From contig VGHE01000002.1 in the NCBI GenBank assembly GCA_016868315.1, positions 372,001 through 436,000 on the forward strand: 64,000 nt of DNA. Reading direction: 5' to 3'. This document shows positions 1 through 64,000 of the stretch, in pieces. The DNA comes from Betaproteobacteria bacterium. Lineage in GTDB: Bacteria > Bdellovibrionota_B > Oligoflexia > Silvanigrellales > Silvanigrellaceae. Position 1 is the first letter of the stretch, and the number at the start of each line of letters is the position of its first letter. The notes beneath the pieces are model-generated. The model ran no database searches. It had not been told where the DNA came from and saw only the letters and a list, made by a program, of their open reading frames with translations. Position numbers and translations under genes: made by a program.

Positions 1-2
1 CG

Positions 3-350
3 CGTTTTGCTGAGCTCGTGCGGTCGAATTGGAAACCTGTGAGCACTTCGATTCAAACCATACTCGTCAACGAAGACCCCGTTGCAAATCCTCTTACAAC
101 TTTGAAAGTTCTCGAGCAGGATGTGTTGACTGCTGATGCGCGCAATAACACATGCGTAATGAATGCTTCAGCAAGCCACTCGTTTTTTTCTCCGACCGAT
201 CTTCCATCTCCCAAGCCTTGGTTGCCTGAATTGCACAAAGAGCTTGGTGAGTTTGTGTCGCAAGGTAAGTCGCTCACCCAAACTTTCACTAGCGCTTTTA
301 CGTGGCCACGTGGACTCGCTGCGGTCGGGGCGTGTGCATTGCATCCGTGA
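3..350 (+). CDS. C-terminal fragment of an unrecognised protein, cut by the window start
   Basis: The frame is open from base 3 to a TGA at 348-350 and enters from outside the window, so only the last 115 residues are visible. I do not recognise a family. The fragment is soluble-looking, with a Pro/Trp-containing stretch (SPKPWLPELHKELGEF) and no membrane segment. A GTG at 18 could be read as a start but has no ribosome-binding site, so a gene entering from the left is more likely. Reality of the gene is only moderately supported because it rests on codon texture alone. Confidence 0.4.
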   Translation, partial: RFAELVRSNWKPVSTSIQTILVNEDPVANPLTTLKVLEQDVLTADARNNTCVMNASASHSFFSPTDLPSPKPWLPELHKELGEFVSQGKSLTQTFTSAFTWPRGLAAVGACALHP

Positions 351-463
351 ATTTAATCAACTTGGATTATCCCGACACCGCCCAGGGGTGTGCAGTTTGA
401 TCGCTGCGTTGCGATAGGTTAAGCACAGGCACGTTGCGGATGTTTCGATGAGGGAGGTGCTGC

Positions 464-1423
464 ATGCGGCTTTTTCAGGCTTTGCGTCATGACGGTTTCG
501 ATTTTAAAACCGCTCAATTGAATCCGTCCCAGTTCCATGCAGGTTCCACAGCACAACAAGGGTCCCAGTCACATGCATGCCTCAGTCTCGATGGCCGCAT
601 TGCTGCGCAATGGATTCGTCATCATTGTGCAGAAAAGGTGAAAGAGTGGGGTGCTGCGCATCTGGCTGTTATTTTGGCTTCATCCGATCCTGCGAGTCGA
701 GTCTACGTCAATCACAAAATTAAAGCCTTCAAAGAAGCTGGAATGCATTCCACTCTGTATGAAATCTCCGAAGACATGGTGAGTGAGGCTGGCTTAGTTG
801 AGCTCATTTGTCAGTTGAACGACGACTCCTCAGTGCATGGCATTCTTGTGCAGTTGCCTCTAGCTCAAGGCATTTCACAAACACGCATCATTGAATCCAT
901 TCGTCCTGATAAAGACGTGGATGGCTTTGCCAATCATAATGTTGGGCTACTGCACCAGGGGCGGCTCGAGAAGGCACTTCTGCCATGTACTCCAGCGGGA
1001 GTTATTGCGCTGCTTGGTTTGTATGGAGTTACTCTTGCCGGTAAGCACGCTGTGGTGGTCGGGCGCAGTGCTATTGTTGGGCGGCCGATGTCGGGATTGC
1101 TGTTGCACGAAGATGCCACGGTCACGGTGGCGCACTCTAAAACCCAAAATCTTGATCAGGTTTGCCGTGAGGCTGATGTTCTTATTGTGGCTGCGGGGCG
1201 ACGCGGGATTGTGTCGCGCTCTGCGGTGAAGCCAGGTGCAGTGGTTGTAGATGTGGGTATGCACAGGCTCCCTGATGGCAAACTGTGTGGCGACGTAGAC
1301 CCGGATGTTTTTGAAGTTGCTGGACTGCTGACCCCTGTTCCAGGAGGAGTAGGTCCCATGACCATTGCTATGCTCCTTCTCAATACACTGCGAGCGGCTC
1401 ACCTGCGCCAGCATGGGCGCTGA
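464..1423 (+). CDS. folD: FolD bifunctional methylenetetrahydrofolate dehydrogenase/cyclohydrolase
   Basis: Cytosolic one-carbon enzyme that oxidises 5,10-methylene-THF with NADP and hydrolyses the methenyl product to 10-formyl-THF. The family signature blocks are visible: ASRVYVNHK with the catalytic Tyr and Lys (about residues 81 and 85), PDKDVDGF near 150-157, the nucleotide-binding GRSAIVGRPM, and TPVPGGVGPMTIAML near the C-terminus. The ATG at 464 has GGGAGG six bases upstream, which supports this start even though it gives about 37 residues more than the usual N-terminus (the family usually begins near the LDGR at residue 42). No operon partner is evident: the next gene on the same strand starts 185 bases later. 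Identity is firm; only the N-terminal extension is unusual. Confidence 0.95.
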   Translation: MRLFQALRHDGFDFKTAQLNPSQFHAGSTAQQGSQSHACLSLDGRIAAQWIRHHCAEKVKEWGAAHLAVILASSDPASRVYVNHKIKAFKEAGMHSTLYEISEDMVSEAGLVELICQLNDDSSVHGILVQLPLAQGISQTRIIESIRPDKDVDGFANHNVGLLHQGRLEKALLPCTPAGVIALLGLYGVTLAGKHAVVVGRSAIVGRPMSGLLLHEDATVTVAHSKTQNLDQVCREADVLIVAAGRRGIVSRSAVKPGAVVVDVGMHRLPDGKLCGDVDPDVFEVAGLLTPVPGGVGPMTIAMLLLNTLRAAHLRQHGR

Positions 1424-1608
1424 TTCGTTAGGGTCATTGCATTTGTGGGTTGTTTTGGGGTGCAAAATTCAACCTCAAAAGTCATTTGCAAATATTATAA
1501 CAAACCGTATTCAATGATTTTTAAATTTTAAGCTAATGTGCAGAAAAAAAACTCCGAAGAGAATGGTATGGAGGCAATGCAGCCATCCTAGAGTTCAAGG
1601 AGTACCTC

Positions 1609-2067
1609 ATGAAAGTTTTCAATCTCGCACCTTTCGCTTTGGTTCTGGCAGCCCTTACCGCGTGCGGTACAGCTTACGAGAATGGCAACATGGCCGAGCT
1701 GGTCGAGCCAAACACTCTTGAAGGAGAGGCTGCGGTGGCTGAACTTCAAGCACTCGGATTCAACGGCGACGCGTGTAAAATCAGCCTTTCTCAGGCGACC
1801 TACACGCTTGCGCAAGGTGGCAGCATCAGTATCAACTACAGTTTCTTTAAGCTTTCCGCCGGCGACCGTGTTCGAATCACACGCATTTCCGATGGTAAGA
1901 AGGTGTGGGGTTCACGGGAGTTGAGTGCAGCTTCGGGTGTGCTCACTGTGCCGGTCAGTGAGTTGGACAAAGGCGAGTTCCGCATTCAGGGATTTCTGAA
2001 CACCTACAAGACCAACCAGGAAGCTGATTGTGGTCCGAACGTGAGAGTTGTGATTCGGGTGAAGTGA
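1609..2067 (+). CDS. small predicted lipoprotein, unknown function
   Basis: A 152-residue protein with an N-terminal lipoprotein signal (lipobox LTAC, Cys at residue 19), so it is expected to be acylated and anchored in the envelope. ATG 1609 has AAGGAG at six bases. The mature part holds a conserved-looking beta-rich domain (GGSISINYSFFKLSAGDRVRI, then two Cys) reminiscent of an Ig-like or transport-accessory fold, but I do not recognise a named family. It stands alone, with a strong terminator just downstream. The 185 bases before it are AT-rich and probably hold its promoter, though no clear hexamer pair stands out. Confidence 0.75.
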   Translation: MKVFNLAPFALVLAALTACGTAYENGNMAELVEPNTLEGEAAVAELQALGFNGDACKISLSQATYTLAQGGSISINYSFFKLSAGDRVRITRISDGKKVWGSRELSAASGVLTVPVSELDKGEFRIQGFLNTYKTNQEADCGPNVRVVIRVK

Positions 2068-2092
2068 ATTGATTTGAGAACGCCCTCATGTG

Positions 2093-2125
2093 CTCCCGGG
2101 CAGCAGTGTTCTGCCTGGGAGTTTT
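2093..2125 (+). terminator. rho-independent terminator of the 1609-2067 lipoprotein gene
   Basis: Inverted repeat CTCCCGGGCAG (2093-2103) and CTGCCTGGGAG (2111-2121), eleven pairs including one G-T, loop of seven, followed by TTTT at 2122-2125. It starts 26 bases after the stop codon. There is no T run on the opposite strand, so it acts rightwards only. Confidence 0.85.
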
Positions 2126-2209
2126 CAAGTTCTCAATTCTGCAAATCGGCGAGATGGCGCTCTAAGGAATGAAGTCGTGCATTTTAAATGAAGTATTCTG
2201 AGCCTGTAT

Positions 2210-3025
2210 TTACTGACATGGTTTCAAATCAAAGCGCAGCGTGACGTTTCCCCAGCCGTGTGCGACGTGGAAGACTTTGAACACGATACGATTCGATGCA
2301 TCAACAAAGCCGCGCGCTTTTAATTCGCTGAGTTGAATTTTATTGTGAGCAATCAATGGCGCTCCCAGCTCATAAACAGAGCGCAGCGACTGGGATGTTC
2401 CACCAGCAATCGTGACGCGCTTGTTCGTGAATTCATAAATAGTCGTTGCACCACTGTCCACCGAACCAGATGCGTACTCGGGATTGTTTCCATCGAAAAT
2501 CATCAGGGCGTCGGAAGGGACTCTGATATTACGAGTGCGTGTCGTTGCATTCCATTTGCTTGCCAGCGATAGATCTTGGTTCTCTTTAACGATGATTGCG
2601 ATATCGTCGAGTCCGAACGACGAGACCGGCAGAACGTCTCCTTTGATATTGTTCAGATCGAGGCGAATGACCTGCGACTGCGCGACATCAGAGCTAGGCA
2701 TACCGTCCCCATAGCGGTTTGTGACTTGGGCGTCGAAGTCCTGATGTGTCGGCACGTTTGCCTCAAGCGAAACAGCTCCCGTCCTCGAGCAAACTTCAGG
2801 TAATGCGGTTGGTGTGGGTGCTTGTGTAGGCGCAGGAGTGGGTGTCGACTTCGATATTTCAGGTGCAGGCTTTGCCTGTGTTGTCTGTTTTGCAGTGGGT
2901 TCGCCGTTCGCGCTTTTCTTGGATGTGACTGCGTTGCCGTTGCCAGAACCTGAAAATCCGGATCCGCTGCAGCCCGCGTTTTGAATCAATCCAGCGCTTA
3001 CGAAGGTCAAAGCGACTATACGCAT
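2210..3025 (-). CDS. predicted lipoprotein with Pro/Thr linker, unknown function
   Basis: About 271 residues: signal peptide ending in the lipobox NAGC (Cys at about 19), a Gly/Ser-rich then Pro/Thr-rich low-complexity linker (residues about 20-80), and a C-terminal beta-rich domain of about 190 residues containing two Cys (one at its start, one two residues from the end) that could form a disulfide. The layout is of a domain tethered away from the membrane. I chose the ATG at 3025 rather than a GTG at 3052, because the shorter form starts directly on a normal signal peptide and a GAGG lies 11 bases upstream. Not recognised as a known family. Confidence 0.7.
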   Translation of the reverse strand: MRIVALTFVSAGLIQNAGCSGSGFSGSGNGNAVTSKKSANGEPTAKQTTQAKPAPEISKSTPTPAPTQAPTPTALPEVCSRTGAVSLEANVPTHQDFDAQVTNRYGDGMPSSDVAQSQVIRLDLNNIKGDVLPVSSFGLDDIAIIVKENQDLSLASKWNATTRTRNIRVPSDALMIFDGNNPEYASGSVDSGATTIYEFTNKRVTIAGGTSQSLRSVYELGAPLIAHNKIQLSELKARGFVDASNRIVFKVFHVAHGWGNVTLRFDLKPCQ

Positions 3026-3287
3026 CGTTGTCTTTACCTCAGATTTCGACACAGCCTAATCTATTATCGGCAAAATCGTGACTGAATTACAATAAAGTAT
3101 TATTTGTTATGGAGTTATAGATTCTTAGAGTTCACTTCTGCGCCTTTCGCGAATAGCCATGTCAAGAGCCCACGGCGCAGTCAGTGCAGATCTCTAGCCC
3201 TAGGTTGTCGGTCTTCAGACGCGTTAACTCGATATTCGAGCGCCAAGATTCTAATGTAGTTAAAGTAAACGAATTGAGGGCGAAGCG

Positions 3288-4496
3288 GTGATTTTTGAAC
3301 TTGTCGGTAAAAGAGTTATTTTGGTACTGCTTATTGCTCTTGCATTTTCTTTTTCATGTGTGTGGAAAAAGAGCAGCACCCCAGCACACAAAACCGGGCA
3401 AGTTCCCCTACGCACCGAGCCCTTCCTGTGGCAGAAGCAGACTTTGGAAGAATTTAAAACTGAGGTTCTTCCGCGTATGTTCGTTTCTGCAAAAGCTACC
3501 GATCTGCTCCCTGAAACTCATCCGAGAAACGCACTGATTCAAAATGCAATGAATCGCATTCATAGTGTTATCATCAAGAAATATCCATCGCTTTCCCAGG
3601 TGCCTCAACCACAGTCTGCGCTTTTTACGGATCCGGCTCCTAACGCATTTGTTGAAACTGTTCGCAGCTGTTTTGATAAGCCAGTTTTGTTGCCTGGCTC
3701 CAGCGAGAAACCCGTGTTCGAGGATGCCATTCGAATCACAAAGAACGGCGCAGTGGCCGACACCGAGGATTGCCGTTTGGCAGATACGAATCTGATGAGC
3801 AGCATCTTGAACTTTACTAATTCGCTGAGTCATGGATGCAAAATTGAATCGAGGGAACAGGCTCTTGTGCTCTCAGATGGTTGTAAAATTAACCGTTACT
3901 TTAATCAATATTCAAAGGCGAAGCGTCTTTCTTTTGAGCGTATTTCTTCTGTTGTATTTTTTTCTACAGGTTTATTTGACGTCCTTGGCGACGACAACCT
4001 TGTACTTTTTATAGTTATGCACGAACTCGCTCACTATTATCGGGCGCATCCTCTTCTGCCTGCGGCCGATTTTATCAGCTACTATTCCATCGGCGAAAAA
4101 AACTCCCCAAGTTGTCCGATTCCTGATCCGCAATTGACTCGCCTTGCTCAGCAGGAGAATTGGGCGGAGCTGAACAAATCTATGAACGAAAAACGCTTGG
4201 GATATTATACCTACGAACAAGAGGCAGATGAGCTTGCGCTCGAGTTTCTTGCGGAATTGGGTATCCCAACCGACATCGGAAGCGAAGCCTTGATGCGTAT
4301 GTTGAAGGCCACAAAGCGAGTTGATGCCTCCGAATTGGATTATGAATCCTGTGCTGCTCTCAAGAAGCAGAAGTGGCAAACACCGGATCAGAAATCTGCA
4401 TATGTTCCAATTGGTAACTTGGCCGACCCTCATCATTCTCTTTGCTTTCGCGCATATAACATTGACCGCGAGCGTGAGACTCATTGTTTTAAGTAG
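3288..4496 (+). CDS. M48-like zinc metallopeptidase, predicted exported/lipoprotein
   Basis: 402 residues with a hydrophobic N-terminal export segment (residues 9-24) ending in Cys24; the lipobox FSFSC is poor, so either a lipoprotein or an anchored protein. The HExxH zinc motif is HELAH (245-249), followed by YEQEADELALEF, where Glu312 supplies the third ligand, as in gluzincins of the M48 type. A late HH pair (ADPHHSLCFR) resembles the conserved C-terminal His of this class. The start is GTG 3288 with GAGGG seven bases upstream. Substrate unknown; a periplasmic or OM protein-quality or wall-associated role would be an inference. Divergent from the 2210-3025 lipoprotein across 262 non-coding bases in which I see no other structure. 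Confidence 0.75.
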   Translation: MIFELVGKRVILVLLIALAFSFSCVWKKSSTPAHKTGQVPLRTEPFLWQKQTLEEFKTEVLPRMFVSAKATDLLPETHPRNALIQNAMNRIHSVIIKKYPSLSQVPQPQSALFTDPAPNAFVETVRSCFDKPVLLPGSSEKPVFEDAIRITKNGAVADTEDCRLADTNLMSSILNFTNSLSHGCKIESREQALVLSDGCKINRYFNQYSKAKRLSFERISSVVFFSTGLFDVLGDDNLVLFIVMHELAHYYRAHPLLPAADFISYYSIGEKNSPSCPIPDPQLTRLAQQENWAELNKSMNEKRLGYYTYEQEADELALEFLAELGIPTDIGSEALMRMLKATKRVDASELDYESCAALKKQKWQTPDQKSAYVPIGNLADPHHSLCFRAYNIDRERETHCFK

Positions 4497-4625
4497 AGCT
4501 GGCTGATTTATTTGCATCCCCTAACTCAAGAAATTTCGGCGCTTGACGATCCATCTGAGTCTGTAGGATGTTGTATTTCTAGGTCTTTAAAGTGCGCAGT
4601 GGTTTTTTCAGACAAGGAACACGCG

Positions 4626-5255
4626 ATGTTTCGTCCAACATTAGCCGCCATGATTTTGAGTACCATTGCGATGGCCTGCAGCGAAAAGGGCAATTATGCA
4701 GGCCGTTCCGAGCCTGGCACACAAAAGCCAAGCAATACTGCACAGGCCGAGAATGTGGCTAGTGCAGCAAAAGCATCGCCAACAGCAACACCTTCGCCGA
4801 AACAGTCTCAATCAGTTGCGGTTCTCCCTGCACCAAAGGTGCCTGCGTACGGTCAGTGTCAGAATCCCTGCAGCGGAACTGAGAAGATTTTTCGGAACAA
4901 CAAGTTTAACAAATGGGTCAAGGTGGTGCTTTGTTCGCCCTCTCGCTACGACATTCTCATGAGTGAAAGTGAAAGTGGTCCTTTTTATAAAGTCGGTGAT
5001 ACGAGTGGGCATGGGCAGGATCACTGTGAAATCGTCAACAATTCTTTTGCGGTTTTGGCTTCAGATGACGACGTTAAAAGTGGCAACTGCCCGAATTGCA
5101 ACGTTGCGGGTGCAGGGTCGGTGACGAATCTTCCCGAGATCTTCGGAAAGAATATTTATGCGCGTTCTCGGATGGGTGAGCAGTTTACTCTAGGTACAGC
5201 AACGAACTGGGGAATCCACACTTCCTGCTGGTACGAGTGTGGTGTGAGCTTTTAA
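4626..5255 (+). CDS. Cys-rich predicted lipoprotein, unknown function
   Basis: 209 residues. ATG 4626 lies behind AAGGAA and opens a lipoprotein signal (lipobox IAMAC, Cys18); the longer frame from 4512 has no signal peptide and is rejected. After an Ala/Ser/Thr/Pro-rich linker comes a compact domain with eight cysteines, including CQNPC, CPNC and CWYEC, likely disulfide-bonded in the periplasm or on the cell surface. No enzyme motif seen. Downstream 225 bases carry a weak hairpin (5314-5329) and the promoter of the metal operon. Confidence 0.7.
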   Translation: MFRPTLAAMILSTIAMACSEKGNYAGRSEPGTQKPSNTAQAENVASAAKASPTATPSPKQSQSVAVLPAPKVPAYGQCQNPCSGTEKIFRNNKFNKWVKVVLCSPSRYDILMSESESGPFYKVGDTSGHGQDHCEIVNNSFAVLASDDDVKSGNCPNCNVAGAGSVTNLPEIFGKNIYARSRMGEQFTLGTATNWGIHTSCWYECGVSF

Positions 5256-5419
5256 GAGTTAACCTCCGCGCTTGGTTTTGACTGCAGATCTGGTCTTTTG
5301 ACTAACTGGTGAGAGGTTTCTCTCGGTTAAAAGCTGTGTCGGCCTCGCTACGTTATTCTCCTAAACATCAGAAAGTCAGAGCGATGAAGGTCAGAACTCA
5401 TTGTGAACTTGGCGGTGTT

Positions 5420-5448
5420 TTGACTTTTTAATGAGAATCTATTATCAA
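5420..5448 (+). promoter_or_regulatory. predicted promoter with overlapping Fur-family box, metal-uptake operon
   Basis: TTGACT at 5420-5425 and TATCAA at 5443-5448 with a 17-base spacer form a plausible sigma-70 promoter 33 bases before the first gene. Overlapping the -10, bases 5430-5446 read AATGAGAATCTATTATC, which matches the core of the classical Fur box (AATGATAATCATTATC) except for one G for T and one inserted T. Location ahead of a zinc/metal importer suggests control by Fur or Zur. Match made by eye; binding is inference. Confidence 0.5.
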
Positions 5449-5480
5449 GAGGGTTCAACTTAGTTTCGGAGGACGTAATT

Positions 5481-6122
5481 ATGAAATTTCAATCTCGTGC
5501 TCTTGGGGTCATGTTTGCTGCAATCGTCATTTCAGCGTCGGGTTGTAGCAAAAAGGATTCCGATGCAGCGACATGCAGTGGTGGGTATCAGCTTGAATCG
5601 CTCTGTTTCAAAGGCCAGACCAACGCAAATTTGGTTTTCAGCAGTGGATCCTTGAGCGGAACAGGGAGTGCAGTTGCGGTTGAACCTCTTTCCGAGAAGA
5701 CTGCCGGTGGCCGCAATATTGCGATTTCGTTCAGCATTCAAGACGGTGGTAGTTTTGAGCTCAGAACCTTTGCGAGGAACGACCTAAGCGGCGGTATTGA
5801 TATTAAGTTTTCAAGAAGCTCTGGTAAGTTAAATATGAGTTTTAAGCAGGGTGAAACTGCTTCATCTGCAAAAGAACTCGAAGGAATCGATGCTTCTGCC
5901 GAGGTAAAGCTTTATATTGACGTTCATAACGATGAGTCGCCTGCTCATGTTATTGTTTGGAATGGTGCCGGTTCTTTCAACAAAGAGCAGTCCTTGCACA
6001 ATTCCGAGGACAGCGGTGCAATTCAGCCTGCTGCGCAGGGTCTTGATAAGTACTGGGGTGTTGCCCTCAATAGAGCGACTCTGTCGAAAGTGGCTGTAGG
6101 TGAACCTAAAGATGAGGATTAA
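5481..6122 (+). CDS. predicted lipoprotein, first gene of the metal-uptake operon
   Basis: 213 residues with lipobox SASGC (Cys22) and SD GGAGG seven bases before ATG 5481. The mature part starts with a second Cys pair and continues as a beta-strand-rich domain whose pattern (ISFSIQDGGSFELRTF, VKLYIDVHNDE, HVIVWNGAG, KYWGVALN) resembles a jelly-roll/concanavalin-like fold. Several His/Asp/Glu clusters (VHNDESPAH, LHNSED) could bind metal, but this is speculation. It overlaps the following outer-membrane gene by 11 bases and heads the five-gene operon, so a surface or periplasmic accessory role in metal capture is the natural guess. No known family recognised. Confidence 0.7.
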   Translation: MKFQSRALGVMFAAIVISASGCSKKDSDAATCSGGYQLESLCFKGQTNANLVFSSGSLSGTGSAVAVEPLSEKTAGGRNIAISFSIQDGGSFELRTFARNDLSGGIDIKFSRSSGKLNMSFKQGETASSAKELEGIDASAEVKLYIDVHNDESPAHVIVWNGAGSFNKEQSLHNSEDSGAIQPAAQGLDKYWGVALNRATLSKVAVGEPKDED

Positions 6123-7191
6123 GAGGGCGAGTGCTTTTGCTTTGGCCTGTAGCGTCGTGTTTTTCGCGCCACTGTGCTCTGCTCTGGCAGATACTGGCGG
6201 GCTCAAGACCTTCGTTGCGGTCGATTTGGTCGGCGAGGCGTTTGTCCGGAGCAAGGTGGTCTCACCGCGTGAAGTAGAAGTGCGCGGCGTTGAGGTGTTC
6301 TTTTTAGCTCCTGTCGACCCTCTTTTTGATGCGGCTGTCGGGATTGCTGCTCATCCAGAAAATGGGGTGTCGCTGTTTGAGTTGCATGAAGCAACGCTCA
6401 GTTCTTCGAAGTTGATTCCGCATACACAATTGCGCATGGGAAAAGGTTTTCTCTATATAGGCAAGCTGAACCGAATTCATCAGCACGATTGGCCATTCAT
6501 TGATTCCCCCGAGGTTCAAAGGTCATTTTTTGATGATGAAGGAGTGAATGACCTGTTGCTTGAGGTAACAGTCAACACTCCTACATCCATGCCGTTTGAA
6601 GCAACAGCAGGCGTGGCGAAGGGCTGGGTATACGGACATGCTCACAACGAAGGTAAGCGACCCCAGGTGCCCACACACTATAGCCGAGTGCAAACCTTTT
6701 TCGATTTGCCGTTGGGTGGTGCACTGCAAGTGGCAGGTAACTACCTCGGACGCACGGCGTCTGATTCGGTACAAACACAACTGTTCGGTGTTGACCTGAC
6801 TGCAAAATGGCGCGAGGGGCGACGGGTTCCTCTTCTGCTGCAGGGCGAAGTTTGGTTGCGGCGCGTGAAGGCCCCTCAAGTTGATCGTGAAGACGCTCTG
6901 GGAATGTACCTTTTTCCGCAAATGAATCTGCTCGACAGCCTTGATTTTGGAATACGCTTTGATCAGTTCTCGGTTCTCACAACAGAGGATGCTCTGGGTG
7001 AATCTATCGACATTTCCAGCTACAGAATTGTGCCCACGTTGACTTATAAACCAAGCGAGTTCTCGACCTTCCGGATTGCCTACGCGTGGGATTTGAAGCG
7101 TCGCGGAGATGCAACTCCGAATGTTACGAACTCAAGTCTTTTGGCGCAAATGACGTACGTGATAGGTGCGCATCCTAGTCATGAATTTTGA
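6112..7191 (+). CDS. predicted outer-membrane beta-barrel, metal-uptake operon
   Basis: 359 residues with a Sec signal peptide (MRIKRASAF start, cleavage after SALA) and a beta-barrel-like alternation ending in a hydrophobic strand close to the C-terminus. The block KLNRIHQHDWPFIDSP, followed by FFDDEG, looks like the signature region of porin-like proteins found beside zinc ABC importers in other bacteria (recalled from family knowledge, not searched). I chose ATG 6112 over GTG 6100 because it opens directly on the signal peptide. It overlaps both the upstream lipoprotein gene (11 bases) and the downstream SBP gene (11 bases), so the three are translationally coupled. Likely role: passage of a metal or metal complex across the outer membrane. 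No TonB box seen. Confidence 0.65.
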   Translation: MRIKRASAFALACSVVFFAPLCSALADTGGLKTFVAVDLVGEAFVRSKVVSPREVEVRGVEVFFLAPVDPLFDAAVGIAAHPENGVSLFELHEATLSSSKLIPHTQLRMGKGFLYIGKLNRIHQHDWPFIDSPEVQRSFFDDEGVNDLLLEVTVNTPTSMPFEATAGVAKGWVYGHAHNEGKRPQVPTHYSRVQTFFDLPLGGALQVAGNYLGRTASDSVQTQLFGVDLTAKWREGRRVPLLLQGEVWLRRVKAPQVDREDALGMYLFPQMNLLDSLDFGIRFDQFSVLTTEDALGESIDISSYRIVPTLTYKPSEFSTFRIAYAWDLKRRGDATPNVTNSSLLAQMTYVIGAHPSHEF

Positions 7192-8170
7192 GAGGTTTTC
7201 AAACCACATGGTTCATCTCCTTGCTGTCGCGGTAGCTCTACTGAGTTCTTTCAAATCCTTTTCTGTCAACGCACAGATTGCAGCGAAAAAGCCCCTCGTT
7301 ATAACCACGACTACAGATCTCGCATGGGCCGCGAGGGAGATTCTCGGCGACGCTGTGGAGGTACGCAGTCTTTTAAACGGACGCGAGGATCCTCACTTTG
7401 TTGATGTGCGCCCCGATTACGTTGCTCAGGTCGCTCAGGCTGATGTTGTCTGTGCGGTTGGTCTTGACCTTGAGGTGGGCTGGTTGCCCAAGGTTATTTC
7501 GAAGGCGGCTCGCCGCGAAATACAGCCGGGAGGTCGAGGTTATTGTGACTTTGGCTCGCGTATACAGGCACTCGATAAACCCTTGCAACAAGTCGATCGC
7601 AGTCAGGGTGATGTGCATCCCCAGGGGAATCCCCATTATTGGTTGTCGCCCTCAGTTCTGGCTCAAGCTTCGCGTGAAGTGATCGATGCAACAGAGCGCG
7701 TTCGCCCCGAACTCAAAGGAAAGTTCGAGGCACGTTACTCTGAGTTCAAACGCATGATGCTCGGCCTCGAGGCGCGTTTAAAAGCGCGTTTGGTCTCTGC
7801 AAATATCACTGGAGAGCAGGCGCGTTTCGCAGAGTATCATAGAGAGTTTAGCTATTTTGCGCGTTCCTTTGAGCTCACATCTCACGACACGTTGGAAGAG
7901 AAACCTGGATTGTCTCCCTCTGCGGGGCGTTTGGGGAAGGTGGCAACGGGGCTGCGCAGGGATAAAATCACTATTGTTCTGGCCGCGCGCACCGCGCCGA
8001 CTCGGGTGATACAGAAATTTGAGGAGATCTCTGGGCTCAAGGTCGGTGTCGTTTCTGTGAGTGTGTCACAGGCTCCGGGTTCCGACGTTGAAACTTATCC
8101 CCAGCTGATTGAAAAGATTATTGATACGCTAATCGCTGTTTCAGAAAAAAACGCTGCAAAGCTCCGCTGA
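7181..8170 (+). CDS. metal ABC transporter substrate-binding protein, ZnuA-like
   Basis: 329 residues, signal peptide ending near VNAQ, then a cluster A-I solute-binding protein. Visible metal-site motifs: EDPHFVDVRPDY (first His), GNPHYWLSP (second His), EYHREFSYF (third His) and, late, a PGSD block where this subfamily often places its acidic ligand. There is no His-rich loop, unlike E. coli ZnuA, which fits the zinc/manganese SBP subgroup with GNPHYW motifs. Start is uncertain: ATG 7181 keeps positive charge ahead of the hydrophobic core; ATG 7208 with GAGAGG further upstream is the alternative. It is followed after two bases by the ATPase gene. Zn is the favoured substrate; Mn or another divalent metal cannot be excluded. 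Confidence 0.85.
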   Translation: MNFERFSNHMVHLLAVAVALLSSFKSFSVNAQIAAKKPLVITTTTDLAWAAREILGDAVEVRSLLNGREDPHFVDVRPDYVAQVAQADVVCAVGLDLEVGWLPKVISKAARREIQPGGRGYCDFGSRIQALDKPLQQVDRSQGDVHPQGNPHYWLSPSVLAQASREVIDATERVRPELKGKFEARYSEFKRMMLGLEARLKARLVSANITGEQARFAEYHREFSYFARSFELTSHDTLEEKPGLSPSAGRLGKVATGLRRDKITIVLAARTAPTRVIQKFEEISGLKVGVVSVSVSQAPGSDVETYPQLIEKIIDTLIAVSEKNAAKLR

Positions 8171-8172
8171 GG

Positions 8173-8850
8173 ATGAGTTTGACAAATGAACATGTGTTTT
8201 GCTGCAGCAGTTTTTCAATTCTGTTGGGCAGCAATCAGCTCTTCGCTCCGCTGAGCGTCAAGGTTGAGCGGGGTCAGGTCGTACATATTATGGGCGACAA
8301 CGGTGCCGGGAAATCAACGTTGCTCAGGTATCTCTCTACTGAAAACGTAAGGCATACAGGTGAGGTCGCAGTTCGTCCTGCAGCCAGCGATATTCTTTAC
8401 CTTCCGCAGATTCAACTTATTCGATCGCATTTGCCCTTTACGCTCGAGGAAGTGTCTAGTTTGTTTGCATGCCAATCTTTGCAGCCCGGTTCCCTCGTGA
8501 AAAAGCAAAGAAGACTTTTGTCAGAATTTCCCGACTGGTTTAACGCAGAGCAGAGAGGCAAAAATTGGAATGATGCAAGCGGCGGCGAAAGGATGCGTGC
8601 GTTGCTCGCCGGTGCGTTGCGCCTCAGCGATAGAGCCGTATTGCTGCTTGATGAGCCTCTCAATCATCTCGATTCACGGGCGATGGAGGCCTTCCAGGAT
8701 GACGTGCTTCGTCTCGTTGAATCACAAGGGAGACGAGTGACAGCGTTTTTAGTTTCTCATGCTCCGCTGGAACTTCTGTCTGTGCGACTTAGAAGCAGGT
8801 ATCAGCCCATTTTACTTCAGAAGCTCCCTCCAGAAGTGGATATGCCGTGA
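8173..8850 (+). CDS. metal ABC transporter ATP-binding protein, ZnuC-like
   Basis: 225-residue ABC ATPase that would power the importer from the cytoplasmic face. Motifs in order: Walker A GDNGAGKS, Q-loop in LYLPQIQ, signature ASGGER (a variant of LSGGQ), Walker B VLLLDEP with D-loop NHLD, and switch His in VSHAP. Somewhat short for ZnuC, lacking the C-terminal extension. It starts two bases after the SBP stop, and its TGA overlaps the GTG start of the permease gene, showing a coupled operon. Confidence 0.9.
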   Translation: MSLTNEHVFCCSSFSILLGSNQLFAPLSVKVERGQVVHIMGDNGAGKSTLLRYLSTENVRHTGEVAVRPAASDILYLPQIQLIRSHLPFTLEEVSSLFACQSLQPGSLVKKQRRLLSEFPDWFNAEQRGKNWNDASGGERMRALLAGALRLSDRAVLLLDEPLNHLDSRAMEAFQDDVLRLVESQGRRVTAFLVSHAPLELLSVRLRSRYQPILLQKLPPEVDMP

Positions 8851-9698
8851 TTGAACTCCTCGCCATTTATGCATGGACTTTCCCAGTTGTTGGGTTGATG
8901 GGCGCTCTCCTTGCATTTTGTGGTGCACATTTAGCAACCCAAGGTCGAACTCTACAGTCTCTCTCTATTGCTCAGGGTGCAGAGTTGGGCTCGCTCGTAC
9001 TCATGATCGTCCTATTTTCCTCTGTAGCTTCTGAAATTGAATTGGCTTCTTGGATTGGCATTCCAGGGGCAGTGGGATTTGCATTTTTTTGCGGATTTCT
9101 CGCTGAAAAAATTTTGCTCTTAAATCTTGGGAGCCGGTCGACGCTTCTTTTCTCGCTTTGGATAATCTTACTTGCCGCAACACAACTTTTGGTTGCTTTG
9201 CATCCAGCTCTCGAGAGCCATTTTTCCCGTGTTGCGGTTGGTGACATCGCTACTCTCACGCGGAGCGAAAGTCAGATTTTAACTTTGATTCTGATCTGCC
9301 TTGGAGGCATCGTCTTCGGCAAACGAAATCAATATTTGTATGTGAGTTTTGCTGACGCAGTTCTCGGTGTGCGTTCAAATGGCTTGGGTTTCAAAATTCC
9401 ACTATTGCTGGTTTTTTTGCCAGCATTGGGAACATGGGCAATGGGATTTCTGTACACATGTGCTGCGATGTTTATTCCGACCACGTTGCTCTCTTTGTCT
9501 GTTCGTGCAGGTGCAAGAGAGCATATTTTTCGGTGTTGCCTGGTGGGTCTGCTTGCACCTCTGATTGGTTTATACCTCTCGTTGCACTACTTCTCGGGGG
9601 TGCCAACTGCGCCGATTTTGATTTTGGTTTGCGCTATAACGACGATTGGTGTTGTGATAGTTGATTCTTTAAAACGGCTGGTTTCGGTGCAAAGCTGA
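8847..9698 (+). CDS. metal ABC transporter permease, ZnuB-like
   Basis: 283-residue integral membrane protein with about eight hydrophobic segments, of the ABC-3 permease family that pairs with ZnuA/ZnuC. The region LPALGTWAMGFLYTCAAMFIPTT and the conserved Gly-rich transmembrane spacing fit the family, though the first segment begins unusually close to the start. GTG 8847 overlaps the ATPase stop (GTGA). It is the last gene of the uptake operon; no poly-T terminator follows, but the hairpin at 9781-9818 lies 83 bases downstream. Confidence 0.85.
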   Translation: MIELLAIYAWTFPVVGLMGALLAFCGAHLATQGRTLQSLSIAQGAELGSLVLMIVLFSSVASEIELASWIGIPGAVGFAFFCGFLAEKILLLNLGSRSTLLFSLWIILLAATQLLVALHPALESHFSRVAVGDIATLTRSESQILTLILICLGGIVFGKRNQYLYVSFADAVLGVRSNGLGFKIPLLLVFLPALGTWAMGFLYTCAAMFIPTTLLSLSVRAGAREHIFRCCLVGLLAPLIGLYLSLHYFSGVPTAPILILVCAITTIGVVIVDSLKRLVSVQS

Positions 9699-9780
9699 GG
9701 AATCAATGCTCATTTATAATCGGTATTTCTCCTGACATTAATTTTCTCAATTTACGTTGTTTTGTTTCTGTTTCTTTTGC

Positions 9781-9818
9781 TAAGCACCCTCCTGGGCAAT
9801 CTGCCCAGGAGGGTCTTA
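9781..9818 (+). promoter_or_regulatory. hairpin sequestering the ribosome-binding site of the 9818 gene
   Basis: Bases 9786-9798 (ACCCTCCTGGGCA) and 9802-9814 (TGCCCAGGAGGGT) are a perfect 13-bp inverted repeat with a three-base loop. Past one bulged C (9785) pairing continues four more bases, TAAG (9781-9784) with CTTA (9815-9818), so the stem takes in the whole Shine-Dalgarno AGGAGG (9807-9812) and reaches the A of the ATG. No T run follows on either strand, which argues against a simple terminator. It looks like a translational switch or a structure shared with the end of the upstream operon. Confidence 0.7.
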
Positions 9819-10390
9819 TGAAAAAGATGGCATTTGCGGCTGCATGCGTAGGAGCTGTGTTATTCAGCTCGAGCGAGGCGTTTGCGTTCAGAAAATTTCT
9901 CGATCAATTCTCAGAGCATTACTCTGCTAACCAGATCTCCACTCAATCTCTGACAGGTGAGCAGACTTGTGGTTTGTGCCACGTGCGCGCCGGTGGTGGA
10001 GGCCAGAGAACCCCCTTCGGTGAAGACTTCCGGAGCATCTCGCTTGGCCAGGGAAGCGGTTTCCCCGGGATTGAATTTCTCGACAGCGACAAAGACGGAT
10101 TTTTGAATCTCGAGGAAATCTTCCTGCAAACCGCTCCAGGTAAGCCAGAGAGCACTCCCGCTGGGCGTATTGCACTCGAGTTGAGTGCCGCAGCGACTCT
10201 GGTCGTTCGACCTGCAGCTGAGTGTGTTGCAATGAATCTTAAGGCATTTGGCTTTAGCTTCGAAAACGGTTCTTCCGATTTGCTCCTGAACAATGTTCAG
10301 GGAGAAATCCAGGTGAAAGTGAACGGCACAAATGGCGCCATTCTTGCGCGCTGCGACGCAGAGAAGCTTTCTGGTTCGCTTCAACGCTGA
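9818..10390 (+). CDS. exported protein with one CxxCH motif and an EF-hand-like loop
   Basis: 190 residues. A Sec signal peptide (MKKMAFAAA to about EAFA) is followed by CGLCH (residues about 51-55), the covalent haem c attachment motif, and about 40 residues later by DSDKDGFLNLEE, which fits the twelve-residue EF-hand/dockerin calcium loop (D-x-D-x-D-G-x-x-x-x-x-E). A likely single-haem or metal-binding periplasmic protein; no distal Met ligand can be assigned with confidence. The C-terminal 80 residues hold two more Cys (ECVAMN, ARCDAE). ATG 9818 has an ideal AGGAGG, but it is buried in a hairpin. Physiological role unknown. Confidence 0.75.
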   Translation: MKKMAFAAACVGAVLFSSSEAFAFRKFLDQFSEHYSANQISTQSLTGEQTCGLCHVRAGGGGQRTPFGEDFRSISLGQGSGFPGIEFLDSDKDGFLNLEEIFLQTAPGKPESTPAGRIALELSAAATLVVRPAAECVAMNLKAFGFSFENGSSDLLLNNVQGEIQVKVNGTNGAILARCDAEKLSGSLQR

Positions 10391-10616
10391 GTCGACCCAC
10401 GACCTCTGGCTCCATTGGTTCTTTTCTGCAGTCAAAAAGATTTATCTGTTGGCAAGAATCTCTGGAGTCAGTTTGCCTTCTTAGGCTGCCCTCCTATCGT
10501 GTTACATGGACAATATATCAGCAAAGATGTTTATGCTTCGTTAAGCAAGAGACTTCTTTTCTGGTTTTGTTGTTTTTTGTGATGTGTTCAACGCCTTAAT
10601 TGCAAAGGAGAGCAGC

Positions 10617-10868
10617 ATGGCGAAGAATCTCAGCGGTACCAAGACCCACCAGAATCTCAAGGATGCATTTGCTGGTGAGAGCCAGGCGAATCGCCGTTAC
10701 CTTTATTTCGCAAAGGTCGCAGATGTTGAAGGCTACCCAGAAGTGGCCAGCAACTTTCGCGAAACTGCGGAAGGTGAAACAGGCCATGCGCACGGCCACC
10801 TCGACTACCTCAAGCAAGTGGGCGACCCAGCAACTGGCCTTCCTATGGGCGACACTGTGTTAATATGA
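10617..10868 (+). pseudogene. rubrerythrin gene, 3'-truncated (83 codons of about 140)
   Basis: ATG 10617 with AAGGAG upstream starts a sequence that follows stand-alone rubrerythrins closely: GTKTHQNLKDAFAGESQANR, RYLYFAKVADVEGY, FRETAEGETGHAHGHLDYL and VGDPATGLPMGDT. The protein then changes to VLI and stops at TGA 10866-10868. Helices A and B with the ligands Glu, Glu and His are present, but the second helix pair with the other half of the di-iron site is missing. The family acts as a cytosolic peroxide reductase. The downstream bases belong to a different gene (DUF3501), so this is best read as a deletion fusion scar. A half-bundle acting as a homodimer is conceivable but unproven. Promoter region 10391-10616 shows no clear boxes apart from a weak TGGACA at 10507. 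Confidence 0.75.
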
Positions 10869-11379
10869 GAAAGTACGCGAGCAGATGCGTGCTCAGTTGA
10901 TGAAAGTCAAAGAACCGCGCCGAATTCACCTGGGCGAACATCTCACCTTTCTATTCGAAAATCACGATACCACGCTGTATCAGGTTCAAGAAATGTTGCG
11001 CGCCGAGCGTATTGAAGATGAAGCGCACATTAGGCATGAAATTGAGACCTACAATGAACTCGTGGGTGAGCAGGGGGAGTTGGGTTGTACGTTGCTCATT
11101 GAGATTGACAACGTTGATAAACGCGCTGAGCTTCTCAGTCGCTGGACGGCTCTGCCGCAGAACCTCTACATCAAAACCCAAGATGGAGCGCGAGTACTTG
11201 CGCTGTTCGATGAACGCCAGGTGGGTGAACGCCGCATCAGCTCGGTGCATTATCTTAAGTTCCGCTTAGGTGACCGCATTCCTGTCGCATTGGGGTGTCA
11301 GCATCCAGAGCTCACTCTTGAAATAGCTTTGACCCCAGCGCAGTCTGCGGCTTTGTGTTCTGATTTAATGGCAAAGTAA
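10864..11379 (+). pseudogene. DUF3501 family gene, 5'-truncated and fused to the rubrerythrin remnant
   Basis: The frame from 10864 reads YEKVREQMRAQL, then RRIHLGEHLTFLFEN and YQVQEMLRAERI, typical of DUF3501 proteins, and continues intact to TAA 11377-11379. The frame has a stop at 10861 and no start codon before ATG 10885, so about 20-30 N-terminal residues are lost. The match restarts exactly where rubrerythrin ends, in another frame. In many proteobacteria DUF3501 is encoded beside a rubrerythrin and an Fe-S oxidoreductase (family knowledge); here that middle gene is absent. Translation from ATG 10885 (164 residues) by coupling is possible, so a shortened protein may still be made. It is tail-to-tail with the protease gene, with two bases between the stops. 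Confidence 0.75.
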
Positions 11380-11381
11380 AG

Positions 11382-13328
11382 CTAGCGTGCATATTTCAAA
11401 GGGATTGGGCACCCAAGGCAAAGGCAGAGTGCGCGCAGCAGATGGTATTCGTTTTCGTTGACGTGGTTGTCAGCGCCTACAGAGTGTGTGATGGCTCCAA
11501 TGAACTGTTGTTTGCTCTTCGGTGTGGCTGCTTTGACGTGCGCTACTGAGCGCAGCAGTGCCTCCAGTGTGATGTCAGATAACTTCGGTACGTCTTGTCT
11601 GTGCCAACGCAGTTTGTCGAGTGCCAAATTATAAGCGTTTTGTCGCTCTTCTGCAGTTTCACCCGCTGCAGTGTGAGCAACGAAACCGAGAAGCATGGCA
11701 ATGTCCTGCGCTGAGTTGGGAGATTGATCTTTAAGCCCAAAAGTACGCAATTCATTGATATCGAAGAGTGGTGACATCAAGAGAATCAGCATTACCACTT
11801 CCTTCGAGCTGTGGACACGATCCCAGCGCACAATCAGTATGAGGTTAGTTAGAAAATGTCTTCGTTCTGAGATGGGCAACATGCGGATTTGTTCGGAAGC
11901 CATACCTAGGACAGCAGCAGCTTGGTGGAACGAAATTGATTTCAGGAGAGGGAAGCCGTCATCCCGAATCCAGTCGAGAAAGCTGTGCTGAAAAATTTTA
12001 TTGGTACGCAGAAAATTAATTATTTCAGTCTTTTCTCCGCTCCCATGGAACAAAACCAAGGCAACAATGATCGCCTGGGCGCGCAAGGGGTGCTCACAAG
12101 CACGCTTTACTTCACGTGGTATTGAAGTGAGCAATAGACGAGCCGTCTGCAGCGCCTGTGGAGAGAGATCGCCAGCATACCGAGTGCTAATACGTATGGG
12201 TCGCTTGTTTGCAACCTCATCGGCAAGCGACACCGATTGCTTTTCAACAGACTCGTCAACCAGTGAGCTGAGAACCCCGGTGTTGCTGTTCCGGTCTAGC
12301 TTGGAAAGGAGGTTTTCATAATCTGTTTTTTCGGCCGGTGATTGGTAGTTTGGGGCTCCGAGCACACGGATGCGCTCGACCAAAGGCGGGTGTGAGGCAA
12401 AGACTCTGTTGAAAAATCCTCTCAACCCGGAAGAGAAGAACATATGCGCGAAGTCGTCGGCAGAATTGAGTCCGGTGATTTCTGTGTAGTAGCTGCGGTC
12501 GATCTTCTCCAGTGCACCGCGGAGGCCAACTGGATTTCGAGTAAACTGCACTGCAGTTGCATCGGCTGACCACTCCCTTTGCTTGGAGTGCGCCGATCGT
12601 ATGATTGAGGCAACCAATTTGCCGAAAGAACCGAAGCAAATGAGAACCAGACCAATCAGATACAGTCCAATTGGCCACTTGGAGCGCGTTCGAGTCTCGA
12701 AACATTGCTGTCCGAGAATCGAGAGGGCACTGTAGCCATGAATAATGGATATGAGCTGCATGTTAACTTTCATATCGCCATTGAGAATGTGACTGAATTC
12801 GTGTGCGATGACCCCCTGAAGCTCGGCACGAGAAAGGATACAGAGAGCTCCAGCGGTAACAACGATTGAAGTATCCCCGTGGTCGAATCCAGCTGTGAAT
12901 GCATTTATCGAACGATCGTCCGGAAGAATATACAGGGTGGGCATTGCCAGGCCGCTGGCAATGGCCATTTCTTGGGCGATGTTGTGGAGGCGCTTTTCAT
13001 CCTCATTCTTGAACGGCGCTATGATGGGCTCTGCACCGTAGTTTTCAAGCAGATTGTGAATTCCTATTTTTTGTATTTCGCGCGCCTTCAACCAGGCTGT
13101 AATCATAATGAAGCCAAAAATAATGGCGGAGATGATGGGATAATACTCGGAGTTGACTTCGTACCAAGATCCAGAAGCAAATCTGTGCGAAGGGGGATTC
13201 CAAATGTAACAGACGGAGTAGGCCGTCAGCACTGAGAAAAGTACAGTTACCAAGAAGAACAATACACGCAACCGCATGCTTTTGCGGTTGGCCTCTTCCT
13301 GCGCGGCAAAGAAGTCAAAGGAGGTCAT
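11382..13328 (-). CDS. HtpX-like M48 membrane zinc protease with C-terminal TerB-like extension
   Basis: 648 residues. Two transmembrane segments near residues 20-42 and 62-82, then an M48 catalytic domain with HEFSH (176-180) and the third ligand Glu251 in REWSADA; two further hydrophobic stretches (about 193-207 and 220-242) lie between them, and SHPP closes the domain at about 315, as in HtpX. A long helical C-terminal region (about 380-648) ends in NEYHLLRALCLCLGCP, the ending typical of TerB-like domains fused to such proteases. It follows lemA by 16 bases in one operon, a known pairing. Probable inner-membrane protease in envelope stress or protein turnover; substrate unknown. Confidence 0.85.
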   Translation of the reverse strand: MTSFDFFAAQEEANRKSMRLRVLFFLVTVLFSVLTAYSVCYIWNPPSHRFASGSWYEVNSEYYPIISAIIFGFIMITAWLKAREIQKIGIHNLLENYGAEPIIAPFKNEDEKRLHNIAQEMAIASGLAMPTLYILPDDRSINAFTAGFDHGDTSIVVTAGALCILSRAELQGVIAHEFSHILNGDMKVNMQLISIIHGYSALSILGQQCFETRTRSKWPIGLYLIGLVLICFGSFGKLVASIIRSAHSKQREWSADATAVQFTRNPVGLRGALEKIDRSYYTEITGLNSADDFAHMFFSSGLRGFFNRVFASHPPLVERIRVLGAPNYQSPAEKTDYENLLSKLDRNSNTGVLSSLVDESVEKQSVSLADEVANKRPIRISTRYAGDLSPQALQTARLLLTSIPREVKRACEHPLRAQAIIVALVLFHGSGEKTEIINFLRTNKIFQHSFLDWIRDDGFPLLKSISFHQAAAVLGMASEQIRMLPISERRHFLTNLILIVRWDRVHSSKEVVMLILLMSPLFDINELRTFGLKDQSPNSAQDIAMLLGFVAHTAAGETAEERQNAYNLALDKLRWHRQDVPKLSDITLEALLRSVAHVKAATPKSKQQFIGAITHSVGADNHVNENEYHLLRALCLCLGCPIPLKYAR

Positions 13329-13344
13329 GTTATTCTCTCAGGTG

Positions 13345-13938
13345 TTAACTGAAATGAACTTTGGGTGTAGCACGCTTTTCCTCGGCCTGTAGTTTGAGAA
13401 ATGCTGCCTCGCTAAAACCTAAAGCGCCCGCAATGAGGTTTGCCGGGAACTGTTGGCAGGCAGAATTGTAGGACATAACGCTATCGTTGTAAGTCTGCCG
13501 AGAGAAGGCGAGGAGGTTCTCTGTGTTCGTGAGTTCTTCCATCAGGCTTTTCATGGTTTCCTGTGCCTTCAGGTCGGGATAGTTCTCGGTCAGCATCAAA
13601 AAACGTCCAAGTGTCTGCGAGAGTGCCATTTCAGCTTGAGAAAGTTTTCCGACAGCTGCTGCGTCACTGGGGTTGTTGAGTACGTTTTGGCATGCTGATT
13701 TAGCTTGATTGCGTGCGAGCACAACAGCCTCGAGCGTTTCACGCTCATGCGCCATGTATTTTTTTGCAACTTCGACGAGGTTCGGAATGAGATCGTAGCG
13801 TCGCTCGAGCTGAACGTCGATTTGTGCAAACGCGTTTTTGAATCTGTTTCTTTGAGATACGAGTTTGTTGAAAAGTGAAATCATGTAGAGCGCAACAATG
13901 GCTACGACTGCGAGCAGAATAACGAATTTCATTTCCAT
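13345..13938 (-). CDS. lemA: LemA family membrane protein
   Basis: About 197 residues: one N-terminal transmembrane helix (FVILLAVVAIVALYMI) then the LemA helical bundle, recognised from LVSQRNRFKNAFAQIDVQLE, RRYDLIPNLVEVAKKYM and the NLLAFSRQTYND region. LemA proteins sit in the inner membrane with the bundle outside; their molecular role is unclear. I chose ATG 13938 with GGAAGGA upstream; ATG 13932 is also possible and 13971 has poor support. It precedes the M48 protease by 16 bases, so the two are one transcription unit. The 299 bases to the divergent gene at 14238 hold no other feature I can support. Confidence 0.9.
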   Translation of the reverse strand: MEMKFVILLAVVAIVALYMISLFNKLVSQRNRFKNAFAQIDVQLERRYDLIPNLVEVAKKYMAHERETLEAVVLARNQAKSACQNVLNNPSDAAAVGKLSQAEMALSQTLGRFLMLTENYPDLKAQETMKSLMEELTNTENLLAFSRQTYNDSVMSYNSACQQFPANLIAGALGFSEAAFLKLQAEEKRATPKVHFS

Positions 13939-14237
13939 GGCATCCTTCCCCAAGCGTGGTTTGCGGTTCATAGAACTGAGCGAGTATCGGCCGCGGCCTG
14001 CAGCGCTTAAGCCACTTTAATATAGGTTCGTACTTTCAGGGTTTTATAGGGGCTTTTTGGTTGTCCCTGCGGCACTCCTGAGTGTCCTCGTTAGAGGTCA
14101 TGTGCACCAATTCGCGAAGTATAGATTTAAGCGAACGATAGCATCTCAATTATCTATTTAAACAGTAGATGAACATGCCGTAAAAATTAAGGCGGAAGTC
14201 AGAGCCATTTTCTTCGTGACGTGATTCAGGAGCATCT

Positions 14238-15362
14238 ATGATTGTCAACGACCGCGTGATTATCAAGAGACTGCTTGATTCGAGGAACGGAATTCACTTG
14301 ACTGGTTATCTAAGTGCAAGTGATTCAGTAGATAAACCATTGCCAGAGCAGCTCAAAACCATACTCAAGCGTGCAGAGGGGTTTCTCGATCCGGTGATGG
14401 CGCCAGCTGAAAAAGAGCATTTTCTGCGGCCTGTGCATCAGCTTCTGCATTCGGAATCTACACTTTCGTTGATGTCAGGCAACATTGGGATCTTTCGTAC
14501 ACGTGATTCGTTCCATGTTTTGCGCCTACCGGTCGATGTACGCTTGAGCTGTATCGTGGCTTCTTCGTTTCACGTTAAGCCATTGCTTAAGTGGTTTCAG
14601 TCTGAACAAAAGTTTTTGTTGCTTGGACTGTCTGAGAGTGAAGCCCATCTTTATGCAGGAAGTCAGTACTCGTTTACGAAGTGGGATAGCTTTAAATACA
14701 GGGATGCTAGCCTGCAGTTTGCTCTCAACTCCAAAGGAGCGCGCAGACTCACTCCGCTGCAGCGGATTCGACCACTGATTACCTTGGTGCATGATTGGTT
14801 AGATCAACTGACACAAGACGATAAACCCAGACTCTTTGTTGCCGGAGAAAGGCATTTGACTGATGTCTTCATTCGCGCTCGGCACTATCGAAACATTGAA
14901 AGAAATCCGGTGTGGTCATCTTTCAATGAGGCACAGCTGCCAATGATTCTTGATGTGATTCGGAAAATGAATCGACGTGAGCAAATGCTCAAAATCGATA
15001 AATCAATTTTTTCACTGAGGCACTCTCAGGGGGTCTCTTCCGTAAGTGATTTGGGTCAGATTGCCGAGGCTGCGGCTCAAGGATCAGTGAGGAGCTTGTT
15101 TGTCGCAGAAGATAAAGAGATCTTCGGAAAATTAGATGTGGCAACTGGCCGCATCAGAGTTCATCCTGAAGACTTAGATCACGAGGATGACGATCTCCTC
15201 GACGATCTCGCTCAGGCGGTTTTGGCATACGGTGGAGAGGTGATCATCGCAGCTCCAAGTCAACTCCCGGGAGGAGGAGCAGTTCTGGCAGTGATTGAGC
15301 AGAACAGTGTGCAATCGTCCAATTCAAACAGCTTAAAATCGAGTCGAACGTTGCATCGTTAA
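14238..15362 (+). CDS. baeRF3-like (archaeo-eukaryotic release factor 1-type) protein
   Basis: 374 residues, soluble. The order of blocks (N-terminal domain with HLTGYLSASD; SFHVLRLPVDVRLSCIVASSFHVKPLL; SESEAHLYAG; then PRLFVAGERHLTDVF and a C-terminal domain ending with LDDLAQAVLAYGGEVIIA and GGGAVLAVI) follows the three-domain layout of the bacterial archaeo-eukaryotic release factor families, closest to family 3 by memory. These proteins are thought to act on ribosomes, but functions are mostly unproven. ATG 14238 has AGGAG at five bases. A ribosome hibernation gene starts 43 bases downstream, which strengthens the ribosome link. Confidence 0.6.
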   Translation: MIVNDRVIIKRLLDSRNGIHLTGYLSASDSVDKPLPEQLKTILKRAEGFLDPVMAPAEKEHFLRPVHQLLHSESTLSLMSGNIGIFRTRDSFHVLRLPVDVRLSCIVASSFHVKPLLKWFQSEQKFLLLGLSESEAHLYAGSQYSFTKWDSFKYRDASLQFALNSKGARRLTPLQRIRPLITLVHDWLDQLTQDDKPRLFVAGERHLTDVFIRARHYRNIERNPVWSSFNEAQLPMILDVIRKMNRREQMLKIDKSIFSLRHSQGVSSVSDLGQIAEAAAQGSVRSLFVAEDKEIFGKLDVATGRIRVHPEDLDHEDDDLLDDLAQAVLAYGGEVIIAAPSQLPGGGAVLAVIEQNSVQSSNSNSLKSSRTLHR

Positions 15363-15405
15363 GAGTCAGTGCTTTTTTTCACCAACAGGAATAAGGAGAA
15401 GCTCC

Positions 15406-15777
15406 ATGATTCGCGTTGTATTTAAGAACCTTATTAAGTCTGAATTGGTCAGGGAAGCTGTGCGTCAGAGAGTTGCTTCCGTGATTGAAAAGTTCCCTGA
15501 TCTAAGACGCGGATTGATTCAAATCACCCTGGAAATGAAGAATTCTCCCGTTCATCCGGGTCCTGACGTTTTTACTGTAGCTTGCCATGTGCACAAAGGA
15601 CGTTATCAAGGGATTCGCATTGAGAAATCAGCTGCAAATCTCTATGCGGCACTGCACGACCTCATCGATCATCTCCTCTACAAATTGAATACGGCTGCGG
15701 ATCGCGTGCGGGTTAAAGAGCGCGCAAAAGCCCGGCGTATGCTGAATTTACTTGCGTATCCGGTCGGTGAAAACTGA
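15406..15777 (+). CDS. HPF/RaiA-family ribosome-associated protein (short form)
   Basis: 123 residues, one S30AE domain: beta strands MIRVVFKNL and RGLIQITLEMKNS, then VACHVHKGRYQGIRIEKSA and the helix NLYAALHDLIDHLLYKLN, ending in a basic tail (RVRVKERAKARR). The C-terminal dimerisation domain of long HPF is absent, so this is the RaiA/short-HPF size. Members bind the decoding region of the 30S subunit and silence or protect ribosomes. SD AAGGAG at seven bases before ATG 15406. Follows the baeRF-like gene and is closed by a strong terminator. Confidence 0.85.
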   Translation: MIRVVFKNLIKSELVREAVRQRVASVIEKFPDLRRGLIQITLEMKNSPVHPGPDVFTVACHVHKGRYQGIRIEKSAANLYAALHDLIDHLLYKLNTAADRVRVKERAKARRMLNLLAYPVGEN

Positions 15778-15807
15778 CCGTCTCCGCGTGCTCAAGGTCG
15801 ACCCGTC

Positions 15808-15841
15808 GCGCCCGATGAACACTCATCGGGCGCTTTTTCTT
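15808..15841 (+). terminator. rho-independent terminator of the baeRF-HPF unit
   Basis: Perfect 11-bp stem GCGCCCGATGA (15808-15818) with TCATCGGGCGC (15823-15833), loop ACAC, followed by TTTTTCTT. It lies 31 bases after the HPF stop codon. Confidence 0.93.
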
Positions 15842-15923
15842 GATGCAAAAAGGGTGTTGAATCGCCCGTGTTTCTTTGACTCTCCTTGAAAATTGAGCTT
15901 AATCTTTAACGGGGGACTGAGTA

Positions 15924-18146
15924 ATGCATCTTCCGGAGCTCATTGTCGATCTTGGCTATATTCTTGCGGTTGCTGCGTGTGTAACGCTGTTGTTTAAAAA
16001 GATTGGCCAGCCTGTTGTGCTCGGTTACCTGCTTGCGGGTATTCTGGTCGGGCCTGAGGTCGACTTTCTTCCCACGGTCAAAGATAAGAACGCTATTAAG
16101 GTGTGGGCCGAGATCGGTGTCATTGTCCTTCTTTTCGGTCTTGGCCTTGAATTTAGCTTTCGTAAATTGGCATCCGTAGGAAAGGCAGCGACCGTAACAG
16201 CTCTCACCGAAGTGATAGCCATGTTAGGCTTGGGTTATGCCCTCGGCCGCCTGTTTGACTGGAATATGTGGGATAGCTTGTTTTTGGGTGGCATCCTCGC
16301 GATTTCATCGACTACAATCATCATCCGTGCTCTCGATGAGCTTGGAATGAAGCAGAAGAAGTTTGCTAGCCTTGTGTTTGGAGTCTTGGTTGTAGAAGAC
16401 CTGGTAGCCATTTTGTTGCTTGTGCTTCTCACGGCAATCGCAACGACAAATCAGTTTCAGGGTATAGAACTTCTCTCCTCAGCAGCGCGCTTGGTTTTCT
16501 TTTTGACCTTGTGGTTTTTAGGCGGGATTTTTCTGGTTCCATGGTTGCTGCGTAAGGCACGCGAATCTTTGAATCCCGAAACCACTTTAATTGTGTCTTT
16601 GGCTCTGTGCTTTGGAATGGTTGTTCTTGCGGCCAAGAGCGGCTTCTCACCAGCTTTAGGTGCTTTTGTTATGGGCTCGATTCTTGCCGAAACACCTCAA
16701 GGCGAAAAGATTGAGCATACTGTTCAGCCTGTGCGTGATCTCTTTGCAGCCGTATTTTTTGTTTCGGTCGGAATGTTGTTCGACCTCTCGGTTCTCGCTG
16801 AGTACTGGAAAGAGGTTCTTCTTATCAGTGCTCTCACTGTGTTTGGTAAGCTCCTGAGCTCGAGTGTTGGTGCTCTCATTTCGGGTCAGAATCTCAAGAC
16901 TTCTGTTTTTGCTGGGTTGAGTCTGGCTCAGATAGGTGAGTTTTCATTCATCATTGCAACCCTGGGTATGACTCTCAAAGTTACATCAGAGTTTCTCTAT
17001 CCCATTGCGGTGTCTGTTTCGGTCTTGACAACTTTTACGACTCCTTATCTCATTCGCTCTGGCTACGGTTTGACAGCTTTTCTCGAGAAGCGCCTGCCAG
17101 CTCAATTTGTCACGCGCATCAATCAGGCTTCCATGTCGAGTCTGAGTGTTGAGGCAAAGGGCGAGGCGCTAAAAGCCGGTCTCTTTCTTTTTCTCAACTC
17201 GGTTGTGGTCATTGCTCTGGCATTGGCTTCGGCGCAGTTTTTACGTCCTTTCCTCTCGAATCAATTCGAAAGCCAGACACTTGCAGAGTTGTTGGCGTTG
17301 GTGTCGTCTCTGCTTCTTTCACTTCCGTTTCTCTGGGCAATCGTAATGCAAAACGATCCGGGGCGAATTCTCGCAGGAGGGCGTGAGCAGCTTTCGCTTT
17401 TAGTGAGTCAGAGTTTCTTTGCCCTGTTGGGACGGGTTTTGCTCGCACTTGCCTTGATCGCTTTCATGGTTAGCGTGCTTGCTCGTGGGCAGATCGCCGC
17501 ACTTGTCGCTTTGATTCTTGTAGCAGTTTTGGGTGCTCTTTTTTTCAGGAATTTTGGCCGACTCTATTCTCGGCTTGAGGAGCAGTTTTTGGAGCACCTG
17601 AACGAGAAAGAGAGATCGAGGCTGGCGAGACAAAATCAAACGCCCACCTTGGCGCCTTGGGATGCTCACCTCACGGAATTCGTTGTTCATCCCAACTGTA
17701 CTCTTGCCGGCCAATCCCTGGGTGAGTTGCGCTTACGCGAGACTGTTGGTGTCTCGGTTGCAATGGTCGAGCGCGGGGAAAGGAGAATTTTTGCTCCGCG
17801 ACGCGACGACCGCTTGTTACCCGCCGACAAGATCCACGTTATTGGCACTGAAGAGCAACTCGCTTTGTTGGCAAAGTCCATTCAGGAACCACCTCTTGAA
17901 GATGAACCCTCGGATTCTGCCCGATATGGATTGCGGAATATCCTTCTGACGGAAGGGAGTCTCTACGTGGGCAAGACTATTCGTGAGAGCCAGATTCGAG
18001 AAAACACCGGCGGGATCATTGTTGGACTTGAAAGAGACTGCGCTCGTATTTTGAATCCGGAGTCAGAAGTTCAATTGCAGGAAAATGATCGGCTCTGGAT
18101 AGTGGGCGACCTCCAGTTGATTGCCGCAGAATTTGCGCGCGAGTGA
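15924..18146 (+). CDS. CPA2/KefB-type monovalent cation:proton antiporter with two RCK_C domains
   Basis: 740 residues. The first 390 hold the Na+/H+ exchanger-type membrane domain with the KefB/RosB-like blocks GQPVVLGYLLAGILVGP, ISSTTIIIRALDE, VVEDLVAI and SLAQIGEFSFI. Additional hydrophobic segments follow (about 410-550). The C-terminal 180 residues carry two TrkA-C (RCK_C) units, the first with HPNCTLAGQSLGELRLRE and the second with LTEGSLYVGKTIRE and ENDRLWIVGD. No TrkA-N nucleotide-binding domain is present, unlike KefB/KefC, so gating by NAD or glutathione adducts is not expected. Likely exports K+ or Na+ in exchange for protons across the inner membrane. ATG 15924 follows GGGGGA. Monocistronic, with terminator-like ends upstream only. 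Confidence 0.88.
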   Translation: MHLPELIVDLGYILAVAACVTLLFKKIGQPVVLGYLLAGILVGPEVDFLPTVKDKNAIKVWAEIGVIVLLFGLGLEFSFRKLASVGKAATVTALTEVIAMLGLGYALGRLFDWNMWDSLFLGGILAISSTTIIIRALDELGMKQKKFASLVFGVLVVEDLVAILLLVLLTAIATTNQFQGIELLSSAARLVFFLTLWFLGGIFLVPWLLRKARESLNPETTLIVSLALCFGMVVLAAKSGFSPALGAFVMGSILAETPQGEKIEHTVQPVRDLFAAVFFVSVGMLFDLSVLAEYWKEVLLISALTVFGKLLSSSVGALISGQNLKTSVFAGLSLAQIGEFSFIIATLGMTLKVTSEFLYPIAVSVSVLTTFTTPYLIRSGYGLTAFLEKRLPAQFVTRINQASMSSLSVEAKGEALKAGLFLFLNSVVVIALALASAQFLRPFLSNQFESQTLAELLALVSSLLLSLPFLWAIVMQNDPGRILAGGREQLSLLVSQSFFALLGRVLLALALIAFMVSVLARGQIAALVALILVAVLGALFFRNFGRLYSRLEEQFLEHLNEKERSRLARQNQTPTLAPWDAHLTEFVVHPNCTLAGQSLGELRLRETVGVSVAMVERGERRIFAPRRDDRLLPADKIHVIGTEEQLALLAKSIQEPPLEDEPSDSARYGLRNILLTEGSLYVGKTIRESQIRENTGGIIVGLERDCARILNPESEVQLQENDRLWIVGDLQLIAAEFARE

Positions 18147-18266
18147 TTTTTTGATCAAGCACAAATCGAGTATTTGTCATTTGTTTTCGCTTATCTGTAA
18201 TGGGGCTTTTCCGAGGGAGCATAATCTTTTATACTAACATAAAATATTACTTCACCCGGGAGAACT

Positions 18267-18788
18267 ATGGACGTGCAAGGCAGACAGGCATCATCAAGCC
18301 AGACGGTTTTGTGTTTCAAAGAGGAAATGCGCGCTCCATTCCAGGGAGTGCTTCCCGAGATTTCGGTATATTTTGAGAACCGCGATCAGCTTGCGCGCGC
18401 GCTTGAAGTGCTCATCGCCAATTCCAATCTGGCAGCAAGTACAATGCAGCATGAGGGCTCTTCGAAGCGAGAGTTGCTCTCGCAGCGTCATTCTCCTCGC
18501 GAAATTGTTCAATTGGTTCAGGCAGGACGACATATCCTTTTGAAGAAAACCTTTGGCCTTCCAGACCTTGGTGTTGGTGTGCTTGAAGACACCATACGCC
18601 TTGATTTTCGTCCTGGAACTGAATGGGACGATCAACAAATTAACCGCTTGTTCGATACTCTAAAGGTTCTTCGTGGGCGTACCCAGATCTCTGATATCTG
18701 CCTCGACGAAATGTCTGAACACTTTTCAATGGCCGGCACCAGCGGTTTTCAAGAGCTGCTGGATGGAGAATCTGCAGAGGATGAATGA
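18267..18788 (+). CDS. hypothetical cytosolic protein, coupled to the CDF exporter gene
   Basis: 173 residues with no signal peptide or membrane segment. Features: HSPREIVQLVQAGRHILLKK and PGTEWDDQQINRLFDTLK, with an acidic C-terminus (EDE). SD GGGAGA six bases before ATG 18267; a TATACT at 18230 may be its -10. Its last eight bases overlap the start of the metal exporter gene, which suggests a joint transcript and a possible regulatory or metallochaperone role, but no metal motif is visible. Family not recognised. Confidence 0.65.
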   Translation: MDVQGRQASSSQTVLCFKEEMRAPFQGVLPEISVYFENRDQLARALEVLIANSNLAASTMQHEGSSKRELLSQRHSPREIVQLVQAGRHILLKKTFGLPDLGVGVLEDTIRLDFRPGTEWDDQQINRLFDTLKVLRGRTQISDICLDEMSEHFSMAGTSGFQELLDGESAEDE

Positions 18789-19851
18789 TTCGACCTCTTG
18801 TGCATCTCCCTGCAACCAGCAACACGTTTTGACGTTGGATGTTACCGAAATCCAGCGTCGGCAAAAACAAGTGCTCTCTGTGCTGATTCTTACCGTTATC
18901 ACAATGGTTGTTGAAATTGTTGCAGGGCATATCACCGGATCCATGGCTTTGCAGGCTGATGGCTACCACATGGGCTCGCATGCAGGTGCCCTGGGAGTTG
19001 CATTTCTCGCCTATCGGATGATGTCTTGGGAACGCATTCGGTCGCGTATGAATTTCGGTTCCGGTAAGATTCTAGCACTCGGTGGTTACTCGAACGCGAT
19101 TGCGTTGGGATTTGTTTCTCTTTGGATGATTATTGAGTGCATTGAACGGTTGCTTTCACCCAAGGCAATCAGTTTCGATGAGGCATTGGCTGTCGCAGTG
19201 CTTGGATTGATTGTGAATCTTGCAAGTGCATGGCTGTTGGGTTGGGAAGGTGGTGTCGGACACCATCACCACGGCGAGCATCACCACGGCGAGCATCACC
19301 ACGGCGAGCATCACCACGGCGAGCATCACCACGGCGAGCATCACCACGGCGAGCATCACCACGGCGACCATCACCACGGCGACCATCACCACGCTGACCA
19401 TCACCACGCTGACCATCACCACTCTACCGATCACAACCATCACGCAGCGTTGGTGCATGTGCTCGCGGATGCTCTCACCTCAGTGTTTGCAATTGTTGCA
19501 CTTCTTGTGGCTCGTCAGTTTCCCTCGGCGGCCTGGTTGGATCCTGTTATGGGCATTGTTGGTGCGCTTGTGATTCTTCGTTGGTCTTGGTCACTCGTGA
19601 AACAGACTGCAGTTGAGTTGCTCGACTTTCATCCGCGCGGTCTTTCTTTGCAGGATCTCAAGGCTCAGATTGAGAAAGACGGGCATCGTGTTTGGGATTT
19701 GCATGTATGGAGTCAGGGACGTGGCGCGCTCGTAGGAATGTTATCAGTGACGCCCGCTCATCCGGAAGCGGATTTTAAGAAGTATTTTTCGGAACACGGG
19801 CGGAGGATTCATCTCTCAGTTGAGAGAATTCACCGCGCACAATCACATTGA
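18781..19851 (+). CDS. CDF cation exporter, DmeF-like (Co/Ni type), His-rich loop
   Basis: About 356 residues. Six-helix cation diffusion facilitator of the inner membrane that exports divalent metal by proton antiport. Site A appears as ADGYHMGSHAG (Asp60, His63, His67), the pattern of the DmeF cobalt/nickel group, with its partner block HVLADALTSVFAIVALL in helix V. Between helices IV and V lies a very long cytoplasmic loop of HHHGE/HHHGD/HHHAD units that probably buffers or senses metal. The cytoplasmic C-terminal domain (LKAQIEKDGHRVWDLHVWSQ) is present. ATG 18781 overlaps the upstream gene; the longer frame from 18673 is a shadow. Metal identity is by motif only; Zn is the alternative. 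Confidence 0.88.
   Translation: MNDSTSCASPCNQQHVLTLDVTEIQRRQKQVLSVLILTVITMVVEIVAGHITGSMALQADGYHMGSHAGALGVAFLAYRMMSWERIRSRMNFGSGKILALGGYSNAIALGFVSLWMIIECIERLLSPKAISFDEALAVAVLGLIVNLASAWLLGWEGGVGHHHHGEHHHGEHHHGEHHHGEHHHGEHHHGEHHHGDHHHGDHHHADHHHADHHHSTDHNHHAALVHVLADALTSVFAIVALLVARQFPSAAWLDPVMGIVGALVILRWSWSLVKQTAVELLDFHPRGLSLQDLKAQIEKDGHRVWDLHVWSQGRGALVGMLSVTPAHPEADFKKYFSEHGRRIHLSVERIHRAQSH
19264..19422 (+). repeat. 15-bp coding tandem repeat (His-rich loop of the CDF exporter)
   Basis: Ten consecutive 15-bp units from 19264 to 19413 plus a partial unit CATCACCAC. Six identical copies of CATCACCACGGCGAG (HHHGE), then two ending GGCGAC (HHHGD) and two ending GCTGAC (HHHAD). The six exact copies including silent positions point to recent expansion. 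Unit length is a multiple of three, so copy-number change would leave the frame intact. Confidence 0.97.
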
Positions 19852-19855
19852 ATTT

Positions 19856-20677
19856 TTAACCTGCAAGCGCTTTCAAGCGTCTCAAGATGGATTCGGCAGT
19901 TGAGAAGTCGACTTGGGTAGAGGCATCCGAGAGTGCCTTTTCGGGCTGGGTGTGCACTTCCATGAAAAGCGCATCAATGCCAACAGCGAAGGCAGCTGCG
20001 CACAGACTGGGAACCATATCGCGCAATCCAGACGATTGTCCGGAACCTGCTCCCGGGAGCTGGGCAGCATGGGTTCCATCGAATACAGTTGCATAGCCGG
20101 AGCGGCGCATCAGCACCAAATTGCGATAGTCGACCACGAGGTTGTTGTAGCCAAAAGAGCTGCCGCGCTCGCACAACAGTACTTTGGGATTGCCTTCTGC
20201 GGCAATAAAGTCGGCGCAGGCAATGAGCTGTTCGGGTGAAGTGTGCTGCCCTTTTTTGATTTGCACGGTTTTACCGGAGGCTGCACATGCCTTCAGGAGA
20301 TCTTTTTGGTCGCAGAGGAATGCGGGCACCTGAACGATGTCGACGACCTCGGCTGCTTCGCGCGCCTGTCCAGGGGTGTGAACATCTGTGAGCACGGGCA
20401 CGTTAAATTGTTTGCGCACATCGGCAAGCCACTCCAACCCTTTTTCGAGTCCAGGGCCACGCGCCGTGTTGCCACTGGTGCGGTTGGCTTTGTCGTAGCT
20501 GCTTTTAAAAACGTAGTTGAACCCGAGCTCAGTGCACAGTGCTTTCATGCGCGTGGCCACTTCGAAACCAAGCTCCTTGGATTCGAACATGCAGGGCCCG
20601 GCAATGATGGTCAGTGCCTTTGGGCTGAGAGAAAGTTTTTCGTTGAGGCGACCTGCCCAGCTGTGTTTGTAGGTCAT
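19856..20677 (-). CDS. kdsA: 3-deoxy-8-phosphooctulonate (Kdo-8-P) synthase
   Basis: 273 residues. Condenses phosphoenolpyruvate with arabinose-5-phosphate to Kdo-8-phosphate for LPS inner core. TIM-barrel motifs: IIAGPC (Cys29), KSSYDKANRTS, LTDVHTPGQ, KKGQHTSPEQL, RGSSFGYNN, DGTHAAQLPG and FMEVHTQPEKALSD. A Cys at the IAGPC position, where E. coli KdsA has Asn, marks the metal-dependent class; the other metal ligands His, Glu and Asp lie in DGTH, MEVH and ALSD. ATG 20677 has AAAGGA at six bases and overlaps by ATGA the upstream KdsA-like gene. Tail-to-tail with the CDF gene, four bases apart. Confidence 0.95.
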   Translation of the reverse strand: MTYKHSWAGRLNEKLSLSPKALTIIAGPCMFESKELGFEVATRMKALCTELGFNYVFKSSYDKANRTSGNTARGPGLEKGLEWLADVRKQFNVPVLTDVHTPGQAREAAEVVDIVQVPAFLCDQKDLLKACAASGKTVQIKKGQHTSPEQLIACADFIAAEGNPKVLLCERGSSFGYNNLVVDYRNLVLMRRSGYATVFDGTHAAQLPGAGSGQSSGLRDMVPSLCAAAFAVGIDALFMEVHTQPEKALSDASTQVDFSTAESILRRLKALAG

Positions 20678-21366
20678 TGGTTTTCCTTTCGTGCCGACAT
20701 CCAGTGCTCAAGAGCTTCAGGATTGAGTTCCCGGCGTGTGGGCAGAATCAGAAATTGAACGTCGAAAGCGACCGCTGTGCGCACAAAGGCGGCGTCAAAA
20801 TCCGTGTTTGAAAGCCAATGCGGGCGATGCTCGTAGGAGGTGCCCTCTGCGGCCGTGAGGGGATTCAGATTCAATGCAATGGGACACCCGGTTTGTGCCA
20901 TGATGGCGAGAGCGCGCGGATCGAGAACGCGATCGGAGTAGCCAAACGACGACCCGGCTTCCACAAGAACAACACGTTCGCGTGCGTCTCCCAATTTGTC
21001 GACCGCCCTAACGATATCGCTGGGTGCGAGAAATGCGCCTCGTTCAAGCAGAATGAGCTTTCCGGTTTCAGCTGCGGCTGCGAGCACATCGCCCTGCCGG
21101 CAGAATTCACCCGGAATGTAGAGGCGTTCGTAGGACGCGCTGCCTTCGAGGATTTGCTCTGGTGTTGTGACTGCGAGACAAAAGGGCTGCAGCCAACCGC
21201 GCCGTTCCATGAAGGACTGCGCTGGTTCGGGGTGACCAACCCGCCACAGGTTTTGCCCTTGAAGCGGCGCCCGCATCGTCGAAGGAAGTTTTGCATGGCG
21301 CTGGGCGTTCATGGCATCCACAAAACAAGAACCCATCGGGATGGGTTTGGGCGAGTGTGTTTTCAC
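20674..21366 (-). CDS. KdsA-like protein lacking catalytic residues (predicted pseudoenzyme)
   Basis: About 230 residues. The C-terminal two thirds align by eye with the neighbouring KdsA: AVTTPEQI against DVHTPGQA, IPGEFCRQGDVLAAAAETGK against VPAFLCDQKDLLKACAASGK, LLERGAFLAPSDI against IKKGQHTSPEQL, and VEAGSSFGYSDRVLDPRALA against CERGSSFGYNNLVVDYRNLV. The catalytic Lys (KKGQ to LERG), the metal His (DGTH to NLNP) and the IAGPC Cys region are lost, so Kdo-8-P synthesis is not expected. GTG 21366 has GGAG nine bases upstream; a TTG at 21393 is the alternative. It overlaps kdsA by four bases (ATGA), so the two are made together; a partner or regulatory subunit for KdsA is an inference. Confidence 0.75.
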   Translation of the reverse strand: MKTHSPKPIPMGSCFVDAMNAQRHAKLPSTMRAPLQGQNLWRVGHPEPAQSFMERRGWLQPFCLAVTTPEQILEGSASYERLYIPGEFCRQGDVLAAAAETGKLILLERGAFLAPSDIVRAVDKLGDARERVVLVEAGSSFGYSDRVLDPRALAIMAQTGCPIALNLNPLTAAEGTSYEHRPHWLSNTDFDAAFVRTAVAFDVQFLILPTRRELNPEALEHWMSARKENQ

Positions 21367-21423
21367 TCTGGACGTCTCCGCATTGTTGCTCAAAAACTGA
21401 CAGAAAGTCTCTACCGGAAAGGC

Positions 21424-21454
21424 AAAAGGCCGTCCAGTTGAGCTGACGGCCTTT
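21424..21454 (-). terminator. terminator downstream of the PilZ gene
   Basis: Ten-base stem AAAGGCCGTC (21425-21434) with GACGGCCTTT (21445-21454), loop of ten. On the minus strand the stem is followed by TTTT, so it ends transcripts coming from the PilZ gene. It also separates PilZ from the KdsA-like/kdsA unit, implying a separate promoter for the latter within about 55 bases. Confidence 0.75.
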
Positions 21455-21494
21455 GAGTGAAGGGGGCAGGCGGGGAGCCTTTTTTCTGGTCGCT

Positions 21495-21950
21495 TCAGGA
21501 TGCCTTGGTGGATTGTGTGAATTGGCCGGCGTCTTCAGGTGCACCCCGGAGTGTCAGAACATCAATGATCTTCTGAATCAGATAGTCCTGTTCATGACTC
21601 TCGGGCTCAAAAATACCACCGGCTCTGAGCATGCGCGCGTCGTACCATTTCACCTGAATTTTGAGCTTCAGCTTTGCTGGAGCCAGAATACCAAATGAAG
21701 CCAATGGCACGTTCATGGTGAGGCGCGAACCTGGTTTAAGCTTGACGGGATTGACAAACTCAATCTTGAAACCCTGCCAAGAGAGGTCGAGCAATACGGC
21801 GCTGGCCAGAGATAGCGGGTTCCACATGCTCATTTTTACGTCGACAAGCGCATGGCTCTCAATGCGTTTGGCACGCTTGACAATTGAGCTGCCATCGCTG
21901 CCCTGGCTCTGATCGCCCGGGCTATTTATAAACTTCGAAAACACAGGCAT
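21495..21950 (-). CDS. PilZ-domain-like protein
   Basis: 151 residues. The PilZ c-di-GMP signature is partly visible: a basic N-terminal segment KRAKRIES (RxxxR-like spacing) and LDLSWQGFKIEF (D-x-S-x-x-G), followed by the strand pattern PGSRLTMNVPLA and a C-terminal helix (YLIQKIIDVL). The ligand motif is close to, but not exactly, canonical RxxxR, so c-di-GMP binding is likely rather than sure. ATG 21950 follows GGGGGG. It is a single-gene unit ending in its own terminator. Confidence 0.7.
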   Translation of the reverse strand: MPVFSKFINSPGDQSQGSDGSSIVKRAKRIESHALVDVKMSMWNPLSLASAVLLDLSWQGFKIEFVNPVKLKPGSRLTMNVPLASFGILAPAKLKLKIQVKWYDARMLRAGGIFEPESHEQDYLIQKIIDVLTLRGAPEDAGQFTQSTKAS

Positions 21951-22024
21951 GACTCGTCCCCCCGAAACGCTCCCGATCTCAGATCACAGGAGAGATTCGG
22001 TCGAATAACGGGGGAACTGAAGAA

Positions 22025-24172
22025 TCAGCTGTTATTTTTTTGTTGGGATTTTATTGCCGCAGGAGCAGCGTGGATTGCCGGCGCCGAGCGCAATCGCCCG
22101 AGCAATTGCTCCAGTGCAAGAAGTGCCAAGGCGAGAGCCAGCAGCCAGGGATAAGCCTCGAGTATCGGAATCATCCGTTGTTCTCTAAATTCGTTGATTT
22201 TTTTGAGGCTCGACACAAAATCACCGGATGCTTTGAACAGTTCCTGAGGAAAAAGAGTGGGATTGGGCAGAGTTTCGCGTGTTCTACTTGTACCCTCGAG
22301 CACCGGCCAGACTAACGCGCGCGGCGTGTGCCCCGCAGGGGCACCCAAAGATGCCTCACTCATTTGCCAGTTCAGCCCCAGTGGCTCAAAACGTGGTGCA
22401 AGTGTGGCATCGCTGCCAGGCAATATGCCACTCGGCGGTGTGCCTGAATTTAAACGCGCCCCAATGCTTTGCTGCCACTTGATGGCCTCCACATCGAGGT
22501 GTGCCAGCCAAACGGGGGAGGCAATTTTTGCACCGAATGACTCGCCACGACCTTGCAGCAGTGCTCGTGCGGGAAGACCTCCGCGTGAGCGCACAGCATG
22601 GAGTGGATCGTCGCGGTAAATGCGTGGGCCAGCGAATTGCGGAGGACGCAGTCCGCTGTCTTGGCGCCTTTGCAGAAATTCAACCATCCATTGTACCAAG
22701 AATTCGCTCGCATCCAGCGATGCCACACGGTTTGCTCTTTGCACGGCGGTGGTCGCTTCACGCTGGGTAGAAGAGGTGTGCCAGTCACCTGCGAGGAAGG
22801 CCAAGACAAGGCCTTTTCCGACAGGATAAGCAATGACCACAGGTGAGCGGCTTTCATCCGCTGTTTGAGCAAGTACAAGAGCACCTGGTTTGGGCTTGCA
22901 GCCCAGAGCGGTTTGCTTCGTAACAATTGAACTGACAGCTGTTTCGAACTGAGGTTCGGCCATGAGTCGACTTTTGCCAGCTTGCCAGCGGTGCTCATTC
23001 TCGAAATCGAAGGTCGGAACGTTTTCGCAGGGCATTAGGTCGCGGATATTGGAATCACGCGCGAGGAAGCTGAGCGCACCTGCCTGCAACACCATGCGTC
23101 CACCGTTGGCACTCACGTATTCAAACAGATGCTGCGCATCGCGTGAATTAAGATATGTGTCGAAGGCAAAATTCTGAGCCAGAACGCCATGAAAATTTGG
23201 CAACTGTTGCCCAAAAAGTTTCTCAGAGGGGAATTCAATGAGCGACAGCTGGTTACTCGGAATCGAAAGGTCATCGTTGACCTCGCGCAGAATGTAATAG
23301 CTCAATAGGTCAAGGTTGGGCCAGAATTTTAGCTTGGAACGCAGTTGTCGCATGCTCCAGTCGGGACCAACACCGACGTGCAGTACTGTTGTCTTGGAGT
23401 GGACAACGGAGATGGCTGTTGAGGCCATGTTGAGCGGAACCGGACTCAGCTCAGAGGTTAATTCGGCTGTGAGAAGTTGTTGCTGCGCTCGTGTAAAATA
23501 GACCGGAATGTTTTCAATGGTGTTCACTACGCCATTGGCGTCGGCCTGGACACTGACAGGTTGGCTCGCAAGCACAGATTCTCCAGAGCGCACCACAACT
23601 TCAAAGTTTTGCTTTTCTTGTGGTTGAAGCCGACCCACGATGTCGAGCGAAAGCTGAGTTGGTTCACCAAGAAAGTTGAGTTGTGGTGCGGAGAGATCTG
23701 AAAGAACCAGATATCGCTCGGGAGTGTTGCTTCTCTGTTTCCAACCCAATTCCTCCGGGCGCATCATCAGCAACATGCTGGCCTTGTTTTCCGTGAGCTG
23801 CTCTACAGAACGCCGAAAGTTGCGTGCACCTGCACCCCAGAGATTGGCTTGGCCTACAATCACTTGAGGTCCTGTGGCTGTTTTCAAGTATGCGAGGAGT
23901 TCTTCGTAATCTTCCAAGGGTGTTTGGGTTGCTGAGCCCCAAGTGCGAAAGCCAATCAGTACATCGCGGTCGAGTGACAGCTTGTCTCGTAAGCGTTGCT
24001 CGGCCTTCTTCTCGTCTGTATCTGAGCGAGGCAAGTTTGCATCGATCCAAACAGTGAGTCGTGCGGGAGGTTGCCGGTCAATGCTCTTCTCAAGAAAAGG
24101 TACAACCACGGGAAGAATAACCAGAGCGAGGATCGCTATTCGAAGAATGATCTTTATGAACGATGCGATCAT
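22025..24172 (-). CDS. large membrane protein with glutamine-amidotransferase-like fold, DUF58-operon type
   Basis: 715 residues, last gene of a three-gene operon. One N-terminal helix (residues 6-26) and one C-terminal helix (YPWLLALALALLALEQLL) place the middle in the periplasm. The middle has a GATase1-like core, seen in TTVLHVGVGPDWSMR, VSANGGRMVLQAG and PVGKGLVLAFLAGDW; this is the layout of the big membrane proteins that accompany DUF58 and BatA-like proteins in many bacteria. No catalytic Cys triad is evident. ATG 24172 overlaps the previous gene by ATGA. Function of these clusters is largely unknown; roles in envelope integrity are proposed. Confidence 0.65.
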   Translation of the reverse strand: MIASFIKIILRIAILALVILPVVVPFLEKSIDRQPPARLTVWIDANLPRSDTDEKKAEQRLRDKLSLDRDVLIGFRTWGSATQTPLEDYEELLAYLKTATGPQVIVGQANLWGAGARNFRRSVEQLTENKASMLLMMRPEELGWKQRSNTPERYLVLSDLSAPQLNFLGEPTQLSLDIVGRLQPQEKQNFEVVVRSGESVLASQPVSVQADANGVVNTIENIPVYFTRAQQQLLTAELTSELSPVPLNMASTAISVVHSKTTVLHVGVGPDWSMRQLRSKLKFWPNLDLLSYYILREVNDDLSIPSNQLSLIEFPSEKLFGQQLPNFHGVLAQNFAFDTYLNSRDAQHLFEYVSANGGRMVLQAGALSFLARDSNIRDLMPCENVPTFDFENEHRWQAGKSRLMAEPQFETAVSSIVTKQTALGCKPKPGALVLAQTADESRSPVVIAYPVGKGLVLAFLAGDWHTSSTQREATTAVQRANRVASLDASEFLVQWMVEFLQRRQDSGLRPPQFAGPRIYRDDPLHAVRSRGGLPARALLQGRGESFGAKIASPVWLAHLDVEAIKWQQSIGARLNSGTPPSGILPGSDATLAPRFEPLGLNWQMSEASLGAPAGHTPRALVWPVLEGTSRTRETLPNPTLFPQELFKASGDFVSSLKKINEFREQRMIPILEAYPWLLALALALLALEQLLGRLRSAPAIHAAPAAIKSQQKNNS

Positions 24173-27015
24173 GGTTCAAGCCCCAGGCTGCGGATGCGGT
24201 TGAGAATCTCAGGAAGCTGCATTTGGTCTTCCTTGTAGTCTGTGGTCAGCAGAGCATACATCATGTTTACGAACGACCGAGTGCGGTATTCGTCGTCGGT
24301 AATGAAGCAGTCGGCTCCCTCACTCGTGTTGGTCAGGAAGCGGGCAGGTGTCACAATACCCATGGGTGCTTGTGCGTTGATTTTTTTGCGCAGGGTAAGC
24401 ACCAACGTGCGCTCGGGCGAGCATCCATCGAAAGTCGGCAGAAGATAAAAGCTGCGGTAAAGCAAGCCGCGTCGTTTGGGTGATTCCCACACCAACCCAA
24501 TACTGGGATCGGTGCTGGCCATCATCCACTCGGGGGTCTGGCGCAAGGAGATTCCCTCTGCAATCACAACTCCTCCGGAACGGATGTGCTGGGTGACACG
24601 TGCTGCTTGGAGTGCCTCAAGCGATGACGTCCACCAAATTTCAGCAGCTCCAACACGGCACGCGCCCGCCAGCATTTCTTTCGGGAGGTCAATGGTGCCG
24701 CGGTTAGCCAAGAGCCGCTGAAGTTGTGAATAGCGTTGTTGCACGGGTTCGGGCACCGTTGCATCGCACCATGCAATTCGAAACGGAAAGGTGCTTGTCT
24801 CGGGACGACCGTCCTGGCCACGCTGTACTCTTGTATCGAAGGGAACACGATTGTTCTGAGCTTCGGCTCGCTGTGCAAAAGACAGAGTTATGAGCGTGAG
24901 CACACCAATTGCTTGCGGCATTGGTGTTGTTTGACCGCGCTTGTTTCTCTGGCGGTACTGCAGCAACCAGAGCAGAGCAAGACTTCCAAGTGCGAGAAAC
25001 ATACCCGAGAATTGCCACGCGGCAGCCTGAGTCTGGGTGGAGTTGCTGTTCTTTATTTTTCCCTGTCCGCGCGGAAAAAGCTTGTTGAGGTCTTGTTGTG
25101 AGAGTGTTTCGCCTTGGCGCTCCAGAGGCGGAGGCTCCACGACAACAATTTGGTCGTCGCGTTCGCGAATATACAAAGCTGGCAGCGGCTGAAGAGGTGT
25201 TTTGCGGTTCTCGATAAGAGCCCCTTTAAGGGTGATGTTGTCGACCTGGTAGCGCAGAGGGGGAGTGTTATTCCTGCGTTGTGAATCGATCCAGTTGACC
25301 CATTCGCTGGGCGTGTTGAGTTGCACGCGAGTCAGCAATGGCGAACGTTGTCCCATCTGCTCCTTGATGTTGTTCCACAGCCCAGCCCATTTACCCCAGC
25401 GCCCCAATTCTCCGTTGGGGGCAGCGCCTCCGGTACGGAGATAGACAGTCGGAGGACGCGTCGCTAGCTGATAGGCAAGGGGTGTGCCGTCGGCTGCGCG
25501 CAAAAGAATTTTATACGAGGCCTGCGGTTCAGCTGATTCGAGTGTTTCCGAGGCAGCATCGTTAGTTGATCGCTTCAAGTTGGTCGAGATGCTGCGTGGC
25601 TTTACGCGCGGAACTGCTCCATCCATCTCCCAGGGGAAATTCAGAGGAGAGGGAGGCAGAGGCAAGAGTGGCATGCGCACTGTTGGTTGGTTGGCTTCAA
25701 GTTGCAGAGTTACGCTCTCGAGTCCTGAATCGAAGCCCTGCAGGCGTGTGTCAGCAATGTAGACCAAGGCATCGGTCTCCGGGGCAAAGCCCTCGGGGAT
25801 CCAATGTCGGCCTTGTTCAAAAAGCGCTCCGGTAATGAAGTCGTTCATCGGAATCACCCAGACAGAGGCGCGACGGTACTTCCAAGGATCGGAGGCTTCT
25901 GCCGCGCGCGCGCTTGTGGCTGACTCCGTGGAACGGCAGGCAAGTGGGCGCAGTGGGATTTGAAAAAATGTTGCGTAGGCGCGCAGATCTGAGAGGCCGT
26001 CGAGCTCACTGGGGCCTGCGACATCAAGTGTGCAGGTGGTGAGCAAAGGTTGTGGCAGGCGCTGCGCCTGTGCCCCTCCAGGGGTGGGTTCTTCAGCAAC
26101 AAAGAGCGAGAAAGGTGTTGCTTGAGCTCGCTTTTGCTCTGCATCGGGAGGGAATTCCTCTAGGCTCAAGACCGGACGCGCCTGCGCAGGGATATGACGC
26201 GCCATTGCGTTCTCAATACGAAGCAGATTCGGTGTTCCTGGGAGACCTCCTGCTGAAGTGTTCGATTCTGTGTCCGCAGGTTGCCACAGCTGTGCCAATT
26301 CATCGGGAACAATCGGAACACGTTTGCCTTGTAATTGTTGCGGTGTCAGTGGAGTGCGGATGATGTCGACCGCTTCGAACGACTCAGCGAGGCTCGCCAT
26401 CGGGCGCAGGGTGTCCGATTGTGCGTCGGTGATAAGTGTAAGCGGCACCTGCGCAGCCTCAAGTTTCAAATCACGTTTGAGTGATTCAACTAAAAGAGCG
26501 GTGTCGAGTGGTTGCGACAATGCGGTAGGTTGTCGGCTGACCTTTTCAAGATGTTGTTGCAGTGCAGAACTACTCACGCGAGTGAATTTGTAGAGAGCAG
26601 AGGTTTTCTCCGCCACGATGCTCTCGAAATCAAGCTCAATGAAGATGTACTCTGTTTTACGGAGTTGGCGCAGGGACTCTTGGATGGATTCGAGAATCTC
26701 GGGTGAGCGTTGTAAGGCTGCGATGTGCGAGAAGGTCGGGTCGAACCAAACAAGACCTTCACCTTGATTGCGCTGTTGCTCTTGCGGCTGTGATTGGGAG
26801 AAATAAGCTAATGCTGCACCTACAGTTGCGAGCAGCACAAGCAACCATTCCCACCACTGTGGTGGTGTGGTTTTGATGTTAGAGAATCTTTGTTCGTCTC
26901 TCTGGCCGAGAAAAAAACTAGGGATATTGATTCGGCGAGGACGCATACGCTGGATAAAAAGAATGGCGATAGTGACCAGTGACACGCAGGCCGAAATGAG
27001 CAGCAATTGAATCAT
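24169..27015 (-). CDS. BatA-like membrane protein with C-terminal DUF4159
   Basis: 948 residues. The N-terminus has a helix, then RPRRINIPSFFL and a second helix, the pattern of BatA-type aerotolerance regulator N-terminal domains. A long periplasmic region follows, then another helix near residue 645 (FSGMFLALGSLALLWLL) and a C-terminal domain of about 230 residues ending with RSFVNMMYALLTTDYKEDQM, which matches DUF4159 (usually NxxMYALTGNYKxDQ). ATG 27015 with AAGGA at seven bases and ATGA overlap with the DUF58 gene decides the start; it also overlaps the next gene by ATGA. Two BatA/DUF4159 parts in one chain. Function unknown, probably structural partner of the DUF58 and GATase-like proteins. 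Confidence 0.75.
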   Translation of the reverse strand: MIQLLLISACVSLVTIAILFIQRMRPRRINIPSFFLGQRDEQRFSNIKTTPPQWWEWLLVLLATVGAALAYFSQSQPQEQQRNQGEGLVWFDPTFSHIAALQRSPEILESIQESLRQLRKTEYIFIELDFESIVAEKTSALYKFTRVSSSALQQHLEKVSRQPTALSQPLDTALLVESLKRDLKLEAAQVPLTLITDAQSDTLRPMASLAESFEAVDIIRTPLTPQQLQGKRVPIVPDELAQLWQPADTESNTSAGGLPGTPNLLRIENAMARHIPAQARPVLSLEEFPPDAEQKRAQATPFSLFVAEEPTPGGAQAQRLPQPLLTTCTLDVAGPSELDGLSDLRAYATFFQIPLRPLACRSTESATSARAAEASDPWKYRRASVWVIPMNDFITGALFEQGRHWIPEGFAPETDALVYIADTRLQGFDSGLESVTLQLEANQPTVRMPLLPLPPSPLNFPWEMDGAVPRVKPRSISTNLKRSTNDAASETLESAEPQASYKILLRAADGTPLAYQLATRPPTVYLRTGGAAPNGELGRWGKWAGLWNNIKEQMGQRSPLLTRVQLNTPSEWVNWIDSQRRNNTPPLRYQVDNITLKGALIENRKTPLQPLPALYIRERDDQIVVVEPPPLERQGETLSQQDLNKLFPRGQGKIKNSNSTQTQAAAWQFSGMFLALGSLALLWLLQYRQRNKRGQTTPMPQAIGVLTLITLSFAQRAEAQNNRVPFDTRVQRGQDGRPETSTFPFRIAWCDATVPEPVQQRYSQLQRLLANRGTIDLPKEMLAGACRVGAAEIWWTSSLEALQAARVTQHIRSGGVVIAEGISLRQTPEWMMASTDPSIGLVWESPKRRGLLYRSFYLLPTFDGCSPERTLVLTLRKKINAQAPMGIVTPARFLTNTSEGADCFITDDEYRTRSFVNMMYALLTTDYKEDQMQLPEILNRIRSLGLEP

Positions 27016-27908
27016 GAGCAAATCCTTAGCGCTGCGAGACGTGTCGTCAGATTTTTGGAGACGTCCGAGACTTCATGTTCCGGAGTCAACCACATTGAGT
27101 TCCAATTGCGCATATTCAACTCGCGCTCCAATTGTCGCAATTGGGTATTGATGTTTTCAAGATAAGCAAGACCACCATGAAAGTCCTGACCATCTTGAGG
27201 TGTGTTGCCAGGATTGGTGTTGGGCGCGGCGAAAGCAATTGTATCGCCGCTGCGCAGGATCTCGGAGGAAGTGATGTCGGGCGATTCCCATGCATCTCGC
27301 ACAACAACGACCATTCCTCGCGCCATGCGCACGTGCTTGAGTGCCGCGGAAAGCTCTTCGGTTGAGGCCGAGACACTGGTTGGGTCGAAAAGCATGTCGG
27401 TGATTACGTAACAAAAGTGCGAGCGGCGCAAGCGCGCTGCCTGCTGCAAGAGTGCTTCGCCCAGATTGCGTCCGCGCAGTGCAACTATTTCGACCTTCTG
27501 AGCCTGTTGGTTGTGAAGGTTCTCAAGCAGACCCGCAACAGCCCAGGCGGCTTGCATTTTGCTGGCGGAGGCCTGCGCAGAGCGGAACTCCATGTTGCCA
27601 TAGCAATGCACCAGCACACTCACATGAAAGCGACCCGGCGAGACATCGGTGCGTGTGAGCAATTCTTCTTGCAGAAAAAGATGTCGGGCAGAGAGTGCGC
27701 GCAGAGAATCGCCAGCCGTGTATGGACGGAGTCCGAGTCCGCTGCGGTTCGCTGATCGTTGAATGTTGCTATCTAGCGAGGCCTGCAGCCATCCGCGCTG
27801 CATACGCAGCTTGGCGCGCAGCTCCAGTGGGAGAGCGCGACCAGGGTGCGCGAGCGCAGGGGCATCGCAGCTTGAGGGGTAGGCTGTACAGAGCTCTGCT
27901 AATTTCAT
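27012..27908 (-). CDS. DUF58 domain protein, first gene of the BatA/DUF4159 operon
   Basis: 298 residues, soluble. The DUF58 signature region is RPYTAGDSLRALSARHLFLQ (the family has R-x-Y-x-x-G-D-x-x-R-x-I-x-W), followed by a von-Willebrand-A-like core with FHVSVLVHCYGNM, MQAAWAVAGLL and HFCYVITDMLFDP. The MIDAS-type Asp pattern is weak. ATG 27908 is chosen because the upstream frame runs into the divergent ilvA promoter region. DUF58 genes usually sit next to a MoxR AAA+ ATPase; none is adjacent here. It is translationally coupled to the 948-residue protein by a four-base overlap. Confidence 0.8.
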   Translation of the reverse strand: MKLAELCTAYPSSCDAPALAHPGRALPLELRAKLRMQRGWLQASLDSNIQRSANRSGLGLRPYTAGDSLRALSARHLFLQEELLTRTDVSPGRFHVSVLVHCYGNMEFRSAQASASKMQAAWAVAGLLENLHNQQAQKVEIVALRGRNLGEALLQQAARLRRSHFCYVITDMLFDPTSVSASTEELSAALKHVRMARGMVVVVRDAWESPDITSSEILRSGDTIAFAAPNTNPGNTPQDGQDFHGGLAYLENINTQLRQLERELNMRNWNSMWLTPEHEVSDVSKNLTTRLAALRICS

Positions 27909-27969
27909 ATTCTCGCCACACGTGGAAGGTTTCTGAAAATTGAAAATCAAGTCGAAGGGAACGTCAACC

Positions 27970-29277
27970 ATGACGCCAGAGCTTGCCCGAGTGTTGGGTG
28001 AAGCCGTGATGCCCAGCCTCTCTGACACCGGATTGCTCCGGCAACGAATCGCGGAAGCCACGGCCACTGTGCATAGTTACATGAAACCGAGTCCGCTGCG
28101 CCATTCTTCGTGGCTCAGCGACGAAATTGGCACTCCGGTTTGGCTGAAGCTTGAGTGCTTGAATCCGAATGGCTCGTTCAAGGTTCGTGGTGCATTGTCT
28201 GCAATTCACAGAAGAATGCAGGCGCGTGATCCCGCGCTGGGTGCCATGAAAGTTTGTGCTGCCTCGGCAGGCAATCATGCCCAGGGTGTTGCGCTGGCGG
28301 CGCGCTTGATGGGCTGCGAGGCGCACATTTTTCTCCCCAAAAGAACTCCACTTGTGAAGAGGGCAGCGACCGAGCGTCTTGGAGCAAAGGTCTATTTGGT
28401 GGGGGATGTCCTCGAGGAAGCATTCGATGCTGCGCTCGCCTTTTCACGCGATCAGGGTGCCGAATTCTTGCACGCCTTCAACGATTTCGATGTGGTTACA
28501 GGTCAGGCAACCTGTGCTGTCGAAGTCCTCAAACAATTTTCTGAAGAATGCCCCGACGTGCCCCTGTCGGATCTCGACATTGTCTGTTGCGTTGGTGGTG
28601 GTGGGCTAGCTGCAGGAGCGGGGCTTGCCTTCCAATTGGCTGGAGCCGGCAGAGTATATGGAGCAGAACAGGAATTTTTCGATTCCGCAGCTCGGAGTTT
28701 GCATGAGAAGAAACGTGTGCCGGTCAGCCAGTCCGGCAAAAGCACTATTGCCGACGGTATTGCTGTTGGTCTGATTGGCAACGTGAATTTTTCAATACTG
28801 TCGCAGACTCTTGAGCGGATGTTGCTCGTGACGGACGACGACATTGTTGCTGCGTTGTTGGGGCTTGTAGAGCGCGAGCACGTTGTTGCTGAGGCCGCGG
28901 GGGCGGCTGCCCTGGCTGCGTTGCGCAAAAACCCCGCATTGTTTGCAGGCAGGCATGTGGTGCTGACGGTCAGTGGGGGCAACATCGACCCGCAGATGCT
29001 TTCCCGTGTCATTACAAGGGGCTTGGGTGTCACTGGAAGAATGCTCCGTTTAACAGCACGCATCAGCGATCGCCCGGGTCAACTCAAAGCTCTCCTTGAG
29101 AAAATTGCAGGCGTCGATGCCAATGTCCTTGAGGTGTATCACGACCGAACATATGCTCAGGTCAATGTGGGAGATGTCGACGTTGAGCTCGCGCTCGAAA
29201 CCCGTGGATTTGAGCACCAATACGAGTTACTTGGAGTACTTGAGTCGGCTGGGTTCAAACCGAAGATAAGACATTAA
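27970..29277 (+). CDS. ilvA: threonine ammonia-lyase (threonine dehydratase) with ACT domain
   Basis: 435 residues. PLP-dependent deamination of threonine to 2-oxobutyrate, the first step towards isoleucine. The catalytic Lys is in NGSFKVRGA, the substrate loop is CAASAGNHAQGVA, and the phosphate-binding glycine loop is CVGGGGLAAG. Residues about 355-435 form one ACT domain (RISDRPGQLKALLEKIAG), the layout of the ~400-440 residue class, so feedback control is possible. The start is ATG 27970 with AAGGGA nine bases upstream; a TTG at 27940 is less likely. Divergent from the DUF58 operon over 61 bases. The 40 bases after the stop lead into the next gene. Confidence 0.92.
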   Translation: MTPELARVLGEAVMPSLSDTGLLRQRIAEATATVHSYMKPSPLRHSSWLSDEIGTPVWLKLECLNPNGSFKVRGALSAIHRRMQARDPALGAMKVCAASAGNHAQGVALAARLMGCEAHIFLPKRTPLVKRAATERLGAKVYLVGDVLEEAFDAALAFSRDQGAEFLHAFNDFDVVTGQATCAVEVLKQFSEECPDVPLSDLDIVCCVGGGGLAAGAGLAFQLAGAGRVYGAEQEFFDSAARSLHEKKRVPVSQSGKSTIADGIAVGLIGNVNFSILSQTLERMLLVTDDDIVAALLGLVEREHVVAEAAGAAALAALRKNPALFAGRHVVLTVSGGNIDPQMLSRVITRGLGVTGRMLRLTARISDRPGQLKALLEKIAGVDANVLEVYHDRTYAQVNVGDVDVELALETRGFEHQYELLGVLESAGFKPKIRH

Positions 29278-29317
29278 GCCGCACGCGTGTTGGGCGCTCC
29301 CTTGAACGAGGTATTTT

Positions 29318-30292
29318 GTGTCGCAGATGGTGAATCCTGAATGCTACGATGTTCTCATTGTGGGTGGTGGCCCGGTGGGACTCTTCGGTGCCTACTACGC
29401 GGGACTCCGCGACATGCGCGCGCGGCTCATCGATCGCCGGCATGAGCTTGGCGGGCAGCTCACCGCCATCTATCCGGAAAAGTGGGTCTACGACATTCCT
29501 GGCATTCCAGCGATCCGTGGCAAAGTGCTTTTTGAAAACCTCCTCACACAAATTGCCCCCTATGCCATTCCGGTCAGTCTGAGCCAGGAAGTTGTTCTCA
29601 TTCAAAAGAATCGCAACAACATGCTGCGTCTCGAAACGCGTGATGGTCATGTGTACCACAGCAAAACTGCTGTGCTGAGTCTTGGCATGGGCGCGCACAT
29701 TCCTCGCCGTATGGATGTTCCTGGTCTGCGCGAATTTGAAGGCCGAGGTGTGGTTTATGGTGTGCACAATCTTCCTGATTTCAAGGGAAAGCGCGTGCTT
29801 GTCATTGGCGGCGGCGACAGCGCTCTCGACCTTGCATTGACTGTCATGGAGGTCTGCAAGGATCTCATCCTGATTCATCGCTCTGACCGCTTTAATGCGC
29901 ATGAGGAAACGGTCAAAAAACTCTATTCTTCGAATGCTGAAATCAAAACCTACAGTGAGCTGGCTGCAATTGAAGGCGCCGATGTTGTCCAGCGCGTGCA
30001 ATTGCGCGATTCGCGAACCAAGAACGTGACCATTCACGATGTGGATGTTGTTATTGTGGCCATTGGCCTAATCTTCAACCTGGAAGGCGTGCGCGACTGG
30101 GGTATCGAGCTTGAGAGCAACGCGATTGTTGTTGACCACAATCGCCAGACGAATATGCCCGGAGTTTATGCGGCTGGCGACATAGCAACCTATCCTGGTA
30201 AAATGAGACTGATTGGTACGGGTGCTGCCGAAGCAATGCAGGCAATCAATCACGCAAAGCACTATATCCATGAAACATTTCCATATCTGTAA
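29318..30292 (+). CDS. ferredoxin/flavodoxin-NADP+ reductase, thioredoxin-reductase-like type
   Basis: 324 residues with two Rossmann motifs: FAD-binding IVGGGPVGLFGAYYAG at the start and NADP-binding VIGGGDSALDLAL near 170, plus the C-terminal FAD motif GVYAAGDIATYPGKM. The redox CxxC of thioredoxin reductases is absent, and GGQLTAIYPEKWVYDIPG is the YumC-type hallmark, so this is the type-2 ferredoxin-NADP+ reductase. It moves electrons between NADPH and ferredoxin or flavodoxin in the cytosol. GTG 29318 has GAGG six bases upstream. It lies 40 bases after ilvA on the same strand and may be cotranscribed. Confidence 0.92.
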   Translation: MSQMVNPECYDVLIVGGGPVGLFGAYYAGLRDMRARLIDRRHELGGQLTAIYPEKWVYDIPGIPAIRGKVLFENLLTQIAPYAIPVSLSQEVVLIQKNRNNMLRLETRDGHVYHSKTAVLSLGMGAHIPRRMDVPGLREFEGRGVVYGVHNLPDFKGKRVLVIGGGDSALDLALTVMEVCKDLILIHRSDRFNAHEETVKKLYSSNAEIKTYSELAAIEGADVVQRVQLRDSRTKNVTIHDVDVVIVAIGLIFNLEGVRDWGIELESNAIVVDHNRQTNMPGVYAAGDIATYPGKMRLIGTGAAEAMQAINHAKHYIHETFPYL

Positions 30293-30358
30293 TGCTCTAG
30301 CTGTTTTTTTCTGAGTTCAGGCACTGTGCTTTATGGTCTGCAGCAGGAGGCTGCAGCC

Positions 30359-31147
30359 ATGCAAAATCTGCTTGGACATTTGCAACTGGGTTCGAATGCG
30401 CATCAGTTTTTTCAAGATGTGATTGAAAGATTCCCGCACGTTTTTCGGGAGCGAGAGTTACATTGGCAAATCAAGATGATGTCGCGACTCAATGCAGAGC
30501 GTGATTTTTTTGAAAGCTGTGTTGCGCGAAAGAATAGCGAACTTAAGTTGTTGATGCCTTATGTGAGCATTGCTCAGGTTCCGCCTCTGCGTTCTACGCC
30601 CCTGCGTGCGTTTGTGGGCGGTGATGCTCTTTGGCCGAATCCTGTAACACTTCTAACCCAAGTTTTTCTTCAGCAGATTCTCTCCTCGTCCGATCTCTTT
30701 TTGGATTTGGGCAGCGGCACCGATGCATTTTTTGTTACGGAAGATCTCGTCAGTGTTGTCTGGGTTCCCGATACCCGTGGGACACGTTGGCACGAACCAT
30801 TCCGCAGCGAGCTTGCGCGCCTTTATTTGGGATGGGCATTCGAGCAGGAGAGGTTGGTTGAAATGGCGCTGTTGTCGTTGCACCTTTCTCCTCTTCGAGA
30901 CGAAATCTTTTCCGTTCTTGAACATTGGAAACATACTGAGCAGAGGAATCACGGTGTGATGCGAGAGAAGTTCCTGCGCATGTTCGGAAAGGCCGATGCG
31001 CTCGGAATGCACGTTCATCCCAATCTCTTGATCTGGGCACTCTACGAAATTGAGATTGTTGAAGTGCTCAATGCTTTAGATTTGAAGCCTGATATCGAGC
31101 GATGCGCAGATGAGCTGTGCCGCAGTCAGAGTCAGATCTCTGCCTAA
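30359..31147 (+). CDS. hypothetical soluble protein
   Basis: 262 residues, helix-rich, no export signal or membrane segment. ATG 30359 has AGGAGG eight bases upstream; the frame extends to GTG 30326 without a ribosome site. It contains DLFLDLGSGTDAFFV, which faintly resembles a nucleotide or SAM-binding glycine motif, but nothing downstream supports a methyltransferase, so I make no functional call. It follows the ferredoxin reductase gene by 66 bases and may share its transcript. Confidence 0.7.
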   Translation: MQNLLGHLQLGSNAHQFFQDVIERFPHVFRERELHWQIKMMSRLNAERDFFESCVARKNSELKLLMPYVSIAQVPPLRSTPLRAFVGGDALWPNPVTLLTQVFLQQILSSSDLFLDLGSGTDAFFVTEDLVSVVWVPDTRGTRWHEPFRSELARLYLGWAFEQERLVEMALLSLHLSPLRDEIFSVLEHWKHTEQRNHGVMREKFLRMFGKADALGMHVHPNLLIWALYEIEIVEVLNALDLKPDIERCADELCRSQSQISA

Positions 31148-31195
31148 GGCGTGTCGCTGCATTTCAAAGGAAGCGAATATGCACTTCGCTCCACA

Positions 31196-31594
31196 TCATG
31201 GAGTCACAACTTTACCACCGACTTTTTCACAAGCATCGCTTGTTGTGACGGCAGCAAAACCAGTCGCTGTGTAACCCCAGGTGACGAATGAGGTTGAGAT
31301 GTTGCTTGTGGCGTCCGCAAAATTGAGCGAGCAACCGCCCTGGCGCGCCTCAACCGCACAGCCGACTTCCTTCCAAGCGGCAACATCCATTGAGCTGTCG
31401 CTGTCGCACTTTTGCTTGAAATAGGTCACTTCGTTCGGTGCTATGTTCTTAAACTCAGAACAGCTCTGGAGAGTCTCTCCCTTTCTGACAGAGCAGGAGT
31501 AAACGTTGCCGATTGCTTGTGAACCCATCTTCTTGACGCATTGGGGGAGAGTCAGGGCAAAAAGACAGAGAGTCGCGCTCGCCAAACGTTTCAT
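31196..31594 (-). CDS. small Cys-rich predicted lipoprotein (A of two similar genes)
   Basis: 132 residues. ATG 31594 with GGAGG at seven bases opens a lipoprotein signal (LTLPQC, Cys19). The mature part has seven further cysteines: YSC, SCSEF, KC, GCAVEARQGGC and DACEKVGGKVV at the end. The spacing and the ending C-x-x-x-G-G recall the protein at 34241-34714, suggesting a paralogous pair. Disulfide-rich, periplasmic or surface; function unknown. The flanking gap 31595-31748 separates it from the divergent epimerase gene and contains no clear promoter boxes. Confidence 0.7.
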   Translation of the reverse strand: MKRLASATLCLFALTLPQCVKKMGSQAIGNVYSCSVRKGETLQSCSEFKNIAPNEVTYFKQKCDSDSSMDVAAWKEVGCAVEARQGGCSLNFADATSNISTSFVTWGYTATGFAAVTTSDACEKVGGKVVTP

Positions 31595-31748
31595 GTCGTA
31601 ACCTCCAAACATTCATCAATGTCTAAAATCCTAGCAAATCCCTCGATTTCTGATGAGTGGTAGCTTTCAAGAATTTGGCTCTTTCGATTTTGCCAACAAT
31701 GCCGGACAAGTGCAGGCTTGAGGGGATAGATAAGAGGTGATTCATCCG

Positions 31749-32831
31749 GTGAAAATTCAAAACACAGCCTTGGGATTGATGCGCACCCCATTGCGCATTC
31801 CATTTAAAACCGCGCTGCGCACTGTCACAGAGCTCGAAGAGATCACTCTTCAAATTGTGGACAGTGAGGGTATGGTGGGTTGGGGAAGTGTGGTTCCCAC
31901 GCCGGCTATTACCGGCGATACGGAAGAGACGATCCGTTCCGATTTGGCCTTTTTACTGGGTCACCTGCGCCGCCAGAGTGTCGACGACGTATGGAACTGG
32001 AGCAACAATTTGCCTGCGGGTAAAAATGTTTCGCGTTCTGCGCTGTGTGCTGTGGACGTTGCTTTGCATGATTTGTGCGCGCGCAGAGCTGGTCAGCCGC
32101 TTTGGAAGTGGCTGGGGGGAGAAACGAACCGGCCGCTTTCAACAAATATGACTATCAGTGTTGATGCCCCAGAGGTCATGGCCAAGCGCGCACTTGAGGC
32201 TGTTCAGGCGGGCTTCAGCGCTCTGAAAATTAAAGTGGGTCTTGATGCCGAACTCGACAGGCAGAGGGTTGTTGCGGTTCGAAAGACTGTGGGTGAAAAA
32301 GTCACTTTCCGATTGGATGCCAACCAAGGATGGAGCGAAGACGAAGCGCGTGCCCTCATTCCTTGGTTCGCTGAAAAGTGTGGGCCGATTGATTTTATTG
32401 AGCAGCCGGTGAAGGCGGATCAAATAGAATCTCTCGCACGCCTCGTGCAAATCTCGCCTGTGCCGTTGGTGGCCGATGAGTCTGCAATGAGCTTCGAGCA
32501 AGCAGCGCTCGTTATCGAGAAAAAGGCTGCTCATGCTTTAAGTGTGAAGCTCATAAAGGCAGGTGGGCTGGGTCGGGCGCGCGCAATTCTCGACCTCGCA
32601 GCACAGCACAATGTTCCCTGTTTAATGAGCTGCATGTTTGAGGTGGGTGCAGGCTTTCAAGCTGCTGCGCATCTCGCAGCCATTCATCCGGCGGTGCGTT
32701 GGGTGGATTTGGATTCGATGGAATTTTTATCGCGCGTACCATACAGCGGCGGCGTTGTATTCAACGGGTCTGAGCTGCGTTGTGGGCAAGAGCCAGGGCT
32801 TGGACTTGCGCTGCCGCTCAACGGGTTCTGA
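31749..32831 (+). CDS. dipeptide epimerase, enolase superfamily (L-Ala-D/L-Glu epimerase-like)
   Basis: 360 residues. N-terminal enolase-type lid domain (with LRIPFKTALRTV) followed by a TIM barrel with the muconate-lactonising subgroup residues: KIKVG (catalytic Lys pair LKIK), LDANQGW (metal Asp), FIEQP (metal Glu), VADES (metal Asp) and SVKLIKAGG (opposite catalytic Lys). Likely interconverts L-Ala-L-Glu and L-Ala-D-Glu from murein recycling; other dipeptides or other MLE-subgroup reactions remain possible. GTG 31749 with an AGAGGTG upstream is preferred over GTG 31737, which overlaps the SD. The 3' end overlaps the end of radA by 14 bases, tail to tail. Confidence 0.85.
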   Translation: MKIQNTALGLMRTPLRIPFKTALRTVTELEEITLQIVDSEGMVGWGSVVPTPAITGDTEETIRSDLAFLLGHLRRQSVDDVWNWSNNLPAGKNVSRSALCAVDVALHDLCARRAGQPLWKWLGGETNRPLSTNMTISVDAPEVMAKRALEAVQAGFSALKIKVGLDAELDRQRVVAVRKTVGEKVTFRLDANQGWSEDEARALIPWFAEKCGPIDFIEQPVKADQIESLARLVQISPVPLVADESAMSFEQAALVIEKKAAHALSVKLIKAGGLGRARAILDLAAQHNVPCLMSCMFEVGAGFQAAAHLAAIHPAVRWVDLDSMEFLSRVPYSGGVVFNGSELRCGQEPGLGLALPLNGF

Positions 32832-34212
32832 GCTCTTTGATATGTTCGATGGGATAGAGCTGCAGGTCTCCTGAACCCTCGCTCTTGATGAGCTCCTGGA
32901 GTGCTTGTCGCTCGAGCTGGAAGTTGCGGCGAGGCATGTAGACCCGATCAAAGCCGAGCTTCAGAGCTTCCTGAACTCGACCGACGGGATTGGTTGTCGC
33001 GCGAATCTCGCCACTGAGGCCAACCTCTCCGAAAAACGCAACGCGCCCTTGCCACGGTGTTTCAATAACACTCGAAAGAACGCTTGCAGCAACAGCGAGG
33101 TCACTGGCAGGCTCTGTGAGTTTGAGGCCTCCAGCAACGTTGGCATAGATGTCGAGCAGACCCATGGCTAGGCCGGCACGCCGTTCGAGTACAGCGAGAA
33201 GAATGGAAAAACGATTGTGATCGAGTCCGGTCACTGTGCGGCGCGGTGTGGCGAGTGTGGTTTTTCCAACCAGGGATTGGATTTCAACCAGCAAGGGACG
33301 CGTGCCCTCCATGCTGACCGATACAGCTGCACCTTCGACTCCTGATTTCATGCCCTCTAAAAACAGCGCGCTTGGATTTGCAACATCGGAGAGGCCATTG
33401 GCCTGCATGGAAAACACGCCAACTTCACCGGTCGAACCAAAACGATTCTTAAGGCTGCGCAGAATTCGGAATCCGGTGGCAGAATCACCCTCAAGATGCA
33501 TTACGGTGTCGACCAGATGTTCAAGAACACGCGGGCCTGCAATAGCGCCTTCTTTGGTCACATGACCGACAACCCAGGTGGTGATGCCGTGCAGCTTCGC
33601 CACATCCATCAGGCGTGCAGTGCACTCGCGCACCTGTGTGACACTGCCAGGGCTGCTGGGATAATCGGCGTGCGCAACGGTTTGTATGGAGTCCACCACG
33701 AGAACATGTGGCTTCAATTGCAGCGCCTGTGTGACGATTGTGCCAAGGTCGGTTTCATTGAAGAGAAGAATATTTGGATGGATTGTTTTGAGGCGATCGG
33801 CACGCAGCTTTATTTGTTCGCGGCTTTCCTCACCACTTGCATAGAGTACGTTGTAGCCGCGCGAAGCGAGCCCATAAAGTGCTTGCAGGAGAAGAGTTGA
33901 CTTGCCCACTCCGGGGTCGCCGCTGATGAGCACCAGACTTCCAGGAACAAGCCCACCACCCAAAACGCGGTCGAGCTCTGGCAAACCACAATAAATACGC
34001 GGGACAGTTTCGTTTTGAACGGCAGTGATGGGCACTGGCCGCTCTTGCGGGCGTGTGGCCTGTGTTTCCGGGCGGAGCGTTGTGCTTCTCTCGGAGACAA
34101 TTTCCTCAGAGAAGGAGTTCCATGCATTGCAATCAGGGCACTTGCCCCACATTTTGGGCTGCTGAGAGCCACATTGGCCGCACACGTAAACTGTCTTGCG
34201 CGAATTTTTCAT
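32818..34212 (-). CDS. radA: RadA/Sms DNA repair ATPase-helicase
   Basis: 464 residues. N-terminal four-Cys zinc finger (CGQCGSQQPKMWGKCPDC), RecA-like ATPase with Walker A GDPGVGKST and Walker B HVLVVDSIQT, the RadA signature LKNRFGSTGEVGVF, and a Lon-like C-terminal domain with DLAVAASVLSS and FGEVGLSGEIR. It drives branch migration in homologous recombination repair and transformation. Full-length with all motifs. ATG 34212 has GAGG just upstream. Confidence 0.97.
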   Translation of the reverse strand: MKNSRKTVYVCGQCGSQQPKMWGKCPDCNAWNSFSEEIVSERSTTLRPETQATRPQERPVPITAVQNETVPRIYCGLPELDRVLGGGLVPGSLVLISGDPGVGKSTLLLQALYGLASRGYNVLYASGEESREQIKLRADRLKTIHPNILLFNETDLGTIVTQALQLKPHVLVVDSIQTVAHADYPSSPGSVTQVRECTARLMDVAKLHGITTWVVGHVTKEGAIAGPRVLEHLVDTVMHLEGDSATGFRILRSLKNRFGSTGEVGVFSMQANGLSDVANPSALFLEGMKSGVEGAAVSVSMEGTRPLLVEIQSLVGKTTLATPRRTVTGLDHNRFSILLAVLERRAGLAMGLLDIYANVAGGLKLTEPASDLAVAASVLSSVIETPWQGRVAFFGEVGLSGEIRATTNPVGRVQEALKLGFDRVYMPRRNFQLERQALQELIKSEGSGDLQLYPIEHIKELRTR

Positions 34213-34240
34213 GATGCCTCGGGCTGAGTCTTTTCCTCGG

Positions 34241-34714
34241 TTACTTCAAGAATTCCCCGCCCAGGGTCGCACAGCTGTTGCGGAATAATTCTTCTTGGGC
34301 ATCCCGCCCGCTGCTGCTGTCTTTGCTCAGAAAATAATACGTGTCGACCGGGTCTGTTGGCTGGTCGTCGAGAATGACACGACATTTGGCATAGGCGCGT
34401 GAAGCCTGGCACGGTGCGTTCTCAACCTTGAATGCCGTACGTTGCAAAACCTGGGCAAAGCGGCATCCCACTTCCACGAATTGGTACTCATCGTTATTTT
34501 GAACTGAGAAATCGTTGCAGGAATAGGGGAACTGTTCAAAGGCATCCGGAGTGTTTGTGTCTGACTTAATCATTGTAAGTGAGCAGCTCACGACGGTTGG
34601 ATATTTGCGCGAGCGGCTTTCACTGCTCTGAGAACGGCTGACAGGGGTAAATGCTCCACAAAACATAAGCGCAGCGCAGGCGACAGCAAGCGAAGTGATT
34701 GGGCTCAATTTCAT
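34241..34714 (-). CDS. small Cys-rich exported protein (B of two similar genes)
   Basis: 157 residues with an N-terminal export signal; two cysteines (residues 13 and 19, LAVAC and LMFC) are poor lipoboxes, so cleavage by signal peptidase I is as likely. The mature part has VSC, YSCNDF, GC, APC, KC and a final NSCATLGGEFL, an order similar to the 31196-31594 protein (YSC, SCSEF, GC, GC, DACEKVGGKVV). ATG 34714 with GGAGA eight bases upstream beats a TTG six bases earlier. It reads into radA (28 bases apart) and may be cotranscribed. Function unknown. Confidence 0.65.
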   Translation of the reverse strand: MKLSPITSLAVACAALMFCGAFTPVSRSQSSESRSRKYPTVVSCSLTMIKSDTNTPDAFEQFPYSCNDFSVQNNDEYQFVEVGCRFAQVLQRTAFKVENAPCQASRAYAKCRVILDDQPTDPVDTYYFLSKDSSSGRDAQEELFRNSCATLGGEFLK

Positions 34715-34902
34715 TGGCAAGTTCTCCGGAAGAATTTTGCAACAAAGTCGCTGTGGCGCCGGCTCTTGTCAAGAATTCTAGCCTTCTTTCTGAAGTCTCG
34801 CTCAAGCGGTAAGAACCAGTAGATTATTTGTTTTTTTCTGAAGGCTAAAGATTAGTCATCAATTTCCGATACTAATACGGTTAAAAAGCATGAGGTGCGA
34901 CT

Positions 34903-35895
34903 ATGATTATCAGGCTCTCGCTTTTCCTGACCCTTGCACTAATGGCTTCGGCGTGTCGGAACGCATCGTCCGAGGGGGTAGGCGAGGACGGTGAATCGGT
35001 CGTTTCTTCCTCTCCGCTATCCCTCAACGTTAAAGACTGGATTATTACTTCGGGTTTTATTGTGGACCTGAATGTTGAATCGGCAGGCAAGCGTTTGCAG
35101 TGGCTGGCACAGCAATCCACAAAGTTTGAGGTTAAGCCTGCCAATCCCTCGGAAGTTCCGGGAGCAAACGGTTGCTACATTGACTTCAATTACCAGGGAA
35201 GCGTGAGCCGAATTCCCGTCGACGAAGGAGCGGCTCAACCTCATCCGAATGGTCGAGTGATGTATTGTAGAAGGGGACGACTCTTCTACGCCCCTGTAGA
35301 TACGGCCTCTCCTCGGCTTCTGCAGGAGATGGGTGTTTCTTCATCTGAGCTAGCCGGGATACAGTTTTATCGTGTTCCTACTCAGACCGTGAACGCCTGG
35401 GCGACTTATTTCGATGGAAAAGGAATTGTAGCGGTTTACGACGGTCTTGGAGCTGCAATGCGCGCAGGCGGGATTGATGAGAAATCCGGTGTTGGGATTA
35501 CTCTGGGTCATGAAGTGGGCCACATTGTGGATATGAAAAAAGCGGGCTTCTCCAATCTAAATGCAGCTCGCCAACGCGTTGTTGCAACCTGTGAGTCGCG
35601 GCTCAAAGGACTTGACTCAAAATCGATTACTCTCGCTGTTCGCTCGGATACCTGTTCACGCGATATGGCCTCGAATTCTCGCGGATATGAATATTCTGCC
35701 GACAATTTTGCAGTGAGTATTCTTGCCCGCAAGAAGTACCCGCAAACCTTCGACCCTTTTGCCTTTGTTGAATTTGCGCGAAAAATTGGTTCCGGAAAAT
35801 ATGATGCCTACGGGTCGCACCCAGATGGCGTTGAGCGTGGACTCCAAATGGAGCGCAGCCTTGAGCGCGTTGGTATCAAACGTAAAATCTTTTAA
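34903..35895 (+). CDS. predicted lipoprotein zinc metallopeptidase, M48-like
   Basis: 330 residues. Lipobox MASAC (Cys18); the HExxH motif is HEVGH (203-207), with the third ligand proposed as Glu263 in RGYEYSADNFA and a C-terminal GSHPDGVER, giving an M48-type catalytic plan (the SHP motif is typical). It differs from the protease at 3288-4496 elsewhere. ATG 34903 follows a purine-rich but unremarkable site. It ends tail to tail with the methyltransferase gene, overlapping by four bases. Likely acts on envelope proteins. Confidence 0.8.
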   Translation: MIIRLSLFLTLALMASACRNASSEGVGEDGESVVSSSPLSLNVKDWIITSGFIVDLNVESAGKRLQWLAQQSTKFEVKPANPSEVPGANGCYIDFNYQGSVSRIPVDEGAAQPHPNGRVMYCRRGRLFYAPVDTASPRLLQEMGVSSSELAGIQFYRVPTQTVNAWATYFDGKGIVAVYDGLGAAMRAGGIDEKSGVGITLGHEVGHIVDMKKAGFSNLNAARQRVVATCESRLKGLDSKSITLAVRSDTCSRDMASNSRGYEYSADNFAVSILARKKYPQTFDPFAFVEFARKIGSGKYDAYGSHPDGVERGLQMERSLERVGIKRKIF

Positions 35896-37301
35896 CGCGC
35901 AGTGGTTCCGGGGTGCCAGAAGATAGAAATGACCTCCGCGTGCATCGTGTGAGCAAAGCAGTCAAACAATGCAATGGAATGCATTTGGAAGGCTGCGTCC
36001 AGGAAGGGCTTGGTATCCCGGGCGAAGCTGGCCATGTCGCAGGCAATCCAAACCACAACGGTCGGAGTTGCTCTTTTGGTGAGAGCATTGGCCAATGCTC
36101 GGGCGGTAGGTGCGCCAATCCCATCGCGTGGTGGGTCGCACAAAAGAATGTCTGGAAGTTCGTTGGCACGCACGCGTGCAGCAATGAACTCCCGCACGTC
36201 ATCGACCGTTGCTTGTGGCGCGATGCTCGGATGATTCGACTTCAACGCATTTATCGCCGGTGAAATTCCCTCAACGCTCCATGTGGTCACTTGACGGGTG
36301 AGGCCAGCCGCCTTTGCAGGAAGATCTGAGAATGCCCCAGCACCACAATACAAATCCCACGCTGTCCAAGTGCGTTTGTTGCTGAGAGCCGCAAGCGCAG
36401 GAAGCCGCACGAGCGCCTTAAGTTGTTTGCTGATTTCAGAGCGGTAGAGATTCATCGCATCGCGGTGTGGCTGTAAAAATCCTTGCGGGGCAATGGAGAA
36501 GTGATCGATTTCGGGATGATTGATTTGGATGAAGCCGCGGTTGTCGAGCTGTGGGCCATTCCACTGCTTTACAAAGTTGTGCATCAGCTCACGCACTTTG
36601 GCTTCGGTTGCGTTGCCTGCAGAGCAGCGCACATCTTTGAGCCAAAGAGTTACGGTTTCGTTCTTTAGAACCGTTGCCTCAATCTGCATGTCAATGAGTC
36701 CTGTGCTTTCAAAAAGCTGGCTCATTTCAGGAGAGGTGAGACGTGCCAGCAGTTCTGCTCGCGCTCTGTCGAGCGGTGGGGATACAATCAGACACCCTTC
36801 AGCACTGACGACGTTATGTGATTTGCGCGCAAAAAAGCCCAATTCCGTGCCATTAAAATGCCAGCGCACGCGTTGACGGTAGCGCGACGTGATTCCCTGC
36901 TCACAGCGCAGCATGCGACCGGCAATTTGAATTTGCTCGACTGGCCATTGGCCAATGCGTCGGAGTGTCTGCACCAGCCATTGCTTCTTCAGAGTGAGTT
37001 GAGCTGAGGGTGTCACGTGCTGCAACTGACATCCGCCGCAGCTTTGCGCGCGACGGCAAGGTGGCTTTTGGCGCATGTCGGATTTTTTCGAAATGCCCAC
37101 CATCTTTGCTTCGGCCATGGTGCTGGTCTCGTGTACAAGTGCCGCAGTAATAACCTCGCCGCCCAGCGCACCCTCAACGAAAACGACCTTGCCGTTGGCA
37201 AGTCGACCCACACCACGTCCGTCGGTGGCAGTGTCGTGCAACTCCAACTCGAATGTATGCACCTGGCGGTTTAAATTCTGAGTGTGTGTTTCGTTGTGCA
37301 A
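35892..37301 (-). CDS. TrmA/RlmD-family 5-methyluridine methyltransferase
   Basis: About 469 residues. N-terminal TRAM domain (DTATDGRGVGRLANGKVVFV), then the iron-sulfur cysteines C-x5-C-x2-C in CRRAQSCGGC with a fourth in AEGC, and a SAM methyltransferase domain with DLYCGAGAFS, LLCDPPRDGIG and the catalytic Cys in WIACDMASFARD (the family usually has C-N-P). A Glu after HTMH fits the general base. It methylates uridine in 23S rRNA (RlmD/RlmC type) or tRNA; the precise target cannot be told. Start: TTG 37301 lies six bases after GGAG and is preferred; GTG 37313 has no ribosome site. A promoter is seen upstream. Confidence 0.88.
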   Translation of the reverse strand: MHNETHTQNLNRQVHTFELELHDTATDGRGVGRLANGKVVFVEGALGGEVITAALVHETSTMAEAKMVGISKKSDMRQKPPCRRAQSCGGCQLQHVTPSAQLTLKKQWLVQTLRRIGQWPVEQIQIAGRMLRCEQGITSRYRQRVRWHFNGTELGFFARKSHNVVSAEGCLIVSPPLDRARAELLARLTSPEMSQLFESTGLIDMQIEATVLKNETVTLWLKDVRCSAGNATEAKVRELMHNFVKQWNGPQLDNRGFIQINHPEIDHFSIAPQGFLQPHRDAMNLYRSEISKQLKALVRLPALAALSNKRTWTAWDLYCGAGAFSDLPAKAAGLTRQVTTWSVEGISPAINALKSNHPSIAPQATVDDVREFIAARVRANELPDILLCDPPRDGIGAPTARALANALTKRATPTVVVWIACDMASFARDTKPFLDAAFQMHSIALFDCFAHTMHAEVISIFWHPGTTAR

Positions 37302-37367
37302 AAAAGACTCCACGCAAAGCGGACAACACAGAGAGTTCTGGTGCAGTCCTGCTTAAATATATCACAC

Positions 37368-37396
37368 ATAATGCGACGGAAGTCACTCGAGGTCAA
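37368..37396 (-). promoter_or_regulatory. predicted sigma-70 promoter of the m5U methyltransferase gene
   Basis: On the minus strand, TTGACC (37391-37396) and CATTAT (37368-37373) are separated by exactly 17 bases. It sits 67 bases upstream of the preferred start, between the end of the sugar-transferase gene and the methyltransferase gene. Confidence 0.5.
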
Positions 37397-37399
37397 AAA

Positions 37400-38764
37400 T
37401 CAGTACGCATTCGGATGGATAAAACCCTTCAGAGGGGTGAGGACACAGATTTTGAGGTCGAGCCATAGGCTCCAATTTTGAATGTACCAGAGGTCACATT
37501 CGATTCGCTTTTCAAGTGAAGTATTGCCGCGCCAGCCATTGATTTGTGCCCAACCCGTGATGCCAGCCTTGACCTTGTGGCGCAGCATGTAGCCGGGGAG
37601 GTTGTGACGGAACTGATCGACGAAGAACGGGCGCTCGGGTCGGGGTCCCACAACACTCATTTCACCGCGCAACACGTTCCAAAACTGCGGGATTTCATCG
37701 AGGCTCGTTTTGCGCAGAAAGGCGCCTACACGTGTGACACGGGAATCATTCTTGCTCGCCCAAACAGGACCCGATGAGCTCTCTGCATCGACCCGCATGC
37801 CACGGAACTTCAGGCAGTTGAAGGTTTTGCCGTCGAGACCCATGCGTTCTTGCTTATAAAAAATCGGTCCCGGGCTTGAGATTCGCACGGCCAATGCACA
37901 AGCCGCAAAAACGGGGCTCAATAAAAGCAACGCAAACGCTGAGAATACTAGATCGAACCCACGCTTGAGAATTCTTCCATAGCTGTCGAGACTGGAGCCA
38001 TTTAAAACAATTGCTGGAAGAGCATCGAGCTGAATGATCCGCGGCACGAGGAATTCGGGAGCTTCAAAGTCCGGAACAACAATCACGTCCGCCAGAGTGT
38101 TACCCAGCACTTCATAAATCGTATGGAGTCGTGGAGTTTCTGAGGCAGAAGGAGCCAGGAAGACGATGTCTACGTCGCCTGCATTCAGGCGCGCGCGCAA
38201 ATCGGGAAGGTGAGAGATATCGAGTTGTGCATCTACCACCAACGCCCAGTCGCTACGATCTTGGATCATTTTGACCATGCGTTCGGCAACAGCACCACTG
38301 CCCACGACAACCGCACGTCCCCGGGTTTTGCTGTGACGCAGATACCATCGGTTCAGCTTGCGTAAAAAACTGCGCCCAAAGGCAAGTGCAATAGGCGCAA
38401 GAACGAAGAATACGCCCATGGTGGCACGGCTGAAGCGGTGATCGTAAACAAAATAAACGGAGGCAACAAAAACAACGAATGACATGAGATGTGCACGGGA
38501 AAGATCAAAGGCCTCTTCCCACACGCGGCGCCGTTCGAGGCTGCGCCGATAAACTCCCAGCGCTACGAAAACCATCCCATACGAAAGAATAAGTGCAGGG
38601 AGCAGAGAGGCATAGCGCGAGAAGGTGTCGGTGCCTTTGGTGAGCTCGATGAGTTCGGTTTTGAAGCGGATAGTATAGGCCAAAATCCAGCACAGTGTGA
38701 CACAAAGAAGGTCGATGCCACCGCGAAACACATTAAGGACTTGAGCGTGTTTGTGAATGCGCAT
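37400..38764 (-). CDS. polyprenyl-phosphate sugar-1-phosphate transferase (WbaP/WcaJ type)
   Basis: 454 residues. Four N-terminal transmembrane helices with a long loop and a CoA-binding-like domain ([20 protein letters not shown]), then the catalytic C-terminal domain: [18 protein letters not shown] (re-entrant helix), [46 protein letters not shown] and [14 protein letters not shown]. It starts assembly of an exopolysaccharide or O-antigen repeat on undecaprenyl phosphate at the inner membrane. It begins two bases after the glycosyltransferase gene, the third member of a coupled unit. Confidence 0.92.
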
Positions 38765-38766
38765 TC

Positions 38767-39915
38767 TCAGCCTTTTTCCAACAGAGTCAAAATGTGATCG
38801 GCCAGGTTCTCCGCAAAGCGTTCATGCGAGAATGAGCCTGCATGAGCTCGCAGTGTTTGGGTATCCACATCCACTGCCAATGCCTTGCGCAAAGCCAGCT
38901 CCAAAGATGCGGTGTCTCCAAGCTCGAACAGGCTTCCTGTACGACCATCGGTGACCGTTTCGCCCGTGCCCCCCTGCTTCGGAGCAACGACCCAGCACCC
39001 TGATGCCATGGCTTCGAGCGGGACAATGCCAAAATCTTCCAGCGCGGGAAAGAGGAGTACCTTGTGAGTCTCGTAAAGCGAGGCCACATCAGCGTCAGAG
39101 GGCTCAATGTTAAGGCGCACCAACGGATGGTTGCTGTATTTTTGGGCAGCAAGTTGCAGTTCGGCACCCTGTCCGGCGGCTGTGACCGGGATGCCCCAGC
39201 GGACACACAAATCGAGTGCTTCCAACATTTTTTTGTAAGGCACCCAGGCTCCAAACAGCAGCACCCGATTTTCCCTTGCCTGAGCCAGCGGCTTTTGTGC
39301 AAAGCGGCTCAGATCAACCGAGGGGTGAACAACTACTGCATGACGGCGGTAGTAGAGTTCGCACCGCCTGGCGACAAAATGGCTGTTGGCAACGAGGAGG
39401 TCGACCCGTGCTGTTGAACACACGTCCCACATGCGCAGCTTTTGAAGCAACGCACGCCGCAGGATTTCGAGCGGTGAGGTGAGCGCTACGGCTTTCGGGA
39501 AGTAGTTGTGCTCCTGATCCCAGGCATAGCGCATCGGGCTGTGGATATAGCAGAGGTGTTTGGCGTGAGGCGGTGGAATAATTCCTTTGGCTGCGCAACT
39601 GCTGCTGCTGATAATCAGGTCGAAGCCATTGAGGTTGAAGCTCTCTGCAGCCATGGGCAACCAAGGCAACAGTAGCTTATAGATTTTTCCAACTCCCGGC
39701 AGGCGGTTCAGAAATGATTTAATTGAGTTGTGCTTGTTTTGTGTGAGCAGTACTTTTTCGGGCTGCCCAAGTAAACAATGCAGCTCTGCTTGAGGAAACA
39801 GGTTAAGAATCTGCTCGAGAACGCGCTCTCCGCCTCTGCGCACGAAAACCCAGTCGTGCACAACCGCCACCCTCATATTGCGAGTGCGTTCTTTGAGTTG
39901 AGTCACCGAACTCAT
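38767..39915 (-). CDS. GT4-family glycosyltransferase
   Basis: 382 residues of GT-B fold: N-terminal MRVAVVHDWVFVRRGGERVLE, donor-side region NRVLLFGAWVPYKKMLEALD and the EX7E block LFPALEDFGIVPLEAMASG, followed by GETVTDGRTG. A retaining glycosyltransferase likely adding a sugar in polysaccharide assembly, as the neighbour is the initiating transferase. ATG 39915 overlaps the NFACT stop (ATGA); ATG at the MRVAVV position (about 39876) is the alternative start. Confidence 0.9.
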   Translation of the reverse strand: MSSVTQLKERTRNMRVAVVHDWVFVRRGGERVLEQILNLFPQAELHCLLGQPEKVLLTQNKHNSIKSFLNRLPGVGKIYKLLLPWLPMAAESFNLNGFDLIISSSSCAAKGIIPPPHAKHLCYIHSPMRYAWDQEHNYFPKAVALTSPLEILRRALLQKLRMWDVCSTARVDLLVANSHFVARRCELYYRRHAVVVHPSVDLSRFAQKPLAQARENRVLLFGAWVPYKKMLEALDLCVRWGIPVTAAGQGAELQLAAQKYSNHPLVRLNIEPSDADVASLYETHKVLLFPALEDFGIVPLEAMASGCWVVAPKQGGTGETVTDGRTGSLFELGDTASLELALRKALAVDVDTQTLRAHAGSFSHERFAENLADHILTLLEKG

Positions 39916-41675
39916 TCCTGCTTCTCCATAAACATTTGCAGTTCAATCTGAGAATACCTGACAAATCGGTGTTCGCTACGCCGCACGATCACTTTTCCCG
40001 GTGGAAGGTCTTTGCGCTTGTCGAGATCGCCACGCTGAGCAACGTAAACATCGGCCTCTTGAGCTCGCGTCTGCTTTGAATGATGGATGGCCAGCATGGC
40101 GGCTTCCTTCAGGGCAGCATCGGAGGGCTTCGCACCTTTGGGTTTCTCGAGCCAAACGTGACTTCCTTCCCCTGTCACCACGTGCACCCAGGTGTGATGC
40201 GATGGCATGAGCTTCAGCATGGCATCGGCATCGGCTGCTGATTTTGAAACCCGCAGAAATTCACCGGAGCTCGCCCGATAAGAACGATACGGCAGACGTC
40301 GCTCGCGTTCAGCTTCAAGCGCTGCTGATTTTTGTTGTCCGGCAGTCCAAGTGACTTCGAGGACAGTGAGCAGCCGTTGCACGGAAACCAAATGCGTAAC
40401 CTCGCGTGCTAGGCTGAGCTGAGCGTTGCGGATTTCCTCGGGCAGAGCGCGGCAATCTGCACCTGCACGAATGACTGAATCTTCAAACCGCTCCAGAGCC
40501 ACACGGCTCTCCTCAACGCGGCGCTCGAGTTCATCTCTGCGCCGTTTGAGTTTTTCCAGTGTGTCGAAGGTTGCACTCACCAAATCGCCTGGCGACTGTC
40601 CCGGCTTGAGAGTGATGATGGGCGGCAAACTGGCGCTTGTGATGAGTTCGGGTGGTACGTGCCACTGCGAGAACCCTTTAGGCCACATATAAATATGCGC
40701 CCTGAGCGCCTCTGCGCGCGAGCGCAGAGCATTGAGCTCATGCACTGCAGGGAGATCGGCTTTTTGCCGTTGCAAACGCCTTTCAAGGAACTGAATCCGT
40801 GTGCGCGCAGCGCGGCGTACGTGAGTGGGGAGCAGGTTGAGTGCTCCTTGAAGAGTCATCTCAGGTTGAGGAGGCGCTGCTGCTGTAACTGGCTGTTGAG
40901 GAGTTTCTTCCTGAAATCTGCCTGCTCCCGCAGGAATCATGAGCGGAGGTAAGGCCGTGTGAACGATGTTTTCGCTCGCATTTAACAATGCTGCGGGCTG
41001 CGCTTCTGCTGTGCTGGTGGCAGAGACTTCTGCAACATCTGTAGCAAGACTGCGCAGGCACGAGAAAACCAAGGGCTGGGTGAACGTCGCTCGGCGCTTG
41101 GTTTTTGTGTTTTCAAGTGACCATTCGCAGTGGCTCTCGAAAAAATCTTCCTTGCCCATATATCCACTGCACTGGGAGGCGTAGCGCTCAGGAACGCCTT
41201 GATGCTTGTGCGCAACACAAACGCGTGCGGGACGGTGGTCAAGATCAAGTACGAGGCAATTGGGTGCATCTGCCGGCCAATCCCGACTGTCTTCGAAATT
41301 TTCTCCTGGAGGTGCAAATTCAATGATTACAGCGACAGGCTCAATACTGAGTAGAACCTGGTGTACTTTTCTTCCTTGAAGATATTTGCGCGCCATCTGA
41401 ACAACAGAGTTGGGTTTTGGTTGTGCCTGCGGGCGCGCGGAGCCCAATGCTATGCCTGATCCGGTGCGTTGGATGCTGAGCAAAACCGGGTCGCGCGGAG
41501 CACCTGGCTTGTAGATGTTGAGCACAAGAAAGCCATCATCGGATGCTGTGATTTTTTGAACTGTGGCATGGCGCAACCGCTCGAACACGAGAGTGAACTT
41601 TTTTTGCCACAGGCCGAGGCGCGCCCAATGCGGAGCAATCTCCTGGAAGAAACGTGGGGTGGTTGTCGGCTGCAT
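39912..41675 (-). CDS. NFACT/RqcH-like protein, divergent
   Basis: 587 residues. NFACT-N-like N-terminus (QVLLSIEPVAVIIEFAPPGE), a long Ala-rich then helical coiled-coil middle (RRDELERRVEESRVALERFE) and the NFACT-R domain at the C-terminus (PYRSYRASSGEFLRVSKSA, HTWVHVVTGEGSHVWL, KEAAMLAIHHSKQ, PPGKVIV). The family (RqcH/Rqc2/FbpA) attaches Ala tails to stalled nascent chains on the 50S subunit. The conserved Asp-Arg of the N-domain, in NDRIIEF of B. subtilis, appears replaced by PVAVIIEF. ATG 41675 with GAAGG at seven bases decides the start; the frame extends 44 codons upstream without support. It overlaps the glycosyltransferase gene by ATGA. Confidence 0.75.
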   Translation of the reverse strand: MQPTTTPRFFQEIAPHWARLGLWQKKFTLVFERLRHATVQKITASDDGFLVLNIYKPGAPRDPVLLSIQRTGSGIALGSARPQAQPKPNSVVQMARKYLQGRKVHQVLLSIEPVAVIIEFAPPGENFEDSRDWPADAPNCLVLDLDHRPARVCVAHKHQGVPERYASQCSGYMGKEDFFESHCEWSLENTKTKRRATFTQPLVFSCLRSLATDVAEVSATSTAEAQPAALLNASENIVHTALPPLMIPAGAGRFQEETPQQPVTAAAPPQPEMTLQGALNLLPTHVRRAARTRIQFLERRLQRQKADLPAVHELNALRSRAEALRAHIYMWPKGFSQWHVPPELITSASLPPIITLKPGQSPGDLVSATFDTLEKLKRRRDELERRVEESRVALERFEDSVIRAGADCRALPEEIRNAQLSLAREVTHLVSVQRLLTVLEVTWTAGQQKSAALEAERERRLPYRSYRASSGEFLRVSKSAADADAMLKLMPSHHTWVHVVTGEGSHVWLEKPKGAKPSDAALKEAAMLAIHHSKQTRAQEADVYVAQRGDLDKRKDLPPGKVIVRRSEHRFVRYSQIELQMFMEKQE

Positions 41676-41906
41676 GTGCGGACCTTCGTGTGTTGCGGAG
41701 GTATCAGAGATTATTGAGCGGGCAGCAGGTCTGTTCGAGGACAAGCAGTTCCAGCGCGCGGCCATAGTTCCCGACAACGTCCCAAGAGATATGCTCTCCC
41801 CGGGCAAAAATCAAACCAAATGGCAAAGTTGCTTTGACTCACCGGGGGGGTTCCCTGTAGCTTCGCAGGACTTTCTTTCAGGCTTTGCAACGGGGGTTTG
41901 GGGGCG

Positions 41907-43205
41907 ATGAAATGGCCACACAAAGTCCGTGTTTTTTTCTTCCTGATTTGTTGTCAAGGATTTCCAGTCTACGCAGACACTGCGCAACCTCAGCCGTCTA
42001 CGCCGCTTGATTTTTCGGCTGTGCTGCAAAAGGTCAGGGCTGTTTCGTACTCGCTTCAGCGCAGTCAGCAACTGGTGGAGGCAGCTCAGGCCTCCCATGC
42101 GGCCACTGGTCTTCAAGACTTTCCAGCGCTGCAGCTCTCGAACGGATTGGCCTACCAGCAATCTGTGGGCAAGCTGCGGCAGCAACATGCGTTGGCGCTG
42201 AGTGCCACCTTGTGGGATTTTGGGCGACAGCAGGCGCAAGAATTGCGCGCGCAGGCTCAAGTTGAATTGAGCGAAGCTCAGCTCAGTGAGCAAGATGAAG
42301 TTCTGCGTGCAAAAACAGCCCGCTATTACGTCGCATTACACGCGGCAGAGCGAATTCTTGCCCTGGCTGAAGAGCAGCTGCGCAATGCGCAGAGCAAATT
42401 GCAAACAGTCAATGCTGCATACAGACGCGGGGAACGGCCACAGACAGATGTGGTCAAACTCAAAGTTGAAGAGGGGCGTGCGCAGCTTTTTCTTTCTCGT
42501 TCCCAAGATGAACATGCAGCTCTTTCAGCGCAGTTGTTGCTTTCCACTCTGGCCGACAGCACATCGTTCAACGCTCAACCGCGTCTCCGTTTCAAACCTC
42601 TCCCCGAGCGGGCGGTGGCGCAGTGGTCTGAGCTTTTTGTAGGCTGGGAAAAGCATGTGCCCGAGTCTGCGAGTTTTCTTAAAATCGTTGCAAATGAAAA
42701 AGCAGTGCAGGCCGAGCTTCACTCTATTGATGCCGAACGCTTTCCAACCATCGGGAGTACGGCTGCGCTGCAGGCTAATGGCAGTCTTTTGCCCATCAAA
42801 CCTGATTTTCTTGCGCAATTGAACCTGCAGTACAGCATTCCATTAACATCGCAGCGCAATATGCGGCGTTCAGCGCTGCTGGCGCGCGTCAAAGAAATAC
42901 AGCTCAATCTCACCGAGGAGAATAAAAACCGTCGCGATAAAGTTGTTCAAAGCAGAATTCGTGCGCAAGGTGTGTTGCGAACACTCGATTTACAGCGGGC
43001 TCAAATTGAAACCTTGCTCGAGTACCAAAAACTGATCCGCAACCGGTATTTTGCAGGCCGTGCGACTTTACTTGAGCTCACCACAACCGAAGATGACCTG
43101 CTCGCACAGCGACTCGAGCTGGCTCGGCTGCAGTCGAATTTGTATCTTATTGCCCTCGATGCTGCCGATGCCCTCGGAGGAAAACACATTGAAGAACTCT
43201 TCTAA
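41907..43205 (+). CDS. TolC-family outer-membrane efflux protein
   Basis: 432 residues with a signal peptide (cleavage near VYADT) and two long heptad-rich helical halves, each with the TolC-family pattern (first half ALSATLWDFGRQQAQELRAQ and RTAR-like YYVALHAAERI; second half LQYSIPLTSQRNM and YFAGRATLLELTTTEDDLL). It forms the outer-membrane tunnel of the RND pump encoded next. The start ATG 41907 is preferred to TTG 41898. First gene of a three-gene efflux operon, 28 bases before the adaptor start. Confidence 0.88.
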   Translation: MKWPHKVRVFFFLICCQGFPVYADTAQPQPSTPLDFSAVLQKVRAVSYSLQRSQQLVEAAQASHAATGLQDFPALQLSNGLAYQQSVGKLRQQHALALSATLWDFGRQQAQELRAQAQVELSEAQLSEQDEVLRAKTARYYVALHAAERILALAEEQLRNAQSKLQTVNAAYRRGERPQTDVVKLKVEEGRAQLFLSRSQDEHAALSAQLLLSTLADSTSFNAQPRLRFKPLPERAVAQWSELFVGWEKHVPESASFLKIVANEKAVQAELHSIDAERFPTIGSTAALQANGSLLPIKPDFLAQLNLQYSIPLTSQRNMRRSALLARVKEIQLNLTEENKNRRDKVVQSRIRAQGVLRTLDLQRAQIETLLEYQKLIRNRYFAGRATLLELTTTEDDLLAQRLELARLQSNLYLIALDAADALGGKHIEELF

Positions 43206-43233
43206 GAACCAATTTTCGTTGCGAGGGAATACT

Positions 43234-44262
43234 GTGTTTGGAATGTTTTTTGGAATCAAAACTTCCCTTCTCTCTGCGCTCTTTGTGATGGGTTTCTCCG
43301 CATGCACGAAGACCTCGGATAAGTCCATTTCCGGCTCCGAAAAAAAAGCTGAAGGTGGCACGTCAGGAAGCGAAAAAGCAGGTGGTAAAGAAGGCCGCGG
43401 TCGGCAACGCGGGCCATCAGTTGTTCAGGTTGTTGTTGTTAAGAAACAACGCGCAGCACAGCAGGCACAGACCTCTGTGCCGCTGGTTGGTCGCAAACAG
43501 ACCAACGTTTTCTCCAAGGTTGCTGGTCGTTTGTCGCGCATTCTTGTTGCAGAAGGTCAGGCTGTGAAAGCCGGACAAACACTTTTTCAGGTCGACCGTA
43601 GCGAGCCGGGAGAGTCTTATCTCTCGGTTCCCGTCACGAGTCCTATTTCCGGATGGGTCGGACGTTGGAATGTCACTGAGGGAACCCAGGTCTCAACCCA
43701 AGATGCTGTCGTTCTTGTGGTCGACGACCAAACCCTCATTGCCAACATCTTTCTGCCAGTTCAGGAATGGGTGCAGGTCAAACTCAACTCCAAGGTTTCT
43801 ATTCGCGTGCAGCAAGTCGAGCGGCCAGCGCGCATTCTCACGATTGCTCGTGCTGCGGAGTCAGGAAGTGGTCGCGGCGCTCTCACGGTGGAGCTCAACA
43901 ACTCTGACTACGCATTCAAGTCCGGTGTTGTTGCTCTTGCCTCGTTGGAGCTCGACACCCGCGATCGTCTTCTCCTCCCCGCGTCGGCTCTGCGGATTTC
44001 CGATCAAGGTGCCGCGGTGTTCAAGGTGGTAGAGAACAAGGCCAAGCGAGTCAGGGTTCAATATGAGCTCTTCAACAATGACACCGTTGAAATTCTCTCG
44101 GGGCTTGCAGAAAATGAAACCGTAGTGAGTGTGGGCGCACACCAACTCTTCGATGGTGCCGAGGTCAAGGTTGCTGATCCTGCAGGTGCTGCAGACACCT
44201 CTCCCGCCGATGAAGCAGCGCGTAACAAGAAGCGCCCCCGGGGTGAGGGGGACGGCAAATGA
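43234..44262 (+). CDS. RND efflux membrane fusion protein (periplasmic adaptor), lipoprotein
   Basis: 342 residues with lipobox FSAC (Cys24). GTG 43234 has GAGGG at six bases; the longer frame from 43051 lies inside the tolC gene. The adaptor has the lipoyl halves in NVFSKVAGRLSRILVAEGQA and SPISGWVGRWNVTEGTQV, with almost no alpha hairpin between, a beta-barrel domain, and a membrane-proximal part (LLPASALRISDQGAAVFKV). A Lys/Gly/Arg-rich linker follows the anchor. It links TolC to the RND pump. The stop overlaps the pump start by ATGA. Confidence 0.9.
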   Translation: MFGMFFGIKTSLLSALFVMGFSACTKTSDKSISGSEKKAEGGTSGSEKAGGKEGRGRQRGPSVVQVVVVKKQRAAQQAQTSVPLVGRKQTNVFSKVAGRLSRILVAEGQAVKAGQTLFQVDRSEPGESYLSVPVTSPISGWVGRWNVTEGTQVSTQDAVVLVVDDQTLIANIFLPVQEWVQVKLNSKVSIRVQQVERPARILTIARAAESGSGRGALTVELNNSDYAFKSGVVALASLELDTRDRLLLPASALRISDQGAAVFKVVENKAKRVRVQYELFNNDTVEILSGLAENETVVSVGAHQLFDGAEVKVADPAGAADTSPADEAARNKKRPRGEGDGK

Positions 44263-47200
44263 ATATCCCACGCCTCGCCATCGACAGGCCAATTTTTGTG
44301 ACCATGATCACAGTTTTTTTGTTGGTCATGGGATTACTTGGTTTGAGCAAATTGCCTCTCGATTTGTATCCAAGCCTGACTTATCCCGTGTTGGCGGTGC
44401 GTGCGGAACTCAAGGGTGCTGCACCCGAGGAAATGGAGCAGCTGGTCGCGCGTCCACTTGAAGACGTGCTCAGCACAGTAGCCGATGTGAACTCTATTCG
44501 CTCGGTCAGTCGTGAAGGGTCTGCATTTGTCATCCTTGAATTCAATCAGGGTGTAGACATAAAATTCCAAGAGATGCAGGTGCGTGCCAAGGTCGGAAAC
44601 ATCCGCCGGCGCCTGCCGGAGAATGTGTCCGAACCGGTTGTGTTCCGTCAGGATCCCGACGACACACCGATTGTGGAAATAGCCATGACCGGCAATCGGC
44701 CCGCATCGGAGATTTCCAAGCTGGCCGACGATATCGTCGCGCGCAAGATTCGCCAAATCGAGGGCGTGGGTGAAGTTAATTTGAAGGGTGCCCAACGCGA
44801 AGAGATTCAAGTTGAGCTCAATCCCGAAGCGCTCGAATTGTGGCGTCTCAATGCAAGCGATGTTGTGCAGGGTATCAATCGGGCCAATCGAAATGAGCCC
44901 GTGGGGCGACTGTTTGGGCAAGAGCGACGTTGGGTGCTGCGCACGGTGGGTGCAGCCCGGAGCGTCGAGGATCTCCGCAATGTTCCGATTGGTCGTGCAA
45001 CGAATGGTATGCCGCTTCAGCTCAAGGACGTTGCCGAAGTGACGGCTGGGTATGCCGAACGTGATTCGGTTAGTCGCTTAGGCAACAGTGGTTCTTTCGA
45101 GCCGGCCGTGATTGTCGAAATACTTAAGCAGTCGGGCGAAAACACCGTTGCAGTGGTCGACCGTGTGAGTGAGGTGTTGGCTGCTGTTGCCGATGAACTT
45201 CCTCAGGATGTGAAAATTCAAGTTGTCCGCGACAACTCAACCCTGATTCGTTCCAATGTGGCCGATGTGCAGGAAAGTCTTATTATTGCCTCTTTGCTCA
45301 CGGTCATTGTGGTTTTGCTTTTCATGCGCAGCCCTCGCAGTACCGTGACCACCGGTCTGGCGCTTCCAAGCAGTGTGGTGACCACATTTGCGATGATGGC
45401 ATGGGCTGGATTTTCCATGAACGTCATGACCCTCTTAGCGCTGTCGCTCTCGATTGGGTTGTTGGTCGATGATGCCATTGTGGTGCGCGAGAATATTTAT
45501 AGGTATCTGCAAAAGCCGGGGGTGGATGCGAAAACCGCAGCCTACGAGGGAACGCGTGAAGTAATGTTGGCCGTGCTGGCAACCACGTTGGTTGTGGTGG
45601 CCGTGTTTTTGCCCGTGGGGTTCATGGGTGGAGTCACTGGGCAGTTCTTCAAGCCCTTTGCACTCACCGTGGTTTTCGCCATGCTCATATCGTTGTGGGA
45701 TGCGATTTCCATGGGCCCCATGCTTTCCGCTTATTTTGCAAACATCCCACACCCACTCAAAGAATGGCAGAGTTTTGGTTCCTTCGGCATGCGTATCAAC
45801 GCCTGGCTCGAAGCTTTCGAGCACAAATTCGACCGTCTTGCTCAAGCATATGCACGTGTGTTGCAGTTGCTGCTGAGGAAGCCTCTCCTCTCATTTGCGA
45901 TAGCGGTTGTTTCTTTGGTTGTTGCAGCAGTCGGTTTCAACCTCGTTGAAAAAAGTTTTCTGCCCACACAGCTGGGCGATACCTTCCGAGTTTCTCTTGA
46001 TGGACCTCCATCAGTTCGGCCGGAATCAGTTTATGGTGTGGGTGATCTGGTTCATGAACGTCTGAAAACCATTCCTTCCGTGGATTTTTGGACGGTTGAA
46101 ACCGGAACAAACAGCGCCGGCTCAGCAGACGTGGGCTTAAATGTTCGTGTCTCACAGCCCTTTGCTCGGTCGCAGAAATCGTTGGCACAGGTGCGCCAAG
46201 ACGTGCGCAAAGTGCTCTCCGGTTTGCCGGGTTACAACGTCCGCATCAGTGAGCCAGCAGACCCTTTGGCCAGTGGTGGTGCCCGCTATCAACCTGTTGC
46301 AGTTGTTGTCTCTGCCGAAAATCAAAGCGAGCTATTGGAGCTCGCGAAGAAAGTGCGAACGGTTCTGCAAACCACCCCTGGCATTGCCGATGCTCAGCCG
46401 CTGCAAGAGGATGGACTGCCCGAGGTACAATTCAAGCCCAATCCACTTCTCACTGCTCAGTATGGCCTGAGCAACGACGTGCTCCTGAACCAAATGGCAA
46501 TTTGGGTGCAGGGTGACGCGAGCAACTCACTTTCGTTGGGGGATGAGCAGGTCCCTATCCGCGTCCGTTTGCGCGGCGCAAGGGAAGAGACACCCGTTCA
46601 GCTGGCTCGCCATGGTGTCGTGGTGCGCGGCACAGGGCGCACCTCAGGTGAGGCAGTCGTGCCGCTCAGCAATTTCATGCAGATTCAGACAGGTGCAGGA
46701 CCCTCCGTGATTGTGCGAGAAAACCGTGAGCGCGTTTTGCGCGTTGGTGCGAACATTCTTCCCGGTGCAGCGCTGGGTTCGGTTGTTGCTGAACTCAAGG
46801 AGCGTCTCAACACCATTCCGCTCGGCAATGGCCAGTCGCTGAGCGTCAAGGGGCAGAATCAGCAGATGGATGAACTCCTTAGGAATCTCGTTTTTGCGCT
46901 GCTGCTTGGGTTGGTGTTTGTATACATGGTTCTTGCCTCGTTGTTTGAATCATTCGTTCAACCTTTTACGGTCATGATGGCTATTCCGTTGGCTGCAACA
47001 GGTGCAGTTTTGGCTCTGTTGGCTTTTGGATTTCCGCTCGATCTCTATGGCGGAATTGGCGTTATTTTGCTCGCTGGAATTTGCGCCAAGAATAGCATCC
47101 TGCTGATTGATTTCGCGATGCAACGCGTCCGCGAGGGAATCGCACCCGCCGAAGCAGTGGTACAAACAAGTCCTTTGCGCTTGCGCCCCATTCTGATGAC

Positions 47201-47387
47201 TTCGGTTGCAATGATTGTGGGAATGTTACCCGTTGCGACAGGCTGGGGTGCTGGTGGTGCAGCACGCATGCCGCTTGGGATTGCAACTATTGGCGGAGTT
47301 CTGAGTTCTACAATTCTCACGCTCTTCGTGGTTCCAAATCTCTTTGTTTGGATAGAAAACCGCCGAGTAAGAAGAGTGTCTGTTTAA
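44259..47387 (+). CDS. RND multidrug efflux pump, HAE-1/AcrB family
   Basis: 1042 residues, full length. Opening RPIFVTMITVFLLVMGLLGL, then ELKGAAPEEMEQLVARPLED and the porter repeats, and the typical membrane blocks: LSLSIGLLVDDAIVVREN (the paired transmembrane Asp in VDDA), VVVAVFLPVGFMGGVTGQFF and, near the end, KNSILLIDFAMQ and LRLRPILMTSVAMIVGMLPVA. Proton-driven trimer in the inner membrane exporting drugs, detergents or other substrates; the lack of a metal motif makes the HME class unlikely. Coupled to the adaptor gene by ATGA and closed by a terminator. Confidence 0.95.
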   Translation: MNIPRLAIDRPIFVTMITVFLLVMGLLGLSKLPLDLYPSLTYPVLAVRAELKGAAPEEMEQLVARPLEDVLSTVADVNSIRSVSREGSAFVILEFNQGVDIKFQEMQVRAKVGNIRRRLPENVSEPVVFRQDPDDTPIVEIAMTGNRPASEISKLADDIVARKIRQIEGVGEVNLKGAQREEIQVELNPEALELWRLNASDVVQGINRANRNEPVGRLFGQERRWVLRTVGAARSVEDLRNVPIGRATNGMPLQLKDVAEVTAGYAERDSVSRLGNSGSFEPAVIVEILKQSGENTVAVVDRVSEVLAAVADELPQDVKIQVVRDNSTLIRSNVADVQESLIIASLLTVIVVLLFMRSPRSTVTTGLALPSSVVTTFAMMAWAGFSMNVMTLLALSLSIGLLVDDAIVVRENIYRYLQKPGVDAKTAAYEGTREVMLAVLATTLVVVAVFLPVGFMGGVTGQFFKPFALTVVFAMLISLWDAISMGPMLSAYFANIPHPLKEWQSFGSFGMRINAWLEAFEHKFDRLAQAYARVLQLLLRKPLLSFAIAVVSLVVAAVGFNLVEKSFLPTQLGDTFRVSLDGPPSVRPESVYGVGDLVHERLKTIPSVDFWTVETGTNSAGSADVGLNVRVSQPFARSQKSLAQVRQDVRKVLSGLPGYNVRISEPADPLASGGARYQPVAVVVSAENQSELLELAKKVRTVLQTTPGIADAQPLQEDGLPEVQFKPNPLLTAQYGLSNDVLLNQMAIWVQGDASNSLSLGDEQVPIRVRLRGAREETPVQLARHGVVVRGTGRTSGEAVVPLSNFMQIQTGAGPSVIVRENRERVLRVGANILPGAALGSVVAELKERLNTIPLGNGQSLSVKGQNQQMDELLRNLVFALLLGLVFVYMVLASLFESFVQPFTVMMAIPLAATGAVLALLAFGFPLDLYGGIGVILLAGICAKNSILLIDFAMQRVREGIAPAEAVVQTSPLRLRPILMTSVAMIVGMLPVATGWGAGGAARMPLGIATIGGVLSSTILTLFVVPNLFVWIENRRVRRVSV

Positions 47388-47424
47388 CATTCACGGGTTG
47401 TGTTTTGTGGTTAATTGTTATTGA

Positions 47425-47451
47425 GACGCGCTGATTGTGCGTCTTTTTTTT
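47425..47451 (+). terminator. rho-independent terminator of the efflux operon
   Basis: Seven-pair stem GACGCGC (47425-47431) with GTGCGTC (47437-47443), one G-T pair, loop of five, then a run of eight T (47444-47451). It lies 37 bases after the RND stop. Confidence 0.92.
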
Positions 47452-47640
47452 ATTGTTGAAATAACTTTTGAAAAGAAATCTTCTTGTGCGTTGAATATTT
47501 CAGAGCGTTCTAGTTTTTTTCTTAAACCTGACTTGCAGCTGTCAGGCAGCGCAGCTAACTCTCCTTCAAAATTAATTGATCCAACACATCAGCTCATGGT
47601 GAGCCGAACAGTTTGAGTGTCCAGATTTGGAGGGAGTGGC

Positions 47641-49074
47641 GTGTCAGAGAAAAAGAATCCAATACCGGCATTGGTTCTCTTGTGCATATGTGTGCTCGCG
47701 GGATTTGTCACAAGCGGAACCGCTCAAAACGTGGGGGGCGCTGTCCAGCCGGGCGATACGGCCTGGATGATTGCTGCTACTGCACTCGTGCTTTTCATGA
47801 CGCCAGGATTGTCGTTCTTCTATGGAGGAATGGTGCGGTCGGGGAATGTTGTTTCGACGCTTTTGCAAAGCTACGTTTGTATGGGTGTGGTGAGCTTGGT
47901 TTGGCTCGTTGTGGGATTCAGTCTTTCATTCGGTACCTCCGTAAACGGTATTATTGGTCATCCTGCAACCTTCTTCTTTTTTAAAGATGTGACCGGGGCA
48001 ACTGAAGCCTCACTCTCGCCCACCATACCTTTTCTTCTCTTTGCACTCTTCCAGCTTAAGTTTGCGGTCATTACGCCAGCGCTTATTACCGGCGCTTTTG
48101 CCGAACGCGTGAAGTTCAAAAGCTATCTGCTGTTTATTACTCTGTTTGTTTTGTTTATTTACGCTCCGCTTGCGCACTGGACCTGGCATCCCGAGGGAAT
48201 TCTCAGAAAGTGGGGTGTGCTTGATTTTGCAGGTGGTACGGTTGTGCACATGTCGGCAGGGTTCGCTGCTCTCGCAGGTGCTCTCTTTCTTGGCGCGCGG
48301 AAGAACGCCACACATGGGCAAACGCCGGCAAATATTCCTTACATCATTCTTGGAACGGGGATGTTGTGGTTCGGTTGGTTTGGCTTCAATGCTGGTTCAT
48401 CTTTGGCTGCCAACGAGACTGCTGCGCTTGCTTTTGGAACCACAAACACCGCCTCGGCTGCAGCAGCACTCGCATGGTGCGCCTATGATATGCTCCTGGG
48501 GCGGAAACCTTCGGCGGTTGGATTCTGTGTTGGTGCCGTTGTGGGGCTCGTGGCCATCACGCCGGCTGCTGGCTTCGTGACCCTGGGTGCCAGCGTGATT
48601 ATCGGTGCAGTCTCGGCGGTTGTCTCGCATATTGTGATTGACCTGAAATCCAAGACGAGTCTCGATGACACTCTCGATGTTTTTCCATGTCATGGTGTAG
48701 GCGGCTTGATGGGAATGATCTTCACTGCTGTTTTTGCAAAAGAGGTCGGTCTGATTCATGGCCAAACCGAAACGTTCTACAAGCATGTTGCAGCCATGTT
48801 CGGCGTTGCCGGTTTCGCCTTTTTTGGTTCATATCTGCTTTATAAAGCGGTCGACATGATTACACCGCTGCGAGTGACGCCCGAGGAAGAGGCACTCGGA
48901 CTCGACTTGAGCCAGCACGGAGAGACGGCAGAGACCGTCCCAACGCCAAGAATTCTCGCGGTCAATGCAGTTGACCCGCTGCAGCTGAACTTGAGTCAGA
49001 CCCAAGAGGCAACGACATCAGGTCCGGCTGGCGAGAATAAATCATCATCTGTGCGCTCCCTCTCTTCTCTCTGA
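47641..49074 (+). CDS. amt: ammonium transporter (Amt family)
   Basis: 477 residues with eleven or so transmembrane segments. Family blocks: GDTAWMIAATALVLFMTPGL, FFYGGMVRSGN, the first channel His in VVHMSAGFAALAGALF and the second in CHGVGGLMGMI. The N-terminus may be a cleaved signal. The cytosolic C-terminal tail is longer than usual (about 60 residues, Thr/Ser-rich). GTG 47641 with GGAGGG at six bases is preferred over GTG 47617. No glnK is present next to it in this window, which is unusual for amt, so PII control would come from elsewhere. No sigma-54 promoter was found in the 189 bases after the upstream terminator. Confidence 0.95.
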   Translation: MSEKKNPIPALVLLCICVLAGFVTSGTAQNVGGAVQPGDTAWMIAATALVLFMTPGLSFFYGGMVRSGNVVSTLLQSYVCMGVVSLVWLVVGFSLSFGTSVNGIIGHPATFFFFKDVTGATEASLSPTIPFLLFALFQLKFAVITPALITGAFAERVKFKSYLLFITLFVLFIYAPLAHWTWHPEGILRKWGVLDFAGGTVVHMSAGFAALAGALFLGARKNATHGQTPANIPYIILGTGMLWFGWFGFNAGSSLAANETAALAFGTTNTASAAAALAWCAYDMLLGRKPSAVGFCVGAVVGLVAITPAAGFVTLGASVIIGAVSAVVSHIVIDLKSKTSLDDTLDVFPCHGVGGLMGMIFTAVFAKEVGLIHGQTETFYKHVAAMFGVAGFAFFGSYLLYKAVDMITPLRVTPEEEALGLDLSQHGETAETVPTPRILAVNAVDPLQLNLSQTQEATTSGPAGENKSSSVRSLSSL

Positions 49075-49182
49075 GCCCGGGTTTGTGCTGCCACTCAGGG
49101 CAAAAGCACCGCGAAAGTCAAAGCTGTGAAGTTGACGTTCACAACGAGTTTCCCACGCCCCAAGATGTAAACTGATTGAATA

Positions 49183-49198
49183 TGGCACTTGAGTGCCA
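49183..49198. promoter_or_regulatory. 16-bp palindrome upstream of the 49218 gene
   Basis: TGGCACT (49183-49189), TG, AGTGCCA (49192-49198): a perfect palindrome of 16 bases, 19 bases before the chosen start of the OM gene. Could be an operator; with a two-base loop it is a poor hairpin. The region between amt and this gene (49075-49217) shows nothing else. Confidence 0.35.
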
Positions 49199-49217
49199 CT
49201 GTCAGAGGGCAGCTGGG

Positions 49218-49838
49218 ATGGCTTTGACTCTTTTCAATCGCCGCTTACGCGTCTTTGTGCGATGGCTCGGTCTGCTCTGCGTTGCTCCGGCAGCTGCAGC
49301 GCGCGCCGAGCTTGGCGATTTTTTCGTGCACCAGCGCGTTGGTGTAACTGAGTCGCGCGGCTCTTTGGCTCGGGAACACCAGAGAGCAGCGCTGCAAACC
49401 ACACTTTCGCAGTCGTTTAGAACTTTTCCAACGGGGATTCCCGTCGATATTGCCAATGAGCTTTCCGTTTATCTCGATTCATTTACAACCCGGGGCAAGG
49501 ATTCACTTTATTTTCCTCTCAGGCCTCAGACGCTGGCACGGGTGATTGAGCCGGCCTTTGGATTAGATGTTTGCTTCTTTTCCATGTCGCTGGTGCGGTT
49601 TTGTTTGGCGGGTGGGCTGAGCATGCTTCATCTGCAGACCGGTGCAGAGGATTTTCAACGTTACGTTGGTTTGCCAACAACTGCGCGGATTGTGATTGTG
49701 CCGTTCGAATCCATATTCGTCTGGGAATTGGGCACCCGCTACCGCAAGTTTGAGAACCGAACCGAGGGTTTTCTAAATAGTCATGAAGATCTTTTTACGT
49801 TTGTGAGTGTGGGCCTGGCTTCCATTCAGTCGCGCTAG
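49218..49838 (+). CDS. predicted outer-membrane or exported protein, unknown
   Basis: 206 residues. ATG 49218 has GAGGG at eight bases and starts a signal peptide with basic n-region (MALTLFNRRLRVF) cleaved near ARA. The mature part is strand-rich and ends in a hydrophobic/aromatic stretch (LFTFVSVGLASIQS), consistent with a small beta-barrel or OM-associated protein. No family recognised. It is followed by the RCC1 lipoprotein gene after 50 bases. Confidence 0.65.
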   Translation: MALTLFNRRLRVFVRWLGLLCVAPAAAARAELGDFFVHQRVGVTESRGSLAREHQRAALQTTLSQSFRTFPTGIPVDIANELSVYLDSFTTRGKDSLYFPLRPQTLARVIEPAFGLDVCFFSMSLVRFCLAGGLSMLHLQTGAEDFQRYVGLPTTARIVIVPFESIFVWELGTRYRKFENRTEGFLNSHEDLFTFVSVGLASIQSR

Positions 49839-49888
49839 GAGCTGTTTCGAGCACGTTGAGAAGTTGCATCTGCAATTGGGGCAATGGA

Positions 49889-51226
49889 ATGAAGAAAATT
49901 TCAGTGCAAAAAGATGTTTGGATTTCAAAAGTCTTGTGCGTCTTTTTTGGCAGTGCCTGGACACTGGCTCTTGCAACGGCGTGTGGATTTGGAAAGCCTG
50001 CACCCGAGGAAAATTCTGATGGCTCTATTACACGTCCGATTGATAAGGATCCTCTTGTAGATCGTGCACAGCGCGAGCATCCGTTGGTCGAGCAGCGGCG
50101 TGGAAGTGAATTACTCAAGCAGAGGGCACAATGGGCACAGAAGGCTCAGATCGCAGAAAGTGCGATTGTGCGAGTTGCAGTGCAGAACGACGCAACCTGT
50201 GCTCGAAAAGTCTCCGATGAAGTTAAATGCTGGGGATGGAATTACCGTGGTGCACTCGGTGCACCATACGCTCCGGTTGGTGCACCGGGAACCGTTATTT
50301 CTTCGACGACCCCGCGCAAGGTTGAGTCACTAACGGAGGCTATTCGCTCTTTTTCTGCTGGTAGCTATAATCTCTGTGTCGTGACCCAAGTTGGTGCATT
50401 GAAGTGTTTGGGTTCCAATCAATTCGGTCAACTCGGTGATGGCACAAACACAAGTTCCTATCTGCCGAACATACCTTCAGGGTTGGGGAGCGGGGTTCTT
50501 CGGGTGGGCATACGCTTCAACAAAAGCTGCGCTCTTCTCGAGAACAAGAAACTCAAGTGCTGGGGTTTTACACTTTCGACTCTTCCTTCAGAAATACCTG
50601 GCGTTTTGAGCGGGGTTCTGCAGGTGAGTATCGGACAAGATCACCAATGTCTTCTCAACGAGAATTTTGGAGTGCAATGCTGGGGTTCCAATCAGCGCGG
50701 GCAATTGGGGATCGGTTCTGAGTTGAGTTCTGCTTCCGCTCCCGTGAGTGCACTGGGCTTGGAGAAGGGGGTTGTGCAGGTTGCAACTGGAGCATCGCAC
50801 AGCTGCGCTCTGCTCGCCGATGCAACAGTGAAGTGTTGGGGCTTTAATAGCCACGGTCAGCTCGGTACAGGCAACACGGAAAATCAAACATCACCCACCC
50901 TGGTGCAGGGTCTGAGCGGTGAAGTTGTTGCTTTGAATTTGGGCGACGAATACTCTTGCGCCCTACTCAAAGGCGGACAACTGATGTGTTGGGGCAGAAA
51001 CAGCAACGGACAATTGGGTGATGGTACGCTTGAAAATAGATCTCTGCCCGTTGCGGTTGTTGGACTCCAGCAAGGTAACATAGCGATTGGAGCAGGGAGC
51101 AAACACACTTGTGCCATGAATTCTGCGGAACAAGTGCAGTGCTGGGGGGCCGAGTCCTTTGGTGCGTTAGGCAGCGGTCAGACAAATGGGAATTTCAGTG
51201 CTCCCGTTACGGTGAAGGACTTCTGA
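49889..51226 (+). CDS. RCC1-repeat (regulator-of-chromosome-condensation fold) lipoprotein
   Basis: 445 residues. Lipobox LATAC (Cys32) after ATG 49889 with GGGG upstream. From about residue 90 to the end it holds six to seven repeats of about 50 residues with the pattern C-x-x-x-x-KCWG-x-N-x-x-GQLG-x-G (for example VKCWGWNYRGALG, VQCWGSNQRGQLGIG, VKCWGFNSHGQLGTG, LMCWGRNSNGQLGDG), a seven-bladed propeller with paired cysteines in each blade. Likely a surface or periplasmic binding protein; ligand unknown. Ends eight bases from the convergent subtilisin gene. Confidence 0.88.
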   Translation: MKKISVQKDVWISKVLCVFFGSAWTLALATACGFGKPAPEENSDGSITRPIDKDPLVDRAQREHPLVEQRRGSELLKQRAQWAQKAQIAESAIVRVAVQNDATCARKVSDEVKCWGWNYRGALGAPYAPVGAPGTVISSTTPRKVESLTEAIRSFSAGSYNLCVVTQVGALKCLGSNQFGQLGDGTNTSSYLPNIPSGLGSGVLRVGIRFNKSCALLENKKLKCWGFTLSTLPSEIPGVLSGVLQVSIGQDHQCLLNENFGVQCWGSNQRGQLGIGSELSSASAPVSALGLEKGVVQVATGASHSCALLADATVKCWGFNSHGQLGTGNTENQTSPTLVQGLSGEVVALNLGDEYSCALLKGGQLMCWGRNSNGQLGDGTLENRSLPVAVVGLQQGNIAIGAGSKHTCAMNSAEQVQCWGAESFGALGSGQTNGNFSAPVTVKDF

Positions 51227-51233
51227 ATTTATT

Positions 51234-53195
51234 TCACATGAAGTGGAAAAGCTTTTTGGATTTGTTGATATTAACGCGTTTGAACGAAGGTCCCTTCCAG
51301 TCGAGCTTGAGTCGTTTTCCACTCGATGCCTGAAAATACTCAAGCCTTATTTTTGTATAGCCGTTCTTGAGTGTCAGAGTTCCAGTTTTTTCTCTGGCAG
51401 AGTGGATGCCATCGTTTTGGATCACGCGTATGTCATTCACATAGAGCAGGCTTCCGTCATCTGAAGTCAAGAAGAATTTGTAATCGCCTGGCGCTTCTAT
51501 CTTGATGACACCTTCAAAGACTAATGCAAAGTTGTTGTTACGCGGCGCCACCGCAAGAGAGAGGCTCGAAGTTGTGCCCGCAGAGGTTATCGCCGTCGAA
51601 CTAAAGTTTGGCAGCTTATTCCACTTTCCTTCGTAATACTGAAAACGCAAACCCTCCACGAGTGACGGCGGTGCATCAGGACGAGGTGTTGCAATTCCTA
51701 ACATTTTGTTGACTGAACCTAAAAGATTCAAATGCCGGGCTCCTGAAACCTTACCCTCGTATCGTGAGATATAGTCTGCTCCCTGAAGCAATGCAGTCTT
51801 GATGTCTTCGAGGGATTTGTTGGGGAAAGAATTCCAAAGTAGCGCGGCCGCACCGGCAACATGGGGAGCAGCCATGCTTGTACCAGAGAAAATTTGGTAC
51901 TGATTGCCTGGAACCGTGCTAAGAATGCCACCACCAGGCGCAGCAATATCGACACCATCTGCGTAGTTGCTGAAGCTACTCAGATCACCACTCTGCTCGC
52001 TTGAAGCAACCGAGAGAACGTTAGGGTAAACATTGGTTAAGTAGGCTGGAAAAATTGCCTTTGGCGCGGATTCATTCCCTGCCGCAGCAACAACAAGAAC
52101 CCCCTTGCTGCGGGCCAACGAGATGGCCTTTGCGAAAAGAGCAGAAGAAAATTCGGTACCCCAACTGTTGGAAAGAATTTTAGCATTGTTGGAAATGGCA
52201 TAGAGTAGCCCTTGGTAGGCCGCTTCAAAACTTCCGCCGCCAAAGTCATCGAGAATTTTTACCGCCATGATTTGTGCGTTCCAATTTACTCCTGCAACGC
52301 CTTTCGCGTTGTTGCCCTTTGCACCTATGGTTCCTGCACAATGGCTGCCGTGTCCGTTGACATCTTGGGGTGAATTATCGAGCGAGGCGAAGTTCCAGCC
52401 GTGAATATCATCCACAAACCCATTGCCGTCATCGTCAATGTTGTTGCCCGGAATCTCGCCCGTGTTTTTCCACAGGTTTTCTTTTAAATCGACGTGCTGA
52501 AGATCGATTCCGGTATCGATGACCGCAACGGTCACCTGCTTTCCACCCGTACGGCTCTGCCACACGTCTGGTGCTTTGATGGCCGACATTCCCCAAAGCT
52601 CTGGCATACGCGGGTCGTTGGGAAGTGCAATGGCTCGAATTTGTGCGTTGGGCTCTGCAAAGAGAACTCCGGGTGTCCGGTTGAGTTTGGACAAAATGTC
52701 CGACAGCTCGTTCGCATCTTTAACATTCACTTCCGTCGTAATGAGGTCGAACGCAGCTTCGGAGGAATCGATGTCCTTGAGGATCTTTTTAAGCATTTTG
52801 AGAGAATGAGGTTTGTTGCGCAAACCTTTCACTGGAATTTCACCGAGTGACACAACGTCTGCAATAGGAACGCCATCGGAGAGTTTCTTCACATCGCCTG
52901 TTTTCATTTTCAGCGGAAGTGTTCTGTCCCAGTCTTCTCGCACTAAGATGTTGATACTCACACCGGAAGAACCCGATGGCTTGCTTTTGAAAGCCGATTC
53001 GAGGCTCTTGAACGAAACGGACGCCTCGAGGATTGAATCTTCGAGATTCAGCGTATCACTTGTATCGCTTGCGAACTGGACATCGGACGTTGGTTTTTGA
53101 TTTTCATCTTCACTCGCTGCCGGTGCCTTCTTTCTCAAACAGGACGGAAGAGCCGCGGCAAGACTCAACAGAACAAGCACGCAAACAGCCCTCAT
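51234..53195 (-). CDS. S8 subtilisin-like serine protease lipoprotein with PA14 domain
   Basis: 653 residues. Lipobox ALPSC (Cys19). A propeptide/I9-like segment (about 145-190, ending with LNRTPGVLFAEPNAQIRA) precedes the catalytic domain with Asp227 (AVIDTGID), His282 (NGHGSHCAGT), the oxyanion Asn in AAAGNES and Ser440 (FSGTSMAAPHVAG). The C-terminal 140 residues are a PA14 domain (LRFQYYEGKWN, GDYKFFLTSDDGSLLYVND), which commonly binds carbohydrate. Anchored, calcium-stabilised-looking extracellular or surface protease. ATG 53195 with GGAGG at five bases decides the start. Confidence 0.92.
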   Translation of the reverse strand: MRAVCVLVLLSLAAALPSCLRKKAPAASEDENQKPTSDVQFASDTSDTLNLEDSILEASVSFKSLESAFKSKPSGSSGVSINILVREDWDRTLPLKMKTGDVKKLSDGVPIADVVSLGEIPVKGLRNKPHSLKMLKKILKDIDSSEAAFDLITTEVNVKDANELSDILSKLNRTPGVLFAEPNAQIRAIALPNDPRMPELWGMSAIKAPDVWQSRTGGKQVTVAVIDTGIDLQHVDLKENLWKNTGEIPGNNIDDDGNGFVDDIHGWNFASLDNSPQDVNGHGSHCAGTIGAKGNNAKGVAGVNWNAQIMAVKILDDFGGGSFEAAYQGLLYAISNNAKILSNSWGTEFSSALFAKAISLARSKGVLVVAAAGNESAPKAIFPAYLTNVYPNVLSVASSEQSGDLSSFSNYADGVDIAAPGGGILSTVPGNQYQIFSGTSMAAPHVAGAAALLWNSFPNKSLEDIKTALLQGADYISRYEGKVSGARHLNLLGSVNKMLGIATPRPDAPPSLVEGLRFQYYEGKWNKLPNFSSTAITSAGTTSSLSLAVAPRNNNFALVFEGVIKIEAPGDYKFFLTSDDGSLLYVNDIRVIQNDGIHSAREKTGTLTLKNGYTKIRLEYFQASSGKRLKLDWKGPSFKRVNINKSKKLFHFM

Positions 53196-53254
53196 GAAGT
53201 CCTCCACAATCGCTCCCGAGTTTTCGTCGGGTGCGCGACAAGACTTGACTCCGT

Positions 53255-53283
53255 TTTTTGGGGGAACCAGCTAATTTTATAAT
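53255..53283 (+). promoter_or_regulatory. possible promoter of the LysR gene
   Basis: A perfect TATAAT at 53278-53283 with TTTTTG at 53255-53260 (17-base spacer). It lies about 130 bases upstream of the LysR start and points right. The divergent subtilisin gene starts 60 bases to the left, so the region is shared. The -35 is weak. Confidence 0.3.
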
Positions 53284-53411
53284 GTCATGTAATTGCTGAA
53301 TAAAAAATAAAGTTTGAGATCGAGGCGTCGCTTTTTTCTGAGTTCCACTGGGCTTGCTCGACCACACCTGCGGATTGAAATATACAAGAGCGTATTGATG
53401 AGGAGAACCGG

Positions 53412-54362
53412 GTGTCGGATCTGCAGGATATTCATCGTCTCCAGGCTTTTGTCACAGCTGTTGAAGAAGGGAGCTTTACTGCTGCTGTGAAAAAGTTGCA
53501 TATCACTCAGCCCGCTTTGTCCGCCCGATTAAAGCTTCTCGAAGAGAGTTTCGAATGCCAGCTGCTCGAGCGCACGGGGCGCGGTGTGCGCCTGACACCC
53601 ATGGGTCACCTGGTTTACAAAAACGCTGTCGACATTCTTGGGCGCATGCGGCATCTGGGTCAGGTCGTTAAGAATCATCTGGAGTTGCGCGATGGTTGGC
53701 TGCATTTGGGTGGCGGTGCTACGGCAGTCATGGGTGTTTTCCCGAATGCCATTGCGCACTTTCGCGTAAAATACCCGAACATCCAGTTCACACTGCATGA
53801 ACAAGACAGCCGCAGTGTGCTCGACGCCGTACGCAACCAGATGATCGACATTGGTGTGGTGACGCGCGACCCGGACGCAGCAATGGAGTCGTCCGACGAC
53901 CTTGATGGTCTGAAAGTCCACGGTGAGATTGTTGATTCGCTCAGAGTGATTGCCAGTCCAAACCATCCGCTTGTGTCGGTGGGGGCAGCCCTTGAGCGTG
54001 CTGGAAAAAAGCTTTTGCCAATGCATCTGAACAAGCAGCACATGATTTTGTTTGATGAAGGTTCTGCGGTGCGGGGAATCATTGATTCCGAGTTCAAGCG
54101 GCTCTATGTGCACCCGCGTGTTGTGATGACCCTCCGATCAACCCAAAGTATGGTACGGATGGTTGAGAAAAACATTGGCTTATCTATTGTCAGTCACTTA
54201 TCTCTCAACGAAGAAGATCGCGTGCGCTCGCTTTCTGTGGATGGCCTTCACATGACCCGCAAACTCGTTCTTATTTCTTCGGCCGAGCGGACTTTGCCCC
54301 CGGCTGCGGTCGCTTTTCTGGAAGTGCTGATGGGTAGTGTCGCAGTGAATTCTGCGCCATAG
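53412..54362 (+). CDS. LysR-family transcriptional regulator
   Basis: 316 residues. N-terminal winged helix-turn-helix (LQAFVTAVEEGSFTAAVKKL then HITQPALSARLKLLEE) and a C-terminal periplasmic-binding-like effector domain (LRDGWLHLGGGATAVMG, VRNQMIDIGVVTRD). No typical target is obvious; LysR genes often regulate the divergent neighbour, here the subtilisin gene, but that is a guess. GTG 53412 is preceded by GAGGAG. Its 3' end overlaps the end of the convergent 175-residue gene by 92 bases. Confidence 0.93.
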   Translation: MSDLQDIHRLQAFVTAVEEGSFTAAVKKLHITQPALSARLKLLEESFECQLLERTGRGVRLTPMGHLVYKNAVDILGRMRHLGQVVKNHLELRDGWLHLGGGATAVMGVFPNAIAHFRVKYPNIQFTLHEQDSRSVLDAVRNQMIDIGVVTRDPDAAMESSDDLDGLKVHGEIVDSLRVIASPNHPLVSVGAALERAGKKLLPMHLNKQHMILFDEGSAVRGIIDSEFKRLYVHPRVVMTLRSTQSMVRMVEKNIGLSIVSHLSLNEEDRVRSLSVDGLHMTRKLVLISSAERTLPPAAVAFLEVLMGSVAVNSAP

Positions 54363-54798
54363 CAACCATCTCCAAAATTTCCAGACGCATCTTCCAAAGT
54401 CGTTGCAAACGCATAACTTCGACGCGCAATTCATCCATCGGATGAATGCGGCCATCTTCCAGCGACTCTGCCCCCAATAACTGTCGCTTTGTTTCCTGCT
54501 CGGAGGTGAATCGCAGCAGCGACCTCTCCAGTTGGCGCAGCTGCCCAAGGTGATCGACAGCATCAGAAACCAGTGCATGCACCTCCTGCCGGCCTTGGTC
54601 GGCCAACAGACGAAGAATGTCTTTAGGCTTAAAGGCTGCAGGTTCGGTTTTGCGGATCTCTTGCAGGCTCAGCGTGAGGAGGGAAGAATCCTGCTCTACA
54701 GAGAACGTGTCGGCACCGCGAGACCGTGAACCCGGCAACGAAGAGGTGGAGCGTCGAAAGCTCACACCGCGGATCCGATTACGGGTAAAGGTGCGCAT
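54271..54798 (-). CDS. hypothetical helical protein of the DUF4175 unit
   Basis: 175 residues, basic N-terminus (MRTFTRNRIRGVSFRRS) and helical coiled-coil-like centre (VHALVSDAVDHLGQLRQLERS, MDELRVEVMRLQRLWKMRLE), ending in a Lys/Arg/Pro tail. No signal or membrane segment. It starts 16 bases after the DUF4175-like gene and may work with it. Overlap of 92 bases with the end of the convergent LysR gene. Family not recognised. Confidence 0.6.
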   Translation of the reverse strand: MRTFTRNRIRGVSFRRSTSSLPGSRSRGADTFSVEQDSSLLTLSLQEIRKTEPAAFKPKDILRLLADQGRQEVHALVSDAVDHLGQLRQLERSLLRFTSEQETKRQLLGAESLEDGRIHPMDELRVEVMRLQRLWKMRLEILEMVAMAQNSLRHYPSALPEKRPQPGAKSARPKK

Positions 54799-54814
54799 CG
54801 ACACTTCGCTTCTC

Positions 54815-56971
54815 CTAGCGCAAACGTGATTCGAGATAGCGGATGGCGGGTGAATCGGCAGATTCACCGGATGCACGTAGGCGAGCGATCTCTTCAAGGA
54901 TCTGCCTGCGCCAACCCATGTCGAGTTGACCCTGTGCTGCAATAGCTTCTTGTGTGCTGCGGAAGTTCTGGCCGTCTTGTTCCTGCTGAGATTGGCGTTC
55001 AGCTTCCTCTTCGTCCTGCAGTGCTGCTAAAGCACGAACAATTCCATCTTGGGCGCTCTCGATTCCGCTGCTCATTTGGTCTTGGTTCTCACTTTGTGCA
55101 CCTTGACGTGCCTGCTGGTTGCCCTTCTGTGCATCCCGTGCGGCCTCCTGAAACTCCTCGGAGATTTGGGGTAGGGAGTCGAGATCTTGTTGTGAGTTGT
55201 CGAGCGATTTTCGCGCCGCTTGGTTTTCTTGGCGCGCGTTCTGGAGTTCCCGGTCGGCACGCGTCAGTTTTTCGCGAGCTTCACGCATTGCGCGTTGGCG
55301 TGCTGCTTGGAGCATGGCCAAAACACTTCCAAGCTGCTTCTGCGCATGATCGAGCGCAGCTTGGGATTTGTTGATCGACTCGTTGAGTTTTTGATCCTTC
55401 AAGTTACGTTCAAGGTCTTTGAGGTTCTCGGGCGTGCGGTCGAGCTTTAAGGCGTCGAGAGCAGCTTGTTTCTCCTGGAGGGTCAGCCCAGAAGTTTGCT
55501 TTTCAACCAGCGCACCGAGTTGTTTTTTCAAAGCCTCTGCAGCACCTCGGAGTTCAGTGGTGTCCTTACTGAGTTGAGGAAGCTCTTCTTCTTTGGAGCG
55601 CTGTACGGAAAATTTCAGATTTTGCAGGCGCGCAAGCAGATTCTGAACTTGACTCGCTGTTTGTTCACGTTTCAAGCGCTCAAGCAGGTTTTTGATCTTT
55701 TGCTCGGTGTCACGTGCTGCTTTGTCTTTGGGGGCATTGATTTTATCTGCGCTTGCATTGATTTTTTCCATTTGCCGCGCAGCAAGACTTTGAGCACCCA
55801 TCTGTTGCGCTGCGTCGGCGGCCTTTGCAAGCTCCGCGTTCAGCTTTTCTTTTAGTTCTTGTGTGGACTGGTTTTGGTTCTGGAGTGTCTGCAGTGACTT
55901 TTCGAGCGATTGAATCAGGTTCTGCCGGATACTTTCGCGCGTGATAATGTCGAATTTGAGTTCCTCCGACTCACCGAAAATTCCTTCAGCAACCGTTTTT
56001 GCAACAGCCTTGATGTAGAGGGTATCCTTGGGGGCAAAGGGGATGCCTTGAGTGTTGAAGTTGAGGTTGTCGCCGTTGAAGTTCTGTTCGTTGGCATTGG
56101 CAAATTCGGCAACAGGTTTGACCATCCGATATCCAGACTGGGTGCGCACATGGAATTCGACGCTTGCAAGAGGAATCTTTGAGCGGGCTTTGACGTTGAG
56201 AGGAATCAGACCCGCCTGACGCGGTTCAGTGTTCTCTTTTGCGAGTTCGACAATTGGGCGCGGCTGAGGTGTGATTTTTAGAATTTGACGCGCGTACTCT
56301 TTGCCGTTTTTTAGGATTTCGAGGGTGACGACATTGTCGGTTTGAGGGGAGAGAGACAGCTCTTGCAGTATCACCTTTGCGCTGTGACCAAAATTCGCTG
56401 AGCTCGGGATGGGTGCTGTGATTCGGGTTGTAGCTGGTGCTTGTGGAACAAGGTTAACCTGCCACTGGGTTTTACTTTTTCGATAGCGAAACTGAACCGA
56501 CACATAGGAGTCCAAATCCACCTCAAGCGTTTCACTTCTCTGGTTTGTAAGTTGAAATTCCTTTGGATCAGCGTCGGTATAGCTTGGAAACTCGATTCGT
56601 AAATGTACCTGTTCTGTGCGCAGGGATTGTTCGAGCCACGTGAATCCACGCATGACCTGAGGTGCGAGGGGCGGGACAACAGCACCGAGCCAAATAATAA
56701 GAAAAACAGCAGCAGCAGTGTTTCTTTGCGTGCGCAATTTCTCTGGCCGAACACCAAATGTTTGCAGATTCAAAGCCAGGCGTTCCTGGCCAAGACTCTT
56801 CTCTCTTTGCCATGCGTCGAGAAAAAAACGGTGCCATGCTGCAGCGAGCAGCAGGCCAAGCAATGCACCGAGTATGAGAGAGTCATTGCGTCCGGAAGAG
56901 GAAACAGCAGCGGCCGTGACACACACAAAGACGACTGACCAGAGCACTGAATTGAGTTGGGCAGGAGTCAC
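54815..56971 (-). CDS. DUF4175-like membrane coiled-coil protein
   Basis: 718 residues. Three hydrophobic segments in the first 105 residues, a periplasmic beta-rich part (about 120-300, with VHLRIEFPSYTDADPKEFQL), then a very long Gln/Lys/Glu-rich helical coiled coil (about 310-680: QNQSTQELKEKLNAELAKA, ENQAARKSLDNSQQDLD). This is the layout of DUF4175 proteins that accompany the DUF58/BatA/DUF4159 clusters, of which a three-gene set lies at 22-28 kb in this window. GTG 56971 has GGAG nine bases upstream. Function unknown; a structural envelope or scaffold role is an inference. Confidence 0.65.
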   Translation of the reverse strand: MTPAQLNSVLWSVVFVCVTAAAVSSSGRNDSLILGALLGLLLAAAWHRFFLDAWQREKSLGQERLALNLQTFGVRPEKLRTQRNTAAAVFLIIWLGAVVPPLAPQVMRGFTWLEQSLRTEQVHLRIEFPSYTDADPKEFQLTNQRSETLEVDLDSYVSVQFRYRKSKTQWQVNLVPQAPATTRITAPIPSSANFGHSAKVILQELSLSPQTDNVVTLEILKNGKEYARQILKITPQPRPIVELAKENTEPRQAGLIPLNVKARSKIPLASVEFHVRTQSGYRMVKPVAEFANANEQNFNGDNLNFNTQGIPFAPKDTLYIKAVAKTVAEGIFGESEELKFDIITRESIRQNLIQSLEKSLQTLQNQNQSTQELKEKLNAELAKAADAAQQMGAQSLAARQMEKINASADKINAPKDKAARDTEQKIKNLLERLKREQTASQVQNLLARLQNLKFSVQRSKEEELPQLSKDTTELRGAAEALKKQLGALVEKQTSGLTLQEKQAALDALKLDRTPENLKDLERNLKDQKLNESINKSQAALDHAQKQLGSVLAMLQAARQRAMREAREKLTRADRELQNARQENQAARKSLDNSQQDLDSLPQISEEFQEAARDAQKGNQQARQGAQSENQDQMSSGIESAQDGIVRALAALQDEEEAERQSQQEQDGQNFRSTQEAIAAQGQLDMGWRRQILEEIARLRASGESADSPAIRYLESRLR

Positions 56972-56993
56972 GTCACAATTCTCCGAGTTTTTT

Positions 56994-57677
56994 TTAAAGC
57001 TGATTCATGGGCTCCTGGTAAGGCTGGAGATCACCCAAAGTCTGAAGTTCAGGGTGCTCACGCAGCATGTTCCAGAGCACTTCGGCCGTAACAAGAATAT
57101 CTCCGATAGACCTGTGGCGCGACTCGAACGTCAGATTATAGTGCTGTGCCAGCGTATCGAGGTTCTTGCGTTCTGATTGCACGAGCGCTCGAGCCATTTT
57201 GAGGCTGCAAATGACGTGATAATTGCAACTCATCCCCAGGCGTGCACTTTCGTGCAGCATGATGCCGCAGTCGAATTCTGCATTGTGGGCAACTCCCACA
57301 CAGCCGCGGAAAAATTCATGGAAATTGTAAAAGACATCTTGAAGTCGGGGAGCATTGACCAGCATTTCGTCGTTGATACCGGTCAGACCGAATGTTTCCG
57401 GCGGTAGTTTTTGTCCGGGATTAACCAGAGTTGAAAAACGGTCGACCTCCTTGCTGTTACGATATTTAATGGCTCCGATTTCAATGATGCGCGCGGTCTT
57501 TACGTTGAGTCCTGTGGTTTCAAAGTCGAAAACAACAATCGGCAAGCTAGCGATGGTTTCATGCGGTGAGAAAGTGGAGCCGCTCACGCCACCCATAATG
57601 GCCAGGGTTTCAAACTGATTCTTGGTGCGACCAGAGAGCAACTGATGAAAGATGCTGTTTGGAAAAGCTGACGCCAT
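56994..57677 (-). CDS. DEDDh 3'-5' exonuclease, DnaQ-like
   Basis: 227 residues. Exo motifs: VVFDFETTGLN (Exo I, Asp-Glu), HNAEFDCGIM (Exo II, Asp) and HRSIGDILVT (Exo III, His-x4-Asp), with the epsilon-type FGLTGINDEMLVNAP in between. It resembles the proofreading subunit of DNA polymerase III or a related RNase T-like exonuclease; no clamp-binding motif was seen, so the precise role is open. ATG 57677 with AAGGAG at nine bases. It leads the unit exonuclease - DUF4175 - hypothetical, 22 bases before the next gene. Confidence 0.85.
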   Translation of the reverse strand: MASAFPNSIFHQLLSGRTKNQFETLAIMGGVSGSTFSPHETIASLPIVVFDFETTGLNVKTARIIEIGAIKYRNSKEVDRFSTLVNPGQKLPPETFGLTGINDEMLVNAPRLQDVFYNFHEFFRGCVGVAHNAEFDCGIMLHESARLGMSCNYHVICSLKMARALVQSERKNLDTLAQHYNLTFESRHRSIGDILVTAEVLWNMLREHPELQTLGDLQPYQEPMNQL

Positions 57678-57790
57678 AGTTGAAAGCTCCTTTGCTCACT
57701 CCATTAGCACGGATTCTTATGATAAAAAAACCCGCTCTCAGGCTTGCAAAGGGAATTTCAGAAATGTAAAGACCCCTGCTGTAAAGACAG

Positions 57791-57866
57791 GGGCGGTTAG
57801 CTCAGTTGGGAGAGCGCAGCAATGGCATTGCTGAGGTCGTCGGTTCGATCCCGATACCGTCCACCA
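57791..57866 (+). tRNA. tRNA-Ala (anticodon GGC)
   Basis: 76 bases forming a full cloverleaf: acceptor GGGCGGT with ACCGTCC, D arm GCTC...GAGC, anticodon stem CAGCA/TGCTG with loop ATGGCAT (anticodon GGC, reading GCC), T arm GTCGG TTCGATC CCGAT and discriminator A with an encoded CCA. Not antisense to any gene; the amidohydrolase gene ends 14 bases downstream on the other strand. No leader hairpin seen. Confidence 0.97.
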
Positions 57867-57879
57867 CTCCTTCTGCCGG

Positions 57880-58992
57880 TCAAGGCAGTCGGTACAATTT
57901 CCTCGCATTCAAACTCATCACAGCTCTAGCTTCATCCAGGTTGAAGCCAACGCGTTCCATGCTCTTGAGGGTCAGTTTGACGTATTGAGCGACTGCACCC
58001 GGCTGCCCCGAGGCGTCGGAGCCATAGAGTGTCCGGCTCAGGAGTTTTTTTGCCTTCAGGTTGCGCAAAGCTGCATCCATAAACTTGCCTTCAGGGTCGT
58101 AGTTGGCCAGTCCGAAAGCGCTGATTTCGAGATAGACGTTGGGGTAGGTGAGGGCAAGGCGGTACACGTCGTCGGTAAAGTCGAAGCCCTCGCGGTTGAA
58201 GTCAAAACCCATGTGTCCAAGCACGAACGGGACATCAGGATGGCGTGCGATAGTGGCTTCAAGCGCAAGCGGCGAGCTACTGCGCAGGAACTTCTTTCTT
58301 TCCTCGTCGGTCTTAAAGTCGCTCATTTTGCGCAGCGGTGAGCTTCCAATGTGGTGGTAGACGGGGACGGCGAATTCGCGCGCGACTTCGTAAATTCCTT
58401 CGTAGCGCTCATCGTCTATTGGCAATTCATTGTGAACAAATGCGAGCTTAATGCCCTTCATGCCAGGGTGCTTGAGCGAGCGGCGCAATTCGAGCAGTTC
58501 GTATTCAGCCGTAGAATCGAAATTATGAACATTCACGCTCGCCATGCCAAAGAAATACCAAAGTTCGCCGTTCGGGCCACGATTGCGGCTGTCACTCAAC
58601 ATGGATTCGATCGAGGCGTTGTCAACGGTTCCCCACGTGAGGGGCGCGTAAACCGACATTAGGCCGCACATGCTGAGTCCGGCGTTGAGACATTCCCGCT
58701 TTACCCCGAAAAATGGGGTGTAGGGCTTGAGAACCAAGTTGGCCATGGCCTCCAGGCTCCAGTCTTTGAAATTGCGCGGGAGCCAGTTGGGGAGGGTTTT
58801 GTACAGAAATTCTTTTCCGAGTGGTCCCATGGTTTTCGCGTCACCCACATGCTGGTGAACGTCGATGACCTCCACCTTTTCGCCCTTGTAGGTCGGCTCT
58901 TTGAAAGCAGCGTAGGACGTGGCTGGGGCAAGAAATGATGAGCCAAGAAGCAGAAGAAGCGTCGAGGAGCGGGCAGCGCGTGTCAGAATCAT
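57880..58992 (-). CDS. exported amidohydrolase (Amidohydro_2 family, TIM barrel)
   Basis: About 370 residues with a signal peptide (MILTRAARSS to TSYA). Metal-dependent hydrolase motifs: VIDVHQHVG (HxH on strand 1), VYHHIGS, FVLGHMGFDF and the late LYGSDASG (metal Asp). A periplasmic or outer location for this normally cytosolic superfamily is notable. Substrate unknown; the family covers decarboxylases and hydrolases acting on small carboxylates. Start: ATG 58992, or a TTG two codons earlier with AGAAGGA at six bases. Divergent from the OM protein gene at 59100. Confidence 0.85.
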   Translation of the reverse strand: MILTRAARSSTLLLLLGSSFLAPATSYAAFKEPTYKGEKVEVIDVHQHVGDAKTMGPLGKEFLYKTLPNWLPRNFKDWSLEAMANLVLKPYTPFFGVKRECLNAGLSMCGLMSVYAPLTWGTVDNASIESMLSDSRNRGPNGELWYFFGMASVNVHNFDSTAEYELLELRRSLKHPGMKGIKLAFVHNELPIDDERYEGIYEVAREFAVPVYHHIGSSPLRKMSDFKTDEERKKFLRSSSPLALEATIARHPDVPFVLGHMGFDFNREGFDFTDDVYRLALTYPNVYLEISAFGLANYDPEGKFMDAALRNLKAKKLLSRTLYGSDASGQPGAVAQYVKLTLKSMERVGFNLDEARAVMSLNARKLYRLP

Positions 58993-59099
58993 AGTCAAAT
59001 GGCTTCCTTCTGAAGGGTTGCCGGCGTGGTAGAGTAGAACGGGTGCAACGTCAATGAATTCCTCGCGTGGATTCCTTTTCGTCTGGAATTGGGGCTCGA

Positions 59100-59786
59100 A
59101 TGTTACTGAAAAATCATGCATTTTTGCTTAGTCTTGGTCTTTTTGGTGTGGTTTTGGGGCTCTCTCCGAGCAGCGCCGCTGCACAGTCTCCAGGTCCGCG
59201 CGAAAAGGCATCTGAGGGCCAACAGTCCCCTGCCGCAGGTAATGAGCCCGCAGATTCACCTGATTCCGCCGACGACGCAGAAGATATTGATGAACGCTTT
59301 TCAACCGAAGGTTATGTTGGGGGCTATGTTGCACTTCTGCAGCACACCGTTCCCACAATTGGTCTGACTGCCTCTATGTACCTCGACGATGGTTTCCGCT
59401 TCGGAGCCGATATTTCGCGTGGTTCATCGAAGCTTCTCTACGGAGCGTTCGTCACACAAGGAGCATCGGTGTGGGGTGCTTGGGAGCTGGGGAGCAGGTT
59501 TTGGTTAAAAGGTGGAATGGGCTACTCCAGTCTCGAAAAGCCTACCACACAAGAACCGTTGTCTTATCTCCTGAAAGGAAAAGACAGCTCGGCTGAGAAG
59601 CAGGAAGATAAGAGCGACACGCTGGGAGTGGATGTTTCATTTGGCCAGCTTTGGTCGTTTCCGAAATATTCGGTGTCGGTGGACTACCTGGGCTTCACAA
59701 TTCCATTGTTGCGCCTCACAGGACCAAAAATGCCGCTGTACTCATTGCACGCGGCACGCTTGGAACTGCTTTATAATCTTGAGTGA
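59100..59786 (+). CDS. predicted small outer-membrane beta-barrel, unknown
   Basis: 228 residues. Signal peptide (MLLKNHAFLLSLGLFGV to AAAQ), an acidic Pro/Ser linker (about 35-65: SPDSADDAEDIDE) and a strand-alternating region (VGGYVALLQHTVPTIGLTAS, FRFGADISRG, YSVSVDYLGFTIPL) that ends LELLYNLE. Reads like a small barrel with an acidic, perhaps calcium-binding N-terminal tail. ATG 59100 has GGGG five bases upstream. Convergent with the DUF2141 lipoprotein gene, 13 bases apart. Confidence 0.7.
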   Translation: MLLKNHAFLLSLGLFGVVLGLSPSSAAAQSPGPREKASEGQQSPAAGNEPADSPDSADDAEDIDERFSTEGYVGGYVALLQHTVPTIGLTASMYLDDGFRFGADISRGSSKLLYGAFVTQGASVWGAWELGSRFWLKGGMGYSSLEKPTTQEPLSYLLKGKDSSAEKQEDKSDTLGVDVSFGQLWSFPKYSVSVDYLGFTIPLLRLTGPKMPLYSLHAARLELLYNLE

Positions 59787-59799
59787 TACGGGTAGACGC

Positions 59800-60480
59800 T
59801 CAGAGAAAATCAAGCAGGTAGGTCATTTTCGAAGACGTTGAGCGCGGCTCACTTTTCATTTCGAATGCAATGGCCGAAAAATTCGGTGGACCCGGTGGTG
59901 GTGAAATACGCGGACGTCCGTTTTCCGAAAATGCCACCCCCTCCTTCGGGATCCCCAGGAAGTTGTAATTCATTTTTCTGTCGCGATTTTCATCGTGCCA
60001 CAATGCAATCGCATAAGTTCCAGGCGGCACGTCTTCAATCTTAATATCAAAAGAGCTTCCAACAACAGTGAAGCATTCCGCAAGAATTGCTTTGTCGCCG
60101 GAGTCGGGGAAGCCGTCGGGTGAGTTGAACAAAGACAAACACACATTGCCGCGTTCGGTGCGAATACCATTCACAGAGACCGTGAGCGTTGCGCCTTTCG
60201 GAGCAGTGGGTGCTCCTGCGACCGGTGGCTGGTTTGGAGTGTCAGAAGGGTTACCACCAGCGTTCGGATTCGAGCCTGCGCCGCTGCCGTCGCTCGGTGC
60301 GAGTCGATTCTCCTGAGGGTTCGTAGGCGAATTTGTTTCAGGATTTTTGGGTTTCACCGACACTGGAACATTTGGGTCTTTTCCGACTTCAATGCCCTGC
60401 GGATCGCCGCAGCTCACAGCCATTAGTGTGAGAGCCAAAAGAAGTATTGCAGAGGTCTGACGTACCGGCTGAAACTGCAT
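59800..60480 (-). CDS. DUF2141 lipoprotein
   Basis: 226 residues. ATG 60480 has GGGAG at seven bases and a lipobox MAVSC (Cys24); a long N-terminal frame extension is rejected. A Pro/Asn/Gly-rich linker (about 40-85) joins to a domain matching DUF2141: LTVSVNGIRTERGNVCLSLF, DIKIEDVPPGTYAIALWHDE, NRDRKMNYNFLGIPKEGVAF. The domain is a compact beta sandwich seen in envelope proteins; ligand unknown. Confidence 0.88.
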   Translation of the reverse strand: MQFQPVRQTSAILLLALTLMAVSCGDPQGIEVGKDPNVPVSVKPKNPETNSPTNPQENRLAPSDGSGAGSNPNAGGNPSDTPNQPPVAGAPTAPKGATLTVSVNGIRTERGNVCLSLFNSPDGFPDSGDKAILAECFTVVGSSFDIKIEDVPPGTYAIALWHDENRDRKMNYNFLGIPKEGVAFSENGRPRISPPPGPPNFSAIAFEMKSEPRSTSSKMTYLLDFL

Positions 60481-60628
60481 TGCGATGCTCCCGAAAGTGT
60501 GGGGACGTGTTGCCAACAGCCCTGAGCAACTCGGCAACATAGCAGTGAATTGCAAAAGCACAAACAAGAAAGCGGGGAAAGCGACCTGATTTTTGAAAAG
60601 ATCAGGAATTTCGGTGTTCAGCAAGCGC

Positions 60629-60667
60629 AAAAAAGCGGCCTCGGAGGCCACAAGAACTCCGAGACCG
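60629..60667 (-). terminator. terminator of the porin-like gene
   Basis: On the minus strand, CGGTCTCGGAG (60667-60657) pairs with CTCCGAGGCCG (60646-60636), eleven pairs with one T-G wobble, loop of ten, then CTTTTTTG at 60635-60628. It lies 46 bases after the stop of the gene at 60713-62020. Confidence 0.92.
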
Positions 60668-60712
60668 TGTTGGGGCAGGTGTAGTTTTGAAGCACTTCAG
60701 CCCCAGGGGCTC

Positions 60713-62020
60713 TCAGTAATCGTAGCGGATGCGCAGACCAAGAGCCTGTTCGAACTTGGCGGATTTGTTGTCCGAGCCAAGCAGTTCTTCGCGGGGAACC
60801 AATTTATCGCCCTTCTTTGTACCGAAGGCAGCGCCGTTCGCATTATCAACCCAAGCCTGTGAGCGGTTGGAGTTGTAATAGGTGTACGAAGGAATGATGC
60901 TCAGCTTTTCATCGACTTTGTACTGACCAGCGAGAGTGTAAGCTGCCTCGGTCGCGCTATCCACTTTATTCTTCTCGGAAGAAGAGAAGTCTGTGACGCT
61001 AGACTCTGCAGCCTTGAGGGTGCGGAAGTTCAACTCGCTGAGAACCGAAAATTCGTTCTTCACGATCTTGTATTCACCGGCAACCAGGTAAGTGGTCGCG
61101 ACGTTTTGGCCAGCGCTGTCATCTTTCTTTGCAACAGCATACGAGTCGTGTGCAATACCAGCCTTGAACTTCATGTCGTCCATCTTGTGTTCAGCAAGAA
61201 GGTGAATGAACAGGTCGTACTTGGGCTTGGATTGATCTTTGATGCCGAGCCACTTGCCCTGCGTACCAACGCCCACCTGCACAGGTGTCTCGTCGATTTT
61301 AAAGTCTGATGTGACTTTGTGATACCAGGTTGTGTCTGCGTAATCTTTCGCGGAATTTTTGTCGTTCAAATCCGAAAAAGTCGCGTCATCGAGTGAACCC
61401 AAGCGCGCCAGGTGGTAGGTGACTTTCAGGTCGTTCCAACCTGTTTTGTACGCTGCACGGTAGCCTTCAATGCGGTTCATGTGACCCGTGAAAGCAATAG
61501 CTTGAGCAACGTTTGAAGCTTTAGTTTTATCGGTCAGGCCGGCAAGTGCTGGCTCGATTTCGCGCACATAACCGAGCTCGAGACCATCAACACCAGGAAC
61601 CTTAAATAGAAGACTGTAGTACTTCAGCACGTCGGTGTTGATTGTGGTGCGATTGCTTGTTTCGTTGATGCCGTACTTCTTGGTGTTCTCAAGTTCGTGC
61701 AGGCGCAGATCGGCCATTGCACTGCTGTTTTGACCAAGGTTGCGCTCGAGCTTCAGGCGGAATGTGACGAGCTTGGGTGTTTTGAAGTTTTTGTTGGCCT
61801 GGTTCAGATTCTTGTAGAACGGATCAAGTTGCACGCGCATCGAGACTTTGGTGGATGCTGAGCTCGTTGTAGCCACTGGTGCAGCTGCGGCCTCGACGGC
61901 TGGGGCAGGAGCAGCTGCCTGAGCGACGCTCGGAGTTGCAGCCGCAGCTGCGGTGGTTGTGCTTGCAAGAGCGACTGACGAAAACAAAGAAAATGCAGAA
62001 ACAGAAACGATATGTTTCAC
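60713..62020 (-). CDS. outer-membrane porin-like beta-barrel
   Basis: 435 residues with a signal peptide (MKHIVSVSAFSLFSSVALAS) and an Ala/Pro/Thr-rich N-terminal stretch to about residue 55. The rest is a long run of alternating-residue strands rich in Asn, Lys and Tyr (LVTFRLKLERNLGQ, FKVPGVDGLELGYVREIEP, YRAAYKTGWNDLKVTYHLA, TTYLVAGEYKIVKNEFSVLSE) and ends in LGLRIRYDY, an aromatic C-terminal strand as in porins. GTG 62020 has AAGGAGG four bases upstream. Likely a major OM protein; substrate not predictable. Own terminator; not in an operon. Confidence 0.85.
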   Translation of the reverse strand: MKHIVSVSAFSLFSSVALASTTTAAAAATPSVAQAAAPAPAVEAAAAPVATTSSASTKVSMRVQLDPFYKNLNQANKNFKTPKLVTFRLKLERNLGQNSSAMADLRLHELENTKKYGINETSNRTTINTDVLKYYSLLFKVPGVDGLELGYVREIEPALAGLTDKTKASNVAQAIAFTGHMNRIEGYRAAYKTGWNDLKVTYHLARLGSLDDATFSDLNDKNSAKDYADTTWYHKVTSDFKIDETPVQVGVGTQGKWLGIKDQSKPKYDLFIHLLAEHKMDDMKFKAGIAHDSYAVAKKDDSAGQNVATTYLVAGEYKIVKNEFSVLSELNFRTLKAAESSVTDFSSSEKNKVDSATEAAYTLAGQYKVDEKLSIIPSYTYYNSNRSQAWVDNANGAAFGTKKGDKLVPREELLGSDNKSAKFEQALGLRIRYDY

Positions 62021-62220
62021 GACGCCTCCTTAAGATGGTTTGTGGCAAAGCCACCAAAAGTACATAGTCAAAATAAAAAGTTGGCAAGTGCATGCAAGAT
62101 TGTTTGCCTAGATTTCGCGAAAGAGTCACAGAATTGTTCCTTCTGTGCTTGTCTATGAATCAATTTCTCGGAAAGATTTTTCTGGGCGATTCAAAATTCA
62201 TTGGGTTCGGAGATTCGTGG

Positions 62221-63303
62221 GTGCGTTTCTTTTCTTTTTCATCAACTTTAATTCTCTGCGCGCTTTGCTCGCCCTCGGCCAAAGCGTTTGTCTTGTTGCA
62301 AGATGAGTTTTTTCCGCGTGCGGATTTCAGCGAGAGAGCCCTAGTGCCTGAGTCGACCTACTTCAAAGCACACATGCTTTCGGGTGTGGGGCAAGACAGG
62401 GTCGAGACTTTGGTCAACGAACAAAGCGAGACACGTGTTTTTGCAGCGCTCGGTGTTGCGGGTCAGAGCGGTTTCAATGTTGTGGAAAAGCTCCGGCTCG
62501 ACCTGAGGGTGCAGGCTCTGCGCTCCGTGGCGCAAACTGAAGTGACCGGAAATTCACTTTGGAAGAAGAATGAGGCGCGTTCTGAGCTTCTAGCGTCGGG
62601 TCTGGCGCGTTTTCTTTTAAATGAAGGGCTGCGCGTAGGAGCTGGGGCTCAGTGGATCTTGCGTCCTGCTGCGGAGGAGGATTTCGTTTTCGCGGGCGAA
62701 ACCGGCAAGACGAGTTTTTCTGCCTTCAATATGCTGGCTCCTGAATATGTGTTGAGCAAAGAGAGCGGCTCCGGGTGGTCTGTGGGATTGGCTTGGCGTC
62801 CGGAGGCAACGCGGAAGCGTTCATTTGTGCGCATTGCTGCTGCGGAAGAGGCTCGCATGGAAGAAGATGTTGAGCTTGCGGAAAAGTGGTCAGCCGGCGT
62901 GCAAGCGCAGATGCAGGGTGGCCGCCAGCTGAGTTTGGATTTCGAACTTGTTGGTGTGGGCGAAGCCGAGAAACGCGAGAGTGTTTCGGCTGGGGGCGGG
63001 ACTCCGCTGGGTCAGGGGAGACGCTACGGAGTGGCCGGAGTGTTGGGCTGGGGCGAGTGGGGAGGCCACAATCTTGCTTTGGGTGTCGGCTATCAATCGT
63101 TGGGCTACACCGAGCAGGGACAAGTTTCACCGCAAACGGCGCCTATGTGGACAGTGCTTTTGCGCGATGAACTCAAATGGAACGACCTCAATGCCCGCTT
63201 CGATGCATTGTTTGGTTTGGGACGCGACAAGCAGAGTCTTCCAGACTTGAATGCAGATTACCGGCGCATGTTGGTTTCGCTGCAGGCCGGAATCATTTTT
63301 TGA
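62221..63303 (+). CDS. predicted outer-membrane beta-barrel protein
   Basis: 360 residues. GTG 62221, with GGAG eight bases upstream, starts directly on a signal peptide (MRFFSFSSTLILCALCSPS to SAKA); the frame runs to ATG 62092 but those starts have no ribosome site and give no signal. Mature region: strand pattern with LLQDEFFPRADF, LRLDLRVQALRSV, WSVGLAWRPEATR, LSLDFELVGVG, LALGVGYQSLGY and the final MLVSLQAGIIF, a typical barrel-ending strand. Family not recognised. The next gene follows 14 bases later and may be cotranscribed. Confidence 0.75.
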   Translation: MRFFSFSSTLILCALCSPSAKAFVLLQDEFFPRADFSERALVPESTYFKAHMLSGVGQDRVETLVNEQSETRVFAALGVAGQSGFNVVEKLRLDLRVQALRSVAQTEVTGNSLWKKNEARSELLASGLARFLLNEGLRVGAGAQWILRPAAEEDFVFAGETGKTSFSAFNMLAPEYVLSKESGSGWSVGLAWRPEATRKRSFVRIAAAEEARMEEDVELAEKWSAGVQAQMQGGRQLSLDFELVGVGEAEKRESVSAGGGTPLGQGRRYGVAGVLGWGEWGGHNLALGVGYQSLGYTEQGQVSPQTAPMWTVLLRDELKWNDLNARFDALFGLGRDKQSLPDLNADYRRMLVSLQAGIIF

Positions 63304-63317
63304 AGGGCTGGGCTGAT

Positions 63318-64000
63318 ATGAAAACTTTGGCACCGTTCAAAATCAAATTCATGAATAGCCGCTGTGCTGTTGTAAATCGCGGCAGCGCTTTCAGGAAGCG
63401 CTGCTCCACAGCTGTTGGGGTGGTTGTGGTTGCGTTTCTCATTTCAGCCTGCCGTTTCAAGAGTTCAATCATCGAATCGAACGGCGAAACAGCACTCGAC
63501 ACCATTCCATTTGCGAAGGCAGGCAGTGAAAACACCAATTCACTTTCCGCAGTTCACTTGGCCAGCATGCAATCGGCGCCCGCGGCGGTGCGCCCCGATC
63601 CCGACCTCTATGCCCGCAGGCTACTCAAGCAATTCCGCAAAGACGGCAACACGCTAGCTCGTCAGCTTGGCCGCATTGAGCAATACCGCCTCATGTTGGG
63701 TGGGGCGAGCCAGGATTTCCGAACTGTGCCCCAAGAAGCATATGATGCAACTTCGCTTCTAACTCTCCAGAAAGTTGCACAGGAGGTGTGTGTGTCACTG
63801 ATTACACCTTCGGCAAGGGAGCATCCCGGCTGGTCGAGTATTCTCCCCGAGGCGCTCTCTAATGTTCAAGGCAACATAAAATTTCTAATGACACGCATGC
63901 TCGGGTTTCCGGAGTCATCTCTGAATGCTTCAGCAATTTCGGAGCTTGTGGAGATGGTGAATGCATTCCCCGAAAAAGGAGTGATCACCGCAAAAAGCTA
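63318..64000 (+). CDS. N-terminal part of a predicted lipoprotein, cut by the window end
   Basis: The frame from ATG 63318 stays open to base 64000 (227 codons seen). A hydrophobic segment VVVVAFLISAC ends in a lipobox Cys near residue 45; ATG 63351 may be the true start, which would shorten the n-region. After a linker, the visible domain is helical (YARRLLKQFRKDGNTLARQL, then QYRLMLGGASQDF, ATSLLTLQKVAQEVC). I do not recognise it. It lies 14 bases after the barrel gene at 62221-63303, so a lipoprotein partner for that barrel is possible. Confidence 0.7.
   Translation, partial: MKTLAPFKIKFMNSRCAVVNRGSAFRKRCSTAVGVVVVAFLISACRFKSSIIESNGETALDTIPFAKAGSENTNSLSAVHLASMQSAPAAVRPDPDLYARRLLKQFRKDGNTLARQLGRIEQYRLMLGGASQDFRTVPQEAYDATSLLTLQKVAQEVCVSLITPSAREHPGWSSILPEALSNVQGNIKFLMTRMLGFPESSLNASAISELVEMVNAFPEKGVITAKS

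What the first reader, a model, noticed from the sequence alone, without database searches (positions are those of the whole stretch)
20674..21366. Degenerate KdsA-like protein translationally coupled to kdsA
The gene upstream of kdsA encodes a protein that aligns with KdsA over several blocks (VEAGSSFGYSDRVLD against CERGSSFGYNNLVVD; IPGEFCRQGDVLAAAAETGK against VPAFLCDQKDLLKACAASGK; LLERGAFLAPSDI against IKKGQHTSPEQL) but has lost the catalytic Lys, the metal His and the IAGPC Cys. The two genes share a four-base ATGA overlap, so they are made at a fixed ratio. A duplicated, inactivated Kdo-8-P synthase kept next to the active one suggests a regulatory or complex-forming subunit in LPS-core synthesis. 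I know of no described KdsA partner of this kind.
Basis: partly seen in the sequence, partly recalled or inferred. Interest (0 to 1): 0.75.

Follow-up and report, generated by a model that had tools for sequence, protein, structure and literature searches.

The report
Dead KdsA twin partnering active KdsA
Next to the gene for the enzyme that makes the endotoxin sugar Kdo, an entire order of bacteria keeps a catalytically dead copy of that enzyme; the active copy has lost an arginine found in all its sampled relatives and the dead copy has kept it, which suggests that the two proteins together form one working enzyme.

Summary
The ORF at window 20674-21366 (-) is a true KdsA homologue (NCBIfam KdsA model E=2e-20; predicted 8-stranded barrel, Z 22 to KDO8P synthases). 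It has lost the PEP- and metal-binding residues and overlaps kdsA by ATGA. It is not decay: it is intact in 13 of 15 Silvanigrellales genomes (the 14th a contig-split fragment; the 15th, an 83%-complete MAG, lacks kdsA too), beside kdsA in 12 of 13 assembled joins, under purifying selection (pairwise dN/dS 0.09-0.24), and absent from the other 43 genomes of the class. New finding: the Arg at A. aeolicus R106 is present in 24/24 class KdsA, absent from 14/14 Silvanigrellales KdsA and present in 13/13 KdsA-like proteins; F128 and K140 behave alike, and such sites cluster (3/5000 permutations). From memory, R106 binds the arabinose-5-phosphate phosphate of the neighbouring subunit. Best reading: an obligate KdsA/pseudo-KdsA heteromer in which the dead subunit supplies Arg in trans, like trypanosomatid 'prozymes'. 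Complex formation is inferred, not shown. Main caveat: all 14 Silvanigrellales KdsA gained Arg/Lys two residues on, which could compensate without a partner. No described KdsA partner of this kind was found.

The parts
20674..21366 (-). pseudo-KdsA (KdsA-like, 230 aa, GTG start)
   Evidence: KdsA homology; AF2 barrel pLDDT 83.4, pTM 0.84, Z 22.2 to KDO8PS; orthologues across the order
19856..20677 (-). kdsA, 3-deoxy-8-phosphooctulonate synthase with all in-cis catalytic residues but Asp at the R106 position
   Evidence: NCBIfam NF003543 E=3.7e-101, over its cut-off; residues tabulated
20674..20677 (-). ATGA stop/start overlap of the two genes
   Evidence: sequence
20684..20689 (-). AAAGGA, Shine-Dalgarno-like site for kdsA inside the pseudo-KdsA gene
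   Evidence: sequence
21376..21379 (-). GGAG, Shine-Dalgarno-like site for pseudo-KdsA
   Evidence: sequence
21097..21099 (-). codon for Arg90 of pseudo-KdsA (A. aeolicus R106, N. meningitidis R117), invariant in 13/13 orthologues
20309..20311 (-). codon for Asp123 of KdsA at the same position; Arg in 24/24 class relatives, never Arg in 14 Silvanigrellales KdsA
21425..21454 (-). hairpin followed by a T-rich run, likely terminator of the upstream gene, so the pair is probably its own bicistron
   Evidence: fold z-score -2.66; sequence. The consensus scanner did not list it

Best explanation
The gene encodes a catalytically dead paralogue of KdsA that serves as an obligate partner subunit of the active KdsA in Silvanigrellales. 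Canonical KdsA is a homotetramer in which an arginine after strand beta-4 (A. aeolicus R106, N. meningitidis R117) reaches into the neighbouring subunit's active site and binds the phosphate of arabinose 5-phosphate. After duplication the work was divided: KdsA kept every residue that acts inside its own active site but lost this arginine, and the twin lost the active site but kept the arginine and the patch around it. The active enzyme would then be a KdsA/pseudo-KdsA heteromer (2:2 is the simplest form), with the dead subunit supplying Arg90 to KdsA's active site and gating Kdo synthesis by its presence. Shown by sequence: homology, loss of catalytic residues, conservation, purifying selection, adjacency and the complementary residue pattern. 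Inferred: physical association, stoichiometry, and the in-trans role of Arg90.
For: Orthologues are intact in 13 of 15 genomes of the order, fragmentary in a 14th, and missing only where kdsA itself is missing (83%-complete MAG); none in the other 43 class genomes, with a clean score gap of >=148 vs <=78 bits. The pair sits side by side on one strand in 12 of the 13 genomes where the join can be seen. Purifying selection: pairwise omega 0.09-0.24 on the dead protein wherever dS could be estimated. Ten in-cis catalytic positions (C11, K41, K46, N48, R49, K124, R154, H185, E222, D233) are kept in 14/14 Silvanigrellales KdsA and none is conserved in the twins. R106: 24/24 outgroup KdsA, 0/14 Silvanigrellales KdsA, 13/13 twins; K140: 24/24, 0/14, 13/13; F128: 19/24, 1/14, 13/13. 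An unbiased scan for stretches where the dead twin is closer to ordinary KdsA than the active KdsA is finds three blocks (122-134, 145-161, 185-196); the best window is reached in 3 of 5000 column permutations. These blocks hold the positions mutated in N. meningitidis structures of the 4jte-4jtl series (R117, F139) and in A. aeolicus R106G 1t8x/1t96, and the twin-family profile scores those mutants lower than wild type. Position 106 varies freely in KdsA (K, D, E, L, H), as expected if its function moved to the partner. The Kdo pathway is otherwise present: kdsB and a KpsF-type A5P isomerase. Precedent: T. brucei deoxyhypusine synthase, activated about 3000-fold by a dead paralogue (PMC3663545).
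Against: No direct evidence of a complex; no multimer prediction could be run. That R106 acts across the subunit interface is from memory, since no open-access text in the library was found that states it. All Silvanigrellales KdsA gained Arg or Lys at A. aeolicus position 108 (14/14; Thr in 24/24 outgroups), which might replace R106 within a KdsA homomer. In genus g5 most KdsA have Lys at 106. Across all invariant columns, losses in KdsA and retention in the twin are not associated (3/12 vs 14/66, p=0.7), so the case rests on particular residues and their clustering. The pattern reflects a single evolutionary origin. Invariant new residues in the dead pocket (W41, E108, near-invariant E87) could mean a ligand-binding or catalytic role of its own.
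Confidence: 0.58

Rival explanations
1. Regulatory partner without arginine donation: pseudo-KdsA binds KdsA and tunes it by binding an effector in its rebuilt pocket, while KdsA's own Arg/Lys at position 108 replaces R106.
For: Arg/Lys at A. aeolicus position 108 in 14/14 Silvanigrellales KdsA; the dead pocket has new invariant residues W41, E108 and near-invariant E87; a conserved YxHRPxWL segment replaces the KdsA beta7-alpha7 loop.
Against: Gives no reason for R106 to be invariant in a protein whose own A5P site is destroyed.
Confidence: 0.2
2. Independent protein with a new function (new enzyme or binding protein, perhaps a homo-oligomer) that is merely co-transcribed with kdsA.
For: New invariant pocket residues; all Kdo8P catalytic residues lost; one genome tolerates an IscB-type insertion between the genes.
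Against: The strict co-occurrence with kdsA and the loss in KdsA of exactly the patch the twin retains would be coincidence.
Confidence: 0.15
3. Silvanigrellales KdsA has changed substrate (for example a non-phosphorylated sugar) and so needs no R106; the twin is unrelated to that change.
For: R106 lost in 14/14.
Against: The other A5P-binding residues N48 and R49 are kept in 14/14; kdsB and A5P isomerase are present; does not explain R106 invariance in the twin.
Confidence: 0.05
4. Decaying pseudogene of a duplicated kdsA.
For: Loss of catalytic residues and long branches in the tree.
Against: Intact in every genome where the gene is fully assembled, across two families, with pairwise omega 0.09-0.24 and many invariant columns.
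Confidence: 0.02

Closest known systems
[quoted passage not shown]
   Same: Homologous over beta4-beta6 (E=2e-20), same predicted barrel fold (Z 22, rmsd 2.9 A over 222 aa), keeps the CRQxD, FLAP and GYxDxVxDxR blocks
   Different: Lacks all PEP-, metal- and in-cis A5P-binding residues; beta1-alpha2 region rebuilt and shorter; below the KdsA model cut-offs
Trypanosomatid deoxyhypusine synthase with dead paralogue DHSp (PMC3663545)
   Same: Dead paralogue kept together with a catalytic paralogue of an enzyme that is a homotetramer elsewhere
   Different: Eukaryotic, different enzyme, heterotetramer and activation shown by experiment; here the complex is inferred, and the genes are adjacent in a bacterial LPS pathway
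Trypanosomatid AdoMetDC prozyme (PMC5201418)
   Same: Catalytically dead paralogue activates the enzyme by forming a complex with it
   Different: Works by relief of autoinhibition, not by donating an active-site residue
DAHP synthase type I and NeuB families
   Same: Same superfamily; Pfam DAHP_synth_1 matches weakly (E=6e-4)
   Different: Not closer than KdsA in any search

Membership tests
KdsA (functional Kdo8P synthase) | PEP-binding Lys/Arg (A. aeolicus K41, K46, K124, R154) | tested here: not met
   Glu at K124 in 13/13, Ala/Cys/Thr at R154, Trp at K46
KdsA (functional Kdo8P synthase) | metal/N site Cys or Asn, His185, Glu222, Asp233 | tested here: not met
   not conserved in the KdsA-like family
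KdsA (functional Kdo8P synthase) | score above curated NCBIfam cut-off | tested here: not met
   72.9 vs 242 bits and 69.2 vs 314 bits
KdsA fold/superfamily | (beta/alpha)8 barrel related to KDO8PS | tested here: met
   AF2 pLDDT 83.4, pTM 0.84; all of the listed best matches are KDO8PS, Z 20-22
KdsA fold/superfamily | intersubunit Arg (A. aeolicus R106) and Phe (Nm F139) | tested here: met
   R 13/13, F 13/13; positions confirmed by alignment to 1fwn. Their intersubunit role is from memory
Prozyme-type pseudoenzyme partner | catalytically dead paralogue by sequence, under purifying selection | tested here: met
Prozyme-type pseudoenzyme partner | co-occurrence with the catalytic paralogue | tested here: met
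   14/14 genomes of the order with kdsA, one twin fragmentary
Prozyme-type pseudoenzyme partner | catalytic paralogue impaired on its own | tested here: inconclusive
   R106 lost in 14/14 KdsA, but Arg/Lys gained at position 108; needs kinetics
Prozyme-type pseudoenzyme partner | physical hetero-oligomer with activation | not testable with these tools
   no multimer prediction or assay available

The most novel reading that the evidence does not exclude
Kdo8P synthase, elsewhere known as a homotetramer, is an obligate heteromer in the whole order Silvanigrellales: a dead KdsA paralogue supplies the substrate-phosphate-binding arginine to KdsA's active site in trans, so that one active site is divided over two adjacent genes.
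Probability: 0.45. Interest if true: 0.75.

Novelty: new variant of a known kind. Interest (0 to 1): 0.63.

Why it matters
Dead paralogues that complete or activate an enzyme are best known from trypanosomatids. This would be a bacterial case in a core LPS enzyme that is pursued as an antibiotic target, encoded by two adjacent genes and traceable through a whole order, with a single-residue prediction that one mutagenesis experiment can test. Annotation pipelines may call the gene KdsA or leave it unnamed, and so miss that kdsA alone may not be functional in these bacteria.

Tried and rejected
Global association test of residue losses between the paralogues: not significant, reported as such. 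Open-access literature for the in-trans role of R106/R117: not found. Search for a paper on Silvanigrella and KdsA: the 15 listed papers held no mention of Silvanigrella. Phage and plasmid records: ordinary KdsA-type matches, none covering 80% of the twin. The phylum search returned the same 58 genomes as the class search, so distribution outside this class was tested only by one close-relative scan of genome contigs, which gave two records that match the two other genomes of the window's genus. Tree placement of the twin relative to KdsA: unresolved because of long branches. A fused or multimer structure prediction was not run: the tool takes single native chains, and a contrived reading frame to join the two genes seemed outside its intent. 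The single in-frame TGA noted in G012 lies outside the intact 232-aa frame and is not decay.

Full report
What is there. The minus-strand ORF 20674-21366 (230 aa from GTG) ends in an ATGA overlap with kdsA (19856-20677). It is a genuine KdsA relative: BLASTP against its neighbour E=8e-17, NCBIfam KdsA models E=2e-20, and every significant PDB sequence match is a Kdo8P synthase. The neighbour is a full-length KdsA over the curated cut-off. The two genes lie downstream of a PilZ-like ORF (my reading; no Pfam match), with a hairpin and T-rich run in between, so they probably form their own bicistron.

Relatives. The window's genome holds one copy of each gene. Profile and protein searches find the KdsA-like gene in 14 of 15 genomes of the order; one of the 14 is a fragment split over contig ends in a 72%-complete genome, and the fifteenth is an 83%-complete MAG that also lacks kdsA. 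It is in none of the other 43 genomes of the class, where matches reach only KdsA; scores are >=148 bits for true members and <=78 bits for KdsA. The closest named records are an uncultured Silvanigrella MAG and a Proteobacteria MAG; Silvanigrellaceae lies in Bdellovibrionota/Oligoflexia. The gene lies directly upstream of kdsA on the same strand wherever the join is assembled except G010, where an IscB-type RRXRR/HNH gene sits between the two intact genes; in G009 the contig breaks there. The junction is -4 nt in the window's genus and -1 to +24 nt in most others; in G003 and G014 the longest frames overlap by about 40 nt but the start codons are uncertain.

It is maintained. Pairwise omega for the KdsA-like gene is 0.09-0.24 wherever dS could be estimated, though most dS values are near saturation; kdsA gives 0.04-0.14. 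Thirteen orthologues form one fully supported clade and the 14 Silvanigrellales KdsA another; the twin's exact attachment cannot be resolved because of its long branch.

Fold. AlphaFold2 on the 14-row family alignment gives pLDDT 83.4 and pTM 0.84 with eight strands in barrel order. All listed top structural matches are KDO8P synthases: Foldseek E about 1e-12, VIA Z 20-22, rmsd 2.9 A over 222 residues for the best. No KdsA rows were in the alignment, so the match does not come from KdsA sequences put in.

What it lost and what it kept. Residue equivalences were fixed by alignment to A. aeolicus KdsA (1fwn) and agree with the catalytic residues listed for N. meningitidis in PMC6650799. Ten in-cis catalytic residues (C11, K41, K46, N48, R49, K124, R154, H185, E222, D233) are kept in 14/14 Silvanigrellales KdsA, and none is conserved in the twins. 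The opposite holds for R106: 24/24 class-outgroup KdsA have Arg, 0/14 Silvanigrellales KdsA do (K7 D3 E2 L1 H1), 13/13 twins do. K140 is Lys in 24/24 outgroups and 13/13 twins but Phe/Tyr/Asp in all 14 KdsA. F128 is Phe in 19/24 outgroups and 13/13 twins but Trp/His in 13 of 14 KdsA. Scanning the whole alignment without choosing sites, the stretches where the dead twin resembles ordinary KdsA more than the active KdsA does are 145-161, 185-196 and 122-134 (window KdsA numbering); the best window is matched in 3 of 5000 column permutations. By contrast, a simple 2x2 test over all invariant columns shows no global association.

Mechanism. I recall that in Kdo8P synthase the R106/R117 side chain comes from the adjacent subunit to the phosphate of arabinose 5-phosphate, and that R117 and F139 of the N. 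meningitidis enzyme were studied as intersubunit contacts. The PDB holds these mutants (R106G 1t8x/1t96; R117K, R117Q and F139G in the 4jte-4jtl series), and the twin-family profile scores them lower than wild type, which confirms the equivalence of the positions but not the trans role. I could not find the trans role stated in the open-access library. Given it, the pattern reads as a division of labour: the catalytic subunit keeps what acts in cis, and the dead subunit keeps what acts in trans. A dead protein has no use for R106 in its own ruined site, and the free variation at this position in KdsA fits a function that has moved to the partner. T. brucei deoxyhypusine synthase is a proven analogue: an impaired catalytic and a dead paralogue form a 2:2 heterotetramer about 3000-fold more active (PMC3663545).

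Doubts. Every Silvanigrellales KdsA has gained Arg or Lys two residues after the lost Arg, which could compensate within a homomer; or it could face the two new glutamates (E87, E108) in the twin's pocket, which is speculation. The pattern arose once, so it is one evolutionary event. No complex prediction or experiment was possible. A role as an effector-binding regulatory subunit, or an unrelated function, remains open.

Verdict. The kind (a dead paralogue as partner) is known; in Kdo8P synthase it appears undescribed, judged only from the open-access library and memory.

Noticed in passing
L043 (G010:C1) 5902-7188 (-); contig break at the same place in G009 (L041/L042): An IscB-type nuclease gene (RRXRR E=1e-68 plus HNH) is inserted exactly between the intact pseudo-KdsA and kdsA genes.
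   Followed up: partly
window 18673-19851: A cation-diffusion-facilitator-like ORF with a long His-rich tandem repeat (HHHGE/HHHGD/HHHAD), convergent with kdsA.
   Followed up: no
window 20303-20305 and the equivalent codons in 13 related kdsA genes: Silvanigrellales KdsA have Arg or Lys (14/14) two residues after the lost Arg, where all 24 class relatives have Thr.
   Followed up: partly
window 21495-27021 (-): A PilZ-like ORF and two large ORFs upstream of the pair have no Pfam match; similar PilZ-like and large ORFs lie upstream in G010 (L043), so the neighbourhood is conserved.
   Followed up: no
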